This document shows positions 1-64,000 of a stretch of DNA of 64,000 bases, one piece after another. The translations under genes were made by a program, and so were the position numbers. Source of the stretch: Candidatus Electrothrix communis. Its GTDB lineage: Bacteria; Desulfobacterota; Desulfobulbia; Desulfobulbales; Desulfobulbaceae. Position 1 is the first letter of the stretch. Each line of letters starts with the position of its first letter. The stretch is from contig CP130629.1 of the NCBI GenBank assembly GCA_030644725.1, forward strand, positions 1,419,572-1,483,571, written 5' to 3'. The notes under the pieces were generated by a model, which saw nothing but the letters and a program-made list of their open reading frames with translations, had not been told where the DNA came from and did not search any database.

Positions 1-255
1 GAGAGCTGGGCAAACTCAACAGTCTATGATGCCGACGCAATCCGCTGTCTTGCCGAGGCCTCGGAATCCCGGCTGGAATCAATCCTCAGAGAAGCCCGCC
101 ACCATGATTTGATCATTATGACGGCTTCCCAACTTAAGGGGACGAAACGGAGAGTCTTCGGCTCCTTAGCCAATGTGGTGGTGGAGAACTGCAGGAACCC
201 GGTCTTTGTTGTCTACTCCGGAAGGACAAAAGAATCTCCAGAGGCCTCCTCATGA
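1..255 (+). CDS. Universal stress protein, C-terminal part (5' end outside window)
   Basis: Frame 1 is open from the first base to TGA at 253-255 and encodes 84 residues of a protein that starts outside the window. The segment HDLIIMTASQLKGTKRR, followed by FGSLANVVVENCRNPVFVVY, matches the end of the UspA fold. In that family a [G-S-(T)-ANxVVxxxxxPVxVV] element forms the last strand and helix around the nucleotide site. The typical nucleotide-binding G-2X-G-9X-G(S/T) motif is only partly kept: GTKRR then GS. The stop overlaps the start of the next gene (ATGA at 252-255), so the two are probably co-translated. The family binds ATP or AMP or acts in stress signalling; the specific role here cannot be told. 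Confidence 0.75.
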   Translation, partial: ESWANSTVYDADAIRCLAEASESRLESILREARHHDLIIMTASQLKGTKRRVFGSLANVVVENCRNPVFVVYSGRTKESPEASS

Positions 256-1529
256 ACAGAATACTTGTTATCGGAGGCGGAGCTGCGGGTATGCTCGCCG
301 CAGGACAGGCCGCAGCAAGCGGGGCAGAGGTGGTCGTACTGGAAAAGATGCCGCGACCGGGACGCAAAATTGCCATCTCTGGCAAGGGACGCTGCAATCT
401 GACCAATAGCGCAGACCTCCCGGAGTTCATCAATCATTTTGGCAGAAACGGACGTTTTCTCCGCCAGGCCTTTCAGCATTTCTTTAATCAGGACCTTGTC
501 CAATTTTTTCAGGAACAAGGCCTTGAGCTGATCACCGAGCGCGGAGGACGGATCTTTCCCGAAAAAGGCAGGGCACCGGATGTCGTCAAGATTTTGCGGC
601 AATGGCTGGAGGATTTATCGGTTTCTCTCCGTCCTGATTCAGCAGTGGAAAAGCTGCTGCTGAAAGACGGGCGGATTGAGGGTGTTCTCTGCAACGGCAA
701 TCCCGTGTACGGCAAGGCGGTTATTCTTGCCACCGGTGGAACCTCTTATCCGGCAACCGGCTCAACCGGGGACGGCTATGCACTGGCCGAGTCAGTCGGC
801 CACAGCATCGAGCCGATCCGGCCCGGCCTTGTCCCTGTTACAACCCAGGGTGATCTTGCCCGGAGGCTCACCGGCCTCCATCTGCGCAATGTCGGGGTTC
901 GGCTCACTATTTCCGATCCTGCCAGCAACAAAAAAGGGCAGAAAAGACAGAAGAAACTCTATGCATTCGGTGAACTTCTGTTCATGAAGTACGGCCTGTC
1001 CGGGCCGGTCATCCTGACTCTGAGCAACGAGATCGTTGATGCCCTGCGGGCGGATAAACAGGTCAACTTGGTGCTGGACCTCAAGCCAGCTCTTGATGAC
1101 CAAAAACTGGATGCCCGCCTCCAACGTGATTTTCTGCAACGGCATAAGGAGCCCATGCATTCGGTGCTGCGGGGCCTGATGCCGGAAAAATTGGTGCAGG
1201 TCTGTCTTGCTGAAACCGGCCTTGTCGCTGACCGTCTTGCCGGAGAGGTACGAGCGGATGAGCGCAAACGGTTACGCTTTTGGCTAAAAAATATCCCTTT
1301 TCAGGTCACCGGATATCACGGTTTTAAAGAGGCCATTATCACCTGCGGCGGCGTGGCGTTGAAAGAGGTTGATCCCCGCACTATGGCTTCAAAATGCTGC
1401 CCCGGCCTCTATCTGGCTGGCGAACTGCTTGACCTCCAGGCGGATACCGGGGGATATAATCTCCAGGCCGCTTTTTCCACGGGCTGGTTGGCGGGCCGTT
1501 CTGCTGCGGAGTATTGTCACGCTTCGTGA
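252..1529 (+). CDS. NAD(P)/FAD-dependent oxidoreductase, BaiN/HI0933 (YhiN) family
   Basis: This 425-residue protein has the family's usual length of about 400. It opens with a dinucleotide-binding fingerprint (IGGGAAGMLAAGQAA, residues 6-20), then an acidic residue at the end of strand 2 (VVLEK), then RKIAISGKGRCNLTN, the diagnostic HI0933 motif. The C-terminus contains the second FAD-binding stretch [31 protein letters not shown]. Members are soluble flavoproteins; a few reduce bile-acid intermediates, but most have no known substrate, so no reaction is assigned. Translation is coupled to the upstream stress-protein gene by an ATGA overlap. The last 45 codons occur again, diverged, at 3246-3380, which indicates an insertion at the 3' end of this gene. 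Confidence 0.9.
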   Translation: MNRILVIGGGAAGMLAAGQAAASGAEVVVLEKMPRPGRKIAISGKGRCNLTNSADLPEFINHFGRNGRFLRQAFQHFFNQDLVQFFQEQGLELITERGGRIFPEKGRAPDVVKILRQWLEDLSVSLRPDSAVEKLLLKDGRIEGVLCNGNPVYGKAVILATGGTSYPATGSTGDGYALAESVGHSIEPIRPGLVPVTTQGDLARRLTGLHLRNVGVRLTISDPASNKKGQKRQKKLYAFGELLFMKYGLSGPVILTLSNEIVDALRADKQVNLVLDLKPALDDQKLDARLQRDFLQRHKEPMHSVLRGLMPEKLVQVCLAETGLVADRLAGEVRADERKRLRFWLKNIPFQVTGYHGFKEAIITCGGVALKEVDPRTMASKCCPGLYLAGELLDLQADTGGYNLQAAFSTGWLAGRSAAEYCHAS

Positions 1530-1689
1530 TATACAACCCCAAGAGGACGGAACAACGCTTATTGTTATTGACTGGGACAGCTTGACGTTGCAAAATATGC
1601 CGAAGCAAGCATTCAAAATCTGTGAAGAAAAAGACCTTGACTGGAAAAAAATGGCATTGTTCCCTGATGATGTTGACGTTATAGAATGA
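1530..1689 (+). pseudogene. 5'-truncated fragment of a small conserved-looking ORF
   Basis: Directly after the flavoprotein stop, a different frame is open to TAG-free sequence ending at TGA 1687-1689. It encodes about 53 residues with protein-like composition (IVIDWDSLTLQNMP, then CEEKDLDWKKMALFPDDVDVIE). No start codon or ribosome site lies in this frame between the junction and the open stretch; the frame only continues backward into the flavoprotein out of phase. I read it as the tail of a gene whose 5' part was lost when this segment was joined to the flavoprotein 3' end. The family is not recognised. Confidence 0.4.
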
Positions 1690-1747
1690 GTTATTAGATT
1701 ATCGATATTGTACTCTGGTGGAACAAACAATTATGGAGATATCTCTT

Positions 1748-3208
1748 ATGAAATGTAAGTTATTTTGGCTGATCTTAAGTATCGGTCTCGTTTTTACTAC
1801 ACCGGGTTTTGCTGAACATAATTGGACAAAACAAATAGCAATGTTCAAACCAATGGTGGTTAATGTAGAACGCTCAAGACAAATCCCATTCGGGACTGAA
1901 AGTAAAGGGAAAAATAAAGCAACAGGTTTTATTGTAGATGCTGAAAGGGGGATCATTGCCACCAACCAACACGTTACTGGAATCAGTCCTTCTGATGTGA
2001 AAATTCACTTTTACAATGGCAGTGTTACGGAAGCAAAAGTCTTGTATTATGATCCAACTCATGATTTTGGCTTTTATAAAATTGACCCCTCAAGTATTCA
2101 ATTTCAACTGCAAGCAGTTACTTTAGGATCAGGACGTACTTTAAAAAACGATAACGAGCTTTTATTGATTGGTAATAATGACGCTGAGGAATATTCGGTT
2201 AAATTCGGTTATGTTGCCAACTTGAATGTCATTAAAGATCAGCCACATTCAAGTTATATTCATACAACGTTCGATCGGGCAGGAGGGTCAAGCGGTAGCC
2301 CGGTTTGGAATACAAAAGGTGAAGTCGTGGGTATCCATGCGAAGGGTACTGATGTTTCAAGTTTTGAATTACCGATTGAATATGTACACGAGGCACTAAA
2401 GCAGATCCAAGATGGAACCTCTCTTCAACGAGGGTATATTGGAGTTGATCTCGATTTGATTTCCATTGGTAAAGCTATTCGCCATTATAATGTTCCTCAA
2501 ATGATTACATCTGATTATGATAGATCATTTATAGGGGTACCAAAGGTTATGTTAGTTGAATCAATTATTCCAAATACCTCTGCTGAAAAATTGCTTCGTC
2601 CAGGCGATATAATATACCGCCTGAATGAACAACTCCTCCGGGATGATCTTTATACCTTCGATGCAATCCTTAACAGTCATGTGGGACAGACCGTAGAATT
2701 AGACATTTACAGACATGGGAAGTTACTTCAAGTTGAAACAGTCGTAGAAGATCTAGAAGAAGAAAAAATTCGACGATTTGTTCGCTTTGCTGGAGCTATT
2801 TTTCACAAAATAACTCCTTCCTTGAGAAGGATGACTGGGTTTGCCGAAAACGGTGTTTACATGCCGTACGCAGATCAAGGGAGTAGCTTTTCACAATTAA
2901 CCATGATTCGCCGCAATACTCCCCACAGTTTTACTTCTAAAGCGATCATTTCAGAAATCAACGGACAAGCAATTAATAATATAGACGATCTTGCCAAAGC
3001 ATGTCAGCAAATTAAGAGCAGGCAGGATACTCATGTTGTTGTTCGCGATTTCATCCCTATAGCAACAAGCAACGAAAAATCAAAAATCGTAACAATCAAT
3101 TCCAAATATGGTCCACTTGAACTTTTTGAGTTAAACCCACAGACCCTTGATTGGGATAAAATAAAACTTCCATTAGCCCAAGAAAAATTAAGGACAGAAC
3201 CTAATTAA
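1748..3208 (+). CDS. Secreted trypsin-like serine protease (S1C) with two PDZ-type domains
   Basis: The start is placed at ATG 1748 because GGAG lies 9 bases upstream and it gives a clean signal peptide ([22 protein letters not shown]). GTG 1718 and ATG 1733 are alternatives. The catalytic triad is visible: His in ATNQHVTG, Asp in [10 protein letters not shown], Ser in [13 protein letters not shown] domain follows ([10 protein letters not shown] to [14 protein letters not shown], about residues 225-345) and a second PDZ-like region ends near [10 protein letters not shown]. The organisation resembles HtrA/Deg periplasmic quality-control proteases, although the length (486 residues) and N-terminal segment differ from DegP. 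Codon use is clearly AT-richer than that of all neighbours (many TTA, AAT and ATT codons), and the gene sits between two copies of the flavoprotein 3' end. Both facts suggest horizontal arrival. Confidence 0.85.
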
Positions 3209-3245
3209 GCAGCCCAAGGTATCGAAAATATTTCATGTGATAACT

Positions 3246-3380
3246 AAATGCTGCCCCGGTCTCTATCTGGCCGGAGAGCTACTTGACCTCCAGGCGGATA
3301 CCGGGGGATATAATCTCCAGGCCGCTTTTTCTACGGGCTGGTTGGCAGGGAATTCCGCAGCGGAATATTGCAACGAATAA
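3246..3380 (+). pseudogene. Second, diverged copy of the flavoprotein 3' end
   Basis: These about 135 bases translate to [20 protein letters not shown] and onward to AAEYCNE-stop. They match the last 45 codons of the BaiN-type gene (1390-1529) with mostly synonymous differences, including a perfectly shared stretch of more than 40 bases around GCGGATACCGGGGGATATAA. There is no start or upstream coding part. The copy marks the right-hand boundary of the 1530-3245 insert. Confidence 0.8.
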
Positions 3381-3382
3381 TA

Positions 3383-3471
3383 GTAGGTCAGCTTGAGTGG
3401 AGCGAAAGCGGACATGAACGTCTTCAGCTCCTTGAGAGTTGTTTGATTTCGTTTCACTCTATCAGACCTAC
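3383..3471. repeat. Palindromic intergenic repeat, copy 1 (GTAGGTC...GACCTAC)
   Basis: This 89-base element begins GTAGGTC and ends GACCTAC. It contains the hairpin half GCTTGAGTGGAGCGAAAGC near the left end and TGATTTCGTTTCACT near the right end. A second copy lies at 24738-24817 with the same ends and internal words. The structure (terminal inverted repeats, internal stem, no ORF) is that of a REP/MITE-like element. The rest of the 315-base gap (3472-3695) has no convincing gene; GGAGG at about 3678-3682 serves the next ORF. Confidence 0.65.
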
Positions 3472-3695
3472 GCTCCCCTGCCCGCGCCCTGTTTTTCTCA
3501 CTGCTGCAAGGAAATTCCTGTCACGCACCTCGAATTAACATCGAAAACAACCTACGAAGACACGAGAAAACCCTCCGGAAAGAATATAGATTTTATTGTC
3601 CTGCACATGATTTTAGAGTATTTTCTTGATCTATGCACTTCTAACCTGCGCAATACAGAGTTGCTCAAACACTGTCGGGAGGCTTGTAAGAAGTT

Positions 3696-6374
3696 ATGGC
3701 CAGTAAAAATTATTTCAGCGCTGTTACCACCCTCTGCTTCTGCCTAGCAATATGGGTAGGACATTTTTTTGGTTTTTTTAACCTGCCCGAGGGAATGATC
3801 TATGACTTCCTTGTTCAGGTTACGCCAGCGCAACAGCAGGCAACAGAAGACATCATTATCCTGGAGGTAGATGATGCGCCTCTCCGAGAAGGAGATGATC
3901 TTTGGCCGCACCTGCTCACCACCCTCAAGGCGATGCAGCCCCGTGCTATTGTTTTCCCCTTCCTCCCGCCCCACGGCTCTGAAAAATTTTATGCTGCTGC
4001 CGAAAAATCAGATACTATTTTTTTTGCCCGACAACTGACCCAGGAAGAGGGAGAAAACCAGCTGGAGCCCCTGCCTGCCCAGGCCCTTGACCGCAACCTA
4101 CGGATAGGTTTACTGGCCATGCCGCCGACCAGCTATGGCGTTCATCGCCAATATGAAATCGGGTATGCAACCGAGGAAGGTCCTCTGCCAAGTCTGGTCA
4201 GCATATTATCAGCACAGCTGGGTAATCGCCTACCGGATCCGAAAAGCACTGCCTCCTTTCTAATTAATTTTTTTCACTGCTCCCCCACCCTGCCCAGCCT
4301 TTCTTTTGTGCGGCTGCTGACCGGAGAAATCACCCCGGATCTCCTGCGTAATAAAATTATCCTGATCTCCCTTTCCTTCCCTCTCCACAGCCACGGTTTT
4401 CAGACCCCGATTAACCTCGGCGAGGAGAGTATGTCGCTGGTTGAATATACCGGCTATGCCCTGGAAACATTTCTTGAAGGCAAAGAACCCATCCCCACCG
4501 GGCCCTGGCTCACCCTGGCCCTGCTCTGCCTGACCGGCCTCTGCACCTTTTTCGCCTTCCAATACCTGCCGCCCTTGTATCACCTGCTGTATACCGCTGC
4601 CATACTGGCAGCTCTCCTGCTCTGCTCCTGGGCAACAGTGCGCTTTTTCCAGATCTGGCCGCCGGTGGCTGCCTTACTCCTGCTTCAAACAGCTCTCTTC
4701 CTTGTGGTTCCTCTTATCCGACTCAAAGAGCGGGAACAATTCACCCAAAACATCCTTCTGGAGCATTCCGCAGCCCTGCGAAAACACTTTTTCCCTGAGC
4801 GCCTCACAGGGACGGATGAGTACTGGTCCCATATTATTAATATGGTCAATCAGACCCTGCACCTTCATCGCTCCATCTTTCTGGAAACGGTTGAAGGGGA
4901 CCACCGGGTCCGGGAGGTCATTGCCTTACATTGCTCCATCAAGGACATTGCGGAACAGAGACGGGACTATCAGCGCACACCGTATCTCACCGCCCTGGCC
5001 GAAGGCGGTCCTGTCAGCGTATCCAGCTATCTGGCCACAGGCCCGGACGATGAGGAACAATTTCTTGTCCCTTTAAAAACAGCTAACCAAGTCCTGGGAT
5101 TTTGGGCCTTTGGGGTTTGTTCCCTTGACAAGACCGAGCGAAAAACCCTGCTGGAGACGGTACAGATGTTTGCCGGAAAAATCAGCATGGCCCTGCTGGA
5201 ACAGAAAGAATTCCTCCAGCTGGATCGAGTTCAGCATCGTGGAATGGGCAGATTCTTCAGTTCACAGGCCGTTGATGCGGTGAGCACCCAGCTGGATCAG
5301 ATGATCCTGCTCACCAAACGAAGAATGCAGGCTTTGGAGACCCTGATCAACGCTTTGAGCACGGCAACCGTGCTGTACGACTCCTTTGGCCGCTTAATCC
5401 AGATCAACACAAGAATGTCTGAACTGCTGCAGGATATGGAAGGCGTGAACGGCGGCAACTGCTCCTCCCTTGACCTGGGGGTGTGCCTGACCGGCAAGAG
5501 TATGGAGGAAACCCGTGGCTTGCTCAGTCGAGTGGTTATCGAGAAAAAAAATATCCGTCTGCCGGCAAAACTAGGCACAGATGACTGTGCTTTTGAACTG
5601 ATTATCCACCCGGTGACCCTGGAAACGGAATCTACAAAATCCAACACATCCCCTTTTCAAATACTCGGCATTCTCTTCGAGCTCCTTGACATTTCCAACC
5701 TTCAGCAAGCCTGGCATCTCCAAGAAGAACTTTTCGAGCAGACAAATTTCCATCTTCACCAGGATCTGGAGCAAATGCTGGCTGCTGAGGAATTACTCAA
5801 ACAGGACAACCTAGAGACGTCCCGCAAATCCGAAGCCCTGTCTCTGCTGCATAGAAGTCGTGAGGACATGCAAACCTTTGTCGAGGATATTGACAGCTTT
5901 GTTACCGACAACCTGCTGAGCGAGCATCCTGATATCTTTCCTGTTAATCCGGCAACCCTTCTTCGGGAAGCAGTGCGTACCCTGCAACAGGAGGCCGAAC
6001 AAGGCGGGATCACCTGTGCGATCAATGCGCAAGAGCACATCGAACTTGTTTATGCCGGTCCTGATATGCTCAAAGAACTGTTGGCCGCCTTGGTCAAGGT
6101 CTTGTTAGATGATGCCGCATCTGACACAACCCTATCAGCTGATTTCTCTCTTCGCGAGCATGCTGTACTATGTACCTTGAGCAATACAGGCTACGGCATT
6201 CCAGATGCGACTTTTCAACAATACCTGTTTGATCAGGAGGCTGCTCGTTCCGAGGCCTTTGCCAAAATTCACCGAATCCTGCCAGAACTCGAACGATGGG
6301 GAGCCTGTCTCTGCGGAACCAGCAGGATCGGACAGGGCATCCGTTTTGAGCTGATGCTGCGGAGATTTCATTGA
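3696..6374 (+). CDS. CHASE2-type membrane sensor with GAF/PAS-like and degenerate histidine-kinase ATPase regions
   Basis: This 892-residue protein starts at an ATG preceded by GGGAGG. An N-terminal membrane segment (about residues 8-28) is followed by a roughly 240-residue extracytoplasmic domain. Its opening (YDFLVQVTP...EDIIILEVDDAPL) is typical of CHASE2 domains. Three membrane helices follow (about 268-345), then a GAF-like domain (about 360-490), a PAS-like domain (about 545-665), a coiled coil and an HATPase-like end (about 740-890). The end keeps TGYGIPDATF and GQGIRFELML but lacks a clear H-box and a good N-box Asn, so phosphorylation activity is doubtful. It probably senses an envelope signal for the downstream polymer genes: its stop overlaps the start of the CapC-like gene (TTGA), which implies coupled translation. 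Confidence 0.75.
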   Translation: MASKNYFSAVTTLCFCLAIWVGHFFGFFNLPEGMIYDFLVQVTPAQQQATEDIIILEVDDAPLREGDDLWPHLLTTLKAMQPRAIVFPFLPPHGSEKFYAAAEKSDTIFFARQLTQEEGENQLEPLPAQALDRNLRIGLLAMPPTSYGVHRQYEIGYATEEGPLPSLVSILSAQLGNRLPDPKSTASFLINFFHCSPTLPSLSFVRLLTGEITPDLLRNKIILISLSFPLHSHGFQTPINLGEESMSLVEYTGYALETFLEGKEPIPTGPWLTLALLCLTGLCTFFAFQYLPPLYHLLYTAAILAALLLCSWATVRFFQIWPPVAALLLLQTALFLVVPLIRLKEREQFTQNILLEHSAALRKHFFPERLTGTDEYWSHIINMVNQTLHLHRSIFLETVEGDHRVREVIALHCSIKDIAEQRRDYQRTPYLTALAEGGPVSVSSYLATGPDDEEQFLVPLKTANQVLGFWAFGVCSLDKTERKTLLETVQMFAGKISMALLEQKEFLQLDRVQHRGMGRFFSSQAVDAVSTQLDQMILLTKRRMQALETLINALSTATVLYDSFGRLIQINTRMSELLQDMEGVNGGNCSSLDLGVCLTGKSMEETRGLLSRVVIEKKNIRLPAKLGTDDCAFELIIHPVTLETESTKSNTSPFQILGILFELLDISNLQQAWHLQEELFEQTNFHLHQDLEQMLAAEELLKQDNLETSRKSEALSLLHRSREDMQTFVEDIDSFVTDNLLSEHPDIFPVNPATLLREAVRTLQQEAEQGGITCAINAQEHIELVYAGPDMLKELLAALVKVLLDDAASDTTLSADFSLREHAVLCTLSNTGYGIPDATFQQYLFDQEAARSEAFAKIHRILPELERWGACLCGTSRIGQGIRFELMLRRFH

Positions 6375-9300
6375 CCGGTCCCTTTATCCTGAACATCTTT
6401 CCCCAAGGCAGTCTGGCCGGTTCGGTCATCACTCCTATATGGATAGGGGTCTGCATCGTGGCCTGGTTCAACCTGCGCCTGGGCTGGGTTCTGAGCGGTC
6501 TTGTGGTGCCGGGCTATCTGGTACCGCTCCTGCTCATAAAACCCTGGGCTGTCTGCGTCATCCTTATTGAGGCTGTCCTTACCTATCTGCTTGTCTGGTT
6601 CTTTTCAGAACGTTTATCCAAGGTTTTTGGTTTTACCAATTTATTTGGCCGCGACCGCTTCTTTGCCCTGCTCGCCGTCAGCGTGCTGGTCCGCCTAGGG
6701 GTGGACACCTTTCTTCTCCCCCTGCTGGGCGAATACCTCCGAACCGAATGGGGGATTCTTTTCGACTATCGCAATGACTTTCACAGCTTCGGCCTGATCA
6801 TCACCGCATTGATCGCCAACCAGCTCTGGAAACCCGGCCTGCGGACCGGAACCATGAATCTTGTTGTGACCGTGGGCCTGACCTGGCTGGTTGTCCGCTT
6901 CCTCCTGATGGAGTACACCAATTTCAGTGTGGGCAGCCTCGCCTATATGTACGAGAATCTGGCCGCCTCAATGGAGGCCGGGCCAAAAGCCTATATTATC
7001 CTCCTGACCACCGCCTATATCGCCTCATACTATAATCTGAAATACGGCTGGGAATATAACGGGATCGTCATCCCGGCCCTACTGGCCCTGGTCTGGTATC
7101 ATCCCGCCAAGATCCTTGTTTCCGTCCTGGAGACCTGCATCATCCTGGTGTTGGCCGCTGCAATCCTGCGCCTCCCTGTTTTTAAAAAAATCACTATGGA
7201 AGGGGCGAGAAAGATCCTGCTCTTTTTCAATATCTGCTTTATCTACAAACTGCTTCTCGGGCATCTCATTGTCCATTATTTCCCGGAACAACGGGTAACA
7301 GACCTCTACGGATTCGGCTATCTTCTTACCACTCTGATGGCTATCAAAATGTATGATAAGGGAACCTTTATCCGCACAACCCGAGTCACCCTCCAGGTAT
7401 CCTTTATCTCCCTTGCCCTAGCAAGCCTGATCGGTTTTTCCATGACCCTGATGCCCAATTTCTTTGTTACTCTCTCTGCACATAACGCCCCTGCTCTCCC
7501 TGGCCTTCCTGCTTTCCCCGCTCTCTTCTCTTCCTCGCAACAAAGAGCAAAATCCATCACAGAGGTCATCCGGACAGACCAGGTCAGCCTGTACAGAAAT
7601 CTGCACCGAGCAATCTCCCCCCTACCCGCAGAGATGGAGCAGTTCAGTGAGGCCCTGGCTGCATTAAAGACCTTCCGGCAGACAAAAGAATCAACTGCTC
7701 TGCAACAGGCCCGACAGCTGCTGGCTGGTCTGAACTACGGTTTGGAGCGGGTCGGAAAGCAGTATCTCTACCTCCGGGAACAGCCACCCGGCAGAGGATG
7801 GGGGATCTATGCCCTTCGTCTCGACCCAACACAGCCTTTATTGATCGAAGTCCCTGCGCCCTTGGATGAACCGGGAACCGCAGGGGCAGGTGCGGTCCTT
7901 TTTGAGAAATTTTCCGCCTCTGCTCTGGCTGTAGCCGGAACCCATAAAAACGCCAAGAACAACGATGTCCTGCACAGCCACCAAAGCATGCTCCACATCT
8001 TCCAGAAGACCTTTGGCAAGTCAGCTCTCCTTCAAGTCCGAGGAGCGTCTCAAGGGCAAACACAACAAACGCAGGAAAACCGCCTCTGGGTACGATCCAA
8101 AATTCCTGATGCATTAAATCTGACAACCCTGCGATCCCTGACAGGCCCCTTTAATCTACGCTGGGGAACACGAGCACAGGGTAACCTGCTCCGGGAGGAT
8201 ACAGAGGCCCGTTTTGCAGAACTGGTTCTCTCTGGGGGCGGCAAGCGGGCACTGCTGGCAGGATCGATATTTTCCGGGGAAGGGGTCATCAGTCGTGAAG
8301 GCGAGCTTGCTCTACGCGGCTATCTCCAGGAACAGTTGCGCAAAAGCAAACTGGAATCAGCAGCAAAAAAGACAAAGCCCTCCCCCAGACCTCTACTGGA
8401 AGAGCTGCTCTTTTTCGACCGAGAAGTCCTGACCCCGCTGGTCCGTCTCGTCCGCACCTGGCCGGAGAACGACGGGTTAGCCGAATCAACCGGATTAGCC
8501 ATGCATAAGGATGCACTGGACAATATTGCGGACGCTGCTGCGGTACCGGGCTATGAATTGGTCCACTACCGACATACGATCAGCGGCCAAGAATATTTCC
8601 TCCTCGCTGAAGCAACAGGGCAGAAGGAGCGGCATGTTGGAAGCGTTGGAAGCGTTGTTTTCCGGCTGGGGTCGGGTTCCGACCATATCATCCAGGTGCC
8701 GCGCCCCCTGTTCGAACTGCAAACCGCAGAATACGGGGCTGCCCTGTTCGACAAACTCGGTGCCTCAGCCCTGCTCCTCGGCGGAACCCAGGCAGGCATA
8801 AACACGGCAGCAGATCCGCTCCGCCCTGAAAATCGGCGAAACCTCTTCAACCTTATCAGCCAGGTACTGCTGCGGGAAAATAGCGACCGCCATCTGCTGA
8901 TCATCCAATGCCGGGCCGCCGGACGCAAGGATTTGGGCACAGATGCCCTGCTCTCCTGCAAGGACGGTCTTCGCCTGGACGACAGATCCTCAAGCCTGAA
9001 GGACACCTTGACGGAACAGCTGCAAGAGGACGGCCTGAGCTGGCGTCTCCTTACTGGCGAGCCTGCTGAAACCGGGTACAGGGCCGGAGGAATCCCCCAA
9101 TCCTTGTATCTCCGCCAGACCACGAATAAGGATTTCTGCGCCCTCTGGCTCAGTCCAAAAACCCGATTCCAGTACCGGCACCAGCTGGAAAATACAGTTC
9201 AGGCCCAGCAGTTCATTGTCTTAGGAATCAAAAGCGTTGTGGGAGACCTGTTCAGCCAACTGGCAAACTTACCTCCAGGAAAGAATCTTGCCCCGGATCA

Positions 9301-9598
9301 GCTGCCAGGCTTGCAGAACGATATCAGGCAGTACATCGAATTTCAGGACATCATTGCCCTGCAACGGCTTGTCCGCCAATGGCCTGCCCTCCATTTCAGC
9401 CGTTTTCTGGAACGGAACAGCGGCGAGGCCTTCCTCTTTGTCGCGACCGCAGCAGGGATGCGGCCAATGCTGGTTGCCAACCTCTTTCCCCGTTCCCTGG
9501 CTCAGACCTCTTCCCTGTCCGAGGACGAGCTGAATCGGGCCAACATTGAGCAATACCTGAGCAGCAAGGCTGCCTGGCTATGGATCCGATCAGAATGA
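6371..9598 (+). CDS. Giant PgsC/CapC-like poly-gamma-glutamate synthesis membrane protein with repeated C-terminal domains
   Basis: The start is TTG 6371, with GGAG 6 bases upstream and a 4-base overlap with the preceding stop. The first about 370 residues are strongly hydrophobic (roughly ten membrane helices) and carry LGWVLSGLVVPGYLVPLLL and FGRDRFFALLAVSVLVR, which recall PgsC/CapC, the membrane partner of the PGA amide ligase. Classical CapC is only about 150 residues. Here about 700 residues are added, containing at least two copies of one domain (about 395-560 and 680-860). Each copy has LVHYRH/YLYLRE-type strands, an EVPAP or QVPRP element, then GA(A/V)LF(E/D)K(L/F)xASAL and an (A/G)GT motif. 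A partial third repeat may end the protein. The same domain forms most of the separate gene at 12373. The function of the repeated domain is not known to me. Confidence 0.7.
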   Translation: MTGPFILNIFPQGSLAGSVITPIWIGVCIVAWFNLRLGWVLSGLVVPGYLVPLLLIKPWAVCVILIEAVLTYLLVWFFSERLSKVFGFTNLFGRDRFFALLAVSVLVRLGVDTFLLPLLGEYLRTEWGILFDYRNDFHSFGLIITALIANQLWKPGLRTGTMNLVVTVGLTWLVVRFLLMEYTNFSVGSLAYMYENLAASMEAGPKAYIILLTTAYIASYYNLKYGWEYNGIVIPALLALVWYHPAKILVSVLETCIILVLAAAILRLPVFKKITMEGARKILLFFNICFIYKLLLGHLIVHYFPEQRVTDLYGFGYLLTTLMAIKMYDKGTFIRTTRVTLQVSFISLALASLIGFSMTLMPNFFVTLSAHNAPALPGLPAFPALFSSSQQRAKSITEVIRTDQVSLYRNLHRAISPLPAEMEQFSEALAALKTFRQTKESTALQQARQLLAGLNYGLERVGKQYLYLREQPPGRGWGIYALRLDPTQPLLIEVPAPLDEPGTAGAGAVLFEKFSASALAVAGTHKNAKNNDVLHSHQSMLHIFQKTFGKSALLQVRGASQGQTQQTQENRLWVRSKIPDALNLTTLRSLTGPFNLRWGTRAQGNLLREDTEARFAELVLSGGGKRALLAGSIFSGEGVISREGELALRGYLQEQLRKSKLESAAKKTKPSPRPLLEELLFFDREVLTPLVRLVRTWPENDGLAESTGLAMHKDALDNIADAAAVPGYELVHYRHTISGQEYFLLAEATGQKERHVGSVGSVVFRLGSGSDHIIQVPRPLFELQTAEYGAALFDKLGASALLLGGTQAGINTAADPLRPENRRNLFNLISQVLLRENSDRHLLIIQCRAAGRKDLGTDALLSCKDGLRLDDRSSSLKDTLTEQLQEDGLSWRLLTGEPAETGYRAGGIPQSLYLRQTTNKDFCALWLSPKTRFQYRHQLENTVQAQQFIVLGIKSVVGDLFSQLANLPPGKNLAPDQLPGLQNDIRQYIEFQDIIALQRLVRQWPALHFSRFLERNSGEAFLFVATAAGMRPMLVANLFPRSLAQTSSLSEDELNRANIEQYLSSKAAWLWIRSE

Positions 9599-9671
9599 AA
9601 AGGTTTTCTCTTTGCAGATTATCGGGAGCACGGTATCTTTCTCCGGTCGCATCTACAAGGCTGATATCGCC

Positions 9672-12227
9672 ATGAGAACCCTGCTCCTTTTCCTCCTCCT
9701 GCTCGCGACAGCCTATCTGGGCCTTGTCCATCCCCAGATCATACAACGCAGCGTTGACGCTCTGCTCAGCAGGATAAGCAAAGACAGGAATTCCAGCCAA
9801 CCCATGACCGTCAGCCGAGCCTACCTTCTCCAGCAGGAGAAGCAACTCATTTTCCCTATTACGCCGGGTGCAAAACAGCTCAAGATTATCAGTAATGCCA
9901 GCTTGCCTATGCCTACTAATACCGCCCTGCCCCTTGCCACCCGAAGCCAAAGCGAGGAGGTGGGCGATGAAATGCAATGCGGCTATGCCCTGGAGTATGC
10001 CCTGACCAGAGAGGGCGAGGTGCTCCGCAGCGGGGTCTACCATTTCCTGACCACGCTGACCCTGACACCGGACAGCAGCGGCACGCTCCGTGCCCAGGCC
10101 TTTTTTGATGAGAACAGCCTCCTGCCTATGGACAGCAGAATCCTTGATATTGACCTGCACGGCCTGCCCAGAGAGGCCTTTCCTGAGGCAATACAGTTCC
10201 GCCTCCACAACATGAACGAGCCCTGCACAGGAGCTGTGCTCCGCATCTATGCAGGCACCGAGGCATCAGAGCAGCAGCTCTCCTTTCTCTGGGAGCGTTT
10301 GAACCAATCTCAGCGGGAAAAATATGCCCAGGGCAATGTCTATCCTGCGGCTTTTCTCACCCCGGAAGAGTCGACCAATGCCCTGCGGATCCAATTCGAC
10401 CCCTTGGCACCGAATGGAATTGCGGGAAGAGATTATACAGTCCAAAGCCTGCATCTGCTCCAAGAAAATACTGAGGCAGCACCTGTGCCTGAGCTTGATT
10501 CGGAGCTGTCCTCGAATGATCTGCTCCGGGCGGATCAACAGCTCCGCCTGACTATCCCGCTCCCGGAACAGGGAGCCCGACTGAAGCTCCTCTTCACCCC
10601 TGCGGATGAGCATGCGAGCGGGCATACAGACGAACAAAATAAACGCCAAAACAGTCTCATCAAGGTACGCTGGTACGGCCTGCAAAGTAATGAACGGAGG
10701 CAATGGTCCCTCCCCTGGCAGAACGGGCAGGCCGTACTGGAGGATTTCTTTGCCAGCGGCCTCCTTGAAGTCATTGCGGATCTGCCAATCCAAGCAAAGG
10801 TGCAGGATCTTGTCCATGAGAGCCCCTATACCTGGACCCTGCTCCGTTCCCGGATGTTCCTCCACGGCAAGGGACAGCCTGCAATCTTTAAAATACAGCA
10901 TCTTGATAAGCAGGCAACGCCCTTCCGCTGCACCTTTCGCCGGATTTTTCCTCAGAAAAATTTCCCAAAAAATTCTCTGGAAGATGTGGCCCTTCAAGAA
11001 AAAAATCAAAGAATCTCCTACAGCCTGCTGGATAAAGAAAGCAGAGAACTTAGCTCCGGCACCCTACCCCTTCATTTTACCGGCTCAGCCTATGATCTGA
11101 TCGAGGACAGATATCCAGAGCTGCTTCTCTCGGAACCACAGAAAAGCTTCTTTCTCCTACCTCCTGAGGTTGACCGGGTGGTCTTTTCCACCCAAGAGGA
11201 GCTGCTCATTGCAGGGGCCAACCGCCCGCCGGATATACCAAAGCGGATTCAAGTGCCTGATGATTATCTCCGAAAAAAAGAACCCGGAAAAAGGCTGTGG
11301 ACCTGGTTTCCGGTCCTGCCGGAGCAGGGTGAGACGGAACAGCGCGAAAACGAGGAGACAGAGTCCTTCCTGGTCACCTTGCAGGCCCGTCCGCCGGAGG
11401 ACAACGAGGCTGTCCAGGCTGGGCAATATCTCTGGGAGTCCTATCGACCGGCAAAAGACTGGGCCGGTCATTATCTGCTGGAGCCGAGAAAGGTTGGTAG
11501 CTCTGTTCGCCAGGAAGCAACAGACGCGCTTTTCCGTGTCCTGCCGCTGAACAGGGCTATTTCGATCAATCTCAAAGGAAAATTTCCCGCAGCAAAAATC
11601 CGCCCCCGCATGATCTTCAGCAAAAAAGATCAGGGCGCGGCAACGCTCCGTCTCTCTGTTGATGGTGGCAAGGCAATAGAACTGCCCCTCTGGGGAAAAC
11701 AGGGGATCCTGCCCCTGCCTCCTCTTGCCACGGGCAAACGAATTATCCGTTGTACAGCCTCAACACCGGTCAGGCTACTGCTGAGTAATTGCGTCAACCA
11801 GCCAAGCCATCTCCTCCGCTTTGCCAATAAATTGACCGGTAAGGGCTTAACCTTTGTTTATGAAAAAAAGACGGCTGGTGAGGAACTTCTGTCCATGCGC
11901 TACTCTCCCGGACACGCGGATGCAAGCGAAATCCATGCCCAGTTGCTCAGCAAGAAAACGGGCTCCGGGCCGTTTGAACAACTTTCTGCCGACCACAGGG
12001 TCTACCTTGTCCGCGCGGCAAAGGAATTCCCGCTGCTTGTCCTGCACCGGAAGGAGCATGCTGTTGCTCCGGGCCAGCGGCTCTTTTTCCGGCTGAGCTC
12101 AGATCTCCCGGCGGGTTCGTACCGACTCAGGATATGGGAAAACAACAGAAAGCCGGGGTATCTCCAACTTTATCGGGTCATTCCGGGTCGCCATAGCCAA
12201 CGTAGGATCGGGAGAGGGGAAAACTAA
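9672..12227 (+). CDS. Large secreted or membrane-anchored beta-rich protein of the PGA-like locus
   Basis: ATG 9672 is preferred because it gives an immediate hydrophobic export segment (MRTLLLFLLLLATAYLGLVH). TTG 9612, with AAAAGG upstream, would add 20 residues. The remaining about 825 residues contain no enzyme motif I recognise. They are dominated by predicted beta-strand stretches arranged as repeated modules, for example LLRADQQLRLTIPLPEQGARL, FFLLPPEVDRVVFSTQEELL and ATLRLSVDGGKAIELPLWGK. Similar modules (VDG plus a strand plus a G-(K/H)H-type turn) occur in the 1842-residue protein downstream, so the two probably share a sandwich domain. The gene lies 73 bases after the CapC-like gene in the same direction. 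A periplasmic scaffold or polymer-handling role is inference only. Confidence 0.55.
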   Translation: MRTLLLFLLLLATAYLGLVHPQIIQRSVDALLSRISKDRNSSQPMTVSRAYLLQQEKQLIFPITPGAKQLKIISNASLPMPTNTALPLATRSQSEEVGDEMQCGYALEYALTREGEVLRSGVYHFLTTLTLTPDSSGTLRAQAFFDENSLLPMDSRILDIDLHGLPREAFPEAIQFRLHNMNEPCTGAVLRIYAGTEASEQQLSFLWERLNQSQREKYAQGNVYPAAFLTPEESTNALRIQFDPLAPNGIAGRDYTVQSLHLLQENTEAAPVPELDSELSSNDLLRADQQLRLTIPLPEQGARLKLLFTPADEHASGHTDEQNKRQNSLIKVRWYGLQSNERRQWSLPWQNGQAVLEDFFASGLLEVIADLPIQAKVQDLVHESPYTWTLLRSRMFLHGKGQPAIFKIQHLDKQATPFRCTFRRIFPQKNFPKNSLEDVALQEKNQRISYSLLDKESRELSSGTLPLHFTGSAYDLIEDRYPELLLSEPQKSFFLLPPEVDRVVFSTQEELLIAGANRPPDIPKRIQVPDDYLRKKEPGKRLWTWFPVLPEQGETEQRENEETESFLVTLQARPPEDNEAVQAGQYLWESYRPAKDWAGHYLLEPRKVGSSVRQEATDALFRVLPLNRAISINLKGKFPAAKIRPRMIFSKKDQGAATLRLSVDGGKAIELPLWGKQGILPLPPLATGKRIIRCTASTPVRLLLSNCVNQPSHLLRFANKLTGKGLTFVYEKKTAGEELLSMRYSPGHADASEIHAQLLSKKTGSGPFEQLSADHRVYLVRAAKEFPLLVLHRKEHAVAPGQRLFFRLSSDLPAGSYRLRIWENNRKPGYLQLYRVIPGRHSQRRIGRGEN

Positions 12228-12246
12228 CAAAACGACAAGCTCTCTT

Positions 12247-12358
12247 CCCGGCGTTAAAACGCCGGGCTATTTTCGTGCTGTCCCTCCGGGACGCTTTCAC
12301 CTGCCCCCAAGGGGCCGGGCGGCACAGCACATAAGCCCAATGTTTCAACATTGGGTAC
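12247..12358. repeat. Cluster of short palindromes between two genes of the PGA-like locus
   Basis: Successive hairpins are CCCGGCG-TTAAAA-CGCCGGG, GTCCC-TCC-GGGAC, CCCC-AA-GGGG and CCCAATGTT-T-AACATTGGG. This string resembles the palindrome cluster at 31517-31590 (CCCACCGTTAACGGTGGGCTAT then GTCCC..GGGAC). It belongs to the REP-like intergenic repeats of this genome. It could also attenuate transcription between the 9672 and 12373 genes, but no U-tract is present. Confidence 0.6.
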
Positions 12359-12372
12359 AGAAGGAGATACAT

Positions 12373-13305
12373 ATGAAAAGAAACAAACCATTTTTCTATA
12401 GTGCCTGTACTGCGTTAACCATTCTTCTGCTCTTTCTTTCCACAGCCGAGGGGGCTACTACGGCAGCGACGGCATCTCCCCTTCAGGAGATGCTGCACCA
12501 GGCCATGCAGGGCGGCAGCTATGTGCTCCCCTCTGCTGCTGAGGTTGCTCAGGCAGAACAACTCTTTTTCAACCTGCTGACAGCAAAAAAACAGCAGAAA
12601 CCAGCCTGGGAAAAATTGGGCTGGCAATACCTGCCCATCGAGCTTGGCAGCCGCCAGGCCATTATCCTCCGGGAAGCGGCAGAACAAAAAAGGGGCCGGG
12701 GATTTTTTATCTTTCTCCAGGGCAAACCCTTCTCAGAACAGGCCCTCACGCAACAAGCCCTGACAGTACCGCATGGCTTCAAGGATATGCTGACTGACGA
12801 CATCGGTGCCGCCTTATTCGAAGAAGGGCGTTTTCGCTGTGCTGCCTTCAACACCGTACATAGATGGGTGAAGAAGAACGACCAACGAATTGAACAAGAC
12901 CTGGCCCGCGAGCCCTCAAGCTATTTTACCGCCTTTACCAGGGCCTTTGCCCGCTATGCCCCGCAGGGGAGGCTGATTCAGCTCCACGGCTTTGCTCAGA
13001 AAAAGAGGAAAAGTGCAGCCGGACAAAAAGCCGATCTCATCCTCAGCTCAGGCAGCCGGAATGCATCGCAGGATGTTCGCCTGCTGAGCAGCTGCCTTGG
13101 CCGGGCCTTGGACCTCACCGCCCTGACCTACCCTGAGCAGGTGAAGGAGCTGGGAGGCACAAGGAATATCAGTGGAAAAATATTACGGACAATGCACCAT
13201 CCCGGTTTTCTCCACCTGGAAATGAGCCACCCGATCCGGAAACGACTGCATAAAGAGATCCTGGCCAGGAAAAAGCTTCTTCAATGCATTGCACCAGGTA
13301 ACTGA
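12373..13305 (+). CDS. Secreted protein made of the domain repeated in the CapC-like protein
   Basis: The start is ATG 12373 because AAGGAGAT stands 6 bases upstream and it opens a signal peptide (MKRNKPFFYSACTALTILLLFLS...AEG). The ORF extends further upstream without a ribosome site. The 310-residue product contains AIILREAAEQ, DIGAALFEEGRFRCAAFNTV and RLIQLHGFAQKK. These align by eye with the two C-terminal repeats of the 6371 protein (GAVLFEKFSASALAVAGTHK...ALLQVRGAS and GAALFDKLGASALLLGGTQ...LLIIQCRAAG). It therefore appears to be a free, exported version of the same domain. No catalytic residues can be assigned. The next gene follows after 22 bases, so this is one operon. Confidence 0.6.
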   Translation: MKRNKPFFYSACTALTILLLFLSTAEGATTAATASPLQEMLHQAMQGGSYVLPSAAEVAQAEQLFFNLLTAKKQQKPAWEKLGWQYLPIELGSRQAIILREAAEQKRGRGFFIFLQGKPFSEQALTQQALTVPHGFKDMLTDDIGAALFEEGRFRCAAFNTVHRWVKKNDQRIEQDLAREPSSYFTAFTRAFARYAPQGRLIQLHGFAQKKRKSAAGQKADLILSSGSRNASQDVRLLSSCLGRALDLTALTYPEQVKELGGTRNISGKILRTMHHPGFLHLEMSHPIRKRLHKEILARKKLLQCIAPGN

Positions 13306-13327
13306 ATTCAACTCATTCGGAGAAATT

Positions 13328-16300
13328 ATGCAACGCTGCGCTTTGTTTTTCTTCCTGCTTTTCATCCTGCTCTTCAGCTTCTCTTTTTCCTCCTCCCCAT
13401 GCAGAGCCGAGGAGCCCCCTGCTACCCAGGATCTGATCACTGAGCTGCGCTGGGACAACCTGGAAAGATGCCAAGATGAACAGGATCAGCGGGTTGCCTG
13501 CCTGAGCGACAAACAACCAGATGCTGACCGAGAACTCGGGATGCATATGTTCAGCCTGGCCCCTGGCGAGTCCGTCCGTTTTCAGCTTCCGCCCTTCAGC
13601 TTTTTGCGTGTCTTTTCAGCAGAAAAAAAACTGACGGATGATGCCTTGCATTGCCTGCTCTCCAATGGTTCCGGTCTTCAGGCAAAGGTCTCCCCGTTGC
13701 GGACCAAGGATAACAAGAATCTGCTGATCAAGGCTGATGGCCCGCTCCTTGTCCAGCTGACCCGGCCTGTGCAGGGGAGTCTGCCGGGCACTTCGCAGAA
13801 AAAGAAGGAAAAACAGGAAGACCTCTCCTTTGCGGTCTTTGTCTCCAGAACCAGAACATTACCTGCTACCCTGGATACAGCCGAGGTTTTGCCGCTATCC
13901 GGTGATTCGCTCTCTGTAGAGGACGGCGGGATACAGCATTCTTTTTGGCCTGTTTCCAACGACCAAGAAGCTGCGTTGGAAGAGGAGATAGAGGGACCAG
14001 CCCGCCTTGTCCTGGAAACGCGGCTTGTCTATCCGCCATGGTTTCAGCAGCAATCCCAGAGCTATCAGGTGGAGTTATCCGGTGAGAAGATCCCCCCCTC
14101 CCTTTTTCTCATCCGGACCACAACAGACGAAGATCATCTCCTACTTGCCGAGAAGGATCCGGCTGTCCTGGGACAACTGCGCAGACGCTATCTTCAAATC
14201 CCCGAAGGCCGTCACAGGCTCCGCCTGCAAGCAAGTCAGGATATCCTGGCCCGACTCATCAGGTTAAGTGAAGATGCCTATCTTTTTCCTAGCCTCAACC
14301 GGGTTGCCCACGACCAGCCACAGGATAAACAGGATAACGATGAGCAGGCAGAGGATAAAAAATCAAAACGAACTCTTCCGCCCTGGAACTCATCCTGGAA
14401 TTTTGATGAAGAGCAGTTACAGTCCTTAATTGCCCAACAACTCCGACCTCAACCTCTCCAATCTGGGCATCTCCAATCTGAGCAACTCATACCGGAACAG
14501 GTCTTCCCCATAGCCCAGGCCCTGATCCGCGATTATCGCCACCCGGACAGCCCCCTGCTGGCGGCCCAACTGCTGAGCAATATGCAGGAGCTGGACAAAA
14601 GCGGCCAACACAGGGAGGAGGCCCAGCAGCTGATTCATGCAGCCTCTTTTTATCAGGATCTCTTTCCAACCGAACAAACGCCGGGGCAAATCAACCAGGA
14701 ATACAGACGCTACCTGTTACCGAAACTGAAAGGCAGAAGAGAGAGCCAATTGGTTCTGGCCGAGCAATTCGGAGAGGCCCTGAGCAATGCTGTGGGCAGG
14801 GGCTATTTCTTCGACCTCGCTCCTTCAGATGCGTCCTCGGATAGGCCCTCTGCCGCTTTTTCTGATACAAAAGGTGAAAACGCACAGGCCGAAAAACAGG
14901 CCGAGAAATCGAGTAACGAACTCCGCTTCCAACTCTCGGACCAGCCCACGCCATACAGTCTGCGAATCCTTGTCCAGCACCTGCCCAGCCTTACAAGTCC
15001 TGGAGCCAAGCCGCTCTCTTTTTCCCTCATAACAGATACAGGATCTGAGCAGGAGTTCACCCTCCTGCCTCATAAAGAACGTCCTGATACAGCCTATCGC
15101 ATCACCCGTGCCGAGGCCGGTGCCCTAGCTGAATATCTTGATCTCCCCTGGAAAAGGAAGCCTGAACCACAGCATCCTCTGATTGAGGCAGCCTCTTACT
15201 ATCTAGTTCTCCCGGCCAAGGTTAAGGAAATATACCTCCGCCCCAAAAAAGGTAATAAGAAAGCCCTCTCTCTGGCTCTGAAGATGCGCAAGGCCCGTCC
15301 CTTTCTCCTTTCCCAAGAAGAGTTCCTTGCAGCGGATCGGGCAGCAGGCAGCAGCCAAACCTCCTTTGCTGACCTGAGCACGCTCATTGCCTCCTGGCCT
15401 GATCTCCCGAAATTCGAAGAAAAAAACAGTCTCAAACAATCACTCCGCTTGGACCGCCTGAGTCAGTATATCTTTCTGGTTCGCGCTATGAAGAGCCTGT
15501 CTGCTCATATACCGGCCTCTGTTGTTCCTTTGTCGCCAATATCTTTGCCGCCAACAAAACACAAAGATTCCCCGGAAAAAAAGGGGGAAAAGAAAAAACA
15601 AAACAAAATACTCTCCCAGGCCCGTGCTGCGCAAAAATCTGGAGACTGGCTTCTTGCCCTTGATCTCTGGTCCAGGGCAGTCGGCAGGGCGATCAACAGG
15701 GCAGAAGATAACTCGGTGAACGAGATTCGTCTGGGTCAGGCTGAGGCCCTGATCCAACTGGGTGAGCTGAACATGGCCCGCACCCTGCTTCGGGGCTTGC
15801 TTCTTTATCCCCAGGGCCACCAGCATAAGGAGGCTCTCTCCCAAGCCGCCTTTGAACGCCTTGATGCGTTTTATCAGGACAGGCAGGACGATCCTGCCCT
15901 GCTTTCGCTGTACGCCGTCCGTTTTTTACACAAGCCGGATCAGCAGGCACTCCAACAATTTGCCGATCAGGCCTTACAGCGGGGACAATTTGATCTTTCC
16001 CTGTTCGCTTCGCTGATCCTCAAACCGGAGGAACGCAATCATGGGACCTTGATCCGGGCAGCCTTGCATAAGGGCTGGTCAGAGGTGGCTCGGCAGGAGA
16101 TCAGGATGCTCAGCCGCCCTGAAGATCAAGAGCAGCAAAGGTACTGGCAGGCCCTCCTTGAGCCGGGATCTGCCCAGCCTCTACAGGTCACCCAACCTGA
16201 GTTACCGCAGACAGAACCCTGGCTGATTCGTTCCCATGCCGGACAGGCACTGCTCTATAATCCGAGCCGTGATCTTACCACCCAGTATTTCCTTGCCTCC

Positions 16301-18856
16301 CCAGAGAGGCCGATCATTCTCGACGTGCAAGGTCCTGTTCAGTTAGAGCTAACCGCCCGTCCTGTACACTACACCTCGGACAGCAGAGTGGATGACTGGC
16401 TGGAAATCAGACAGGGAAAGGACATCCAGGCCCTGCCGATCAATAAAAACGGCCCTGCCTCCGGGCTGATTTTCAGAAAAAATTTCCCAAAAGAACCGGA
16501 TCGCCTGCCGGGCCGGGCAATGCGTACCCGCTACGCTGCCGGACCGGGCAGGCAGAGAATACGCATCGCAGGCAGAAACACGGAGCTCATGGTGCAGATT
16601 GCCGCCTTGCGCTCTGAGAGGGCTTTTGTCGATGTCCAACCCCGAAAAAAACAGGCTGAAGACAGCCTCAGTTGTTTGGGAGAGGATTGCCTGATCTTTC
16701 ATAACCGCAGTAGGGAGTCTCTCCGCTCCTGGTCAGTGAGCAGGCTTCGTAATATTCTGGCCAATATTTTGGCGGAACAGATGCGCAGACCTGATACGGC
16801 TGAGCCTTCTCCCCACCCGGATCGAACCGGAGGACGCAGGGCTCTAACTTCGCCGCCCCTCCCTCCCTCTGCTCTGCTGCTGACTGCTGATCAGGAAGAG
16901 GGGGATCTCCTTGCCTTGGCCAAGCAATGCACTCAGCAGGAGCAGCAGAATAAAGATCCCCTGCTCTGCATGACCGCCCTTGTCCGCCTTGGCGAACGCT
17001 TTCCCGAGCAGAAGAAATTGGCCGCAGTCCAGGCGGAAATGCTCCGATTAACCTTTCCGGATCAGCCGGAGCTTGTCGCCCCTGCAAGCAGATTGGTGCC
17101 ACCGGGAAGCTGGCAGACTGCCCATTTCGTTAACTCAGAGGAGGGCATCCGTTTTATTACAGAACCACAGGAATGGCGACCTGACAGCCCGGCCCTTGCC
17201 CATCGCAAGGCCTTCTTGGGACTGCATCAGGAGGAACATATCCTGTTTAACGACAAGCCGCTGATCCTGGATATGGATAATCTCCATCGGACAAAACTGA
17301 CCGTCACCCTGACCCTGGCCGAGATACCCTATGCTCCACCCCGGCCCCTGCGGCTGAACATCCAGGTTGATGGGGCGGAAGAGGAATCTCTTCTGCTCAG
17401 CCAGCAAAAGCCTGTACAGAAGAAAACCCTGCGCCTAGGCAAGGGTCATCATACGGTGAGCATACAACTCGCTGAACGCTCTGCAAATCAGTTCCTCCGG
17501 GTTCACCTGGATGAGCCGGGAGTTCATCAGGAGGCAGGCTGGACAGCTCCCACAGAAAAATCCTGGTATGTCTCCAGCAGGAAACATCCTGTTCAGGTCC
17601 GCATCCAGGGACCAGGGCTTGTTTGGGCGGTTGAGGCAACAGGAGACGGATCAGAACAGCAAAAAAAATCCTACCATCTTGTCCGAAAAGGCTGGCATGA
17701 AATCGCCTTACCCCCGTCAGCAGGCAGTCGCTCTCTCTTTCGGGTCTTTCAGCGGGTATGGGAGGGCAGCTCTGCCCTTAACGGCATGCCCGAACAGGAA
17801 CAACAGATCAGCTTCCCGGCCCCTCTTTTTTCCCTGGACAATATCCACCCAGATTATGTCAGCCTGCGAGACGGTTATCCTTTAGGAATGCAGGAGGAAG
17901 GAAGTTGGGCATGGGGCGCAGGCCTCTATAGAAGAAAGGCCCAGGAGGATACGGCTGACGACGCAACAGAGGATTTTTTCCAGCTGACCGGCACCTACCG
18001 CTTTTATAGGGAGGCCTATGAGGAATATTTCAAAACCCAAGGGCTTATCCGTTTTCTCGACGCGGGCGGCACAGTGTTCGGGCTCGGTCAGAACTATCGC
18101 CGACTCTTGGATTGGAGGCCATTCAGTCTCACAGCTGATGCGGATTTCCTTATGCAAGTTCCTGAATCGGAGGTACCTGAATCGAATGATCAGGGAGGCA
18201 CTGAAATGAGCCTCCACCTCCGGACCACCCTGGCCGGAAGATATGGGCTTAACCCAAAAACATGGCATATTCCCAGCGTTTCCGCCTTTGCCCGCTGGAT
18301 GACACCTGATGGATCGGACAATCCTTTGGGCCAGACAAGCCGGATGAGCCGGAACATTGATCAGGATATCTACACCCAGTACAAGGAGGATCATCGCTAT
18401 GGAATGGCATTCAGCGAAACCCTGCATTACCGCCCCTGGCTGGACAGCCAATTCTCAACCGGTTTACGTCTGGCCACCAATGAGAATATTTTTTCTCCTG
18501 ATTATCTCAGATTCCGTTGCGGGCTGCGCCAGCTGATCTGGCCCTTCCAAGCAGACATCACCTATACAGGCATCTATTATTTCAATGATAATGATCGAGA
18601 GGAAGACATTTTGAAAAATTCAATCTCCCTGGATCTGACCGCAGATCACTGGCAAAAAAACCAGCGTCGGCTGCGGCTCGGTCTCCGTCTCCGAACAGAT
18701 CTCGACACCGGAGAACAGTCGGGTTTTCTTCGCTTCTCGTGGATCTTCAGTAAGAGCAGAGGAGCGCGGGATTTTCAGCCCATTGAGTTGCCATTTAAGA
18801 GTCTGCGGGAGCGCATGCTGTTCGACACGGAGAATAATACCATCCAATACGAGTAA
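13328..18856 (+). CDS. Giant outer-membrane protein: signal peptide, beta modules, TPR region and C-terminal beta-barrel (putative polymer exporter)
   Basis: The start is ATG 13328, with GGAG 5 bases upstream. The ORF extends to TTG 13289 but lacks a site there. The 1842-residue product opens with a signal peptide (MQRCALFFFLLFILLFSFSF...CRA). A helical, TPR-like region lies near residues 750-900 (SQARAAQKSGDWLLALDLWS, then RLGQAEALIQLGELNMARTL). Beta modules flank it. The last about 330 residues alternate short polar and aromatic strands (WGAGLYRRK, FFQLTGTYRFYREAYEEYF, SLHLRTTLAGRYGL, FRCGLRQLIWPFQADITYTG, RLRLGLRLRTDL), as in an outer-membrane barrel. TPR plus barrel is the arrangement of PgaA and of AlgK with AlgE in exopolysaccharide export. 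By analogy this could pass the polymer through the outer membrane; that role is inferred. Confidence 0.6.
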   Translation: MQRCALFFFLLFILLFSFSFSSSPCRAEEPPATQDLITELRWDNLERCQDEQDQRVACLSDKQPDADRELGMHMFSLAPGESVRFQLPPFSFLRVFSAEKKLTDDALHCLLSNGSGLQAKVSPLRTKDNKNLLIKADGPLLVQLTRPVQGSLPGTSQKKKEKQEDLSFAVFVSRTRTLPATLDTAEVLPLSGDSLSVEDGGIQHSFWPVSNDQEAALEEEIEGPARLVLETRLVYPPWFQQQSQSYQVELSGEKIPPSLFLIRTTTDEDHLLLAEKDPAVLGQLRRRYLQIPEGRHRLRLQASQDILARLIRLSEDAYLFPSLNRVAHDQPQDKQDNDEQAEDKKSKRTLPPWNSSWNFDEEQLQSLIAQQLRPQPLQSGHLQSEQLIPEQVFPIAQALIRDYRHPDSPLLAAQLLSNMQELDKSGQHREEAQQLIHAASFYQDLFPTEQTPGQINQEYRRYLLPKLKGRRESQLVLAEQFGEALSNAVGRGYFFDLAPSDASSDRPSAAFSDTKGENAQAEKQAEKSSNELRFQLSDQPTPYSLRILVQHLPSLTSPGAKPLSFSLITDTGSEQEFTLLPHKERPDTAYRITRAEAGALAEYLDLPWKRKPEPQHPLIEAASYYLVLPAKVKEIYLRPKKGNKKALSLALKMRKARPFLLSQEEFLAADRAAGSSQTSFADLSTLIASWPDLPKFEEKNSLKQSLRLDRLSQYIFLVRAMKSLSAHIPASVVPLSPISLPPTKHKDSPEKKGEKKKQNKILSQARAAQKSGDWLLALDLWSRAVGRAINRAEDNSVNEIRLGQAEALIQLGELNMARTLLRGLLLYPQGHQHKEALSQAAFERLDAFYQDRQDDPALLSLYAVRFLHKPDQQALQQFADQALQRGQFDLSLFASLILKPEERNHGTLIRAALHKGWSEVARQEIRMLSRPEDQEQQRYWQALLEPGSAQPLQVTQPELPQTEPWLIRSHAGQALLYNPSRDLTTQYFLASPERPIILDVQGPVQLELTARPVHYTSDSRVDDWLEIRQGKDIQALPINKNGPASGLIFRKNFPKEPDRLPGRAMRTRYAAGPGRQRIRIAGRNTELMVQIAALRSERAFVDVQPRKKQAEDSLSCLGEDCLIFHNRSRESLRSWSVSRLRNILANILAEQMRRPDTAEPSPHPDRTGGRRALTSPPLPPSALLLTADQEEGDLLALAKQCTQQEQQNKDPLLCMTALVRLGERFPEQKKLAAVQAEMLRLTFPDQPELVAPASRLVPPGSWQTAHFVNSEEGIRFITEPQEWRPDSPALAHRKAFLGLHQEEHILFNDKPLILDMDNLHRTKLTVTLTLAEIPYAPPRPLRLNIQVDGAEEESLLLSQQKPVQKKTLRLGKGHHTVSIQLAERSANQFLRVHLDEPGVHQEAGWTAPTEKSWYVSSRKHPVQVRIQGPGLVWAVEATGDGSEQQKKSYHLVRKGWHEIALPPSAGSRSLFRVFQRVWEGSSALNGMPEQEQQISFPAPLFSLDNIHPDYVSLRDGYPLGMQEEGSWAWGAGLYRRKAQEDTADDATEDFFQLTGTYRFYREAYEEYFKTQGLIRFLDAGGTVFGLGQNYRRLLDWRPFSLTADADFLMQVPESEVPESNDQGGTEMSLHLRTTLAGRYGLNPKTWHIPSVSAFARWMTPDGSDNPLGQTSRMSRNIDQDIYTQYKEDHRYGMAFSETLHYRPWLDSQFSTGLRLATNENIFSPDYLRFRCGLRQLIWPFQADITYTGIYYFNDNDREEDILKNSISLDLTADHWQKNQRRLRLGLRLRTDLDTGEQSGFLRFSWIFSKSRGARDFQPIELPFKSLRERMLFDTENNTIQYE

Positions 18857-18923
18857 TGACCTGTTTGTTGTAGATATCAAATCACGGATACTGCGGGATC
18901 TCTCCTGAAAAAACGCTTTCTTG

Positions 18924-18953
18924 TTGACACGTTGATGCTGCCGTGTTTTTTAT
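18924..18953 (+). promoter_or_regulatory. Possible sigma-70 promoter upstream of the RHS gene
   Basis: A perfect TTGACA (18924-18929) is followed after 18 bases by TTTTAT (18948-18953), 43 bases before the RHS start codon. The -10 match is weak, so the call is tentative. Position and spacing fit independent transcription of the RHS gene rather than read-through from the outer-membrane gene. Confidence 0.35.
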
Positions 18954-18995
18954 TCGGGAACGACATCTTTGAAGCCATCCTGTAAGGAGAAAAAA

Positions 18996-21900
18996 ATGAA
19001 GCAAGCGAATTGGTTCCGATTACTGGCCCTCTGTTGTGTTTTTCTGATCTCCCTGTTTCTTTCCACAACAATTGCCTCTGCCGCCTGCATGCCCACCATC
19101 AAACATGTAACAGACAGCATGTCTCCGCCCAATCCTGCTGCCGGAAGCTCTGCCACAGTGACCTACACAGTTACAAACGTTTCAACCACCTGTGATGCAA
19201 ACGGCTACAAGCTGGCTTTTCACTCGGTACTTCCTGCTACCCCGGAATGTCTGTCAGGGAATTACAGCGGCAGCAATCCTTCCTTTTCCCTTGCTGCTAA
19301 TGCAACCGGTCAGGTGACGGCCAATATCCCAGCGGTACCACCTGAAACGGCAGGTTGTCTTGTCTACTTTGATATCCTTGATGCTTCAGGTTCTCCCCTC
19401 CCGCTTTTACCCGGCGGCAGGATGTATGCGACTTTCGGAACTATGACGGGACCAGGGCCAGGCCTTTGCGTAGGACCCACGCCTGTCATCAACTCGGCTG
19501 ATCATGTGGATATGGGCGATGGCGAGGCAGCGGCGAGTGCTAACGTAGAAAATGCAACTGAAAAACCGACGTTGGAGATCGGCAGCAGCTCAACCGAGAT
19601 GGATGAAGGCTCCGATGGGCAGTACAACGGAGGCGACAGCACCGCCCAAGGTAAGAACAGCGGTGCTATCACCGCCTTTGGGATGTGCAACATGACGGCA
19701 ACCTTTGGATATAATTTTCTCTCCTTTCTTTCACGTTATTTCGGCAAGGGGGCCTGCGCTGAAAGTTGCGATGGATATCAGGGCTGTGCAGGCGACCCCG
19801 TCAACACAGCCATCGGTAATTTTGTCTACGATGAAACCGACGCAACCGTAGCAGGTCCCGGTGACAGCACCATTAAGCTGAATCGGACTTACAACTCCCA
19901 GGCCGTGCTCTGGACACCGGCCTCTATAACCCGTTTTTACCCGGACGGCTCTGATGAGGTTGTGGCCGAGCCACCTCAATACTTCGGTAAAGGTTGGACT
20001 TCGGAGCTGGGCCAGTTTCTGCTGGAGATCGACATGGCCCCGACCTTTGAGGGCGTACAGATCCTTTACCCGGACGGCCATACGGCCAATTTTGAGAAAT
20101 CCGGCGCAAAATACGTCTCCGTCTCACCCGGCACCCATGATGTCATCACCAAGGAAGGGGGAGAATACATACTGCGGGACGCAGACTGTGGCTGTGCCTC
20201 AGAAGAAAAACGCTTTGACAGCAACGGGCACCTAACCGCCCTGATTGACCGTAACGGCAATGCCATCCGCCTCTTCTATGACGGCGATAAGCTGTCCACC
20301 CTGGAAAACGCCGCCGGTCGTCGGATCGAATTTACTTTGAACGGGGACGGCCAGATCATTAAAGCTGATCTACCGGAGAACATCACCCTGCAATACGAGT
20401 ATCAGGATGACCTACTCTCCGCTTTTATCGACGGTCGGGGCAACCGTACCGAGTACCGCTATGACGAGCTGGGCCAGATGACCGAGATTATCTCAGCCAA
20501 CGGATATCCCCTGGTGCGCAACATCTATGATGATGAATATCGGGTCACCCAACAGATCGTCAAGGAAAGCGAATCATACAGCTTCAGCTATGAGGAGGGC
20601 AAGACCACCGTCACAGATGCCTACGGCAATGCTCATGTCCATCATTATGATGACGACCTGCGCTTGGTTAGGATGGAGTATCCTGACGGGACCGAAGAAC
20701 GATACGAGTATGATGAGGATCAAAACCGCACCGGGTACACGAATCAGGCCGGGGGACAATGGCAGTGGACCTACGACGATACGGGCAACCGCCTGACCGC
20801 CGAAGGCCCTCTGGGCTGGTATCGGGACTGGGCCTATAACGAACGCCGTCAGGTCACCCGGATGACGGAAAAGGTGGATGCAAGCACCCAACGCACCAGC
20901 ACCTTTATTTATGATGAGCACGGCAACCTGACAAAGTTCTGTAATGCCCTGAATGCCTGCGGCTTTGTTATTTACGACGAACGTGGCCTGCCTCTGCGCA
21001 TGACCGACTTGAACAGCTACACCACGGTCAACACCTACGATACCGAAGGCGACTTGATTAGCGTTCTTGATCCAGAAGGAGCTATCACCGGCTTTGACCA
21101 TGATGATCTTGGTCGGGTTACTGGAAAAACCAAACCGCTCGGTAATTCCTACAGTTACTCCTACGACGAAAATTCAAACCTTACATCTGTCGATGGCCCG
21201 TTAGGCTTTCATCTCGGCTACAGCTACGATGCCAACGACAATCTGATGCAGTCGGTCGATCCCAACGGAGGAACGATCAACTATACGTACACGAAATCAG
21301 ACAGTCCCAAAGAAATTTACAATCAATTAAATTTTAAAACTTCGTTCAGTTACGGCCTGATGAATGAGCGGACGGGGATGACCGACGCTGAAGACCGGGT
21401 ATGGAGTTATGCCTACAACAACATGTTGCAGGTTACCGATGTCAACGGGCCCCTGGGGCACCATCAAGGTTTTATCTATAACGCCCTCGGGATGATAACC
21501 GATGCCACTGATCCTGAAGGACGGGTTAAGCATATTGAATATGATGCACTCAAACGTCCGCTGACTATTACTCGAAATTATGTGGCAGGCGGAGTTGAGA
21601 ATTCCGATACCAATGTTTCGACCAGTTTCACTTACAATCTTATCGGTGATCGTCTCTCGGTTACTGATCCAGAAGGTTATATTTCTAAGGCTGAATATGA
21701 TCTGCAAAGTCGTTTGCTGAAAAAGCAGGATGCAGAGGGCTATGCATGGGAATACTCCTATGATCCTATGGGCAATCTCCTGGAAAAACTGAATCCGAGA
21801 AATTTCACCACCTCCTATGCTTACACTCCCACCAATCGTCTTCAGTCTGTGACCAATCCTGAACAGCACATCAAATCTTTCACCTATAATCCCAACGGCT

Positions 21901-24719
21901 CCCTTATAGCTGCCACTGATCCCAAGGGGACTGTAAGCGAATACGCTTATGACGAGTTGGATCGCAAAATTGCTCAAGTGAGAAATTCCAACCTCAGTGC
22001 TCCTGCTGATTATGAAACCAATGTCACCACTGCATTTGCATATGATTTGGCGGGTAATCTTCGCTTTGTCACCAATCCCTTAGATTATCGGAAAGAGATT
22101 CGCTACGATGCAGCGCATCGAAAGGTGGAGCTGATTGATTATGAAGAGGGGAGCACAACTTTTCAATATGACAAGGTCAACAACCTGCTCAAAGTAACCG
22201 ATGCCGAGGGAAATTCCACTAACTATACAGTGGACGAACTGAACCGTCTGGTTGCTGTCACTAATGCTGAGAATGAAACCACTCGCTACACCTATGATTT
22301 AGTTGGAAATCGGACGCAACGTATTGAAGCAGATAACACGGTTACGCTCTACGAGCTTGACGGGGTGTATCGTCTCAATCGCGTGCAGGAAAATTATCGG
22401 CCTGATCGTGATCCGGGCAATGATGTAAATGTACTGACCACCTATGGGTATGACCGCAGAGGACTCCTGACCAGTTTTATCAATGCCAATGGAGCGGAAA
22501 CTGCTTTTGCGTATAACGGGGTCGGTAAATTAACCCGAGAAACTGATCCCTTATTAAAGGTCTGGGAATACGCCTATGACGGCAATCGGAACCGGATAAC
22601 TCGCCAGGATGCCAAGGGCAATCTGACCGAGTACGATTTCTACCCGGACGATATGTTGATGCGTATGGCCTATGCTGACGGGACCGTCGTGTCCTATGCA
22701 TATGATGCAAACAACAACCGGACAGCAATGAACGATACGCTCGGCGATACTTCCTGGAATTTCGATCCGCTGAATCGGGTGACCCAACAGGATGATCCTT
22801 TTGATCGAATCCTCCATTATCAATATGACGCAGCTTCAAACAGGGTCGGTATAACCTATCCTGATGAAAACCAGGTTGGCTATGCGTACAGCCCGAATAA
22901 CTGGTTACAGAACATGACGGTAAGGGCACGGCATGCCGTGCCCCTACAGACCGAATATGCCCGTGATCTGGTCGGCAACCTGACGGAAATTGATAATCCC
23001 AATCAGACCAGAACGACTGTTGCGTATGATAAGGTGTATCGTACCCTGAAAAGGAGGAATTGGCAGACAACCAAGGGCGGCAAGGTCAACAGCGGGTTTG
23101 CGTATTCCTACAACAAGGTTGGGCACATCACCAAGGCGATAAAGGAATACGGCTGGAGAAAGCCGTCCACTGTTGTTGAAACCTATGGTTACGATGGCCT
23201 GCATCGGCTTTCCGAGTTTGTTACAGCGAAAAACAACCCGTTTACAGCTGTTTTGCCCAGTATGCAGATCATAACAGGGAACCGGCCTGTGGATGCCATT
23301 GCAACGTCCTACAGCTATGATCCGGTAGGAAATCGTCTGAGCTGGGAGAGTACGGATAACCTGCAAACCAATACGCCTCTTGATGGGTTTTCCCGCAAAT
23401 ATGCCTATAATGAAGCCAATCAGATGTTGGGCATGGAGTATTTTACGGAAAAGAACAGCACCAAGGATCATGCCTATGCGTACAGCTATGATGAAAATGG
23501 TAATCGGATAAACCGGCAGCTGATTGATAAGAACGGCCCGCAATACGGGGTGGATTACAGCTATGATGCAGAGAATCGTCTTGTTGCGGCTTTGGATTAT
23601 CAGATAACCAGCAGGAACGGCAAGAATCGAATTGAGCGGGCAATGACCCATTATGAATATGATGGTGGCGGGAGAAGGTTGGTTCAGCATTATGATCCGA
23701 AAAACGGTGGGGTCGGGGTTGACAAGCGGGATGAGTATGTCTTTGATGGGCTGGACCCGGTGGCTGAGTATGATATCCTGAACGGGCAGAGGACGGACTA
23801 CTATCGAGGTGCTGGGAATCATTTGGCTTTGATGCATCACTATAAGGGTGGAACTCAAGGGCAGATGTACTGGTATCACTATAATCATAAGGGTGATGTG
23901 GTTGGTCTGACCAAGCAGAACGGGAACTCGCATCATAACTATCGCTATGATCCTTATGGTGCGGTGCTGCCTGAGAATGGGAATTTTACTGATCCGCATA
24001 ATCACTATACGCTGACTGGTAAGGAGTTTGATGAGAATACCGGGCTGGTTTGGTTTGGGGCGAGGTTTTATGAACCTGAGAGTGGGGTTTGGGTTAATCA
24101 GGATACGTATCGGGGGCGGCTGAGCGAGCCGGGGAGTTTGCATCGGTTTGGGTATGTGGCGGATAACCCGGTTACGTTTTGGGATTGGTATGGGTGGAAG
24201 AATGAAAAACATTATTGCCCTGATGGCTGCAAGAAAGGTTATAGGGATTTAACCAGAGAGGCTCTTCAATCTTTTAATGCATCAGATAGCATTGTCAAGA
24301 CAGTTGGTGCTGCTAATAAAATTATGGATAAACCCATTGATGAGGGAGGGCATCCGGCAAGCAAAGGGGGTAAATTATTATATCCAGAATATCATGCAAA
24401 AGGGACTGATGGAGAGGGTGCAGGCTGGAGAAAAAAGGCCGCAAGATATGCAGAGGAGCAAATGGAAAAGGCTGTCGAGTGTGCGATCTTAGCGAGGAAA
24501 ACTGGGCAGTCAAAATTTATGGAGCAGGCATTCATTCATATTGGGCGTGGCTTACATGTTGTTCAAGATGCTCAGTTTAATCCATATGATAAAGAAAAAG
24601 GATATGACGGACTATTTGAGACTCTCGAATATACAGCCATTCAAAAGTCTGTGTATTATCTCGAAGAGTTTGAATATAGAGTTGGATTCAATCCATTTGT
24701 TGAGTCATCGTATCAATAA
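18996..24719 (+). CDS. Secreted RHS/YD-repeat protein with variable C-terminal tip
   Basis: The start is ATG 18996 (AAGGAG 7 bases upstream) with a signal peptide (MKQANWFRLLALCCVFLISLFLSTTIASA). The 1907-residue product has an N-terminal beta domain, the entry motif CAGDPVNTAIGNFVYDETD (about residue 265), then about 40 YD repeats (for example YRYDELGQMTEI and YSYDENSNLTSV). It ends the shell with the RHS core LTGKEFDENTGLVWFGARFY. After DNPVTFWDWYGW an unrelated tip of about 170 residues begins, as in polymorphic toxins. The tip has HIGRGLHVVQDAQFNPYD, vaguely like the His/Asp motifs of zinc-dependent phospholipase C; no activity is claimed. No immunity gene is visible downstream. A 28-base palindrome is embedded in frame at 22920-22947. 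The gene separates the outer-membrane gene from the ligase gene of the PGA-like locus. Confidence 0.9.
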   Translation: MKQANWFRLLALCCVFLISLFLSTTIASAACMPTIKHVTDSMSPPNPAAGSSATVTYTVTNVSTTCDANGYKLAFHSVLPATPECLSGNYSGSNPSFSLAANATGQVTANIPAVPPETAGCLVYFDILDASGSPLPLLPGGRMYATFGTMTGPGPGLCVGPTPVINSADHVDMGDGEAAASANVENATEKPTLEIGSSSTEMDEGSDGQYNGGDSTAQGKNSGAITAFGMCNMTATFGYNFLSFLSRYFGKGACAESCDGYQGCAGDPVNTAIGNFVYDETDATVAGPGDSTIKLNRTYNSQAVLWTPASITRFYPDGSDEVVAEPPQYFGKGWTSELGQFLLEIDMAPTFEGVQILYPDGHTANFEKSGAKYVSVSPGTHDVITKEGGEYILRDADCGCASEEKRFDSNGHLTALIDRNGNAIRLFYDGDKLSTLENAAGRRIEFTLNGDGQIIKADLPENITLQYEYQDDLLSAFIDGRGNRTEYRYDELGQMTEIISANGYPLVRNIYDDEYRVTQQIVKESESYSFSYEEGKTTVTDAYGNAHVHHYDDDLRLVRMEYPDGTEERYEYDEDQNRTGYTNQAGGQWQWTYDDTGNRLTAEGPLGWYRDWAYNERRQVTRMTEKVDASTQRTSTFIYDEHGNLTKFCNALNACGFVIYDERGLPLRMTDLNSYTTVNTYDTEGDLISVLDPEGAITGFDHDDLGRVTGKTKPLGNSYSYSYDENSNLTSVDGPLGFHLGYSYDANDNLMQSVDPNGGTINYTYTKSDSPKEIYNQLNFKTSFSYGLMNERTGMTDAEDRVWSYAYNNMLQVTDVNGPLGHHQGFIYNALGMITDATDPEGRVKHIEYDALKRPLTITRNYVAGGVENSDTNVSTSFTYNLIGDRLSVTDPEGYISKAEYDLQSRLLKKQDAEGYAWEYSYDPMGNLLEKLNPRNFTTSYAYTPTNRLQSVTNPEQHIKSFTYNPNGSLIAATDPKGTVSEYAYDELDRKIAQVRNSNLSAPADYETNVTTAFAYDLAGNLRFVTNPLDYRKEIRYDAAHRKVELIDYEEGSTTFQYDKVNNLLKVTDAEGNSTNYTVDELNRLVAVTNAENETTRYTYDLVGNRTQRIEADNTVTLYELDGVYRLNRVQENYRPDRDPGNDVNVLTTYGYDRRGLLTSFINANGAETAFAYNGVGKLTRETDPLLKVWEYAYDGNRNRITRQDAKGNLTEYDFYPDDMLMRMAYADGTVVSYAYDANNNRTAMNDTLGDTSWNFDPLNRVTQQDDPFDRILHYQYDAASNRVGITYPDENQVGYAYSPNNWLQNMTVRARHAVPLQTEYARDLVGNLTEIDNPNQTRTTVAYDKVYRTLKRRNWQTTKGGKVNSGFAYSYNKVGHITKAIKEYGWRKPSTVVETYGYDGLHRLSEFVTAKNNPFTAVLPSMQIITGNRPVDAIATSYSYDPVGNRLSWESTDNLQTNTPLDGFSRKYAYNEANQMLGMEYFTEKNSTKDHAYAYSYDENGNRINRQLIDKNGPQYGVDYSYDAENRLVAALDYQITSRNGKNRIERAMTHYEYDGGGRRLVQHYDPKNGGVGVDKRDEYVFDGLDPVAEYDILNGQRTDYYRGAGNHLALMHHYKGGTQGQMYWYHYNHKGDVVGLTKQNGNSHHNYRYDPYGAVLPENGNFTDPHNHYTLTGKEFDENTGLVWFGARFYEPESGVWVNQDTYRGRLSEPGSLHRFGYVADNPVTFWDWYGWKNEKHYCPDGCKKGYRDLTREALQSFNASDSIVKTVGAANKIMDKPIDEGGHPASKGGKLLYPEYHAKGTDGEGAGWRKKAARYAEEQMEKAVECAILARKTGQSKFMEQAFIHIGRGLHVVQDAQFNPYDKEKGYDGLFETLEYTAIQKSVYYLEEFEYRVGFNPFVESSYQ
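22920..22947. repeat. Palindromic element inserted in frame within the RHS gene
   Basis: GTAAGGGCACGGC followed by ATGCCGTGCCCCTAC is an almost perfect 28-base palindrome (one mismatch). It is translated as part of VRARHAVPLQ between two YD repeats, where the regular YD spacing is otherwise kept. The GTA.GGG...CCCCTAC ends match the RAYT-linked repeats at 24.8-26.8 kb and in nadE. Confidence 0.7.
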
Positions 24720-24737
24720 GGATGTCATTTTAGTCGG

Positions 24738-24817
24738 GTAGGTCCGCTTGAGTGCAACGAAAGCGGACGGTTCTTTGCTCGGATTATCTGATTTCGTTGT
24801 ACGCAATCAAGACCTAC
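24738..24817. repeat. Palindromic intergenic repeat, copy 2 (GTAGGTC...GACCTAC)
   Basis: This 80-base element begins GTAGGTCCGCTTGAGTGCAA and ends GACCTAC, with the hairpin GTCCGCTT...AAAGCGGAC at its left. It shares ends and internal words (CTTGAGTG, CGAAAGCGGAC, TGATTTCGTT) with 3383-3471. It stands between the RHS stop and the 217-bp array. Confidence 0.65.
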
Positions 24818-24822
24818 GTACC

Positions 24823-26298
24823 TGCGCAATGACGATGATGCACGGGCCAGGGTGATTACCCGGAATTCGGTAGGGTGCGGATCCCTGTGTCCGCCCTGTA
24901 ATTACCACGGTCCCGGTATGATCCACCATCTTGGCAGGTTCCACCAGGGCAGGCACGGGGACCTGCCCCTACAACACCGTGGAATAACAAACAACCATGC
25001 CATATAACCCGGACATTCATCATCGCCGTTCCATTCGTCTGCGCAATGACGATGATGCACGGGTCGGGGTGATTACCCGGAATTCGGTAGGGTGCGGATC
25101 CCTGTGTCCGCCCTGTAATTACCACGGTCCCGGTATGATCCACCATCCCGGCAGGTTCCACCAGGGCAGGCACGGGGACCTGCCCCTACGACACCGTGGA
25201 ATAACAAACGACCATGCCGTATAACCCGGACATTCATCATCGCCGTTCTATCCGTCTGCGCAATGACGATGATGCACGGGCCGGGGGGATTACCCGGAAT
25301 TCGGTAGGGTGCGGATCCCTGTGTCCGCCCTGTCATTACCACGATCTCGGAATGATCCACCATCCCGGCAGGTTCCACCAGGGCAGGCACGGGGACCTGC
25401 CCCTACGACACCCTGGAGGAACAAACGATCATGGCATATAACCCGGATATTCATCATCGCCGTTCCATTCGTCTGCGTAATGACGATGCTGCACGGATCG
25501 GGGGGATTATCCGGAATTCGGTAGGGTGCGGATCCCTGTGTCCGCCCTGTAATTACCACGATCTCGGAATGATCCACCATCCCGGCAGGTTCCACCAGGG
25601 CAGGCACGGGGACCTGCCCCTACAACACCTTGGAATAACAAACAACCATGCCATATAACCCGGACATTCATCACCGCCGTTCTATTCGCCTGCGTAATGA
25701 CGATGATGCACGGGTCGGGGTGATTACCCGGAATTCGGTAGGGTGCGGATCCCTGTGTCCGCCCTGTAATTACCACGGTCCCGGTATGATCCATCACCCC
25801 AGCAGGTTCCACCAGGGCAGGCACGGGGACCTGCCCCTACAACACCTTGGAATAACAAACAACCATGCCATATAACCCGGACATTCATCACCGCCGTTCT
25901 ATTCGCCTGCGTAATGACGATGATGCACGGATCGGGGTGATTATCCAGAATTCGGTAGGGTGCGGATCCCTGTGTCCGCCCTGTAATTACCACGATTTCG
26001 GAATGATCCACCATCCCAGCAGGTTCCACCAGGGCAGGCACGGGGACCTGCCCCTACAACACCGTGGAATAACAAACGACCATGCCGTATAACCCGGACA
26101 TTCATCATCGCCGTTCCATCCGTCTGCGCAATGACGATGATGCACGGGCCGGGGTGATTACCCGGAATTTGGTAGGGTGCGGATCCCTATGTCCGCCCTG
26201 TAATTACCACGATCTCGGAATGATCCACCATCCCAGCAGGTTCCACCAGGGCAGGCACGGGGACCTGCCCCTACGATACCCTGGAATAACAAACGACC
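24823..26298. repeat. Tandem array of 217-bp units derived from the adjacent RAYT gene
   Basis: One 5'-truncated unit (24823-24996) is followed by six complete units starting at 24997, 25214, 25431, 25648, 25865 and 26082, each exactly 217 bases. The next unit start, 26299, is the start codon of the intact transposase gene. Each unit opens with about 75 bases nearly identical to the transposase 5' coding end (ATGCC(A/G)TATAACCCGGACAT...). It continues with two hairpins, GTAGGGTGCGGATCCCTGTG/TCCGCCCTG and GGGCAGG-CACGGGGA-CCTGCCCCTAC, both of which also occur inside the transposase gene. The units look like internally deleted miniatures of the gene, amplified head-to-tail. Units differ by scattered substitutions (for example ACGGTCCCGG versus ACGATCTCGG). 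The period is not a multiple of three, so the array is not a protein repeat. Confidence 0.9.
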
Positions 26299-27048
26299 AT
26301 GCCATATAACCCGGACATTCATCATCGCCATTCCATCCGTCTGCGTAATTATGATTATACACAGGCCGGGGCCTATTTCGTGACCATCTGTGTGCAACAC
26401 CGGGAATGTCTGTTCGGGAAAATCACCGTTCCCTGCGTAGGGGCGGATCCCCGTGTCCGCCCTGATCCCCATGTCCGCCCTGTCATTTCCCCTGCAATCC
26501 ATTTAACCGACGCAGGCCGAATGGTACAGACGATCTGGGATGAAATCCCGGATCATTATCCCGGCATCGAGATTGATGCATTCACGGTCATGCCAAATCA
26601 TATTCACGGGATTGTGGTATTGACCGATCCTGGTGGCGTAGGGGTGGATCCCCGTGTCCACCCGGATCCCCGTGTCCACCCGGATTCTCGTATCCGTCCT
26701 GTTCATCCACCATCACGGCAAATCAACCCAGGGCAGGCACAGGGGCCTGCCCCTACGGGGCCGTTGTCATTGCCGGATGTGGTGCAACGATATAAATCCC
26801 TGACCACCAACCAATATATCCAGGGGGTGAAACGAAACGGCTGGCCACCCTTTCCCGGTAAATTATGGCAACCAAATTACTGGGAACACATCATCCGCAA
26901 CGAGACAGAATTGCAGCGCATCCGCGAATACATCCACAATAACCCGGCCCGTTGGCAGGAAGACGCATTGCATCCCGATCAGCCCCCATTCCCCGGTGAA
27001 ACCCGTGAATCCTCCCCTCCCTACGGTCAGGAAATTTGGATAACATGA
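26299..27048 (+). CDS. REP-associated tyrosine transposase (RAYT, Y1/HUH family)
   Basis: The 249-residue product starts at the ATG that continues the 217-bp periodicity. Features of the IS200/IS605-related RAYT family are visible: AGAYFVTICVQHRECLFG near the N-terminus, the HUH metal motif in MPNHIHGIVVL, and YWEHIIRNETELQRIREYIHNNPARW with the candidate catalytic tyrosines. These enzymes nick and join single-stranded DNA at palindromic REP elements. Two stretches (VGADPRVRPDPHVRPV, and VGVDPRVHPDPRVHPDSRIR through GQAQGPAPTG) are encoded by copies of the REP hairpins themselves. The gene thus carries its own substrate-like repeats in frame. Whether the enzyme tolerates them is unknown. It lies upstream of the ligase gene with a 60-base gap. 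Confidence 0.85.
   Translation: MPYNPDIHHRHSIRLRNYDYTQAGAYFVTICVQHRECLFGKITVPCVGADPRVRPDPHVRPVISPAIHLTDAGRMVQTIWDEIPDHYPGIEIDAFTVMPNHIHGIVVLTDPGGVGVDPRVHPDPRVHPDSRIRPVHPPSRQINPGQAQGPAPTGPLSLPDVVQRYKSLTTNQYIQGVKRNGWPPFPGKLWQPNYWEHIIRNETELQRIREYIHNNPARWQEDALHPDQPPFPGETRESSPPYGQEIWIT
26437..26481. repeat. REP-type hairpins inside the RAYT coding sequence, first block
   Basis: GTAGGGGCGGATCCCCGTGT-CCGCCCTG, followed by a partial second copy (ATCCCCATGTCCGCCCTG). The same word with GTAGGGTGCGGATCCCTGTG occurs in every unit of the neighbouring array and as GTAGGGGCGAACCCCTGTGT on the minus strand in nadE. It is read in frame as VGADPRVRPDPHVRP. Confidence 0.75.
26638..26756. repeat. REP-type hairpins inside the RAYT coding sequence, second block
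   Basis: GTAGGGGTGGATCCCCGTGT-CCACCCGG, then two further degenerate copies, a spacer with TCATCCACCATCACGGCA, and the inverted hairpin GGGCAGG-CACAGGGG-CCTGCCCCTAC. The order forward repeat, ATCCACCAT spacer, inverted repeat is the same as in each 217-bp array unit. Confidence 0.75.
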
Positions 27049-27108
27049 GAGAATGTGCCGCAGCCTGCCGCATCACTCTCTGCACCCAATATCAAAGAAA
27101 ATAACCCT

Positions 27109-30100
27109 ATGCGCAGCTCTAAAAAACTTCGTTCCGAGGTCCAAAATATCCTCTCCCAAGGTCTCTCGGAGTTGGAGATAAAACTGTATCAAGACCTGCT
27201 GCTGGAGATGAGCACAGCCTGTGCTGCCGGCCTGGAAAAAAGCCGGGACTGGCTCGAAGATTCCTTTCGGAAGATAAGGCTGCGGCTCACCGGTGAGAAC
27301 ACGGAGTTCCTCCTCACCCTTGCTGAGCTTCTGATCGCCCGCAGCCTTGATCTGGTCAAAGCAATCAATATTTTAGAAGAAACCAGGAATACATTCAGCA
27401 ACCGCTATGAAACCGCCTCTTCCGAACAGGAGCAGAGAAAACATATACTGAGTTTTGCCGAGCAGCTCGGAGCCTCTCCGGCCCAACTCCGGCAAGACCG
27501 AAAAGCCTTTAAACGATGGTTTGATTTTGACGCTGTGTTGGAACGATGCAGCTCGGAGATAAAAGATACGGAATATCGGCTTGCCTTTCACCTCAACCGC
27601 ATTGCCGCTGTCACGGTGACCGCTCTAGCAGCCGGTAAGGGATCCGAGGACGAAAAAAGGGTCTGGCGGCGTCTCGATCTCGGTTCCTTTCTTGAGCAGA
27701 TGATCAGGTATCCGGGAGACCCAAGGGTCAGGAAAGCAGCCTTTCTCAGCCTTACCCGCACCGTCCGACCTCTCAACAAATCTGTTCGAGAAACAATGAC
27801 CGGCAATCATATCATCTCCTCTATTTACCGTTCAGCTATGGATCCGCAGCAGGATATATGGATCCAGTGCGAAGCCTTGGCCCTGTTGGCCCAGATTTCT
27901 TTTTTTTCCTGCCTTGAGGCCCTGACCGTCCGTCTTTCGGAAACACCGGCAGGGGACGATTTCTTTGTCCGGGCACGGGCCGTCCAAATTGCCGAGGGGC
28001 TGCTTCCCTCCCCGGCGATCATTGATTCCATCCTTGCCCTGACCGAACATGACCCGAGCCCCTTTGTCCGACAGGCAGGGGTCCGGGCCTTGGCAACCGC
28101 GATGATCAAGGAAAAATCACCTCAAACCAGAAGAAATCTGCACCAACTCCTGCACCGGTTTATCCGGCAAGACGATGCACCACAGGTACGAAGTGCCGGA
28201 ATCCTCACTATCCAGCGTTTCTTTCAAGAAAAGAATGATGCATATCTCTTTGCATCAGCATTGGCTCTGTGCAGAGAAATTCTGGAAAAAGAACAAGACC
28301 ATTTTGTGCTGCGAGTCCTGCTCCATGCTCTTGCAGAGTCAACCTATACTTTAGCCGGTACAGCAAAATTCGGGACGGCAGAAAGCCTTCTTACCGCCTT
28401 CTCCCCGATTCTTCAGCAAGTACATCAACAGAACAACGCGCTCACTGTCCGACGATGGGCTGCCCAGTGTCGGGAAAAATTATTCATCTATGCAGATAAG
28501 GAACGCTTTGCTCTGCATCAGGAAATCGCTCAACAGCTCCGGGGGCTGAGCCTCGGTAAGACACGGCGTTTGCCCCGTTCGCTGATCCCGAAAAGCAATC
28601 CAAACGCAGGAAGGATATTAGCTGTTCTGGCTCAAGAAGATGCCGGTTTCACGCTCAGACAAAATATCTTCGGCACCCATATCACACGCGGCGATGTCTC
28701 TGCCTTTAAATTTTGGCGTCTCCTGTATGAACTGCGGCATCCTTCGCCGGATAAACGACAGGCCCACGATCACACAGTCGGCAGGGTCTATCCGGGAAAC
28801 ACCCTGATCCCCAGCGGAATCATGGGTGAGCTGACCAAGACCAGGGTTCCGGGCGAACCCCTGCTTGTCTCCTCTGAAGATGGCTGGCGCAATTATCTTC
28901 CCCTGCCGGACGAAGTGGCTGCCAGTGTCTCCGGCGTGTTCAGCATATTCGGGCGACAGATAACCCGCTACTGCGCAGAGGGCATCACGACCATTACACC
29001 GCCTCGCTTTGTTCTCCGACGATGGTGGGCAGCCCTTATGCTGATGCTCCGTTTTTCTCATTATGCCGGACTTCGCAATTGGAAGGACGGGGCAGGATTT
29101 CAGCCGAATGCCTATGTACAGGCCATGAAAAAACTCGGGATCATTATATCCTACATATCCTACTATGAATACGGAGCCGTAACGAGCAACGAGCAGCTCG
29201 CCCCGGAACAAACACAGGAACAAAAAAAAGACAAAGATGAAGACCCGGCTGTGCGCAGGTTTTTCCTCCCGGTCTTTGCCCTTCCGTTTACCTTTACATA
29301 TACCCTTTCATTCTCCCTCCCCCAGCTCTCCTTTTCCACTTTTTTTGAAAAAATCGGGCGATATTCCGCCTTCAGAGAGTATTTCTTTTCTGTCTACGAA
29401 AACACACTCTATGAACTCGGCCTGTTCACAGCCGTCCTGATTTTGCTCTTTGTCGGCATCCGTTTCTATCTCAGTAAAAAAGTGCGCTCTTCCAGAAAGA
29501 AACTGGCTCTGGTGGTGGGCGGCTGGGGTACCAGAGGAAAGTCAGGAGTAGAACGACTCAAGGGGGCCTTGTTCGAAGCAATGGGCCATGGTCAGCTTTC
29601 CAAGAGCACTGGCTGTGAAGCAATGTTTATCCACGGGGATAATTTCGGTAAGGCCAAAGAGATGTTCCTTTATCGGCCCTATGATAAGGCCACCATCTGG
29701 GAGCATCATATGCTGATTCGTCTAGCCTCGAAAATGCACTCCAAGATCTTTCTCTGGGAATGCATGGGCCTAACTCCCGCCTATGTCGATATCCTCCAGC
29801 ATTGTTGGTCACAGGATGACTGCTCAACTATCACCAATACCTACCCGGATCATGAGGATATTCAAGGGCCAGCCGGATATGATATCCCCCAGGTGATGAC
29901 GGAATTCATCCCGGATAAGGCGGTCCTGTTCACCACAGAAGAACATATGCACCCTATCCTTGCCGATGGTGCGGCCCGAAGAGGAACCATCATGCACCGG
30001 GCAGGCTGGCTTGAGGCGGGTCTACTCACCGACGATGTGCTTGCCCGTTTCCCTTACCAGGAACATCCCTATAATATCGCCTTAACAATTGACCTCGCTC

Positions 30101-31488
30101 GACATCTCGGCCTTGAAAAAGACGTTGCACTCAAGGAAATGGCAGACCGGGTCATCCCGGATCTCGGAGTGCTGAAGGCCTTTCCTCCAGCCGAGATTCG
30201 GACACGTCGTTTGGAATTTGTCAACGGTATGTCAGCCAATGAGCGTTTTGCCACCCTGGGCAACTGGAAACGCATGGGCTTTGAACGGGATGCGGCAGAA
30301 GATAATCCCGAAATCATGCTCACTTCCCTGGTCAATAACCGAGCTGATCGGGTTTCCCGCTCCCAGATGTTCGCCACTGTCCTGGCCCAGGACGTCAACC
30401 CTGACCTCTACGTACTCATCGGCGGCAACTTGAGCGGTCTTGCCGGTTATATCCATGATTCCTGGCAAAAAAAACTCAGCTCCATGACTCTATGGGACGC
30501 GGAGGAGCAGGAGGGAGCGCAATCCCCGGAAAAAAAATTATTTCAGGCGGCACAATACCTCCGTATTCCGGTAAGCAGAGAGGCGGCTGAACAGCGTATC
30601 CAGGTTATGCTTGCAGCGATTCTGCCGATGGCGGACCAGGAAGGAGTAAAAGAAATCAAAGAAACTGAGGATATCAAGACATCAGAAGAATTAGAAGCTC
30701 TTCTCCAACAACAAGGGGCAGAAGCTGCCGAGGCCCTGCCTTTTATCAAGGCTGTCAGAGATCGCTGCGGAGAATTCCTTGCTTTTGCAACAAAAATCCG
30801 GCAGGATGTTTACCCAGACGTTGCTACCAGAAGTGCGCTTGACCGGGAATTCCATTTGCTCCTGAACAGCTGGTTCCAGAAAAAAATAGTGATTATTGAA
30901 GATTATCACGCCAGCGGCAATCAGGTCATCAATCGAATCTTTCAGGTGACACCTCCGGGGATGCTGAACAGGATCATGGGCATGCAGAATATCAAAGGAA
31001 CCGGCCTGGATTTTGTCTACCGCTGGCAGGCCTGGGAGACCTGTTGGACTTCTTTACAAAAACTCAAAGATAACGATCTCCGGGTGGCCGAACAGGGCCT
31101 GGGAGAACTGGTTGTTTTTCAGGAATACGGCCTGCTCTGCGAGGAGGCGGTTCTTCAGACCTTGGACGAGGTTGGGAGCAAACCAACAGCGCGGAACGAA
31201 CGTTTTCAGGCCCAGCTCTCGCTGATCCGCTCCAGGATGGAGACGACCTTGGCTCAGGTGAAAAAAGATCTCGGCGCGGTCAGGAAAACCAACAGCGCTG
31301 CTGTCATAACGGGTTGGATTGAGGCTTTTCTCGATGCAGGCGATGCAGTACGGCGCAAGAAAAAGGCCATGCAGATCTATGAGGACATGGTGACCCAACG
31401 GATCAGTCATGAACGAGCCGCCCTTGAGTTAAAGCGGATCAATAAGCGACAGAAAGGGGGTTGGCTTAAGCTGCCTTTTTTTCGTTGA
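27109..31488 (+). CDS. Giant PgsB/CapB-like amide ligase (Mur-ligase type) with HEAT-like N-terminus and membrane anchor
   Basis: ATG 27109 is taken as start; GTG 27055 is possible, and neither has a strong ribosome site. The 1459-residue product begins with about 550 residues of helical repeats (HEAT/ARM-like, for example DDFFVRARAVQIAEGLLPSP). It then has membrane segments (FFLPVFALPFTFTYTLSFSL and LFTAVLILLFVGIRFYL, about 740-820). From about 830 comes the ligase: P-loop GGWGTRGKSGVERLKGALF, CEAMFIHG, FLWECMGLTPAYVDILQ, and ITNTYPDHEDIQGPAGYDI. These correspond to CapB/PgsB motifs for ATP-dependent joining of glutamate through gamma-amide bonds. Classical CapB has about 400 residues, so this is a large fusion. 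Together with the CapC-like gene it suggests polymer synthesis at the inner membrane. The two genes are separated by the RHS and RAYT region. Confidence 0.75.
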   Translation: MRSSKKLRSEVQNILSQGLSELEIKLYQDLLLEMSTACAAGLEKSRDWLEDSFRKIRLRLTGENTEFLLTLAELLIARSLDLVKAINILEETRNTFSNRYETASSEQEQRKHILSFAEQLGASPAQLRQDRKAFKRWFDFDAVLERCSSEIKDTEYRLAFHLNRIAAVTVTALAAGKGSEDEKRVWRRLDLGSFLEQMIRYPGDPRVRKAAFLSLTRTVRPLNKSVRETMTGNHIISSIYRSAMDPQQDIWIQCEALALLAQISFFSCLEALTVRLSETPAGDDFFVRARAVQIAEGLLPSPAIIDSILALTEHDPSPFVRQAGVRALATAMIKEKSPQTRRNLHQLLHRFIRQDDAPQVRSAGILTIQRFFQEKNDAYLFASALALCREILEKEQDHFVLRVLLHALAESTYTLAGTAKFGTAESLLTAFSPILQQVHQQNNALTVRRWAAQCREKLFIYADKERFALHQEIAQQLRGLSLGKTRRLPRSLIPKSNPNAGRILAVLAQEDAGFTLRQNIFGTHITRGDVSAFKFWRLLYELRHPSPDKRQAHDHTVGRVYPGNTLIPSGIMGELTKTRVPGEPLLVSSEDGWRNYLPLPDEVAASVSGVFSIFGRQITRYCAEGITTITPPRFVLRRWWAALMLMLRFSHYAGLRNWKDGAGFQPNAYVQAMKKLGIIISYISYYEYGAVTSNEQLAPEQTQEQKKDKDEDPAVRRFFLPVFALPFTFTYTLSFSLPQLSFSTFFEKIGRYSAFREYFFSVYENTLYELGLFTAVLILLFVGIRFYLSKKVRSSRKKLALVVGGWGTRGKSGVERLKGALFEAMGHGQLSKSTGCEAMFIHGDNFGKAKEMFLYRPYDKATIWEHHMLIRLASKMHSKIFLWECMGLTPAYVDILQHCWSQDDCSTITNTYPDHEDIQGPAGYDIPQVMTEFIPDKAVLFTTEEHMHPILADGAARRGTIMHRAGWLEAGLLTDDVLARFPYQEHPYNIALTIDLARHLGLEKDVALKEMADRVIPDLGVLKAFPPAEIRTRRLEFVNGMSANERFATLGNWKRMGFERDAAEDNPEIMLTSLVNNRADRVSRSQMFATVLAQDVNPDLYVLIGGNLSGLAGYIHDSWQKKLSSMTLWDAEEQEGAQSPEKKLFQAAQYLRIPVSREAAEQRIQVMLAAILPMADQEGVKEIKETEDIKTSEELEALLQQQGAEAAEALPFIKAVRDRCGEFLAFATKIRQDVYPDVATRSALDREFHLLLNSWFQKKIVIIEDYHASGNQVINRIFQVTPPGMLNRIMGMQNIKGTGLDFVYRWQAWETCWTSLQKLKDNDLRVAEQGLGELVVFQEYGLLCEEAVLQTLDEVGSKPTARNERFQAQLSLIRSRMETTLAQVKKDLGAVRKTNSAAVITGWIEAFLDAGDAVRRKKKAMQIYEDMVTQRISHERAALELKRINKRQKGGWLKLPFFR

Positions 31489-31516
31489 ACAGAATAAAAA
31501 TGTACTGATATCTTCC

Positions 31517-31590
31517 ACCCACCGTTAACGGTGGGCTATGAGCGGTTCGTCCCTCTGGGACGTCTTGTCCCAAAGGGACATTTGCTGATA
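31517..31590. repeat. Cluster of short palindromes after the ligase gene
   Basis: CCCACCGTTAACGGTGGG, GTCCC-TCT-GGGAC and GTCCC-AAA-GGGAC follow each other within 75 bases. Composition and order resemble 12247-12358. They could also act as a bidirectional transcript end between the ligase and the diguanylate cyclase, but no U-tract is obvious. Confidence 0.6.
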
Positions 31591-31652
31591 GCTCGGTGTT
31601 TTATCGCCTGGAACCAATTGATTTGTTATATAAAAACAGCAACAGGAAGGAC

Positions 31653-32732
31653 ATGAGACCAACAGATAAAACCTTATTGGAACAGATGAAAATTCATGAG
31701 GCAGAAATATTTCACCGTAAAAAGCTGATCGATTTTTCCAAAAGGGATGCGGAGCTGCTGAAAAACTGTCAAGGGTTCATATTGGAGCGTCTCGACGGAC
31801 TTGTTACGGAATTTTATGACCACCAGATATCTTTTGACGAAGTCGCTCTGATCATCGGAGATGCGGACACCTTGCAACGACTGATAGCAGCTCAGAAAGA
31901 GTACATAATGAGTCTTTTTGACGGCACCTATGATCTTGAATATACCAACAAGAGGCTTCGTATCGGCCTGGTTCATAAACGGATAGGGGTTGAGCCGAAA
32001 TACTATCTTTCAGCAGTCAAAGTTCTGAAAGATAAGCTTTCGGAAATTATCCGGGATGAAACAAGCGAAGCGGAACTACGCGATGCCACTGTCAATGCGC
32101 TGGACAAACTGCTCTGTTTCGATATTGAGTTGGTTTTTGATACCTATATACGAAGTCTTGTTACGGTGGTGAAATCCGAAAAAGACAAATCAGAGAAATA
32201 TGCCCTCAGTCTTGAGGAAAAGGTTGCTGAACGTACCCAGGCGTTGCAGGAGCTGGCCCGAAGGGACGGCTTGACAGGTCTCTATAATCATCGTGCCTTT
32301 CTGGAATTTCTGAAACGGGATATTGCCTCAGCCCATCGAAATAACCTGCCACTTTCATTGCTCTATTTTGATGTCGATAAGTTCAAACTGATAAATGATC
32401 AAAAAGGGCATGTCATGGGAGATAAAATCTTGCAAACCATCGGCAAGATACTCTCTGAAATATCTCGTGAAGTCGATGTGCCCTGTCGCTATGGAGGCGA
32501 CGAATTCTGCGTTATTCTCTCTGGATGTACAGTCGAAGAGGCCAAAAACTTCTGTCAACGTTTACAAGAACAGTTCTCCGCTCAACATGAAGATATCACC
32601 TTGAGCATGGGTATTGCCCAGACCGGTCCGGAGATCTTTCATGATCATGATGAGTTGATAAAACGTGCTGACGAGGCGATGTATCTGGCGAAGAAAACAG
32701 GCGGTTTTCAGGTAGAAATCAGTTCCCCCTGA
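31653..32732 (+). CDS. Globin-coupled-sensor diguanylate cyclase
   Basis: The start at ATG 31653 follows AGGAAGG and removes a weak upstream extension. The first about 170 residues form a protoglobin-like sensor: helices, a proximal-His candidate in LRIGLVHKRIGVEPKYYL, and a family-typical length. A coiled linker (SLEEKVAERTQALQELAR) leads to a GGDEF domain (about 205-355). That domain has DGLTGLYNHRAF, YFDVDKFKLIND and the intact signature YGGDEF, so cyclic-di-GMP synthesis from two GTP is expected. An RxxD-type inhibitory site is not evident. Haem-based oxygen or redox control of c-di-GMP is the usual role of such proteins. It faces the chemosensory operon tail to tail, with 222 bases between that contain nothing I recognise. 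Confidence 0.88.
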   Translation: MRPTDKTLLEQMKIHEAEIFHRKKLIDFSKRDAELLKNCQGFILERLDGLVTEFYDHQISFDEVALIIGDADTLQRLIAAQKEYIMSLFDGTYDLEYTNKRLRIGLVHKRIGVEPKYYLSAVKVLKDKLSEIIRDETSEAELRDATVNALDKLLCFDIELVFDTYIRSLVTVVKSEKDKSEKYALSLEEKVAERTQALQELARRDGLTGLYNHRAFLEFLKRDIASAHRNNLPLSLLYFDVDKFKLINDQKGHVMGDKILQTIGKILSEISREVDVPCRYGGDEFCVILSGCTVEEAKNFCQRLQEQFSAQHEDITLSMGIAQTGPEIFHDHDELIKRADEAMYLAKKTGGFQVEISSP

Positions 32733-32954
32733 ACTGTGCAAGAAGAAGGGAGCACATTTACTATAATTCTGCTGTAGATGGCCCTCTCTTTGTCACCTCC
32801 TTACTGATTTTTTTGGTGATTCTGCCTTCAGAAGAAACGACAGGAGAAATGGTTACCTTTTCTTCAGTGAGTGTACCATCCTTTTTTTATTGATTAAGTG
32901 TCCATGCCATGGCTTTAGACTGAGGAGCGTATCCCACATCTTTTTATAAATTCT

Positions 32955-34610
32955 TCAAATACCGTCAACGCTGAAAGGCTTTGATGCAAGCAATTCCTTT
33001 ACCGCTTCACGCAATTCATGTTGGTGCAAAGGCTTAGTGATGTATTTACGAATCCCCATGGACAGCGCCTTTTTTTCAGAGACGCTGTCACTATGACCGG
33101 TACACATGATAATCGGCATTGATGGTTTCACTTCAAGCACTGCTTTTACCAGTTCTTTTCCAGACAATCCCGGCATCGTCTGGTCAGTAATGAGCAAATT
33201 GAAACTATTCGGCCGGGCCCGAAAGATCTCCAAGGCTTTGTTGCTGTCGGTGAACGCTTCAACGGTATATCCAGCCTGCTCCAGTCGCTTCCTGTTGATC
33301 TGGATCAGTAATTCTTCGTCATCCACCACTAAAATTTTTTCCTTACTGTTATTTTCCTTACTGTCAGATATCACTCCCCCGGATTTTTCTTTATCGAGCG
33401 GAATATTTTTCTCCGACGGTGTCTCCTTGGCCGGAAAAGAAACCGTTATAACGGTGCCCTGATCCGCCTGACTTGCGACCCTTATAAAGCCATTACTGTC
33501 CCAAGTGATACTCTGGACAACGGCAAGTCCCATCCCACGACTGCCTCTACTCTTCATCGTGTTGAAATAGGGTTCAAACATATTTTCAAAATCTTCTTCA
33601 GGTATGCTACAACCGGTGTCCCTGATACTGAGAGTAACATACTCCCCAGGTTCAGCCTGCTGATCGGCCGGGATTACTGTATTGTCTATTTTTTCTTTGT
33701 ACAGTGCAACGGATAACGTCCCTTTACCCTTGTACATAGCCTGGCTTGCGTTGGTACAGAGATTAACCACAACCTGATGAATATTCATTGGATTCGCCAG
33801 GATTGATCCGGATTTCGGATCAATGTCTTCCACAATGGTGAGAGTTTTCGGCAGGGTTGTACGCAACAGCTTCATGGCCTCTTCGACAACAAAGTGGGGC
33901 TGGAATAACTCTTTAGTTACGTTACTCTTATTACTATAGGAAAGAATTTGTTTAACTAGGTGAGCGGCACGATTCGTCGCTGTAATAACCTGCTGTGCAT
34001 ATTCCGTCACCTCACTGTCAGAGGACTTAGTGATAATGATCAGCTCGGCAAAACCCAGAATTGCAGAGAGGATATTATTAAAATCATGGGCAATGCCGCC
34101 AGCCAGTCTGCCGATGGCTTCCATTTTCCGAGCTCGCTGAAGCTGCTGCTCACTTTCCTTCAGTTCCTGGGTACGCTCATTGACAACATCTTCCAGATGC
34201 TCCTGCATTCTGTACAGCTGCAGATGATTTTTGACCCTAGCCAGCACCTCAACCTCTTCAAAGGGTTTTATAATATAATCCAGGCCGCCGACTGCAAAGC
34301 CTTTAAGTCGATCTTCCAATGAGCTGAGAGCACTGATAAAAATTACGGGAATATTACAGGTCCTTTCATCAGCCTTTAGACGGCGACAGACTTCAAAGCC
34401 ATCCATGTCGGGCATTTTGATATCAAGAAGGATCAGGTCGGGCAATCGCTTTTTCACTGCGGCAAGGGCGAGTTCTCCATCGGATGCAGGTCGAACCTGA
34501 TAGCCCTGTGCTGTCAAAAAACTCACCAGCAATTGTAAATTTTCAGGAACATCATCCACAATAAGTATTTCGCCAGACGTATTATCTTTCACCTTTTTCA
34601 TATTATTCAA
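32955..34610 (-). CDS. Receiver - histidine kinase - receiver hybrid signalling protein
   Basis: The 551-residue cytoplasmic protein has a receiver (residues 14-130, with LILLDIKMPDMDGFE) and a coiled coil. A HisKA domain with phospho-accepting His in GGIAHDFNNILSAILGFAEL and an HATPase domain (NLCTNASQAM, DTGCSIPEEDF, GMGLAVVQSI) follow. A second receiver (about 425-545, NLLITDQTMPGLSG) ends the protein. The N-box/H-box type (HDFNN) is that of NtrB-like kinases. It is the last gene of the minus-strand chemosensory operon, 76 bases after a CheY-like gene. The N-terminal receiver may let other kinases of the operon control this one. Confidence 0.9.
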   Translation of the reverse strand: MNNMKKVKDNTSGEILIVDDVPENLQLLVSFLTAQGYQVRPASDGELALAAVKKRLPDLILLDIKMPDMDGFEVCRRLKADERTCNIPVIFISALSSLEDRLKGFAVGGLDYIIKPFEEVEVLARVKNHLQLYRMQEHLEDVVNERTQELKESEQQLQRARKMEAIGRLAGGIAHDFNNILSAILGFAELIIITKSSDSEVTEYAQQVITATNRAAHLVKQILSYSNKSNVTKELFQPHFVVEEAMKLLRTTLPKTLTIVEDIDPKSGSILANPMNIHQVVVNLCTNASQAMYKGKGTLSVALYKEKIDNTVIPADQQAEPGEYVTLSIRDTGCSIPEEDFENMFEPYFNTMKSRGSRGMGLAVVQSITWDSNGFIRVASQADQGTVITVSFPAKETPSEKNIPLDKEKSGGVISDSKENNSKEKILVVDDEELLIQINRKRLEQAGYTVEAFTDSNKALEIFRARPNSFNLLITDQTMPGLSGKELVKAVLEVKPSMPIIMCTGHSDSVSEKKALSMGIRKYITKPLHQHELREAVKELLASKPFSVDGI

Positions 34611-34686
34611 GCCCGTTAGGTGATTTTCATTTTTTATCCCGATCCGCTAGACCGGGTATTGTATTTTATGGCGTTGTACAATCTCT

Positions 34687-35046
34687 TCAACCCATAAGTT
34701 TCTCTATCAACCTATTGAGGTCCTCAGCAGCAATCGGCTTGGACAAAAATCCCAAAGCACCTATCTTGCCTGCCTCACGTATATGTTCAATTTTGCGATC
34801 CGCAGAGCAGACAACCATCTTGGCTGTGGGATCTGTCGTCAGAATCTCCCTGATTAAATCCATGCCGTCCATATCAGGCATCAGCAGGTCGGTTACAACC
34901 AGATCGGGCTTTTCTTTTTTAAAGATTTCAACGGCCTCCTGGCCGCCTCCGGCCTCCACCACCAGATACCCCTCATTTTCCACAGTCTGTCGATGAATAG
35001 TGCGGGTAAATAATGAATCGTCAACAATCAATATTTTCATAGTCAT
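34687..35046 (-). CDS. CheY-like single-domain response regulator
   Basis: The start is ATG 35046, with AAGG 6 bases upstream. ATG 35040 is also possible. The 119-residue product is a stand-alone receiver: acidic pair in LIVDDSLFTR, phosphorylatable Asp in LVVTDLLMPDMDG, switch Ser in VVCSADRK, Lys in FLSKPI. It follows cheA by 30 bases and is a likely direct phosphate acceptor of it. Confidence 0.92.
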   Translation of the reverse strand: MTMKILIVDDSLFTRTIHRQTVENEGYLVVEAGGGQEAVEIFKKEKPDLVVTDLLMPDMDGMDLIREILTTDPTAKMVVCSADRKIEHIREAGKIGALGFLSKPIAAEDLNRLIEKLMG

Positions 35047-35076
35047 CAAAGGCCTTTTCCCCCTCGCAACGTCCTT

Positions 35077-37644
35077 TCAAAAGAGTTTTAACGGGTCAAG
35101 AATCAGAATAACCTGCCCCGAGCTTGTTATTGTCGCACCGGTAAGCCCCGGAATTTTAGCTAAACTGCCGGTCAACGGTTTAATGACATATTCACGTTCA
35201 GTATAAAAAGTATCCACAGCAAGAGCCACTTTCCTGCCGTTCAGATTGACAACCACCATGCTTAATTCATTATGTCGGTCGGTATTTTCAGTAAGAGAAA
35301 CGGAATGTTCAGATTGAGCCAGCAGTGCGTACAGCGAAAAAACGGGTAACAGATCGTCTCTGACAACCACCATTTGGTTGTTTCTGTGGCCCCGCACCAT
35401 TTCAGGTGATATTTTTATCGTCTCAACAAGATACTCAAGGGGAAGGTAGTAATGATTGGGGCCAGCTTTCACTTTAAGGCCCTTGCTCACCGCCAGGGTG
35501 AGGGGAAGGGTAACGGTCACGGTGGTGCCGGCCTCCGCAACACTGTCTAAGCTTACAGTCCCGCCGATTTTTTCCACATTGGTGCGCACAACATCCAACC
35601 CCACACCGCGGCCGGAGACCTCGCCGACTTCTTTTGCCCCGGAAAAACCGGGTCTGAAAATCAGATTCTGTACAGCCGTGTCATCAAGCTCCTCAAGTTC
35701 TTCCAGGCTTAAATATCCTTTTGCAACAGCTTTTTCGCGGATATTCTGCGGGTCAACTCCCCGGCCGTCATCAATGACTTCTATAATCACATTACGCCCC
35801 CGGTTATAGGCCCTCAGATGAATGGTGCCTTCCCCAGGTTTACCGACCTTCAGTCGTTCGTCCTCTTTCTCAAGCGCATGGTCTGCGCAGTTGCGGATCA
35901 GGTGAACAAGGGGGTCGCCCATAATTTCGATTATTGTCTTGTCCAGTTCGGTTTCTTCGCCGCTTATTTTTAAAACAATTTTTTTATCAAGTTTATGAGA
36001 AAGGTCACGGACCATTCTTTTATATTTCGAGAACAGTGAGCCGACCGGCAGCATCCTCATCTGCATAACGATATTCTGCAATTCATCGGTAATTCGGCCG
36101 ACCATATCTCCGGCATCTTTTACACGTTTGCCGACCCCCGGCAAATTATGCCGGACAGTTATTTCCCGTGCCATTTCCGGAAAACTATTCTTGCTGACAA
36201 TAAGCTCTCCAACCAGATTCATGAGCGTGTCCAGTCGTTCCTGGGGGACTTTTATTGTTGAGGCTACAGCCGAGGCTATGGCAGTCTCTGGCGGATCTTC
36301 TTTTCTGTCGCCACTTGAAATTGTTTGCGATGGCGGTGGTAGCGGCGATAAAATCTCATTTTCTGAAACCAGGGCCAGCACATCATCACGAAGAGTATTA
36401 CAGTCGGCACTTATGACATCTATAAGCAATGCATCCCCGGCTTCTTCGGTATCAGACAACGAGGCAACCATATCCAGAACGGCCTCGGCGTTTTTGGCTT
36501 GGGGAGCTAATTGCAGCTTGTCGCAAACTTTTTTTACGGTTTTTATTGAACGGCCTACTTTGTCGATGGCGGTTTTTCGTTTTTCAGGGTCGGAAATTTC
36601 AGCAATCCCAATTTCACAGGCCTCAAGACATTGAGACAGGGTATTGGCCAAGGCAAAACGCTCGCCCTGATCTTTCTGCCCGATCTTTTTATCCGCATCT
36701 TTCTTGCCTGAGTCATCACTGACATCGGCACTTATCTTACGGCAAGCCATGATTAAATTATCTGCCCTGGCAGTTGTCGGATCACGCTCAACAAAACCGG
36801 TAAGGATGAGTTTTAAGCGGTCAACAACCTGAAGCAAGGTGTCAATCATTGCCGGAGGAATGCGCTTTTTCTGATCCCGTACTCCCTGGATAGCACCTTC
36901 AGCAGCATGAGCCAGCTTTTGCAGTACTGTGATCGGATGCCTTTCCCGCTGCTCTTCTTTGGGCACGGTGGAAACAAGTACTCCGCCGCTCCCTTTTAAG
37001 CTGTGCAATGATCTGAAAATAGTATTAACCAGATCTGGGTTGTTTATGTCTTCTTCAAGTTCAATTAAGGATTCTTCGAGTATTTCAATATGCTCACGAC
37101 TCTCTTCAACAAAGAGAACATCCATATCCATAGGGTAGCAGATGGCTTCCAGTTCTTCCGCCGTAAGAAGAGGCGCAACTGACGGCTCCGGAATTTCTTC
37201 AGCCTGTGTGCATTTTTTAAAACTCCTGAGTGCCGCAAGACTCTCTTCAGCACCCGGGTCGTTGACAGTCAAGGTCACCGGATCGGCAGACCGATCTGCT
37301 GCGGCAACAGCCTTCCGGACCTCAAAAATTATCTCGGCTAAAATATCAAGGCCATTTAATAAGGTATCAATCAACCCGTCGGTGGATACCGGGATTGAAC
37401 GGCTACGGACTGTGTCCAGCAGGGTTTCAATTTCATGACTCAAAATTTGAACAGAAGTCAGACCAAAGGATGATGCCGACTCCCAAACCGTATGAATCGA
37501 ACGGAGTATGGGCTCCAACGGTTCAGAATCCTGCGGATTTTCCAGCCGGAGGATATCGCCCTCAAGTTCTTCAAGCCGCCCCTCGACCTCATCCAGAAAC
37601 TCGACAAGCTTTTTAAACTTTATAGCCGCAATCTGTATATCCAT
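35077..37644 (-). CDS. cheA: Chemotaxis histidine kinase CheA with two HPt-type domains
   Basis: The 855-residue protein has an N-terminal HPt-like domain (SIHTVWESASSFGL) and a second HPt around residues 180-300. The second has the canonical FRSLHSLKGSGGVL His and an enlarged insert. The P3 dimerisation helices, P4 kinase domain (LVHLIRNCADHALE, DDGRGVD, GRGVGLDVVRTNVEKIGG) and P5 CheW-like domain (LPLTLAVSKGLKV to the C-terminus) follow in order. It phosphorylates CheY-type proteins and CheB. In this cluster at least four receiver proteins could be targets. The first HPt has WES in place of LKG after the His, so its function is uncertain. The gene lies between two cheY-like genes. Confidence 0.95.
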   Translation of the reverse strand: MDIQIAAIKFKKLVEFLDEVEGRLEELEGDILRLENPQDSEPLEPILRSIHTVWESASSFGLTSVQILSHEIETLLDTVRSRSIPVSTDGLIDTLLNGLDILAEIIFEVRKAVAAADRSADPVTLTVNDPGAEESLAALRSFKKCTQAEEIPEPSVAPLLTAEELEAICYPMDMDVLFVEESREHIEILEESLIELEEDINNPDLVNTIFRSLHSLKGSGGVLVSTVPKEEQRERHPITVLQKLAHAAEGAIQGVRDQKKRIPPAMIDTLLQVVDRLKLILTGFVERDPTTARADNLIMACRKISADVSDDSGKKDADKKIGQKDQGERFALANTLSQCLEACEIGIAEISDPEKRKTAIDKVGRSIKTVKKVCDKLQLAPQAKNAEAVLDMVASLSDTEEAGDALLIDVISADCNTLRDDVLALVSENEILSPLPPPSQTISSGDRKEDPPETAIASAVASTIKVPQERLDTLMNLVGELIVSKNSFPEMAREITVRHNLPGVGKRVKDAGDMVGRITDELQNIVMQMRMLPVGSLFSKYKRMVRDLSHKLDKKIVLKISGEETELDKTIIEIMGDPLVHLIRNCADHALEKEDERLKVGKPGEGTIHLRAYNRGRNVIIEVIDDGRGVDPQNIREKAVAKGYLSLEELEELDDTAVQNLIFRPGFSGAKEVGEVSGRGVGLDVVRTNVEKIGGTVSLDSVAEAGTTVTVTLPLTLAVSKGLKVKAGPNHYYLPLEYLVETIKISPEMVRGHRNNQMVVVRDDLLPVFSLYALLAQSEHSVSLTENTDRHNELSMVVVNLNGRKVALAVDTFYTEREYVIKPLTGSLAKIPGLTGATITSSGQVILILDPLKLF

Positions 37645-37671
37645 TCTCTTTCCTGCACCGGCTCCTCAAGA

Positions 37672-38091
37672 TTATAACAGTAAATGCACACTCTCGACCA
37701 AATGCTCAGGCGGGGTCGGTTTAATGATGTACACATTAGCCCCGGCATCGAAACCCTTCTGCTTGTCATCAGCCTCGGATTCGGTTGAGATAATGACTAT
37801 GGGCAGCTCATCATATTCCGGGATGGCCCGGATACGTCTGACGAATTCATAGCCGTCCATATTGGGCATGTTGATGTCGGTTACCACCAGGTCAATAGAA
37901 TTTTCCAATAATTTCTGCAGGCCATCCGCACCGTCAATGGCTGAAACAGTCCTGTATCCTGCGTTCTTCAGGATATAGGAGTGAAAATTACAGACCATTT
38001 TCGAATCATCGGCAATAAGGATAGTTTTCTTGCCGTCTTTCCCTGTTGCCGCCTCTGCCTTTTCTTTTTTTCTTTTTAAGACGCGAGCCAT
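37672..38091 (-). CDS. CheY-like response regulator with basic N-terminal tail
   Basis: The start ATG 38091 has GAGGAG 6 bases upstream. A lysine/arginine-rich tail of about 20 residues (ARVLKRKKEKAEAATGKDGK) precedes a complete receiver: LIADDSKMV, LVVTDINMPNMDGYEF, IISTES, YIIKPTPP. The tail is unusual for CheY and could serve as a contact segment. The gene is 27 bases upstream of cheA and 33 bases after cheR. Confidence 0.92.
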   Translation of the reverse strand: MARVLKRKKEKAEAATGKDGKKTILIADDSKMVCNFHSYILKNAGYRTVSAIDGADGLQKLLENSIDLVVTDINMPNMDGYEFVRRIRAIPEYDELPIVIISTESEADDKQKGFDAGANVYIIKPTPPEHLVESVHLLL

Positions 38092-38124
38092 AACAATCTC
38101 CTCAATCCCCTTATTCGTGGATAT

Positions 38125-38955
38125 CTACTTTTTTTGATAAACAATCATCCCGTCCATCTTACGCAACAAAAAGGAGCTTGAAATTCGTCCTATTGATTCA
38201 GAGTGACCAAGGAAGATAAAACCGCCGTCAACAAGGCATTCATAAAAATGTCCGACCACCTCTTTCCGACTGGCATCATCAAAGTAAATCAAAACATTGC
38301 GACAGAAGATAAAATCAAAATTTTCGGCTTGTCCAATGGCCTTTGTATCCATCAGATTTGCATGACGAAAAGAGACAAGATCCTTCACTTTCGTCTTGAC
38401 CAGGAACCGGCCGTCTTTTCGGATAAAATATTTTTGGAGATATTCATCCGGCACATCTTTGACCGAGCGCTGCGGGTAATCCGCCTCCTTGGCCGCAGTT
38501 AAAGCAGTGGTGTCAATGTCGGTCGCAATGATTTGCGTCTTCCAGGCCGAGAACGGTTCCAGCATTTCCAGGAGAATAATTGCCAAGGTATATGGTTCCT
38601 CTCCGGTTGAACAGCCAGCACACCAGATACGGATTGCCTTGTCATTATCCGCTGTTTTTTTCCGGCATACTTCCTCAAGACAATGCTCGGCAAAGACCGC
38701 CAGCTGATCAAATTCACGAAACATATATGTTTCGTTAGTGGTCAGTATATTGAGAAGCTGCTGAAACTCCGTACCCTTAGGGTCCCGATATTTAAGCAGA
38801 CGCAGATATTCCTCTATCTTTTCAAGGTCATGGGCAGCCATCCGGATTGCAAGCCTCTTTTTGAAAAGATATATTTTTTTTGATTCAAAGTAGAGTCCGC
38901 ATCGTTCATAAATAAGATTACGGAAGCTGATGAAATTTTCAATAGTCAGTTTCAT
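38125..38955 (-). CDS. cheR: Chemotaxis protein methyltransferase CheR
   Basis: The 276-residue product matches CheR in length and order. It has a helical N-terminal domain (residues 1-75, with LLNILTTNETYMFRE), then the SAM-binding domain (WCAGCSTGEEPYTLA, IIATDIDTTALTAA) and FDFIFCRNVLIYFD. The end is FIFLGHSESIG. It transfers methyl groups from SAM to glutamates of chemoreceptors, here most likely the soluble double-hairpin receptor at 43279. No TPR domain is attached. Confidence 0.95.
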   Translation of the reverse strand: MKLTIENFISFRNLIYERCGLYFESKKIYLFKKRLAIRMAAHDLEKIEEYLRLLKYRDPKGTEFQQLLNILTTNETYMFREFDQLAVFAEHCLEEVCRKKTADNDKAIRIWCAGCSTGEEPYTLAIILLEMLEPFSAWKTQIIATDIDTTALTAAKEADYPQRSVKDVPDEYLQKYFIRKDGRFLVKTKVKDLVSFRHANLMDTKAIGQAENFDFIFCRNVLIYFDDASRKEVVGHFYECLVDGGFIFLGHSESIGRISSSFLLRKMDGMIVYQKK

Positions 38956-38975
38956 ATATCTTCAGATATAAATTA

Positions 38976-40067
38976 TCAGTTCAGCTCAGATCTCAGATCA
39001 GTTCGCTTCATAATTTCTTCCGCTGCATCACCGATTAACTCAAGGATCTCATCGGATTCACTTTCTTCGGCAATTTTTTCCAAGGCGTCAATATCCTCTT
39101 CTGCACCATATTTCCCGATGATCTCAACGGCCGCTAAAACCATCAAAGGATCATTGCTGCCGAGATCCGAACGGGCCACGGCGAGACTCTCCTTTACATT
39201 GACGGTATCCGCCAGCAGCTTTGCCAGTTCATATCTGTTTTCACCGGTACCGGCCGAACTTGTCAGCTCTCGTAAAAATTTTTTTAATTGCGCTGAAAAT
39301 TGAATATTTTTTTCTCTGGCGCAAACCATCACCACGGTGTTGATAATTTCTTCGGCCAGCAGCTCTCGGGTTTTGCGGGACAGCGTTAAAACATAGCTCT
39401 CAACCGCTTCAAAAGCGGCGCAGGAACCCATATATTTCAGGATGGAATTACTCAATAACGGGTTGTCGCCAATGGTGCGGCAATGGGCCGCCAGCTCCGG
39501 GGAACAGGCGGTTCTTCCGATTTTGGCAAGTGATTCCATACAAGTGCAGAAAAGCATGGGGTTGCTTTCAGCATTCATGGCCAGCAGCTCGATTGCTTCT
39601 CCGGCATCCTCATCCTGCAAATTGCCCAGATAATCAACTGCGGTATAGACCACATTAGGCTCATCATCGTTTAACCTTTTTCGTAAAATGTATCGTACCT
39701 CAGGGGTGTCGCGATCCTGCAGGGCATCAATGGCAAATTTACGGACATCATGATCCGCATCGGAACTGAGTTCTCCTAAAATCGGGATTACCTTGTCATC
39801 CGCCTTTCTCATGGCCTCAATGGCACAGTTGCGGGTGAAAGAGTCTTCGGAACGGATCATCCGACCAATGGTTTCAGGACCCGCCTCAGGAAGAAGTTCA
39901 TCAAACACCAGGGCAATTTTTTCTCTGATTGCGCGTTCTTCTTCCCGCTCCAGATGATCCGTAAGCGCATCAAGAGCGTCAATGGATCGCTGCTTTCTTA
40001 TTTCGTCAATAACGGCAAGACGATCATCGCGATTTGTCGATTCAAGCTTTGTCAAATGTATGTTCAT
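38976..40067 (-). CDS. HEAT-repeat protein between cheB and cheR
   Basis: The 363-residue protein is composed of about eight to ten helical repeats, for example FTRNCAIEAMRKADDKVIPI, VRKFAIDALQDRDTPEVRYI and VVYTAVDYLGNLQDEDAGEA. It has no catalytic motif. Its start codon overlaps the cheB stop (TGATG), so the two are translationally coupled. HEAT proteins recur in deltaproteobacterial chemosensory operons and probably act as scaffolds; the partner is unknown. Confidence 0.85.
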   Translation of the reverse strand: MNIHLTKLESTNRDDRLAVIDEIRKQRSIDALDALTDHLEREEERAIREKIALVFDELLPEAGPETIGRMIRSEDSFTRNCAIEAMRKADDKVIPILGELSSDADHDVRKFAIDALQDRDTPEVRYILRKRLNDDEPNVVYTAVDYLGNLQDEDAGEAIELLAMNAESNPMLFCTCMESLAKIGRTACSPELAAHCRTIGDNPLLSNSILKYMGSCAAFEAVESYVLTLSRKTRELLAEEIINTVVMVCAREKNIQFSAQLKKFLRELTSSAGTGENRYELAKLLADTVNVKESLAVARSDLGSNDPLMVLAAVEIIGKYGAEEDIDALEKIAEESESDEILELIGDAAEEIMKRTDLRSELN

Positions 40068-41152
40068 CAGCCCACCGCCTTGATAATTTCATCAGCAATT
40101 TGATAACTCGGGGCAATAATATCCACCCCGCCTCGATTAATGGCCTCTTTGGGCATCCCGAAGACAATGGCTGTCTCTTCGCTTTCGGCAATGGTTATGC
40201 CGCCAGTCGCTTTAATCTGTACCATAGCATCCGCACCGTCGCTGCCCATACCGGTCATCTCCACCCCGACGGTATCCGAGCCAAAGACATTAAGGACAGA
40301 TTCCATCATCACATCTATTCCGGGAATAAACGCCGTTGCCGGTCTTTTCGGGGTACGGATAATAATGTCACCTGTCAGTGTTGTTCGTAAACAGAGATGC
40401 AGCCCTCCTTTAGCCAGATAAATAACTCCGGGTTTCACGATCATTCCGGCCTCCGCTTCCTTACAGCGCATGGCACAATTATTATCAATGCGTTTGGCAA
40501 AAGTGGCGGTAAATGTCGGCGGCATATGCTGGGTAATAAAAATAGCGGCGTTCAGGTCCTGGGGCAGGTAGGGCAGGACATCAAAAATTGTTTTGGGACC
40601 ACCGGTGGAGATACCCAGGGCAACCCCCTTAAAACTCCGTTTTTTCCTGGGTGTCTGAGCTGTTCTGTCGCTGACCGTTGCAGACACGGGCACGGTTGTT
40701 GTTCGGACAGCTTGCGGTCTGCCCGGTTTTTTCTTCCTGCTGAGACGAGATTTTATGCCTTTGCCGCAGGCGATCTTTAATTTATCAACAATCTCCTGAG
40801 CCACGGATGACATATCCAAGGTCACGGTGCCGCCGGGCTTTGCAACGAAATCAAAGGCACCCAGGGCCAGGGCCTCAAAGGTTGTCTCCGCGCCTTCCTG
40901 GGTAAGAGAGGAAACCATCAAAACCGGGGCGATATCTTCCGCCAGGATATGCTGCATGGCTGTAATGCCGTCCATGCCTGGCATATTGATATCCATGGTC
41001 ACGACATCGGGCTGCAGCTCACGGGCCTTGGCCACGGCATCATCACCGTTCCGGGCAACTCCCGCCACCTCAAGGTCAGGGGCATCCGTAATAATTTGTT
41101 TCAATATCTTCCGCATCAGGGCGGAATCATCACAAATGAGAACTTTCAGCAT
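40067..41152 (-). CDS. cheB: Chemotaxis response regulator protein-glutamate methylesterase CheB
   Basis: The 361-residue protein has an N-terminal receiver (LICDDSALMRKIL, VVTMDINMPGMDGITAM, FVAKPGG). A linker rich in Lys/Arg and Pro follows, then a methylesterase domain (about 170-360) with catalytic Ser in LGISTGGPKTI, His in FITQHMPPTFTATFA and Asp in MTGMGSDGADAM. It removes methyl groups (and deamidates glutamines) on receptors, under control of CheA phosphorylation. Confidence 0.96.
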   Translation of the reverse strand: MLKVLICDDSALMRKILKQIITDAPDLEVAGVARNGDDAVAKARELQPDVVTMDINMPGMDGITAMQHILAEDIAPVLMVSSLTQEGAETTFEALALGAFDFVAKPGGTVTLDMSSVAQEIVDKLKIACGKGIKSRLSRKKKPGRPQAVRTTTVPVSATVSDRTAQTPRKKRSFKGVALGISTGGPKTIFDVLPYLPQDLNAAIFITQHMPPTFTATFAKRIDNNCAMRCKEAEAGMIVKPGVIYLAKGGLHLCLRTTLTGDIIIRTPKRPATAFIPGIDVMMESVLNVFGSDTVGVEMTGMGSDGADAMVQIKATGGITIAESEETAIVFGMPKEAINRGGVDIIAPSYQIADEIIKAVG

Positions 41153-41161
41153 GTTGTCGCA

Positions 41162-43222
41162 TCACTCCGCTATCTTCATTTTCTTTTTGCCGCCTTTTTC
41201 AGGCTCAGGCTCAGGATTAGATTTAGGTTCAAGCTTCGGCTCAGACTCAGGTTTCGGCTCAGATTCAATCTTTCGTCCTGCTTTCGTCTTTGGTCGGCTC
41301 TTTTTTGGCGGGGACGGCTTGGCGGCCTGGGTATCCATGGCTGAAAAGTCCGCCAATTCATTACTGTCCAGGAGATGCTCAATATTGAGAATGCTGATCA
41401 TCCGGTTGCCTTGATTCAGTCGGCAGATGCCGTCCATAAATTGATTATCCCCTTTAATAATGGCCGGGGTTTTATCGATATTGCTTTTGGACAGGCGCAT
41501 AACCTCATTGACTTTATCAACTAACATTCCAATTTGACAGCCCTCTATCTCCACAATGATGATCCGTGAGGCATCATCACTCTCCCTTGCATCCATGGAA
41601 AAGAGAGTGCGGAGATTCAGGACCGGAACGACATTGCCCCGCAGGTTTGTCACCCCGTCAATAAAGGAAGGCGCCCTGGGAATGTCAGTAATCCCATCCA
41701 GGCGATTTATTTCCTTTACCTCCATAATACGCAGGCCATACTCTTCCTTATCAAGGAAGAATGTCACCACCTGTTCTTCTTCAAGGTTTTGTTCAGCAAA
41801 TTTTTTCCTTTCTGCCTCTCCTGCCGCCATGCCTTCCTCCTCAACACTCTTTGCAGCCTTGGCAGCCGTTGCATGGTTTGTTGCAATTTCAGCCAGCGCC
41901 TCATTATCCCTGCCGCTCAGGATTGCGCCTTCTTCCATAATAAGGATGAGACGTTTCCCCTCATCCATTTTCGCCACTCCGCGAATCTCATTTTTTACCG
42001 TTTTCGCAATGGACGGGGTCTCGTTAATGATGGATTCGGGAATCCGCATAACCTCGTTAACATGATCCACCAAATAGCCGACAGTGAATACGCCGTCATC
42101 CACCACCAAAAACCGCTGGTCTTCGTGGATATTGTCTTTTATTGCATTCTTTAAATTATCGAGCAGGTACAAATCTTTTTCCAGGAGAGGACGGATTTTC
42201 CCCTTAAATTCTGCAAGGGCCTTATCCTTTGATGTTTTAGCAAGCTTTAAAAGTGATTTTGCCAAACGATGCAGCAAGGCATGAGGCCCTCTGATTTCCT
42301 TTATTATATTTTGAATTTCCTGACTTGCCGTGCGGAAACTTGTTATCCAGCTCCCTAATTTACAGCGCCCGGGGTCTGTTTCCCCGACGAACGTGCCGTC
42401 GGTCTTGATGGCGGATTCCAGTTCCCAAACCCATTTCTCATGATCCGCCTTCATGGCATCAATGTTTTCGATGTACTGTGCGGCCATTCCCTCCATACCC
42501 AGCAGGCGACGAAGATCAACCACCGGTATTAATCTGTTGCGAACAAAGAAAAGCCCTTTGACAAAGTCCGGGACATTGGGCACCTCGGTGATTTCAGTGA
42601 CTCGTAATATCTCTTTAACCGCCTTGATATCAATGCCGTACTCTTCAGGTCCCACCTGAAAAGAAACAAGCTGTTCCTCTTTGACAATTTCTTCGGCCAG
42701 ACGACTCTCCGCAGTGCTTTCTGTGATGGAGACCCCTTCATAGTCCTCGGATATTTCAATATCAATAACCTGCTCAAGGTTCAAGGCCATAATGAGTCGT
42801 TTCCCCTTATCAAGGGAAACCACACCGGAGAGAAATTCCTCATCCACCCCACGACAGACTCCGGGGGTATTTTCTATGACCGAGTCGTGCAGTCTCAGAA
42901 CTTCCTTCATTCTATCAACAATTATACCTGTTGCCGTGCCTGCGCTTTCAATCACCAGCATCCTGGTCTGGTCAGACGGCTCCACCGTATCCATCCCGAA
43001 TCGGCATCTGGTATCAATCACCGGCAGGACACTGCCCCGCAGATTACAAATACCCGTGGCATATTCAGGACTTCTCGGTACAGGTGTAATCTCGGGCAGG
43101 CGGACGATTTCCCGCACCGCATGAATATCCACCCCGAACTCTTCCTTGCCCAGCCCGAAGACCACAAGCTGGCCCCGGTCTCCTCGGTTGAGAGATTGTC
43201 GGTCTGTTTTTGTATTGGACAT
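41162..43222 (-). CDS. Triple CheW coupling protein with an inserted CZB-type zinc-binding domain
   Basis: The 686-residue protein has three CheW domains. The first covers about 17-155 (LVVFGLGKEEFGVDIHAVRE). The second begins near 185 (VSFQVGPEEYGIDIKAVKE). The third begins near 480 (VTFFLDKEEYGLRIMEVKE). Within the second domain, about 265-365, is a segment with the chemoreceptor zinc-binding (CZB) pattern: MKADHEKWVWEL, CKLGSWI and GPHALLHRLAKSLLKL, keeping the His and Cys ligand positions. The C-terminus is a low-complexity Glu/Pro/Lys tail. CZB domains normally sit at the ends of receptors or cyclases. Here one is built into the adaptor, so zinc or thiol state might act on array coupling directly. 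It lies 56 bases after the receptor gene. Confidence 0.85.
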   Translation of the reverse strand: MSNTKTDRQSLNRGDRGQLVVFGLGKEEFGVDIHAVREIVRLPEITPVPRSPEYATGICNLRGSVLPVIDTRCRFGMDTVEPSDQTRMLVIESAGTATGIIVDRMKEVLRLHDSVIENTPGVCRGVDEEFLSGVVSLDKGKRLIMALNLEQVIDIEISEDYEGVSITESTAESRLAEEIVKEEQLVSFQVGPEEYGIDIKAVKEILRVTEITEVPNVPDFVKGLFFVRNRLIPVVDLRRLLGMEGMAAQYIENIDAMKADHEKWVWELESAIKTDGTFVGETDPGRCKLGSWITSFRTASQEIQNIIKEIRGPHALLHRLAKSLLKLAKTSKDKALAEFKGKIRPLLEKDLYLLDNLKNAIKDNIHEDQRFLVVDDGVFTVGYLVDHVNEVMRIPESIINETPSIAKTVKNEIRGVAKMDEGKRLILIMEEGAILSGRDNEALAEIATNHATAAKAAKSVEEEGMAAGEAERKKFAEQNLEEEQVVTFFLDKEEYGLRIMEVKEINRLDGITDIPRAPSFIDGVTNLRGNVVPVLNLRTLFSMDARESDDASRIIIVEIEGCQIGMLVDKVNEVMRLSKSNIDKTPAIIKGDNQFMDGICRLNQGNRMISILNIEHLLDSNELADFSAMDTQAAKPSPPKKSRPKTKAGRKIESEPKPESEPKLEPKSNPEPEPEKGGKKKMKIAE

Positions 43223-43278
43223 GTTACCACCTCTTCGATTTCGAATTTGAGATTCAGGAAAGTTGCATTCGAAAATCG

Positions 43279-45207
43279 CTACATATTTTGCATCTCATCA
43301 GCCTGACTGGCAATCTCATCAATGGCCTCGGAGATATTTTCCATCCCTTTCTGGCCTTCTTCCGCAGCTTTAGATGCCTCTTCGGTTGCGGTCATGGCGA
43401 CGACGGCCCCCTCGGCGATGGCGGCTACGGCCTTGCCAGCCTGCTCCAGGGCTACGGCGATCTGAGTTACGCCGGTGGAAATCTCAGAGAACACTTCCAG
43501 GACACCATCGGTGTCGTCTTCTATACTCACCAGACGTTCAGTGGTTTTCTGGGCTTTTTCAACCTCCCGGGCAGCGGACTTGCCGGTCAGTTCAATAGCT
43601 GCGGCAACTGTAACAATCCGGGCCGACATGGCCCTTACCATATCTTTTATCTTTTCAGCATTTTGTGATGAATCATCCGCCAGGGTTCGAATATCGCTGG
43701 CAACAACCGAAAAACCGCGACCAAATTCTCCGGCTCGGGCCGCCTCTATCGATCCATTTACCGCCAGCATATTCGTCTGCAGGGTTACATTAACAATCTG
43801 GCCAACAACCTTACTGATATTATAAGTTTTTTCTTCTAGCAGCTTGATATTCTCCACCGACTTGACCGATTCTTCCGCAGTGCCAGCAATATTGGCGATC
43901 ATCTTTTCCACATTTTCTTTATTGACGACCAGCAGTTTTTTCAAGTCATCAATCCTGGCCACTGCTTTTTTTGCTTCGGCATTCATCTGTTCCGAGGCTT
44001 CAGACAGCTTCCTGCCTAAGATTTGCCCTGCTTCGGTCTGCTCACGTTGAGCGACCGCCGCTGCGAAAATCTGTTCAATGGCAGTTTGTATCTGGCTGGA
44101 TGCAGAGGTGGCTTCTTCGATATTGGCCGAGAGTTCTTCCGCAGTGGCCGCCACTTCTTCAGCTGATTTCTGGTTATCGGTGGCGTTTTTCAGATTCTCG
44201 GTTAATTCGCTCAACTCAGTTGCCGCAATCTGCATCTCAGCAAAGGCCTTGTTCTGTTCGTTAACAGCTTTCGATGCCTCTTCGGCGGCTCCAGCGGTCT
44301 CTTCGGCACTGCTGCTGATATCCTCAGCTCCTTTTAAAAATTCATCAGCACCGTCAATAACTGTTTGGGCATTGTTATTCATACCTTTTGAGCTTACAGC
44401 AACCTCGGCAAAAATCTCTCTGATAGACGCAAGATCGGCAGCTATGGACTTGGCTTTTTCAACCTCTTCCACTGCAACCTCAGCGTTGGTCTTCACATCC
44501 TCCACCACCTCCTGAACCTGGGCCTGAATCTCATCAACCACACTGCGAATACCATTGGCGCTCTGCTCGGAAATCTCGGCAAGATTTCTGACCTCATCCG
44601 CCACAACCGCAAAACCGCGGCCGTGTTCACCGGCCCTTGCCGCCTCGATAGCAGCATTCAAGGCAAGCAGGTTGGTTTGATCGGCAATGCGGACAACAGT
44701 ACCGACAATTTCACCGATTTCATCTGATTTTGTCACCAGATCATCAATCATATCAGCCGAGTTAATATTCTCCTCGGCAGCACTGGAGACCCCGGCGATC
44801 AGGGCCTCAATATCAATGGTGGTCGTTCGGGTGAACTCCTGCAGGAGGACACTTTTGTCCATCGAACCCTGAGCGCGATCATTGGCGAGTTCAGCCGCCG
44901 CCTGGATCTGGGCAATGGCCGCCCGTGATTCTTCCGCAGCCGCCGAGGCCTGCTCAGCTGCGCTGGCGATACTTTCCATATTACTGCCGAGTTGTTCGGA
45001 TGCAGCACCTGCCTGATCAAGGGATGCCGCCATCTCCTCGGTGGCGGAAGCCATCCGTTCAGCCAGTTGCTGCTGGCGGGCCAGGGTCCGGGCCTTTACC
45101 TTTTCCCTGGCAAGGCGTTTAGCTCTTTCGCGTTTTGCTGCAATATCATCATCACCGGCTGCTGCTTTTCTTGCCACTCCGGTTTCTGGCCGTGCTAATT
45201 TTTTCAC
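43279..45207 (-). CDS. Soluble methyl-accepting chemotaxis protein with two signalling hairpins
   Basis: The start is GTG 45207, with GGAG 9 bases upstream. The 642-residue product has no membrane segment and no sensory domain. A short basic N-terminus is followed by coiled coil. Two separate hairpin tips are present: [20 protein letters not shown] with [16 protein letters not shown] (about 175-215), and [20 protein letters not shown] with [16 protein letters not shown] (about 490-530). The second tip is diverged. A receptor made of two fused signalling domains and no input domain must take its signal from a partner protein, possibly the CZB-bearing CheW, the Hsp70 or the ParA of this operon. 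Confidence 0.9.
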
Positions 45208-45263
45208 CGTGGTTCTCTCCTGTTAAATTTCGGATGTACGTATTCAGGTTTACGCAACTCGCG

Positions 45264-46724
45264 TCATTCAATATTGATTTCCGCCTTCTCATGGGTATCA
45301 AGATCGACAGCTGATACGGTAAGCATTTCATTGAGATCAAATGCAAAGCTTACATCAATATCAGGACCTCCTTTTTGCCGCTTCCCGGTAACACGTAAGC
45401 TGAAATCCCCTAAGCTGACCAAGGGAGACGCTTCCTTTTCTCCTCTTTTTTGAACGATCCGAATAACGACTTCCTCCTGGTTATCTGTTGCCGTGGTAAA
45501 CAGTTTACTTATTTCGCATGGAAATATCGAGCCTGCTGAAAGTATGACTTCAAACCTGTCTTCATGGTCTAAGATTCCAAGATCATGGGAGGTGATATCG
45601 TGAAACTCAATATCCATCAGTTCACCGCTAAGGATACCGGCCATGATGGCGGCGCCGTTGGCAACCGCTTCATCCTGATTGATTGCTTTTTTAATGAGAT
45701 CCTGCTTTTTCCCATGGGGATCAATAATATCCAGAATCAGGGTTTCCAGGGCGGGAATACGGGTGGAACCGCCCACCAGGATGACCGAGTCGACCCAATC
45801 CGTCCGCAGATTGGATTTGTTGAAGGTGGCCAGGATAAGTTCTTTTATTTCGGAAAGAAGCGATGCGACAAGCCCTTCAAAGACGGATCTCGTCAAAATT
45901 TTGTTCAGGTGCAGCGGCCCCTTCTCCGTCATGCTGATGTAGGGAATCATCAAGGTTGTTTCCATACTTGATGAGAGATCCGCCTTGGCCTTTTCCGATT
46001 GAATAACTAGTTGCTGAAAGGCTATCTTATCATGACTGAGATCACAGGAGTGTGTTTCTTTGAAATCCTGTACAACATGGTTGATAATTTGCCGGTCAAA
46101 ATTCACTCCGCCCAGGGTGGTGGAACCACCCACCGCTTTGACCTGAAAGACCCTGTCCTTGTATTCCACCAAGGTGATATCAAGGGTGCCGCCGCCCAGG
46201 TCAACCACCAACAGCTTGGCATCAGGGCGATTACTGCCGCAGCTGTAGGCAAGGGCTGCCGCTGTCGGTTCATTGAGAAGTTTACGCACCTTGAGCCCTG
46301 CCATGGCTGCCGCCCGCATGGTGGCCCGACGCTGCTGATCATCGAAATAAGCCGGAACGGTGATGACGGCATCGTGTATTTCTTCATCCAAATATTTTTC
46401 ACTGTTTTCTTTGAGACGGGCAAGAATAAGGCCTGATATCTCTTCCGGCAGATACTCCCGCTGCCGCAGCCGGTACTTCCGTTCACTGCCCATGGCAAGT
46501 TTCACATTGGCCACGGTCTGTTCACTGTTGAGTACCGCCTGATTTCTGGCCATTTCACCTATGATTTCCGGCTCGTCATCACCCTTGATGCAGACCACCG
46601 AAGGCGTGGTCCGGCTGCCCCGTTCATTGGGAATAATCAGCGGCCTTCCCTCTTGAATATAGGAAACCAGAGAGTTGGTGGTGCCGAGATCAATGCCGAC
46701 AATTCTGTTTGGTTTCTTTTGCAT
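45264..46724 (-). CDS. Hsp70/DnaK-family ATPase in chemosensory operon
   Basis: ATG 46724 is used because it stands just before the conserved start IVGIDLGTTNSLVSYI; the ORF extends 24 codons upstream with no support. The 486-residue product has the actin-fold phosphate loops (DLGTTNS, VDLGGGTLDIT), the adenosine motif ILVGGSTRIPAL and a complete beta-sandwich substrate region (DITSHDLGI to the end). It lacks the C-terminal lid helices of housekeeping DnaK (about 640 residues). This suggests a specialised chaperone, probably for assembly or turnover of the soluble array. No J-domain or nucleotide exchange factor is nearby. Confidence 0.88.
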   Translation of the reverse strand: MQKKPNRIVGIDLGTTNSLVSYIQEGRPLIIPNERGSRTTPSVVCIKGDDEPEIIGEMARNQAVLNSEQTVANVKLAMGSERKYRLRQREYLPEEISGLILARLKENSEKYLDEEIHDAVITVPAYFDDQQRRATMRAAAMAGLKVRKLLNEPTAAALAYSCGSNRPDAKLLVVDLGGGTLDITLVEYKDRVFQVKAVGGSTTLGGVNFDRQIINHVVQDFKETHSCDLSHDKIAFQQLVIQSEKAKADLSSSMETTLMIPYISMTEKGPLHLNKILTRSVFEGLVASLLSEIKELILATFNKSNLRTDWVDSVILVGGSTRIPALETLILDIIDPHGKKQDLIKKAINQDEAVANGAAIMAGILSGELMDIEFHDITSHDLGILDHEDRFEVILSAGSIFPCEISKLFTTATDNQEEVVIRIVQKRGEKEASPLVSLGDFSLRVTGKRQKGGPDIDVSFAFDLNEMLTVSAVDLDTHEKAEINIE

Positions 46725-46758
46725 TCTTTTCGATTCAGATTCTCGATTGCTGAATTCG

Positions 46759-47607
46759 TCATTCGAAAATCGATAGATTTTCCTTTGCCAATGCATTATC
46801 TGGATCTATCTCTAAAATTCTCTCTAAACTCTTCCTGGCTTTTTCCTCCATTGCCATTTCAAAATAAATAACCGCCATATTATTCAGGGCTTTGATATTT
46901 TCCGGCTCGAAAAGCAGCAATACGTTAAAGAATCCTGCCGCATCAAAGAATTGATCCTGCTTTAATAATTCCAAGCCGTTTCGAAACAGGGCTGAATATG
47001 TCTCCTGATGACCGGCCAGTTTATCCTTTGTATCCTTCAGCTCTGTTTTCAATAAACGTATTTCTTCCTGCAGGAGGCTGATTTGTGATCCGTTCTGCTC
47101 TGTTTCCTCTTGTTTCCGCTCTTCGCCGGGGCCGACACCTTTTTCAAATAACATCTTACTCAGCGCCCCTTGTTCGCCCTTTTTTTCCTTAGTTTTTTTC
47201 TTAGGCACAGATTGAAGAATACCAGGCAGCAATCCGGGCAGTAATTTGTCAATGCATGTTTGTAACTCCTCAACGCTGAAAGGGCTGGTCAGAAACATGC
47301 TTGTCTTGCTGTTGACTGATTCCTGCTCGATTTTTTCAGGATTATCACCGAGTATGAGAACCGGCGTCTGCCTGAATTTTTTTGATTTTGTCCTCATCCA
47401 TGCAAAAAGGGCAGGCCCGTTCATTTCGTCCAGATCATCGCCGCAGACAAGCAGAGCAACATCTTTTTTCTTTTGCAGAAATGTTTTTGCCTGTTTTCCG
47501 TCACCGGCTTCAATAATATCTGTAAACCCAAGTTCGCCTAAAAATGCAGCACAGGCCTTGCGATCCTCAGCTGTTTTCCGAGCCAAAATTACTTTGTGTT
47601 TTTTCAT
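46759..47607 (-). CDS. Receiver-like domain fused to coiled coil and TPR
   Basis: The 282-residue protein begins with a receiver-like domain (1-125; VILARKTAEDRKACAAFLG, LLVCGDDLDEMNGPALF). Its acidic pocket is altered (ARKTAED instead of the usual DDxxxxR). A lysine-rich linker, a coiled coil (QISLLQEEIRLLKTELKDTKD) and two or three TPRs (AAGFFNVLLLFEPENIKALN, AVIYFEMAMEEKARKSLERI) follow. It overlaps the ParA stop by ATGA. The combination suggests an adaptor linking ParA-type positioning to the chemosensory complex; that is inference from position. Confidence 0.75.
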   Translation of the reverse strand: MKKHKVILARKTAEDRKACAAFLGELGFTDIIEAGDGKQAKTFLQKKKDVALLVCGDDLDEMNGPALFAWMRTKSKKFRQTPVLILGDNPEKIEQESVNSKTSMFLTSPFSVEELQTCIDKLLPGLLPGILQSVPKKKTKEKKGEQGALSKMLFEKGVGPGEERKQEETEQNGSQISLLQEEIRLLKTELKDTKDKLAGHQETYSALFRNGLELLKQDQFFDAAGFFNVLLLFEPENIKALNNMAVIYFEMAMEEKARKSLERILEIDPDNALAKENLSIFE

Positions 47608-48356
47608 ACAATCGCCTCTACCAGTTTTTTATAATCAATTGCCCCGATGCTTCCCGGTGAATGTTCAAAAATAGTCTGACCATAGGCCGGAGCTTCAGCC
47701 AGCTTAATATTGTTTCGAATGGCGGGAAGAATCATATTGTCACCGAAATTTGTTGCTATTTCCCGGTAAATCTTCCTGGAGGTTTTGAACTGTCTGTTGA
47801 AAAAGGTGGGGATAATTCCAGCGAGGTGCAAGGCCGGATTTATTTCAGCATTTAAACGATAAATGACGCGCATCATCTCGGCAAGCCCCTCCATGGCTAG
47901 GAAATGAAATTGCATGGGAATATAAACCTCATTGGCCGCTGCCAGCGAAGTGATCATCAATCCCCCGAGGGTCGGGGGCGGATCAAGAATGATGTAATCA
48001 TACTGTGTCAAGAGAGGGGAAAGAAGGTCGGCTAGGGCAACGGCGCTTTTGGGGTCCACTCCAGATTCGAGTTCATAACTGCCAAGATCACGGGACGACG
48101 GAAGAATGGAGAGTCCCGGCAGCCGACTCTTGTAAATCGCTTTTTCTATTGAACTTTCTTTTCGCAACACATCCGTGACAGTAACTGTACACTGAACATT
48201 GCCTGCGGTGAGAATTGTCGAGGCATGGGCCTGGGCATCCATGTCGATAAAGAGCACCGTGCCTTTTTTACTGAGACCATGGGCACAATTTGTGGCGCTG
48301 GTGGTTTTACCGCTACCTCCCTTGCGATTGGCAAATGCAATTACCCTTGCGGTCAT
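47604..48356 (-). CDS. ParA/Soj-type ATPase of the chemosensory operon
   Basis: The 250-residue product has the deviant Walker A box KGGSGKTTSA, the switch FIDMDAQAHAS and Walker B-like YIILDPPPTLG. It has no DNA-binding HTH. In other bacteria ParA-like proteins encoded in chemotaxis operons (ParC/PpfA type) place cytoplasmic or polar arrays. The soluble receptor in this operon makes a cytoplasmic array plausible. The gene overlaps both neighbours (HPt protein at 48356, receiver-TPR protein at 47607). Confidence 0.88.
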   Translation of the reverse strand: MTARVIAFANRKGGSGKTTSATNCAHGLSKKGTVLFIDMDAQAHASTILTAGNVQCTVTVTDVLRKESSIEKAIYKSRLPGLSILPSSRDLGSYELESGVDPKSAVALADLLSPLLTQYDYIILDPPPTLGGLMITSLAAANEVYIPMQFHFLAMEGLAEMMRVIYRLNAEINPALHLAGIIPTFFNRQFKTSRKIYREIATNFGDNMILPAIRNNIKLAEAPAYGQTIFEHSPGSIGAIDYKKLVEAIV

Positions 48357-48772
48357 TACCTGTTCCCCGCATTTTCGATCTCTTCAGCTGCCTCACCGGC
48401 TCCTCTTTTTAACATTGCTGATACGGCATCAACATCCACCTCAACAGGCGTACCTAAAACAGCTTCCGCCACCAATGCCTTCACCGCCTCAAGACCTCTA
48501 TAGAGATCTTTTATCCGCTTTGAGTCCAGGATAACATCTCCCCGACCCGCCGCCGTGAAGGTGTCTTCCAAAATATGACTGAGATTGTCTATTCGGGTTA
48601 GACCGATCATCCGGGCCGCACCTTTCAGCCCATGGGCTTCACGTCTCATTGCATCAAGTAATGCCGTATCGTTCGGTTTTTTTTTCAGTTGAAGAAACTC
48701 CTGCTCAAGCTTTCGGAGATGCTCTTCGCTTTCACTGCCGTATAGACTTCGGAGCTGCTTATCTTCAATCAT
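48356..48772 (-). CDS. HPt domain protein
   Basis: The 138-residue, all-helical protein has the phosphotransfer motif REAHGLKGAARMIGL. It probably relays phosphate from the hybrid kinase encoded directly upstream (48804-50690) to a receiver of the operon. A short C-terminal extension (EAAEEIENAG) follows the four-helix bundle. Its last base overlaps the ParA start. Confidence 0.85.
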   Translation of the reverse strand: MIEDKQLRSLYGSESEEHLRKLEQEFLQLKKKPNDTALLDAMRREAHGLKGAARMIGLTRIDNLSHILEDTFTAAGRGDVILDSKRIKDLYRGLEAVKALVAEAVLGTPVEVDVDAVSAMLKRGAGEAAEEIENAGNR

Positions 48773-48803
48773 GACATACCCCCGGATTCTTCAACTGCAT
48801 TTT

Positions 48804-50690
48804 TCACTCTTTCAGCATCTGTTGAAGCGATTTAAAATTAAAATTATCAACCAGCCAGCCTAATGTTTTTGACGACTCAATATCAACATCCTTTATCTGT
48901 TCGATCACTGTTCTTGCCTGCTCCACATCCAGCAACAGGGCTGCGGTGCGCAGTTCGTCAAGCAGCTCTTTGGGTAGAGCCGCCAAGGCTTCTGAAGAAA
49001 TCTCACTTTTTATCTGGCTGTTACCATCTACGAAATCACTTTTTTCCGCATATCGGTAACGCAGCCCGAGCAGTCTGTCCATGGACTGGTAAATCTCTTC
49101 AGAGCGATAGGGCTTACGCACCGTGTCGTCTGAGCCTGCCTCCCTGGCTTCAGCTATCTGTTGTTTAAACACACTGGCAGTGACGGTAACAATTTTCACT
49201 TCACTACCACCGGGCAGTTGACGAATTATGCGAGTGGCTGTATATCCATCCATCACCGGCATCCGCTGATCCATCCAGATCAGATGGGGCCGCCACTGTT
49301 TAAATAACACCACGGCTTCTTTGCCGTTTTCAGCGACACGCACCCTGAAACCAACCTGCTGCAGGAGCCTCTTTAGCAACTCCTGGTTGTCCTGCTGATC
49401 CTCGGCTATTAAAATCCGATATTCGGGTTGCCCCTTTTCAAGGCCTGTAACTCGACCTGCGGCTCCTGACGTTTCTGGAAGGGATATTTCCCCCAAGGCA
49501 TGTTGAACCCTTATGGTAAAACGAAAAATCGCCCCATGCCCCCCTTCACTCTCCACATTGATATCCCCATCCATCAACTCGACAAACTGACGGGTAATGG
49601 TGAGTCCGAGGCCGGTGCCGGTTTGCGAAGTTGCGCCGCAGAGCTGTTCAAAGGGGAGGAAAATACGGTCGATATCTTCAGGTGCTATACCTGGGCCGTT
49701 GTCTTCAACCTCACCACGGAGCACGAGAAGGTCTGGGTGACCATTATCACAGTCAAGACGCAGGGTGACACTGCCTTTTTCAGTAAACTTGACAGCATTA
49801 CTGAGCAGATTCAGCAGAATCTGGCGGAGTTTCGCGGCATCCCCATGAATAAATCGGGGTAATTGCGAACTCTGATCCAGCAGGAGTTGCAATCCCTTTT
49901 CCCGGGCGGCCACCTGGATCATATCCTTGACCTCACGAACCAGTTTTCCCAGATCAAAATCCTTGGGTTCCAACCGGACACACCCGGTTTCGATTTTTGC
50001 CATGTCAAGAATGTCGTTAATCAGTCCCAGAAGATGTTTTCCCGAGCGATGAATGGTCTCCAGATCCTGTTGATACACTTGACCGACAGTCTCATCTTCC
50101 CGCATCAATTGTGAAAAACCAAGGATGGCGTTCAGCGGTGTACGCAGTTCATGGCTCATATTGGCAAGAAAAACAGATTTGGCCCGATTGGCCGCTTCCG
50201 CTCTTTTTTTTGCCTCCAGCAGGGTATCAGCCTGAAGCTGAAGATCCAGACTCTGTCGACGCAGAATTTTCTCCCGCTGTACGCTTGCCGTGAGGTCGTA
50301 AACCTGAAAAAGACAATACCGTTGCCCGGTATCCCCCTGTACCGGCTGGATGATAATGGACTGCTCTATGCGTTTACCCGAATCCTGTGGCCCCTCTCCC
50401 TGATACAGGGGCAAAGGCCTACGGTGCAACGAATGACTGAGAACGGTGGGCATTCCCTGTTCCAGAGCTGCCTGTATCCCGCTCTCCAGGCGGGCATTTT
50501 TGTCATCAGGAAAAATATCCTCCAGCTTCCTGCCGAGGACCTCTTCTGCCGCCAGCCGAGAACGACTCATCATCCAATGATTCCAAAAGCAGACCAGACC
50601 CTCCTGATCAAAGAGGATAATACCTGCATTCACCCTGTCCAGGGATGCTTCAAACAGGGACGGGGTATGACTGTTCAAAAGCCGGGTCAT
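48804..50690 (-). CDS. PAS-containing hybrid histidine kinase
   Basis: The 628-residue cytoplasmic kinase has a PAS domain (about 12-130; NAGIILFDQEGLVCFWNHWM), a coiled coil and a HisKA domain (FLANMSHELRTPLNAILGFS). HATPase motifs are NLLSNAVKFTEKG, DNGPGIAPEDI and GTGLGLTITRQF. A C-terminal receiver follows (ILIAEDQQDNQELL, LIWMDQRMPVMDG, VRKPY). Translation is coupled to cheC by an ATGA overlap. Phosphate probably moves from its receiver to the adjacent HPt protein. Confidence 0.92.
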   Translation of the reverse strand: MTRLLNSHTPSLFEASLDRVNAGIILFDQEGLVCFWNHWMMSRSRLAAEEVLGRKLEDIFPDDKNARLESGIQAALEQGMPTVLSHSLHRRPLPLYQGEGPQDSGKRIEQSIIIQPVQGDTGQRYCLFQVYDLTASVQREKILRRQSLDLQLQADTLLEAKKRAEAANRAKSVFLANMSHELRTPLNAILGFSQLMREDETVGQVYQQDLETIHRSGKHLLGLINDILDMAKIETGCVRLEPKDFDLGKLVREVKDMIQVAAREKGLQLLLDQSSQLPRFIHGDAAKLRQILLNLLSNAVKFTEKGSVTLRLDCDNGHPDLLVLRGEVEDNGPGIAPEDIDRIFLPFEQLCGATSQTGTGLGLTITRQFVELMDGDINVESEGGHGAIFRFTIRVQHALGEISLPETSGAAGRVTGLEKGQPEYRILIAEDQQDNQELLKRLLQQVGFRVRVAENGKEAVVLFKQWRPHLIWMDQRMPVMDGYTATRIIRQLPGGSEVKIVTVTASVFKQQIAEAREAGSDDTVRKPYRSEEIYQSMDRLLGLRYRYAEKSDFVDGNSQIKSEISSEALAALPKELLDELRTAALLLDVEQARTVIEQIKDVDIESSKTLGWLVDNFNFKSLQQMLKE

Positions 50691-51316
50691 GGAGCGGATA
50701 TCTCTATGGAATACCCGAAATAAGCGGCAAGCTTCTGACGGAAGAGATCCAGGGCCTGAATATCCATGAGAAAGGCGATATACCCTGCTATGTCCGCTTC
50801 TTTGACAACAAATGCCATGCGCAGCAGCAGCACATAGTCTTCATTTTTCTTTTCAGACTCGCGCATGATAATATCATGTATGCTTCCCTTGAGCGACATC
50901 GGGATCTCGGTGCTGATTTCATGATCAAGAAGATGGGAAAAATTGCTCAGGCAGGCGTTGAGAAGGATGTTCCCCACCTCTAGCAGGGCTTCCTCTTCCA
51001 TCTCGGTCAAAAAGGCCATATCCACCTCCTCTCTAAGCAGGATCCTGACCAGCTCCAGACTGTTCTCGGCAGGAAAGAGCAGGAGAGCCCGCCCGGCAAA
51101 AGGACCGCTGAACTGCTGACAGACCCCGTCGATATCCCGCTTCCCCTCCTCACCCACCTTCTTCTCCACTTCGTCACGTAGAAGGATTTCGATCTCCGGT
51201 ATGGACAGAATCACCTCCCTGCCGAGCATCTCACTGAGCGATGCGGCCGCACGGCCAACGCTGATATTGAAGGATTCAACCATAGCGTCCTGTTCCAGCT
51301 CGGATAATGTTATCAT
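50687..51316 (-). CDS. cheC: CheC-type CheY-P phosphatase
   Basis: The 209-residue protein shows the two CheC phosphatase helices. The first is in DAMVESFNISVGRAAASLSEML; the second is in EEEALLEVGNILLNACLSNF. Both keep the acidic residue and Asn of the [D/S]xxxExxN consensus, although the first is slightly altered. Members hydrolyse CheY phosphate and some also bind CheD; no cheD is seen here. It is the second gene of the operon and overlaps the cheY-like gene by ATGA. Confidence 0.85.
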   Translation of the reverse strand: MITLSELEQDAMVESFNISVGRAAASLSEMLGREVILSIPEIEILLRDEVEKKVGEEGKRDIDGVCQQFSGPFAGRALLLFPAENSLELVRILLREEVDMAFLTEMEEEALLEVGNILLNACLSNFSHLLDHEISTEIPMSLKGSIHDIIMRESEKKNEDYVLLLRMAFVVKEADIAGYIAFLMDIQALDLFRQKLAAYFGYSIEISAP

Positions 51317-51687
51317 TTTTCTCTTTCTCCGTTGGTAACAAATTCCAGGATACGCTCCTCATTCAGGGGCTTGGGCAGAAAATCCAGACCGGCAGCCCTG
51401 GCTTTGTCCTGTGTAGCCTGCTGAATATTCGCGGTGAGGAGGGCGATGGGTGTGCCTGGAAATCGTTTTCGCAGTTCTGTCCCCAGGGTCACGCCGTCCA
51501 TGCCGGGCATGTTCACATCCAGTGTTATAAAATCCACCCGGTTCTCTTCGACAATCTTGAGGGCCTCGTCGGCGTTTGCCGCATCCAGAACCTCCCAGTC
51601 GGGATAGTTTTTCAGAAGTAAACTTTTGAGCATAAAGCGGGTCAGTCGGCTGTCGTCCACTATCAGAATTGTTTTCTTGGGGTTCAC
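51313..51687 (-). CDS. CheY-like response regulator, first gene of the chemosensory operon
   Basis: GTG 51687 is chosen: it stands directly before NPKKTILIVDDSRLTRF, and the 54 codons further upstream have no CheY homology. The 124-residue receiver is complete: LIVDDSRLTRF, FITLDVNMPGMDGVTL, LLTANIQ, FLPKPLN. It is coupled to the CheC phosphatase, which probably dephosphorylates it. Confidence 0.88.
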   Translation of the reverse strand: MNPKKTILIVDDSRLTRFMLKSLLLKNYPDWEVLDAANADEALKIVEENRVDFITLDVNMPGMDGVTLGTELRKRFPGTPIALLTANIQQATQDKARAAGLDFLPKPLNEERILEFVTNGEREK

Positions 51688-52123
51688 ACTTTTTTCTCTT
51701 GGTAAATTATATTGATGGACTCGTAAAAACCTTAAGATACTGCACGACCTGGTCGCAGCATTAAAAACAGTTATTATCCGGTAAGTAAAGGGTGTCGGAA
51801 AAAATAGGGCACCAGGGAGAAGAAACAGTAACTTTTTAAAAAACAACAAGATAAGGTTTTGTATCCTCTGTAGAGGAAAAGAGTCAACCGATTATTTTTC
51901 ATATCAAAGCGGGGGCTCCATGCATCACAAGAATATCAAGAACATCCTTAAAAAACAACTTAAATTACAGTATCCAAGCTGGAAGGCACCGGGCGCGGGC
52001 CGTTCCGACATGCAACATACAGTGAGTTTTCGACCGAAGACCACACCACAATGTTACGCTTTCCAAACACACCGAAAGAGCAGCTACCCGGTCCCCCTGA
52101 ACTGCGAAAAAAGGGAGGTCGCT
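51688..52123. other. Gene-free divergent-side region upstream of the chemosensory operon
   Basis: This 436-base stretch separates the start of the chemosensory operon (minus strand) from the end of nadE (minus strand), so it should hold the operon promoter and the nadE transcript end. I see TATAAT on the minus strand close to the first gene but no good -35, the 14-base palindrome at 51864-51877, and no convincing terminator. The open frame beginning at 51920 shows no protein-like features. Confidence 0.5.
51864..51877. promoter_or_regulatory. Perfect 14-base palindrome TCCTCTGTAGAGGA
   Basis: TCCTCT-GT-AGAGGA lies about 180 bases upstream of the first gene of the chemosensory operon, in a gene-free region. 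It could be an operator half-site pair or a small hairpin; no regulator is recognised. Confidence 0.25.
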
Positions 52124-53806
52124 TCAACGGGTAAACCCATGCACAATGGGATAACGCCGACCATAGCCAAAAGCCTTGCTGGTCACCTTGAGACCCAAGG
52201 GGGCCTGCTTGCGTTTATGCTCATTGATGCGGATGCGGCGAATAATATCCTCCACCGTTGCCTGGGCAAAACCACGGGCCACAATCTCCTCAATACTCAA
52301 ATGTTCTTCAAGATAGGCGGATAAAATCGGGTCCAGCACCTCATAGGGCGGCAGATCATCCTGATCCGCCTGATCCGGTTTTAACTCGGCTGAGGGCGGG
52401 CGGGTAATGATCCGCTCCGGTATCACCTCCCCTGCCCTGTTCATCCAACGGGCCAGCTCATAAACCATGACCTTGGGCACATCAGCCAACACAGCCAGAC
52501 CGCCGCTCATATCGCCGTACAGGGTGCAGTAGCCCACAGCCATTTCCGACTTATTACCCGTGGTCAGCAGCAGGCTCCCGAATTTATTGGACAGGGCCAT
52601 GAGCAGATTTCCCCTGATCCGGGCCTGGAGATTCTGTTCCGTCACGTCCTCCTCCCTGCCGGTAAATAAAGGGGCCAGCATCGCGCTGTAGGCCTCCATT
52701 GCCGGGGCAATAGGCAACAGCTCAAAATCACAGCCCAGGTTGTCGGCCAGCTCGGCAGCGTCATCAATGCTCATCTGAGCCGTATAGGGTGAGGGCAGGG
52801 CAACACAGAGGACATTTTCGGGACCGAGGGCGGCGGCGGCCAACACTGCGGTCACCGCAGAATCTATCCCGCCGGATAAGCCGATGACCGCCTGATGAAA
52901 GCCGGTTTTATGGAGATAATCCCGCAGACCGAGAACCAGGGCCTTATCCACCTGGGCAATAGAATCTTGAGGCAGTGTGCAAGGGCGAACACAGGGGTTC
53001 GCCCCTACGGCGCTCGGCATAATTACCAGATCCTCCAGCGCAACAACAACCATCTCCTCCTGGAAGCCAGAGGCCGCAGCGCAAAGCTCTCCCCGGCTGT
53101 TCAAGGCCATTGAATGGCCGTCAAAAATCAAGGAATCCTGGCCCCCGACCTGATTCACGTAGAGCAGCGGCAGGCTGTTCTCGCGACACAGAGCGGTCAG
53201 CAGCTGATTGCGCTCAACAAGTTTGCCATGATGATAGGGCGAGGCAGAGATATTGATCAGGAGATCAAGCCTGTCATGGCCATCATGGTCATCATGACCT
53301 TGCAGCAGAGAAGCCACCGGATCAACAGGATACTGACCCGGCCAGATATCCTCACAGATGGTCAGACCAAGACGCAACCCGTGAAAGGAAAAAGGTAAAG
53401 AGGGCGGACCAGGCTCAAAATAGCGGCTTTCGTCAAAGACATCATAAGTGGGCAGCAGCTGCTTGCGCACCCGATGCAGCACGTTGCCCTGATGGAGAAG
53501 GAGGGCTGAATTATAGAGTGGTTTCCCTTTGCCCTGAGACTGTCCCTGGCGCTGTTCCGGAATACCGACAATAACCCCGATCTCACCGACAGAATGAACA
53601 AGCTCCTCCAGGGCCTGATCATGGGCTCGGAGAAAGGCTGGTCGCTCCAGGAGATCCTGGGGCGGATAGCCGCACAGGGTCAGTTCCGGGAAGATAATCA
53701 GATCGCAATCAGCCTGTTCCGCCTGCCTGATTCGCTCTGCAACCCGATCTCGGTTATAGGTAAAATCCCCGATAATCGGGTTGATTTGCGCAAGTGCTAT
53801 TTTCAT
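52124..53806 (-). CDS. nadE: Glutamine-hydrolysing NAD+ synthetase
   Basis: The 560-residue enzyme makes NAD+ from deamido-NAD+, ATP and glutamine. The N-terminal nitrilase-type glutaminase domain (1 to about 255) has Glu in IIFPELTLCGYPP, Lys in VRKQLLPTYDVFDE and Cys in LGLTICEDIWPGQYP. The synthetase domain (about 280-560) has the P-loop GLSGGIDSAVTAVLA, a TTGNKSEMAVGYCTLYGDM motif and a complete C-terminus. Two oddities are seen. An Asp/His-rich insert (QGHDDHDGHDRLD) sits in the glutaminase domain. A REP-type palindrome is translated as VGANPCVRPC in the interdomain linker (near residue 270). The reading frame is intact, so the enzyme is probably active. Confidence 0.95.
   Translation of the reverse strand: MKIALAQINPIIGDFTYNRDRVAERIRQAEQADCDLIIFPELTLCGYPPQDLLERPAFLRAHDQALEELVHSVGEIGVIVGIPEQRQGQSQGKGKPLYNSALLLHQGNVLHRVRKQLLPTYDVFDESRYFEPGPPSLPFSFHGLRLGLTICEDIWPGQYPVDPVASLLQGHDDHDGHDRLDLLINISASPYHHGKLVERNQLLTALCRENSLPLLYVNQVGGQDSLIFDGHSMALNSRGELCAAASGFQEEMVVVALEDLVIMPSAVGANPCVRPCTLPQDSIAQVDKALVLGLRDYLHKTGFHQAVIGLSGGIDSAVTAVLAAAALGPENVLCVALPSPYTAQMSIDDAAELADNLGCDFELLPIAPAMEAYSAMLAPLFTGREEDVTEQNLQARIRGNLLMALSNKFGSLLLTTGNKSEMAVGYCTLYGDMSGGLAVLADVPKVMVYELARWMNRAGEVIPERIITRPPSAELKPDQADQDDLPPYEVLDPILSAYLEEHLSIEEIVARGFAQATVEDIIRRIRINEHKRKQAPLGLKVTSKAFGYGRRYPIVHGFTR
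52982..53008. repeat. REP-type palindrome inserted in frame in nadE
   Basis: AGGGCGAACACAGGGG followed by TTCGCCCCTAC; read on the minus strand it is GTAGGGGCGAACCCCTGTGT then TCGCCCT. This is the same family as GTAGGGGCGGATCCCCGTGT in the RAYT gene and the 217-bp units. It lies in the linker between the glutaminase and synthetase domains and keeps the frame. Confidence 0.8.
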
Positions 53807-53815
53807 GATCTTCTG

Positions 53816-54959
53816 CTAGTCCACCTGAACGAATGCGCCTTTTTTTACAACATACATGGAAAAACCGACCCCGATGGCGTCTCCGTGTTTATCAAACATA
53901 ATCTCGCCAAAGGGCGTGGCCGTGGCCTGGGTACGGAGGGTCTTAGCAATCTTTTCCGTCTCTGTGGAGCCTGCCACTCGGATCGAATTGGTCAGCGCCA
54001 GGATCGCTGCAACAGCGTTATCAAAAAACGCTCCTGGCTCTGCACCATATTTTTTCATATACGCCTCACGGTATTGGCGGGTGATGGGATTGGCAGAGAC
54101 ATCAGCCGGGCCGCTGGCATAGACACCTTCGGCATGTTTTCCGCCCACCTTGACAAAGGTGTCATCCTTGACCCCGTCATCGGAAATAAACAGCGTTTTC
54201 ATCCGCTTCTTGCGCATCTGGGTCACAATCTTTGATGCTTCCGGATGATAACCGCCAAAGATAACCGCATCCGCACGGGTTCGTTTGATCTTCTGAACCA
54301 CAGCGGAATAATCAACAGCACCAGGGGTTATGCCCTCGAAAAGAACGATGCTTGCCAGGGCACCATGCTCAATGATTTTTCTCGCATCCTCTGCAAGCCC
54401 TTTGCCGTAATCCCCTTTATCATGAATAATGGCGATCTTCTGGGCCTGCAACTGCCTCACTGTGAAATTAACAATAGAAGCGGCCTGGGCGTCATTGGGA
54501 GCAATGGTTCTATAGAATGTGGGATAGCTGCCGCTCTTGGTCAGGTCGCTGTCCGTGGCTGAGGGAGAAATAACAATGATATTGGCTTCATTATAAATAG
54601 GCAGGGCCGCCTTGGTAGCGCTGGAGCAGATATGGCCGATGACGGCCTTGGCACCGGCAGAAACCAATTTCGTGGCCGTATTGGTGGCGATCTCCGGTTT
54701 ACAGGCATCGTCCTCAATGAGGAGCTCCACCGGGGCTCCGTTGATTCCTCCCTGGGCATTGATATGTTCCACAACAAGCTCTGCGGCCCGAGCTGTGGGC
54801 AGACCGTATGAGGCCAGGTCGCCACTATGGGCACCTGCCACCCCTATTTTTACCGGCTCAGCAGCCTGGGCAGTACTGGCAAAATTACTGACAAAGACCA
54901 CGCCGAGTGCTTACGGCCAAAACTGAAAGCATGGAACAGAGTTTTCCTGAAATGTTCAT
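53816..54959 (-). pseudogene. Branched-chain amino-acid-type substrate-binding protein with frameshift in the signal peptide
   Basis: The mature part (from AEPVKIGVAGAHSGDLASYG to the end, about 345 residues) is a complete type I periplasmic binding protein of the LivJ/LivK (HAAT) family. The natural start is ATG 54959, preceded by GAGGAAAA, giving MNISGKLCSMLSVLAVST. That frame then ends within seven codons (RRGLCQ-stop), while the frame that continues is LGVVFVSNFASTAQAAEPVK. Loss of two bases, or gain of one, near 54905-54912 would explain it. Either export is abolished, a weak GTG at 54901 is used, or the base call is wrong. It follows nadE by 9 bases. No permease or ATPase genes of an ABC transporter are adjacent. 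Confidence 0.75.
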
Positions 54960-55120
54960 TGCATTTTCCTCATGAGTACTGTTTGTTACTGTTTATTTCT
55001 CTGTGCAGAAAGTTGCTCTCCACGCGAGGTATTTCCTTGCGTTGCAATCCTGCTTGCAACCTGCTATCTTTTTTAATCCATTATAAGAAAAAAGCATCCT
55101 AAAATTGTATTTTTTCCTTT

Positions 55121-55194
55121 GTCCCGAAGGGGCTGTATTTAATCAGCTCTATACCCAGGGTGTTACCTTTGGCTGATACATACCCCGTTGGGGT
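55121..55194. repeat. CCCAGGGTGTTACC-type palindromic repeat upstream of the Roco gene
   Basis: CCC-GAA-GGGGCTGTATTT, CCCAGGGTGTTACC and TACCCCGTTGGGGTA stand in the same order as in the five longer copies at 57.4-60.7 kb, but more diverged. It occupies part of the 286-base gap between the binding-protein gene and the Roco gene; the rest shows nothing. Confidence 0.65.
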
Positions 55195-55245
55195 AAAGTC
55201 TTCCGTCATGCATTACTCTCGTCAACAAGAACAGCAAGGCTGACC

Positions 55246-57363
55246 ATGCAGAAACCACCAATCATCGAACAGATCGAAAAAATCTGGGGTGAAAATTTCA
55301 TCCTGCATCCGGCCACGGCTCACCCTACCCTGCTGGACGGGGTTATGGCCTTTAAGGAAGATCAGCCCAAGTATGCCCTTGACGAACAGGGGCGACTTAT
55401 CGGCTTGAATCTGGCAGCCACCGGGTTGGATGATAAAGGATGGCAGGAGATTGTGACCCTGCTGATGGAACACGAGGTGCGGTTGCAGTCTCTTAATCTC
55501 TGCGAGAATCAGCTGAAAAAATTTGTTCCACCGCCCGGTATTGCTGAGCTGATCGCTCTTGAGCTTGAAGATAATCCGCTGGAATACCCTTCCCCAGAAA
55601 CCCTCAAGCAGGGGAAGGAAGCCGTCCTTCGTTTTTTACAGGCTGCCGAAGTTCAGGGTCTACGGGATGCCTTTGAAGTCAAGATGCTCATTGTTGGCGA
55701 AGGTGAGACCGGCAAAACCACGCTCTGGAATCTCTTGCAGAACCCAAAACATCCGGTTCCTGACGACCGACAGCAATCCACAGTGGGCATTCAGATCAAG
55801 GAAGGATGGGAATTTCAGCATCTTGATCGTCCAGATGACACATTTTACGTTAACCTCTGGGATTTCGGAGGCCAGGAAATCCAGTACATGACCCACCAAT
55901 TCTTCCTCACCAGACGTTCCTTTTACGTGCTGCTGGCCGATGCCCGGCGCGAGGCGGCTAATTTTCCCTACTGGCTGGACATCATCAACCTGCTGGGCCG
56001 CGATTCGGAAAAAAAAGAACAACTTCCTGTTCTGGTGGTGCTCAACGAAAAAGGCAATAAAAACCCGGCCCCGCCCTATGACTCTACAACTGTTACCGAG
56101 CAATATCCTCATTTGGACATCAGCAAGAGGGAGGTTGATTTTGCTCAACAGGACGGACGATTGGAGGCACTGACCGAAGCGATCAAAGAAATACTCTGCC
56201 ACCAAATCGCCCACCTGCCCATTCAAATCCCCCGCCTCTGGGACGAGGTCCGCGCAGAAATCAAGGCCTTGCAAAAGGAAAAGAACCATATCTGCCATGA
56301 AGACTTTGTCCAGATCTGCACCCAACACGGTCTGAAGGAACGGGACCAACAAGACGACCTCAGCCAGCTCTTTCACGATCTGGGCCTGATCCTCCATTTT
56401 CGTGAACCCACCCTGGAAGACTTTATTGTCCTTAACCCGGAGTGGGCTGTTAATGCGGTCTATACCATCCTGGAGAATGACGACGTTAAGGACATCAACC
56501 AAGGCCGGTTTAATAAGTTGCTGCTCAAGGATATCTGGACAGAAAAAAGCTTCTCGGTTGCCGAGCAGGACAAACTGCTCAACCTGATGCTCAAAGACGG
56601 GCTGGAGGTTTGCTTCCGATCCACTGAAAACAACGAGGAAATCTTCATTGCGCCTCAGCTTCTACCGGAAGAACCGCCTGAAGGCATCTGCTGGACCGGC
56701 AGCTCGACCACCCTGCGCTATGTTTATCATTATCCGTTCATGCCCAAGGGGATTATCGGACGGCTGATCGTTCGTCTGCATGAGGATATCGAGCAATGCG
56801 ATGTGGAGGCTTGCGCTTGCGGCGATTGGAAAAAAATTGTCTGGAAAAACGGGGTATATCTGCGCAAAGACGGTTGCCGGGCACGGGTTCGTTACATGAA
56901 GGATCGGGACCAGGGCCGAGAGATCATCAAGATTGAGGTGCAGGGGAAAGAGGCTGATGAACGAAAGCATGTCCTGCGGGAAATTCGACAGGAGCTGGAT
57001 TTTATCCATCGGCATTCCTTTCCTTCCTTGCGGTTCTTTGAAAAAATTCCTTGTAATTGTGAGGAGTGTAAGGGATCGACTACTCCGAATGAGCATGATA
57101 ACGAGAAACTGGACAGGATGAAGGGCAAGGGGATCGACGAGGTGCAATGCGATGTGAGCGGCAAGATGATTTCTATTCGGCAGCTTCAGGACGGTGTTTT
57201 TGGACAGCACCTCGAATCTGTTCCCCCTCCCGATCCCCCAGTGCCTGCCCCCTCTCTCGATTCTGACGAAAAACCCTGGTGGATTCGCTGGTGGATATGG
57301 ATTGCGGCGGCAGTGGGCTTCATAGGTTCTCTTGCCTCTATTATCAGTTACTATGACAAATGA
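55246..57363 (+). CDS. Roco-type GTPase (short LRR - Roc - COR) with C-terminal membrane anchor
   Basis: The start ATG 55246 has AAGG 7 bases upstream. The 705-residue protein has vestigial leucine-rich repeats (about 60-115; VRLQSLNLCENQLKKF, IALELEDNPLEYP). Next is a Roc GTPase domain with G1 GEGETGKTTLWN, G3 WDFGGQE and an unusual G4 NEKG in place of NKxD. A COR-like dimerisation region follows (about 330-570; LFHDLGLILHFREP, FIVLNPEWAVNAVYTIL). A Cys-containing segment (KIPCNCEECKG), a Pro-rich stretch and one membrane helix (WIWIAAAVGFIGSLASIISYY) end it. Roco proteins act as dimeric GTP switches; bacterial ones often occur in signalling or conflict systems with variable receptors. The FGE-fold proteins immediately downstream are candidate partners; that link is inference. 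Confidence 0.85.
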   Translation: MQKPPIIEQIEKIWGENFILHPATAHPTLLDGVMAFKEDQPKYALDEQGRLIGLNLAATGLDDKGWQEIVTLLMEHEVRLQSLNLCENQLKKFVPPPGIAELIALELEDNPLEYPSPETLKQGKEAVLRFLQAAEVQGLRDAFEVKMLIVGEGETGKTTLWNLLQNPKHPVPDDRQQSTVGIQIKEGWEFQHLDRPDDTFYVNLWDFGGQEIQYMTHQFFLTRRSFYVLLADARREAANFPYWLDIINLLGRDSEKKEQLPVLVVLNEKGNKNPAPPYDSTTVTEQYPHLDISKREVDFAQQDGRLEALTEAIKEILCHQIAHLPIQIPRLWDEVRAEIKALQKEKNHICHEDFVQICTQHGLKERDQQDDLSQLFHDLGLILHFREPTLEDFIVLNPEWAVNAVYTILENDDVKDINQGRFNKLLLKDIWTEKSFSVAEQDKLLNLMLKDGLEVCFRSTENNEEIFIAPQLLPEEPPEGICWTGSSTTLRYVYHYPFMPKGIIGRLIVRLHEDIEQCDVEACACGDWKKIVWKNGVYLRKDGCRARVRYMKDRDQGREIIKIEVQGKEADERKHVLREIRQELDFIHRHSFPSLRFFEKIPCNCEECKGSTTPNEHDNEKLDRMKGKGIDEVQCDVSGKMISIRQLQDGVFGQHLESVPPPDPPVPAPSLDSDEKPWWIRWWIWIAAAVGFIGSLASIISYYDK

Positions 57364-57378
57364 TGCGGGCCTCCCTTT

Positions 57379-57493
57379 GCCCCAAAGGGGCTATATCTAG
57401 CCAGCCCAGGGTAACACCCTGGGTAAACGGAGCACGCCAAGCCCAGTACCCAGGGTGTTACCCTGGGCTCTTAAATATTGCCCCGTTGGGGCA
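57379..57493. repeat. CCCAGGG(TAACA/TGTTA)CCCTGGG palindromic repeat, copy 1
   Basis: Order: CCCCAAAGGGGCTATATCTA, CCCAGGGTAACACCCTGGG, a spacer, CCCAGGGTGTTACCCTGGGC, TCTTAAATATTGCCCCGTTGGGGC. The same 115-base arrangement precedes or follows both transposases and both FGE-fold genes. It ends 23 bases before the first transposase and contains the TTG that artificially extends that ORF. Confidence 0.85.
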
Positions 57494-57516
57494 TAAACAC
57501 CTCTGAAATTAGCACC

Positions 57517-57972
57517 ATGCCGCAATCCCTGGCCAAAATATTTCTCCACCTCATCTTTTCGACCAAGGACAGGATCCCCTTACTGGCTGACAAGAAAGTA
57601 CGTGAGGAAACCCATGCCTATCTTTTCGCGGCCTGCCGAGAACTCGGTGTCCCTCCGGTGATCGTCGGAGGTGTTGCGGATCATGTCCACCTTGCCTGCT
57701 CCATGTCCCGCACCCTGACCGTGGCTGATCTTGTCCGGGACATCAAACGCACTTCTTCAAGTTGGTTGAAACAACAGAGTGAAGGCACGGTTAATTTCCA
57801 TTGGCAGAGCGGATACGGCGTTTTTTCGGTGAGCCCATCCCATGTTGATGCATTGAAGGAATATATCCTTGGTCAGGAAGAACACCATCAACAGGTCTCT
57901 TTTAAAGATGAATTCCGGCAGATTGCCCAAAAATACGGTGTGGAGTACGATGAGCGTTATATGTGGGATTGA
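57517..57972 (+). CDS. IS200-like/RAYT single-strand transposase, copy 1
   Basis: ATG 57517 is used; the longer frame from TTG 57478 begins inside the palindromic repeat. The 151-residue product is a Y1 transposase: HLIFSTKDRIPLL, HUH motif in VADHVHLACSM, IKRTSSSWLKQQ, and FHWQSGYGVFSVS followed by HVDALKEYILGQEEHH, near the catalytic tyrosine. Length and motifs fit the IS200/IS605 and RAYT group. Flanking CCCAGGG...CCCTGGG palindromes on both sides (57379-57493 and 57974-58086) are likely substrates. A near-identical copy is at 59132. Confidence 0.9.
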   Translation: MPQSLAKIFLHLIFSTKDRIPLLADKKVREETHAYLFAACRELGVPPVIVGGVADHVHLACSMSRTLTVADLVRDIKRTSSSWLKQQSEGTVNFHWQSGYGVFSVSPSHVDALKEYILGQEEHHQQVSFKDEFRQIAQKYGVEYDERYMWD

Positions 57973-57973
57973 T

Positions 57974-58086
57974 GCCCTGAAGGGGCTATATTTAGCCAGC
58001 TTGGGGTAACACCCCAAGAAAGAGATACACCAACCCCGGTGCCCAGGGTGTTACCCTGGGCTCTTAAATATTGCCCCGTTGGGGCA
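57974..58086. repeat. Palindromic repeat, copy 2
   Basis: GCCCTGAAGGGGCTATATTT, TTGGGGTAACACCCCAA, GCCCAGGGTGTTACCCTGGG and ATTGCCCCGTTGGGGCA, in the same order as copy 1. The central palindrome has compensated changes (TTGGGG/CCCCAA for CCCAGGG/CCCTGGG), which indicates that the stem, not the sequence, is kept. Confidence 0.85.
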
Positions 58087-58130
58087 TGGAGATTCCGCCA
58101 AATTTTCCTTTTGTAAAAAATAGATAGCCT

Positions 58131-58865
58131 ATGCCAAAAGAAAACCTCACCATCCAGCTCCCCGATGGCCCAACCATCGAACTTATCTACGTCCAAGGCG
58201 GCACCTTTACGATGGGCAGCGATGATTCGGAAGCCCTTGACCGGGAAAAACCAGCCCATCAAGTAAAACTGTCTGATTTTTACATCGCCAAATATCCTGT
58301 GACACAGGAGCAATGGCAGGCAGTTACAGGAGAAAACCCTTCTGGATTCCAGGGAGAACAACAACCGGTAGAAAAGGTCTCCTGGCATGATACACAAGAG
58401 TTCCTCGAAAAGCTGAATCAAATTACCGGAAAAGGGTTTCGCCTACCCACAGAGGCAGAGTGGGAATTCGCAGCCCGTGGTGGCATCTACAGCCAAGGGT
58501 ACAAGTATGCAGGCAGTGATCGGCTGAAGCAGGTGGGTTGGTATGACGACAATAGCGACGATCAAACCCATGAGGTTGGGCTGCTGCTGGCTAATGAACT
58601 GGGCCTGCATGATATGAGCGGCAACGTCTGGGAATGGTGCCGAGATTGGTTTTCTGATAAATACTACGAAGAATGCCACAAACGTGGTGTTATGGAAAAC
58701 CCGCAAGGGCCTGATAAGGGTACGGACCGTGTTCTCCGTGGCGGCAGCTGGATCTTCCATCCGGTGGTCTGCCGCTCTGTCGATCGGTATCGCACCGGTC
58801 CCGAGATTCGCCGCGGCTTTGTCGGGTTTCGCTTGGTTCTTCCCTTCCAGGCAGTTGGAAGCTAA
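58131..58865 (+). CDS. FGE-sulfatase/C-type-lectin-fold protein with hypervariable C-terminal block (putative DGR target), copy 1
   Basis: The 244-residue protein has the formylglycine-generating-enzyme (SUMF1) fold. Motifs are VQGGTFTMGSDD, KPAHQVKLSDFYIAKYPVTQ, PVEKVSWHDTQEFLEKLN, GFRLPTEAEWEFAARGG, LHDMSGNVWEWCRDWF, VLRGGSW and VGFRLVLP. No signal peptide is seen. The first of the two catalytic cysteines of true FGE is absent (Trp in RGGSW), so it is probably a binding protein, not an enzyme. The 3' half is almost identical in DNA to the gene at 59780, except for the 75-base block 58749-58823. This fold with a variable block just before GFRLV is the classical target of diversity-generating retroelements. 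No ribosome site is obvious. It follows a transposase and repeat, and a terminator-like hairpin follows it. Confidence 0.85.
   Translation: MPKENLTIQLPDGPTIELIYVQGGTFTMGSDDSEALDREKPAHQVKLSDFYIAKYPVTQEQWQAVTGENPSGFQGEQQPVEKVSWHDTQEFLEKLNQITGKGFRLPTEAEWEFAARGGIYSQGYKYAGSDRLKQVGWYDDNSDDQTHEVGLLLANELGLHDMSGNVWEWCRDWFSDKYYEECHKRGVMENPQGPDKGTDRVLRGGSWIFHPVVCRSVDRYRTGPEIRRGFVGFRLVLPFQAVGS
58749..58823 (+). other. Hypervariable block (putative DGR variable region), gene copy 1
   Basis: These 25 codons lie between RGGS and GFRLV. Compared with 60428-60502, 13 residues differ, while the flanks are nearly identical. Varied codons here include ATC, CAT, GTC, GAT, TAT, CGC, ACC, GGT, CGC, GGC, TTT and GTC, all ending in C or T. 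Bases differ mostly at codon positions 1 and 2. Constant anchors are P-V, C-R-S-V, R and P-E-I-R. This is what adenine mutagenesis of AAY codons in a template repeat would produce. Confidence 0.65.
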
Positions 58866-58963
58866 TCCTGCTTTTCCCGTGAGCAAAAAAAAGAAAAAAG
58901 CGGAGCAGCCAGCTGCAAGGGAGTGAGGGACGAACGGACGGCTGCGGCTGTGCAGTTAAGGAG

Positions 58964-58990
58964 TTCGGGGCGTAGCCCCGGCGATTTTTT
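58964..58990 (+). terminator. Rho-independent-type terminator after FGE-fold gene 1
   Basis: CGGGGC-GTA-GCCCCG followed by GCGA and TTTTTT, about 100 bases after the stop codon. An equivalent with a GAA loop follows gene copy 2. In DGR targets a hairpin downstream of the variable region often assists retrohoming, so a double role is possible. Confidence 0.6.
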
Positions 58991-58993
58991 CAT

Positions 58994-59108
58994 GCCCCAA
59001 GGGGGCTATATCTAACCAGCTCAGGGTAACACCCTGAGTGAAAGGAATACACCACCTCCGGTGCCTAGGGTGTTACCCCAGGCTCTTAAATATTGCCCCG
59101 TTGGGGCA
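58994..59108. repeat. Palindromic repeat, copy 3
   Basis: GCCCCAAGGGGGCTATATCT, CTCAGGGTAACACCCTGAG, CCTAGGGTGTTACCCCAGGC and ATTGCCCCGTTGGGGCA. It has the same layout as copies 1, 2 and 4 and stands directly before the second transposase. Confidence 0.85.
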
Positions 59109-59131
59109 TAAACACCTCGGAGACTATCATC

Positions 59132-59587
59132 ATGCCGCAATCCCTGGCCAAAATATTTCTCCACCTCATCTTTTCGACCAAAGACAGGATCCCCTTGCTG
59201 GCTAACAAGAAGGTGCGCGAGGAAACCCATGCCTATCTTTTCGCGGCCTGCCGAGAACTCGGTGTCTCTCCGGTGATGGTCGGAGGTGTTGCGGATCATG
59301 TCCACCTTGCCTGCTCCATGTCCCGCACCCTGACCGTGGCTGATCTTGTCCGGGATATCAAACGTACTTCTTCAAGTTGGCTGAAACAACAGAGTGAAGG
59401 CACGGTTAATTTCCATTGGCAGAGCGGATACGGCGTTTTTTCGGTGAGCCCATCCCATGTTGATGCATTGAAGGAATATATCCTTGGTCAGGAAGAACAC
59501 CATCAACAGGTCTCTTTTAAAGATGAATTCCGGCAGATTGCCCAAAAATACGGTATAGAGTACGATGAACGGTATGTTTGGGATTGA
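59132..59587 (+). CDS. IS200-like/RAYT single-strand transposase, copy 2
   Basis: This 151-residue protein differs from the 57517 product at only a handful of positions (for example LANKK for LADKK, SPVMVGG for PPVIVGG, ERYVWD for ERYMWD). All catalytic motifs are kept (DHVHLACSM; GYGVFSVS...YILGQEEHH). The ORF could be extended to TTG 59093 inside the repeat, but ATG 59132 is the natural start. Near-identity shows recent duplication of the whole repeat-transposase-FGE module. Confidence 0.9.
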   Translation: MPQSLAKIFLHLIFSTKDRIPLLANKKVREETHAYLFAACRELGVSPVMVGGVADHVHLACSMSRTLTVADLVRDIKRTSSSWLKQQSEGTVNFHWQSGYGVFSVSPSHVDALKEYILGQEEHHQQVSFKDEFRQIAQKYGIEYDERYVWD

Positions 59588-59621
59588 TGCGCTTGCTCGG
59601 AGAAACCCTTCCAGGGTTTAT

Positions 59622-59737
59622 GCCCCAAAGGGGCTATATATAGTCAGCTCAGGGTAACACCGTGAGTATAGAAGCACACCAACCCCGGTGCCCAGGGTGT
59701 TACCCTGGGCTCTTAAAATATTGCCCCGTTGGGGCAT
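59622..59737. repeat. Palindromic repeat, copy 4
   Basis: GCCCCAAAGGGGCTATATAT, CTCAGGGTAACACCGTGAG, GCCCAGGGTGTTACCCTGGG and ATTGCCCCGTTGGGGCA, between the second transposase and the second FGE-fold gene. A small CCCTTCCAGGG hairpin precedes it. Confidence 0.85.
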
Positions 59738-59779
59738 GGAGATGCCGCCAAATTTTCCATTTGACTGAAATCGCAAACA

Positions 59780-60544
59780 ATGCAGAAAAACAACGAGACA
59801 ATTACCCCGCCCCTGCCTGATCTTGATCTCTGTCCGGTGAAAGGCGGAGAGTTTATCATGGGTGATGATAACAGTGAATATGATGACGAGAAGCCCGCTC
59901 ATTCTGTCCATGTTGCCGGTTTTTATATGGGTAAATTTCAGGTCACCCAACGATTATGGGAGAGCGTGACCGGGGATAACCCATCGGACTTCAAAGGCGA
60001 ACGCCGTCCGGTGGAAACAGTTTCCTGGGAAGACGCACAGACCTTTCTCGACAAACTGAACGCCCGTGCAGAGGTACAGGATTTCATCCGTCAGCTTGAT
60101 CCGCCCGGCACAAAATTCCGGCTGCCCACGGAAGCGGAATGGGAATTCGCAGCCCGTGGTGGCATCTACAGCCAAGGCTATACATACGCGGGCAGCGACC
60201 GGCTGAAGCAGGTGGGTTGGCATGACAAAAATAGCGACGATCAAACCCATGAGGTTGGGCTGCTGCTGGCTAATGAACTGGGCCTGCATGATATGAGCGG
60301 CAATGTCTGGGAATGGTGCCAAGATTGGTTTTCTGATAAATACTACGAAGAATGCCACAAACGCGGCACCGTGGAAAATCCACAAGGCCCTGATAAGGGT
60401 GCGCTCCGTGTTCTCCGTGGCGGCAGCTCTTTCTTTAGCCCGGTGAGCTGCCGCTCTGTCCGTCGGGCTAACCTCGAGCCAGAGATCCGTTCCCGTGGTC
60501 TCGGGTTTCGCTTGGTTCTTCCCTTCCAGGCAGCTGGAAGCTGA
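59780..60544 (+). CDS. FGE-sulfatase/C-type-lectin-fold protein with hypervariable C-terminal block (putative DGR target), copy 2
   Basis: The 254-residue protein is homologous to the 58131 product. Its N-terminal half is diverged and slightly longer (CPVKGGEFIMGDDNSEYDDE, FYMGKFQVTQRLWESVTG, then an insert VQDFIRQLDPPGTK). From FRLPTEAEWEFAARGG to the stop the two genes are nearly identical, apart from the block 60428-60502. The FGE catalytic Cys pair is incomplete (RGGSS; one Cys in SCRSV), so a binding role is likely. There is no signal peptide and no strong ribosome site. The contrast of an old, diverged N-terminal half, a homogenised 3' half and a scrambled 75-base block is best explained by gene conversion plus targeted diversification. 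Confidence 0.85.
   Translation: MQKNNETITPPLPDLDLCPVKGGEFIMGDDNSEYDDEKPAHSVHVAGFYMGKFQVTQRLWESVTGDNPSDFKGERRPVETVSWEDAQTFLDKLNARAEVQDFIRQLDPPGTKFRLPTEAEWEFAARGGIYSQGYTYAGSDRLKQVGWHDKNSDDQTHEVGLLLANELGLHDMSGNVWEWCQDWFSDKYYEECHKRGTVENPQGPDKGALRVLRGGSSFFSPVSCRSVRRANLEPEIRSRGLGFRLVLPFQAAGS
60428..60502 (+). other. Hypervariable block (putative DGR variable region), gene copy 2
   Basis: These 25 codons correspond to 58749-58823. Codons here include TCT, TTC, AGC, AGC, CGT, GCT, AAC, CTC, GAG, TCC, CGT, GGT and CTC at the positions that differ. An unmutated AAC is present at the position where copy 1 has CGC. All but GAG end in C or T. The constant anchors (PV, CRSV, R, PEIR, GFRLV) are shared with copy 1. 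Confidence 0.65.
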
Positions 60545-60640
60545 TCCAGCTTTTCCCGTGAGCAAAAAGAGAAAAAACGGAGCAGCCAGCTGCAAGGTAG
60601 TGAGGGACGAACGGACGGCTGCGGCTGTGCAGTTAAGGTG

Positions 60641-60667
60641 TTCGGGGCGAAGCCCCGGCGATTTTTT
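60641..60667 (+). terminator. Rho-independent-type terminator after FGE-fold gene 2
   Basis: CGGGGC-GAA-GCCCCG, then GCGATTTTTT, at the same distance after the stop as in copy 1. The loop differs by one base from copy 1. Confidence 0.6.
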
Positions 60668-60670
60668 CAT

Positions 60671-60717
60671 GCCCCAACGGGGCTATACTTCGTCAGCTCA
60701 GGGTAACACCCTGAGTA
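60671..60717. repeat. Palindromic repeat, copy 5 (partial)
   Basis: GCCCCAACGGGGCTATACTT and CTCAGGGTAACACCCTGAG are present; the second half of the arrangement (TGTTACCC plus ATTGCCCC) is missing. It marks the right end of the duplicated region. Confidence 0.75.
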
Positions 60718-60742
60718 CATGAAGCAGAGCTTCAAACAACAG

Positions 60743-60768
60743 GGTTCCCAAGCAGGAGCTTGGGAACC
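60743..60768. repeat. Strong hairpin GGTTCCCAAGC-AGGA-GCTTGGGAACC
   Basis: An 11-base perfect stem with a 4-base loop, followed by AGAAAAAA, 36 bases before the selD-like start. It may end transcription from the left (on the plus strand there is no U-tract) or be another REP-like element. Confidence 0.55.
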
Positions 60769-60803
60769 AGAAAAAATTCATGGCATCTCATAGAGGAAGC
60801 AGT

Positions 60804-61922
60804 ATGAGCTTATTAAAGAAAAAAAACCGCAGCAAAACATCCGAAATATCCAGACCCTGCGCTTGAGTGCCAAAAAACAATTCGACAGTTCTGTCGAACG
60901 CACTTGCAGCCTTTCCCCCACCGGATGACGCCAATCTGCTGGTCGGCCATGAAACGGCGGACTCCACCTCGATCTACCGTTTGTCCCCTGAAAAAGCATC
61001 CATCAACACCGTAAGTTTTATCACGCAGCCGGTTGCCGACCCCTACTGGTTTGGCCAGATTGCCGCTGCCAACGCCCTTGCCAAAATCTACGCTGTAGGC
61101 GGCAAGCCGGTAACAGCCCTCAATCTCGTCATGTTTCCCCATAACCAGTTAAGCAAGGGTACCTTGCTGGAGCTGCTCCGATTAGCATTCTTTCCTTCAA
61201 AGCAATTGGATCAAGGGATGTTGCAAGAGGTTCTTCGTGGCGGACATGACAAGATGACAGAGGCCGGGGCCTGCTTGACAGGCGGTCAATCAGTGCATGA
61301 CGCGGAACCCAAATACGGGCTTTGTGTCAATGGGGTGGTGCATCCAGAACGAATCCTCACCCCTGCCGGAGCCCTGCCCGGTGATGCCCTTATTCTCACC
61401 AAGCCGCTGGGGGCCGGGGTGCTTTTTGAAGCAGTCCGGGCGAGAAAATACCCTTTGAAGAAGCTGGAAGAGGAGGTATTGCCTCTCTTGACCTCTCTGA
61501 ATGATAAGGCGATGGAAACAGCCCTTGCCTTTGACCTCCACGCCTGTACCGATGTCAGCGATTCCGGGATTTTCGGTTGCTTGCTGAACATCGTCCTGGC
61601 CTCTCAGGTCGGCGCGTTGCTCAAGTATAGGGAGCTTGCCTTTTATCCGGGTGCCACAGAAATGTATCAGAAAAAAATAACAACGGACAGTAATAGGTCG
61701 AACCGGGCTTTGCTGGCCCGACATGATCTGAAGATCCAAACCAGCCTTTCAGCGGCTGAAGCAGAGTTACTCTATGATCCGCAGACATCAGGTGGGTTAT
61801 TGCTGGCCCTGCCTCAAGCCCAGGCCCCGGAATTGCTGGCTGCATTGCATAAAAACGGGGTGAAGGACGCATCATGTATAGGGAAAATCATTGACAAGGC
61901 TGCTGGGATATTGGTTGAATAG
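60804..61922 (+). CDS. selD: SelD-like selenide, water dikinase; probable selenoprotein with in-frame UGA at codon 21
   Basis: ATG 60804 has GAGGA 8 bases upstream and leads through MSLLKKKNRSKTSEISRPCA to TGA 60864-60866, then in the same frame through the whole SelD domain. Directly after the TGA is a SECIS-type hairpin (separate entry), so UGA probably encodes selenocysteine (CAU, near the E. coli Cys17/Cys19 motif). The 372-residue product shows LLVGHETAD, FGQIAAANAL, GGKPVTALNL, KYGLCVNGVVHP, LTKPLGAGVLFEA and LLYDPQTSGGLLLAL. However, residues matching E. coli Asp51, Asp68 and Asp91 are Ser, Ser and Lys, and an about 19-residue piece is duplicated (FPHNQLSKGTLLELLR, FFPSKQLDQGMLQEVLR). 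It may be a decaying or repurposed paralogue; an intact selD elsewhere would be expected. A GTG start at 60867 would lose the catalytic region. Confidence 0.75.
60864..60903 (+). promoter_or_regulatory. Bacterial SECIS element downstream of in-frame UGA
   Basis: UGA is followed after 14 bases by TTCGAC-AGTTCT-GTCGAA. This is a perfect 6-base stem (extendable by the AG/CU pairs) with the loop AGUUCU and an outer GTGC/GCAC pair. Distance from UGA to the loop is 20 bases, and G is the second loop base. Both agree with the bacterial SECIS rule. The loop differs in one base from the AGGUCU of E. coli fdhF that SelB binds. Confidence 0.75.
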
Positions 61923-62412
61923 CAGCAAGCTGACAGGACCTCCAGCACCCTGATTTTTTACTATGCAGAAGCCTGTAACTCGATGAGGAAGTTTTTTATA
62001 CTTGACTGAATTTAAAAGAAATTACCCGGCAAAGGTTATTTTTAAATATTTAACAAAATAAACACGTTAACCTTTCCTGACTATGCAGATGCCAAAAAGG
62101 ACGCCAAAGGTGATTCTGGAAAATAATCTGAAAATTCATAGTGTTAAAAAGCAACAATTAAAAACTGGTTCATCGAGTGTAAGGCTATATTAAAATCCCC
62201 CTTTCTTCAGCCGGTAGAACAAGATCTGCTCTATCCACTTGCCTACCACCACTCAAAGCCGTTATACTACCCGCCAAAACAACGCAACACTCAACATAAC
62301 ACTGTAGATCCGAAACTTGTCATTCCCCAATAAAATTGACGCCTCCGCACAGGGCGATCACAAGGATCGCTCCTCCCTGCGTACAACCCAACAAAAAAAG
62401 GAGAACACTCCC
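61923..62412. other. Gene-free region
   Basis: These 490 AT-rich bases between the selD-like gene and the binding-protein gene contain no convincing ORF, no repeat of the families described here and no clear terminator. The promoter of the 62413 gene must lie in it; AAGGAG at 62398-62403 is its ribosome site. I see no riboswitch-like structure. Confidence 0.5.
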
Positions 62413-63594
62413 ATGAACAAAACCGTCCGGCTCATAGCCGCACTCTGTACCCTCACCCTTTGCTTTACCCTTGCCTCTTGCGGCTCCGACAGAAAAAAGA
62501 CCATCAAAGTGGGACTGAACGTCCCCATGACCGGTGACATTCCCAAGGTCGGTGAAGGCAGCAAATATGCCGCTGAAATGTGGCTGGAGGATATCCAAAA
62601 GGCCGGAGGCATTGAAGTCGGCGGCGAAAAATACGCGGTGGAGCTTATCATCGAAGATAATGAGTCCAAAGCCGAATCTGCGGTCAAGGCCAACACCAAG
62701 CTGATCACCCAGAACGACGCCCTGATTATCATCGGCCCCCAATCCTCCAAACAGGCCATCCCGGCTGGCGACGTGGCCAATAACTACGAAACCCCGATGA
62801 TCAGCCCCTGGTCCACCAACCCGGACACCACCGCAAATCGCCCCTATGTCTTCCGGGGCTGCTTCCTTGATCCCTTCCAGGGGCCGGTGCTGGCCAACTT
62901 TATCACGGATGAGTTCAAATTCACCAAGGCCGCAGTGCTCTACGATGTGGCCAGCGATTACCCTAAGGGGTTGGCTGAGTTCTTTAAAAAATCATGGGAG
63001 GAAAAACACGAGGAAGGATCAGTGGTCGCCTATGAGAGTTTCACTACCAAGGATGCCGATTTCAGCTCCCAGCTCACCAAGATCATTCGCTCCGGTGCTG
63101 AAGTGCTCTTCACCCCGCAGTATTATAACGAGGTCGCTCTGATCGTGCAGCAGGCCAAGGAACTGGGCTGGCAAGGCCCCATTGTGGGTAGCGATAGCTG
63201 GGGTTCCGCCGAGACCATTGAACTCTGCGGCGAGGCCTGTTACGGCCAGTTTTTCAGCACTCATTATGCAGCCGCCGGTGCCAAGGGTGCCACCAAGGAT
63301 TTTATTGATCGCTACCAGGCCAAATACGGTTATGTGCCCGATGACGTAGCTGCTCTGACCTGGGATGCCCTGGGGCTGGCCAAGGCTGCCATCGAAGGTG
63401 CCGGAAAACTTACCGGTCGGGCGAAACAAGATCGCAAGGCAGTGCGTGATGCCCTGGCCAACGTGAAGGATTTTCAAGGCATTACCGGCAAGATGACCTT
63501 TACCGAAGAAGGGGATCCCATAAAATGCGCTGTGATTGTTAAAATCAGCGACAAGGGCGAGTACGAATTTTACAAGTCGATTTGTCCAGAATAA
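62413..63594 (+). CDS. ABC transporter substrate-binding lipoprotein, branched-chain amino acid (HAAT/LivK) family
   Basis: The start ATG 62413 follows AAGGAG, so the longer frame from 62317 is not used. The 393-residue product has a lipoprotein signal (NKTVRLIAALCTLTLCFTLASC, lipobox LASC with Cys about residue 22). A complete type I two-lobe binding protein follows: IKVGLNVPMTGDIPKVGEGS, GPQSSKQAIPAGDVANNYET, MISPWSTNP, AAVLYDVASDYPKGLAEFFK, GPIVGSDSW. Ligands of the family are branched-chain or other amino acids, amides or urea; the ligand cannot be predicted. Permease and ATPase genes would be expected downstream but are not in the window. The next gene is on the other strand. Confidence 0.92.
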   Translation: MNKTVRLIAALCTLTLCFTLASCGSDRKKTIKVGLNVPMTGDIPKVGEGSKYAAEMWLEDIQKAGGIEVGGEKYAVELIIEDNESKAESAVKANTKLITQNDALIIIGPQSSKQAIPAGDVANNYETPMISPWSTNPDTTANRPYVFRGCFLDPFQGPVLANFITDEFKFTKAAVLYDVASDYPKGLAEFFKKSWEEKHEEGSVVAYESFTTKDADFSSQLTKIIRSGAEVLFTPQYYNEVALIVQQAKELGWQGPIVGSDSWGSAETIELCGEACYGQFFSTHYAAAGAKGATKDFIDRYQAKYGYVPDDVAALTWDALGLAKAAIEGAGKLTGRAKQDRKAVRDALANVKDFQGITGKMTFTEEGDPIKCAVIVKISDKGEYEFYKSICPE

Positions 63595-63681
63595 ACAGAC
63601 AGGACCAAGAGAGGCATACAAAACGGCAGTCGAGTGCCAAGAGTGCATATCGACTGCCGAATCCTTCAGTTTTATGAAATT

Positions 63682-63972
63682 TCAAGCCACTTCAAAGAGC
63701 ACCTTGGCCTTATTTCCATCATCGGAAGCGATACAAAACGAATGCTCTCCTGCAGCAAGATACCATGTGAACTGCGCACTGAACTGATCGTAAAACGTTG
63801 CGCTGCCTACCGGCTCCTTATCAAAGCCCCATTTTATCTTATGGGGGCCTCCGATAGAGGTTATGCTGAAACTTGCTGTAGTATAGGCTGCTGATGCTAG
63901 GCCGTCCGATTCAACAATCGGGTAAACACCCCCTTCAACCGGATAAACTATCGTGACCGTTGATTGCTTCAT
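63682..63972 (-). CDS. Small predicted beta-rich protein of unknown function
   Basis: The start is ATG 63972, with AGGAG 8 bases upstream on the minus strand; the frame extends nine codons further without support. The 96-residue product (MKQSTVTIVYPVEGGVYPIV and on to AGEHSFCIASDDGNKAKVLFEVA) has alternating strands and turns like an Ig-type or carbohydrate-binding sandwich. It has no signal peptide or membrane segment. The family is not recognised. It faces the binding-protein gene tail to tail. Confidence 0.6.
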   Translation of the reverse strand: MKQSTVTIVYPVEGGVYPIVESDGLASAAYTTASFSITSIGGPHKIKWGFDKEPVGSATFYDQFSAQFTWYLAAGEHSFCIASDDGNKAKVLFEVA

Positions 63973-64000
63973 AATTTTTCTCCTGAAAAAAAAATCCAAA

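Follow-up and report, generated by a model that had tools for sequence, protein, structure and literature searches.

Two FGE-fold genes of Candidatus Electrothrix communis carry variable blocks probably written from two retroelement templates missing from its assembled genome

The window analyzed here is a stretch of 64,000 nucleotides (1419572-1483571) from the chromosome of Candidatus Electrothrix communis, taken from an assembly that is 95.69% complete and presents the chromosome as one contig of 4,845,585 bp. In it two genes for FGE-fold proteins lie in tandem, each preceded by a gene for an IS200-like transposase (Table 1), and a gene for a Roc-COR GTPase lies upstream of the pair. The two transposase units are 88.5% identical across 771 bp. 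The assignment of both proteins to FGE is one made at the level of family and fold: in gene 1 the FGE domain is the sole Pfam match, and for gene 2, similar in length and covered by the NCBIfam scan only, the top solved relative is variable protein 1 of Treponema denticola (2y3c; E=4.6e-36).

Table 1. Positions of the paired genes and of the features within and around them, numbered from the first nucleotide of the window.
Feature	Position	Strand	Basis
IS200-like (Y1) transposase gene, upstream of target gene 1, within the tandem duplication	57478..57972	+	PF01797 E=4.2e-20; NF033573
Target gene 1, 244-aa FGE/C-type-lectin-fold protein	58131..58865	+	ORF; PF03781 E=1.8e-54
Shared cassette, about 161 bp, spanning the block and reaching past the stop codon	58727..58887	+	By eye, four-gene alignment
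Variable block VR1, putative template lineage alpha	58749..58823	+	Apart from codon 18, same third bases as in VR4 of Ca. E. aarhusensis
Hairpin directly after the VR1 block, 6-bp stem CTTCCA/TGGAAG, 6-nt loop	58844..58861	+	Inverted-repeat scan
Terminator-like hairpin with T-run, gene 1	58965..58981	+	
IS200-like (Y1) transposase gene, upstream of target gene 2	59093..59587	+	NF033573
Target gene 2, 254-aa FGE/C-type-lectin-fold protein	59780..60544	+	ORF; PF03781 match in genome search
Shared cassette, about 161 bp	60406..60566	+	By eye, four-gene alignment
Variable block VR2, putative template lineage beta	60428..60502	+	Apart from codon 18, same third bases as in VR3 (672 kb)
Hairpin directly after the VR2 block, 7-bp stem CTTCCAG/CTGGAAG, loop GCAG	60523..60540	+	Inverted-repeat scan
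Terminator-like hairpin with T-run, gene 2	60642..60658	+	

The two genes part company within a block of 25 codons, called VR1 in gene 1 (codons 207-231) and VR2 in gene 2 (codons 217-241). There 29 of the 75 bases differ, whereas the seven preceding codons are identical and the 13 following ones differ at one base. The packing of differences into the block is not due to chance. A preliminary description of this locus had placed both genes and both blocks just where they are found, and a recount agrees with it that 13 of the 25 residues differ. The codons at the changed residues do end in C or T, with TGG and GAG as exceptions. Other parts of that description need tempering. It called the 3' halves of the genes nearly identical. 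They are alike, to a lesser degree than that: 87.5% across 606 bases with the block included, and 89% in the 97 codons upstream of the block. It also had the changes concentrated in the first two bases of the codon, a tendency that is weak within the pair itself (11 differences at first, 10 at second, and 8 at third bases) and that stands out when the upstream codons are set beside it (6, 4, and 22 differences; Fisher p = 0.002).

The variable codons of the pair likewise overlap weakly with the AAY codons of four templates described below (p = 0.08, 0.125, 0.011, and 0.029). The signature is weak, with 8 of the 29 differences at third bases, because the pair mixes two template lineages. Those eight differences rule out one common template for VR1 and VR2. 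The idea of a single template equal to both blocks, also part of the preliminary description, must be given up, since the third bases point to two.

The evidence for two lineages comes from other copies of the cassette. Blastn of the genome finds a third gene that carries it, at 672 kb. The product of this gene is a caspase-FGE protein of 592 aa, and its block is called VR3. VR4 lies in a genome of the same genus, that of Ca. Electrothrix aarhusensis (G004, contig MTKO01000138.1). The limits of the cassette given in Table 1 are the points in the four-gene alignment where identity among otherwise diverged genes starts and stops, and the genes that have it in common are about 60% identical outside of it. 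Third bases split the four blocks into lineage alpha (VR1 and VR4) and lineage beta (VR2 and VR3). Within a lineage, differences at third bases nearly vanish: VR2 and VR3 differ at 21 bases (8, 12, and 1 by codon position) and VR1 and VR4 at 15 (3, 11, and 1). Pairs drawn from both lineages show 10-12, 8-12, and 7-8. When the block is compared with the upstream codons of the same gene pair, Fisher's test gives p = 1.4e-4 for VR2/VR3 and 4.5e-3 for VR1/VR4, values that are descriptive and not proof, the lineages having been assigned after viewing the third bases that were then counted.

The genes of VR2 and VR3 are 62% identical over 90 upstream codons, where their differences (24, 28, and 50 by codon position) are most numerous at third bases. 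The identity is complete in the seven codons before the block and the 13 codons after it, and within the block seven codons are altered at the first and second base together. VR1 and VR4 sit in genes that are 59% identical upstream; the seven codons before the block are identical, and there are five base differences in the 13 after it. In either lineage a third base changes at one place only, the proline codon 18, which reads CCC, CCA, CCG, and CCG in VR1 to VR4. The same codon is CCA in both of the template-like repeats resident in this genome, TR1 and TR2, and CCG, CCG, and CCC in template-like repeats of three related genomes (G001, G010, and G020).

Pooled across VR1 to VR4, the variable codons coincide with nearly every AAY codon of four template-like repeats: 12 of 13 in TR1 (p = 0.0033), all 8 in TR2 (p = 0.012), all 11 in G001 (p = 0.00098), and all 10 in G010 (p = 0.0025). 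The main pair tests do not include two further blocks. VR6 (genome G004, C52), alpha-like and apparently frameshifted, has four third-base differences to VR1 and four to VR4, compared with 10 and 11 to VR2 and VR3; it fits alpha less well than VR1 and VR4 do. VR5 (genome G007) has 11-12 third-base differences over 33 codons to each of the other four and fits neither lineage. Two more loci (L047 and L048) were read, outside of the codon-by-codon alignment.

The preliminary description noted a hairpin downstream of each gene. There are in fact two at both, a terminator-like stem and a closer hairpin that follows the block. VR3 and VR4 carry the same post-block hairpin as VR2, with its 7-bp stem and 4-nt loop.

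A retroelement of the kind that could write such blocks does exist in this genome, far from the window. At 2.06 Mb lies a complete diversity-generating retroelement (DGR) consisting of a reverse transcriptase, bAvd (PF22296, E=4.3e-21), the template TR1, and two FGE targets. The reverse transcriptase, RT1, has 365 amino acids and the motifs IGNLTSQ and YVDD (SQ type). One of the targets is a KAP-NTPase-FGE gene (L032, 4389-7202), and the other has a weak NACHT match, below the cut-off. A third target of TR1 is found at about 4.003 Mb, 1.94 Mb away from the DGR, a true remote target. Differences between TR1 and its three targets fall at 10, 21, and 21 of 34 A sites and, in each case, at 0 of 65 non-A sites. 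In two of these three targets a 6-bp hairpin of another kind lies about 70 bases downstream; the hairpin scan of the third target found none. The other FGE genes of the genome are fusions to KAP NTPase, weakly NACHT/STAND-like, and caspase domains.

The second template-like repeat, TR2, is at 188 kb (187876), with its own FGE gene following about 230 bp downstream, and no RVT_1 match occurs in the 10 kb taken around it. Its target differs from it at 16 of 23 A sites and at 4 of 76 other sites. The arrangement recurs in another genome of the genus, with a template alike at 95 of 99 bases. Template and target pairs in two related genera behave as TR1 does, differing at 12 of 24 A sites and 0 of 75 non-A sites (G010) and at 9 of 23 and 0 of 76 (G020). 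As the preliminary description had it, there is no reverse transcriptase in the window: the genome has seven RVT_1 matches, all of them elsewhere. One of the seven has the SQ motif (a short match below the cut-off, L006, is untyped). Across the genus, 13 reverse transcriptase matches occur in six of eight genomes, with the motif legible in 12, and three, from two genomes (G000 and G001), are of the SQ (DGR) type.

Neither resident template resembles the window blocks closely enough. At non-A sites TR1 departs from VR1-VR4 at 21-29 of 65 and TR2 at 25-30 of 76, and on this ground both are rejected as writers of the window blocks. A genome-wide check for a DGR reverse transcriptase together with a matching template, suggested at the outset, turned up the enzyme and not the template. 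Blastn with the block and its flank (E<=1) gave seven matches in the own genome, VR1-VR3 and four short ones (17-27 bases, E 0.38-0.70), and the block pattern with up to three mismatches gave three, all known VRs (control 0); no template was among either set. Blastn of 145 relatives, the own genome included, found matches in five, at eight places, of which three are the VRs of this genome and five read as FGE targets or remnants, again no template. Nor was there one in the 257 genomes of the order, where nine had a match to the block pattern (VR4, VR5, and seven that, in the single frame read, lack an RGGS...GFR context). The pattern matched none of 395 genomes of the phylum. Viral contigs, searched with two patterns and a protein scan, contained no relative of the block, and neither did phages; plasmids yielded no template, just two distant FGE-type proteins, 36-44% identical. 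An exact-match scan of public genome contigs returned the aarhusensis VR and one chance match, in Phycisphaerales, which has no FGE context in three frames. The absence of a template rests on an assembly that is 95.69% complete and on pattern searches of bounded sensitivity. With no template to read against, the specificity for adenine is inferred from pairs of products. The predicted core of such a template is CCGGTG-AAY-TGCCGCTCTGTC-AAY-CGG.

I propose that the window blocks are DGR variable repeats, very probably written by retrohoming from templates that are now missing and not by the resident ones. The block lies at the C-terminal end of the C-type-lectin/FGE fold (PF03781, 2y3c). A conserved 3' homology and a downstream inverted repeat accompany it in four genes, where the loop is not GRNA and the stem of VR1 is shorter. 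The genome has a DGR-type reverse transcriptase (RT1, with the SQ motif). Equality with TR1 or TR2 at every non-A site, as a trans target would show, is lacking in VR1-VR4. The preliminary attribution of the blocks to adenine-templated retrohoming has good reasons behind it: pairs of the same lineage avoid third bases, the cassette is shared, and there is a resident DGR with a remote target. Its further suggestion, that the DGR of this genome is the present source in trans, is not supported, given the mismatches of TR1 and TR2 at non-A sites and the searches of the one-contig genome, which gave no matching template.

The events might have gone as follows. A DGR reverse transcriptase would copy an A-rich template, placing random bases opposite adenines, and the mutagenized cDNA would replace the 75-bp block and leave the flanks unchanged. 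Two sister templates, alpha and beta, would write VR1 and VR2 independently. The 3' halves of the genes would have been homogenized by duplication or gene conversion, before or during the writing of the blocks. The window genes combine similar flanks with blocks of different lineages, as replacement of the block alone would leave them. The alpha and beta templates would then have been lost, or else they lie outside the assembly, in unassembled DNA or in other cells of the population. Unless they do, the blocks would be orphaned or "frozen" targets. The proteins may bind variable ligands, perhaps as sensors in conflict systems.

One may ask whether a retroelement is needed at all. Gene conversion might have spread the cassette, after which diversifying selection acted on ordinary mutations at binding residues. 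The cassette does sit in duplicated genes, and the altered residues lie in that part of the fold which, in FGE-type DGR proteins, is the ligand-binding face. However, VR2 and VR3 show 20 changes at first and second bases against one at a third base, seven of their codons are doubly changed, and their 20 flanking codons have not changed at all. The sole third-base exception, moreover, sits at an adenine of both resident templates. I consider this account improbable. A different objection keeps the retroelement and supposes that the templates at hand suffice, so that the window genes are being diversified in trans at present by RT1 with TR1, or by TR2, which has no reverse transcriptase beside it. 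The target of RT1/TR1 that lies 1.94 Mb distant agrees with TR1 at all 65 non-A sites, and so action over a distance occurs in this genome. Nonetheless, TR1 departs from VR1 at 21 of 65 non-A sites and from VR2 at 29, and TR2 departs from them at 28 and 27 of 76. Both templates are contradicted, and the supposition is hardly credible.

Writing from missing templates has itself a variant in which alpha and beta persist outside of the assembly, whether in cells of the population, on a phage, or on a replicon that was not assembled, and writing of the targets continues. An assembly short of completeness leaves room for this. The genome is nevertheless a single contig of 4.85 Mb, no relative was met in viral contigs or phages, and the nearest plasmid proteins are the two mentioned above, so distant in sequence. 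I judge the variant rather unlikely. It is also conceivable, if doubtful, that the sensor genes of cable bacteria form a common pool and that transient templates, from other cells or mobile DNA, rewrite their variable cassette. Were that true, one reverse transcriptase or visiting ones would serve several template lineages, and the third-base fingerprints of "ghost" templates would be a record of past diversification. In any case, comparing third bases allows targets to be recognized without their template, targets that searches starting from the template would overlook.

How do the window genes compare with known systems? Gene 2 has by sequence the same fold as TvpA of Treponema denticola (2y3c), a DGR variable protein. 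The match to TvpA falls in two stretches and takes in the RGGS...GFRL segment, where the block sits. In Bordetella phage BPP-1, a hairpin downstream of the VR is required for homing (Guo et al. 2011, PMC3240598), and that paper gives phage DGR hairpins stems of 7-10 bp and GRNA loops. VR2, VR3, and VR4 are like BPP-1 (PMC3240598) in that a short inverted repeat, with a stem of 7 bp and a loop of 4 nt, follows just downstream; unlike BPP-1, the loop is GCAG, and VR1 has a 6-bp stem and a 6-nt loop. Given this loop and the other hairpin found in two of the three resident targets, the likeness is partial.

A further close parallel is with the multi-target DGRs of multicellular bacteria, as described for Thiohalocapsa PB-PSB1 (Dore et al. 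2024, PMC10907252). According to that paper, it is in multicellular bacteria that targeted hypermutation of immune-type sensors is proposed to matter, and cable bacteria grow as multicellular filaments. The present genome combines a DGR, FGE targets of which one is a KAP-NTPase fusion and one is weakly NACHT-like, a target at a distance, the orphan cassette in a caspase-FGE gene, and the window pair. No paper that links cable bacteria, Electrothrix, or Desulfobulbaceae with DGRs was found in the openly licensed literature, and the main text of PMC10907252 has no mention of "Electrothrix", "Desulfo", or "cable". The FGE fusions and the Roc-COR neighbor resemble, by analogy of domains, the conflict-system sensors of that paper, for which antigen sensing has been proposed and is yet to be tested (Dore et al. 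2024, PMC10907252). A short lectin-only target next to a long one is known from the same source for one clade of reverse transcriptases. Both organisms (PMC10907252 for PB-PSB1) have FGE/C-type-lectin targets that also carry STAND/NACHT, KAP NTPase, or peptidase-type domains. Both have remote targets that agree with the template at every non-A site, as well as targets for which the reference genome offers no template match, and in both duplication is linked to mobile elements. What sets the present case apart from PB-PSB1 (PMC10907252) is that orphan blocks, apparently of two template lineages, stand on similar flanks, and that the host is a cable bacterium.

The reach of the resident diversity-generating retroelement (DGR) extends to a distant part of the chromosome, where a further target block matches the DGR's template at 65 of 65 non-A sites when the two are compared. 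The variable cassette of the window genes is also found in a caspase-FGE fusion gene. A remnant of the cassette and the variable block VR4 both come from one genome of the genus, G004.

Features and their coordinates (L, regions in local coordinates)
Feature	Location	Chromosome	Remark
Complete DGR	L032 4389-12062	about 2.056-2.064 Mb	host, cable bacterium
Further target block of resident DGR	L036 4936-5034		1.94 Mb from DGR
Caspase-FGE fusion gene	L034 4706-6484	670.7-672.5 kb	
Cassette remnant, apparently frameshifted	L050 about 1511-1700 (G004 C52)		
Template-like repeat TR2 and its FGE target	L033 4877-4975 and 5205-6044	187.9-189.0 kb	
Repeated palindromic elements	window 57974-58087, 58993-59109, 59620-59737, 60670-60715; also L034 after 6615		by eye

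The FGE target at L033 lies directly downstream of TR2, and a second genome of the genus has a similar pair. No reverse transcriptase (RT) match occurs in the 10 kb around the repeat; perhaps the pair is served by an RT elsewhere.

The palindromic elements, judged by eye, are TGCCCCAACGGGGC-type stems with arms GGTGTTACCCTG that surround the IS200-like transposase genes and also stand downstream of targets.

In G012, a genome of the same family, the RT query has 47 matches, many with identical scores; these are probably a burst of copies of RT-bearing elements.
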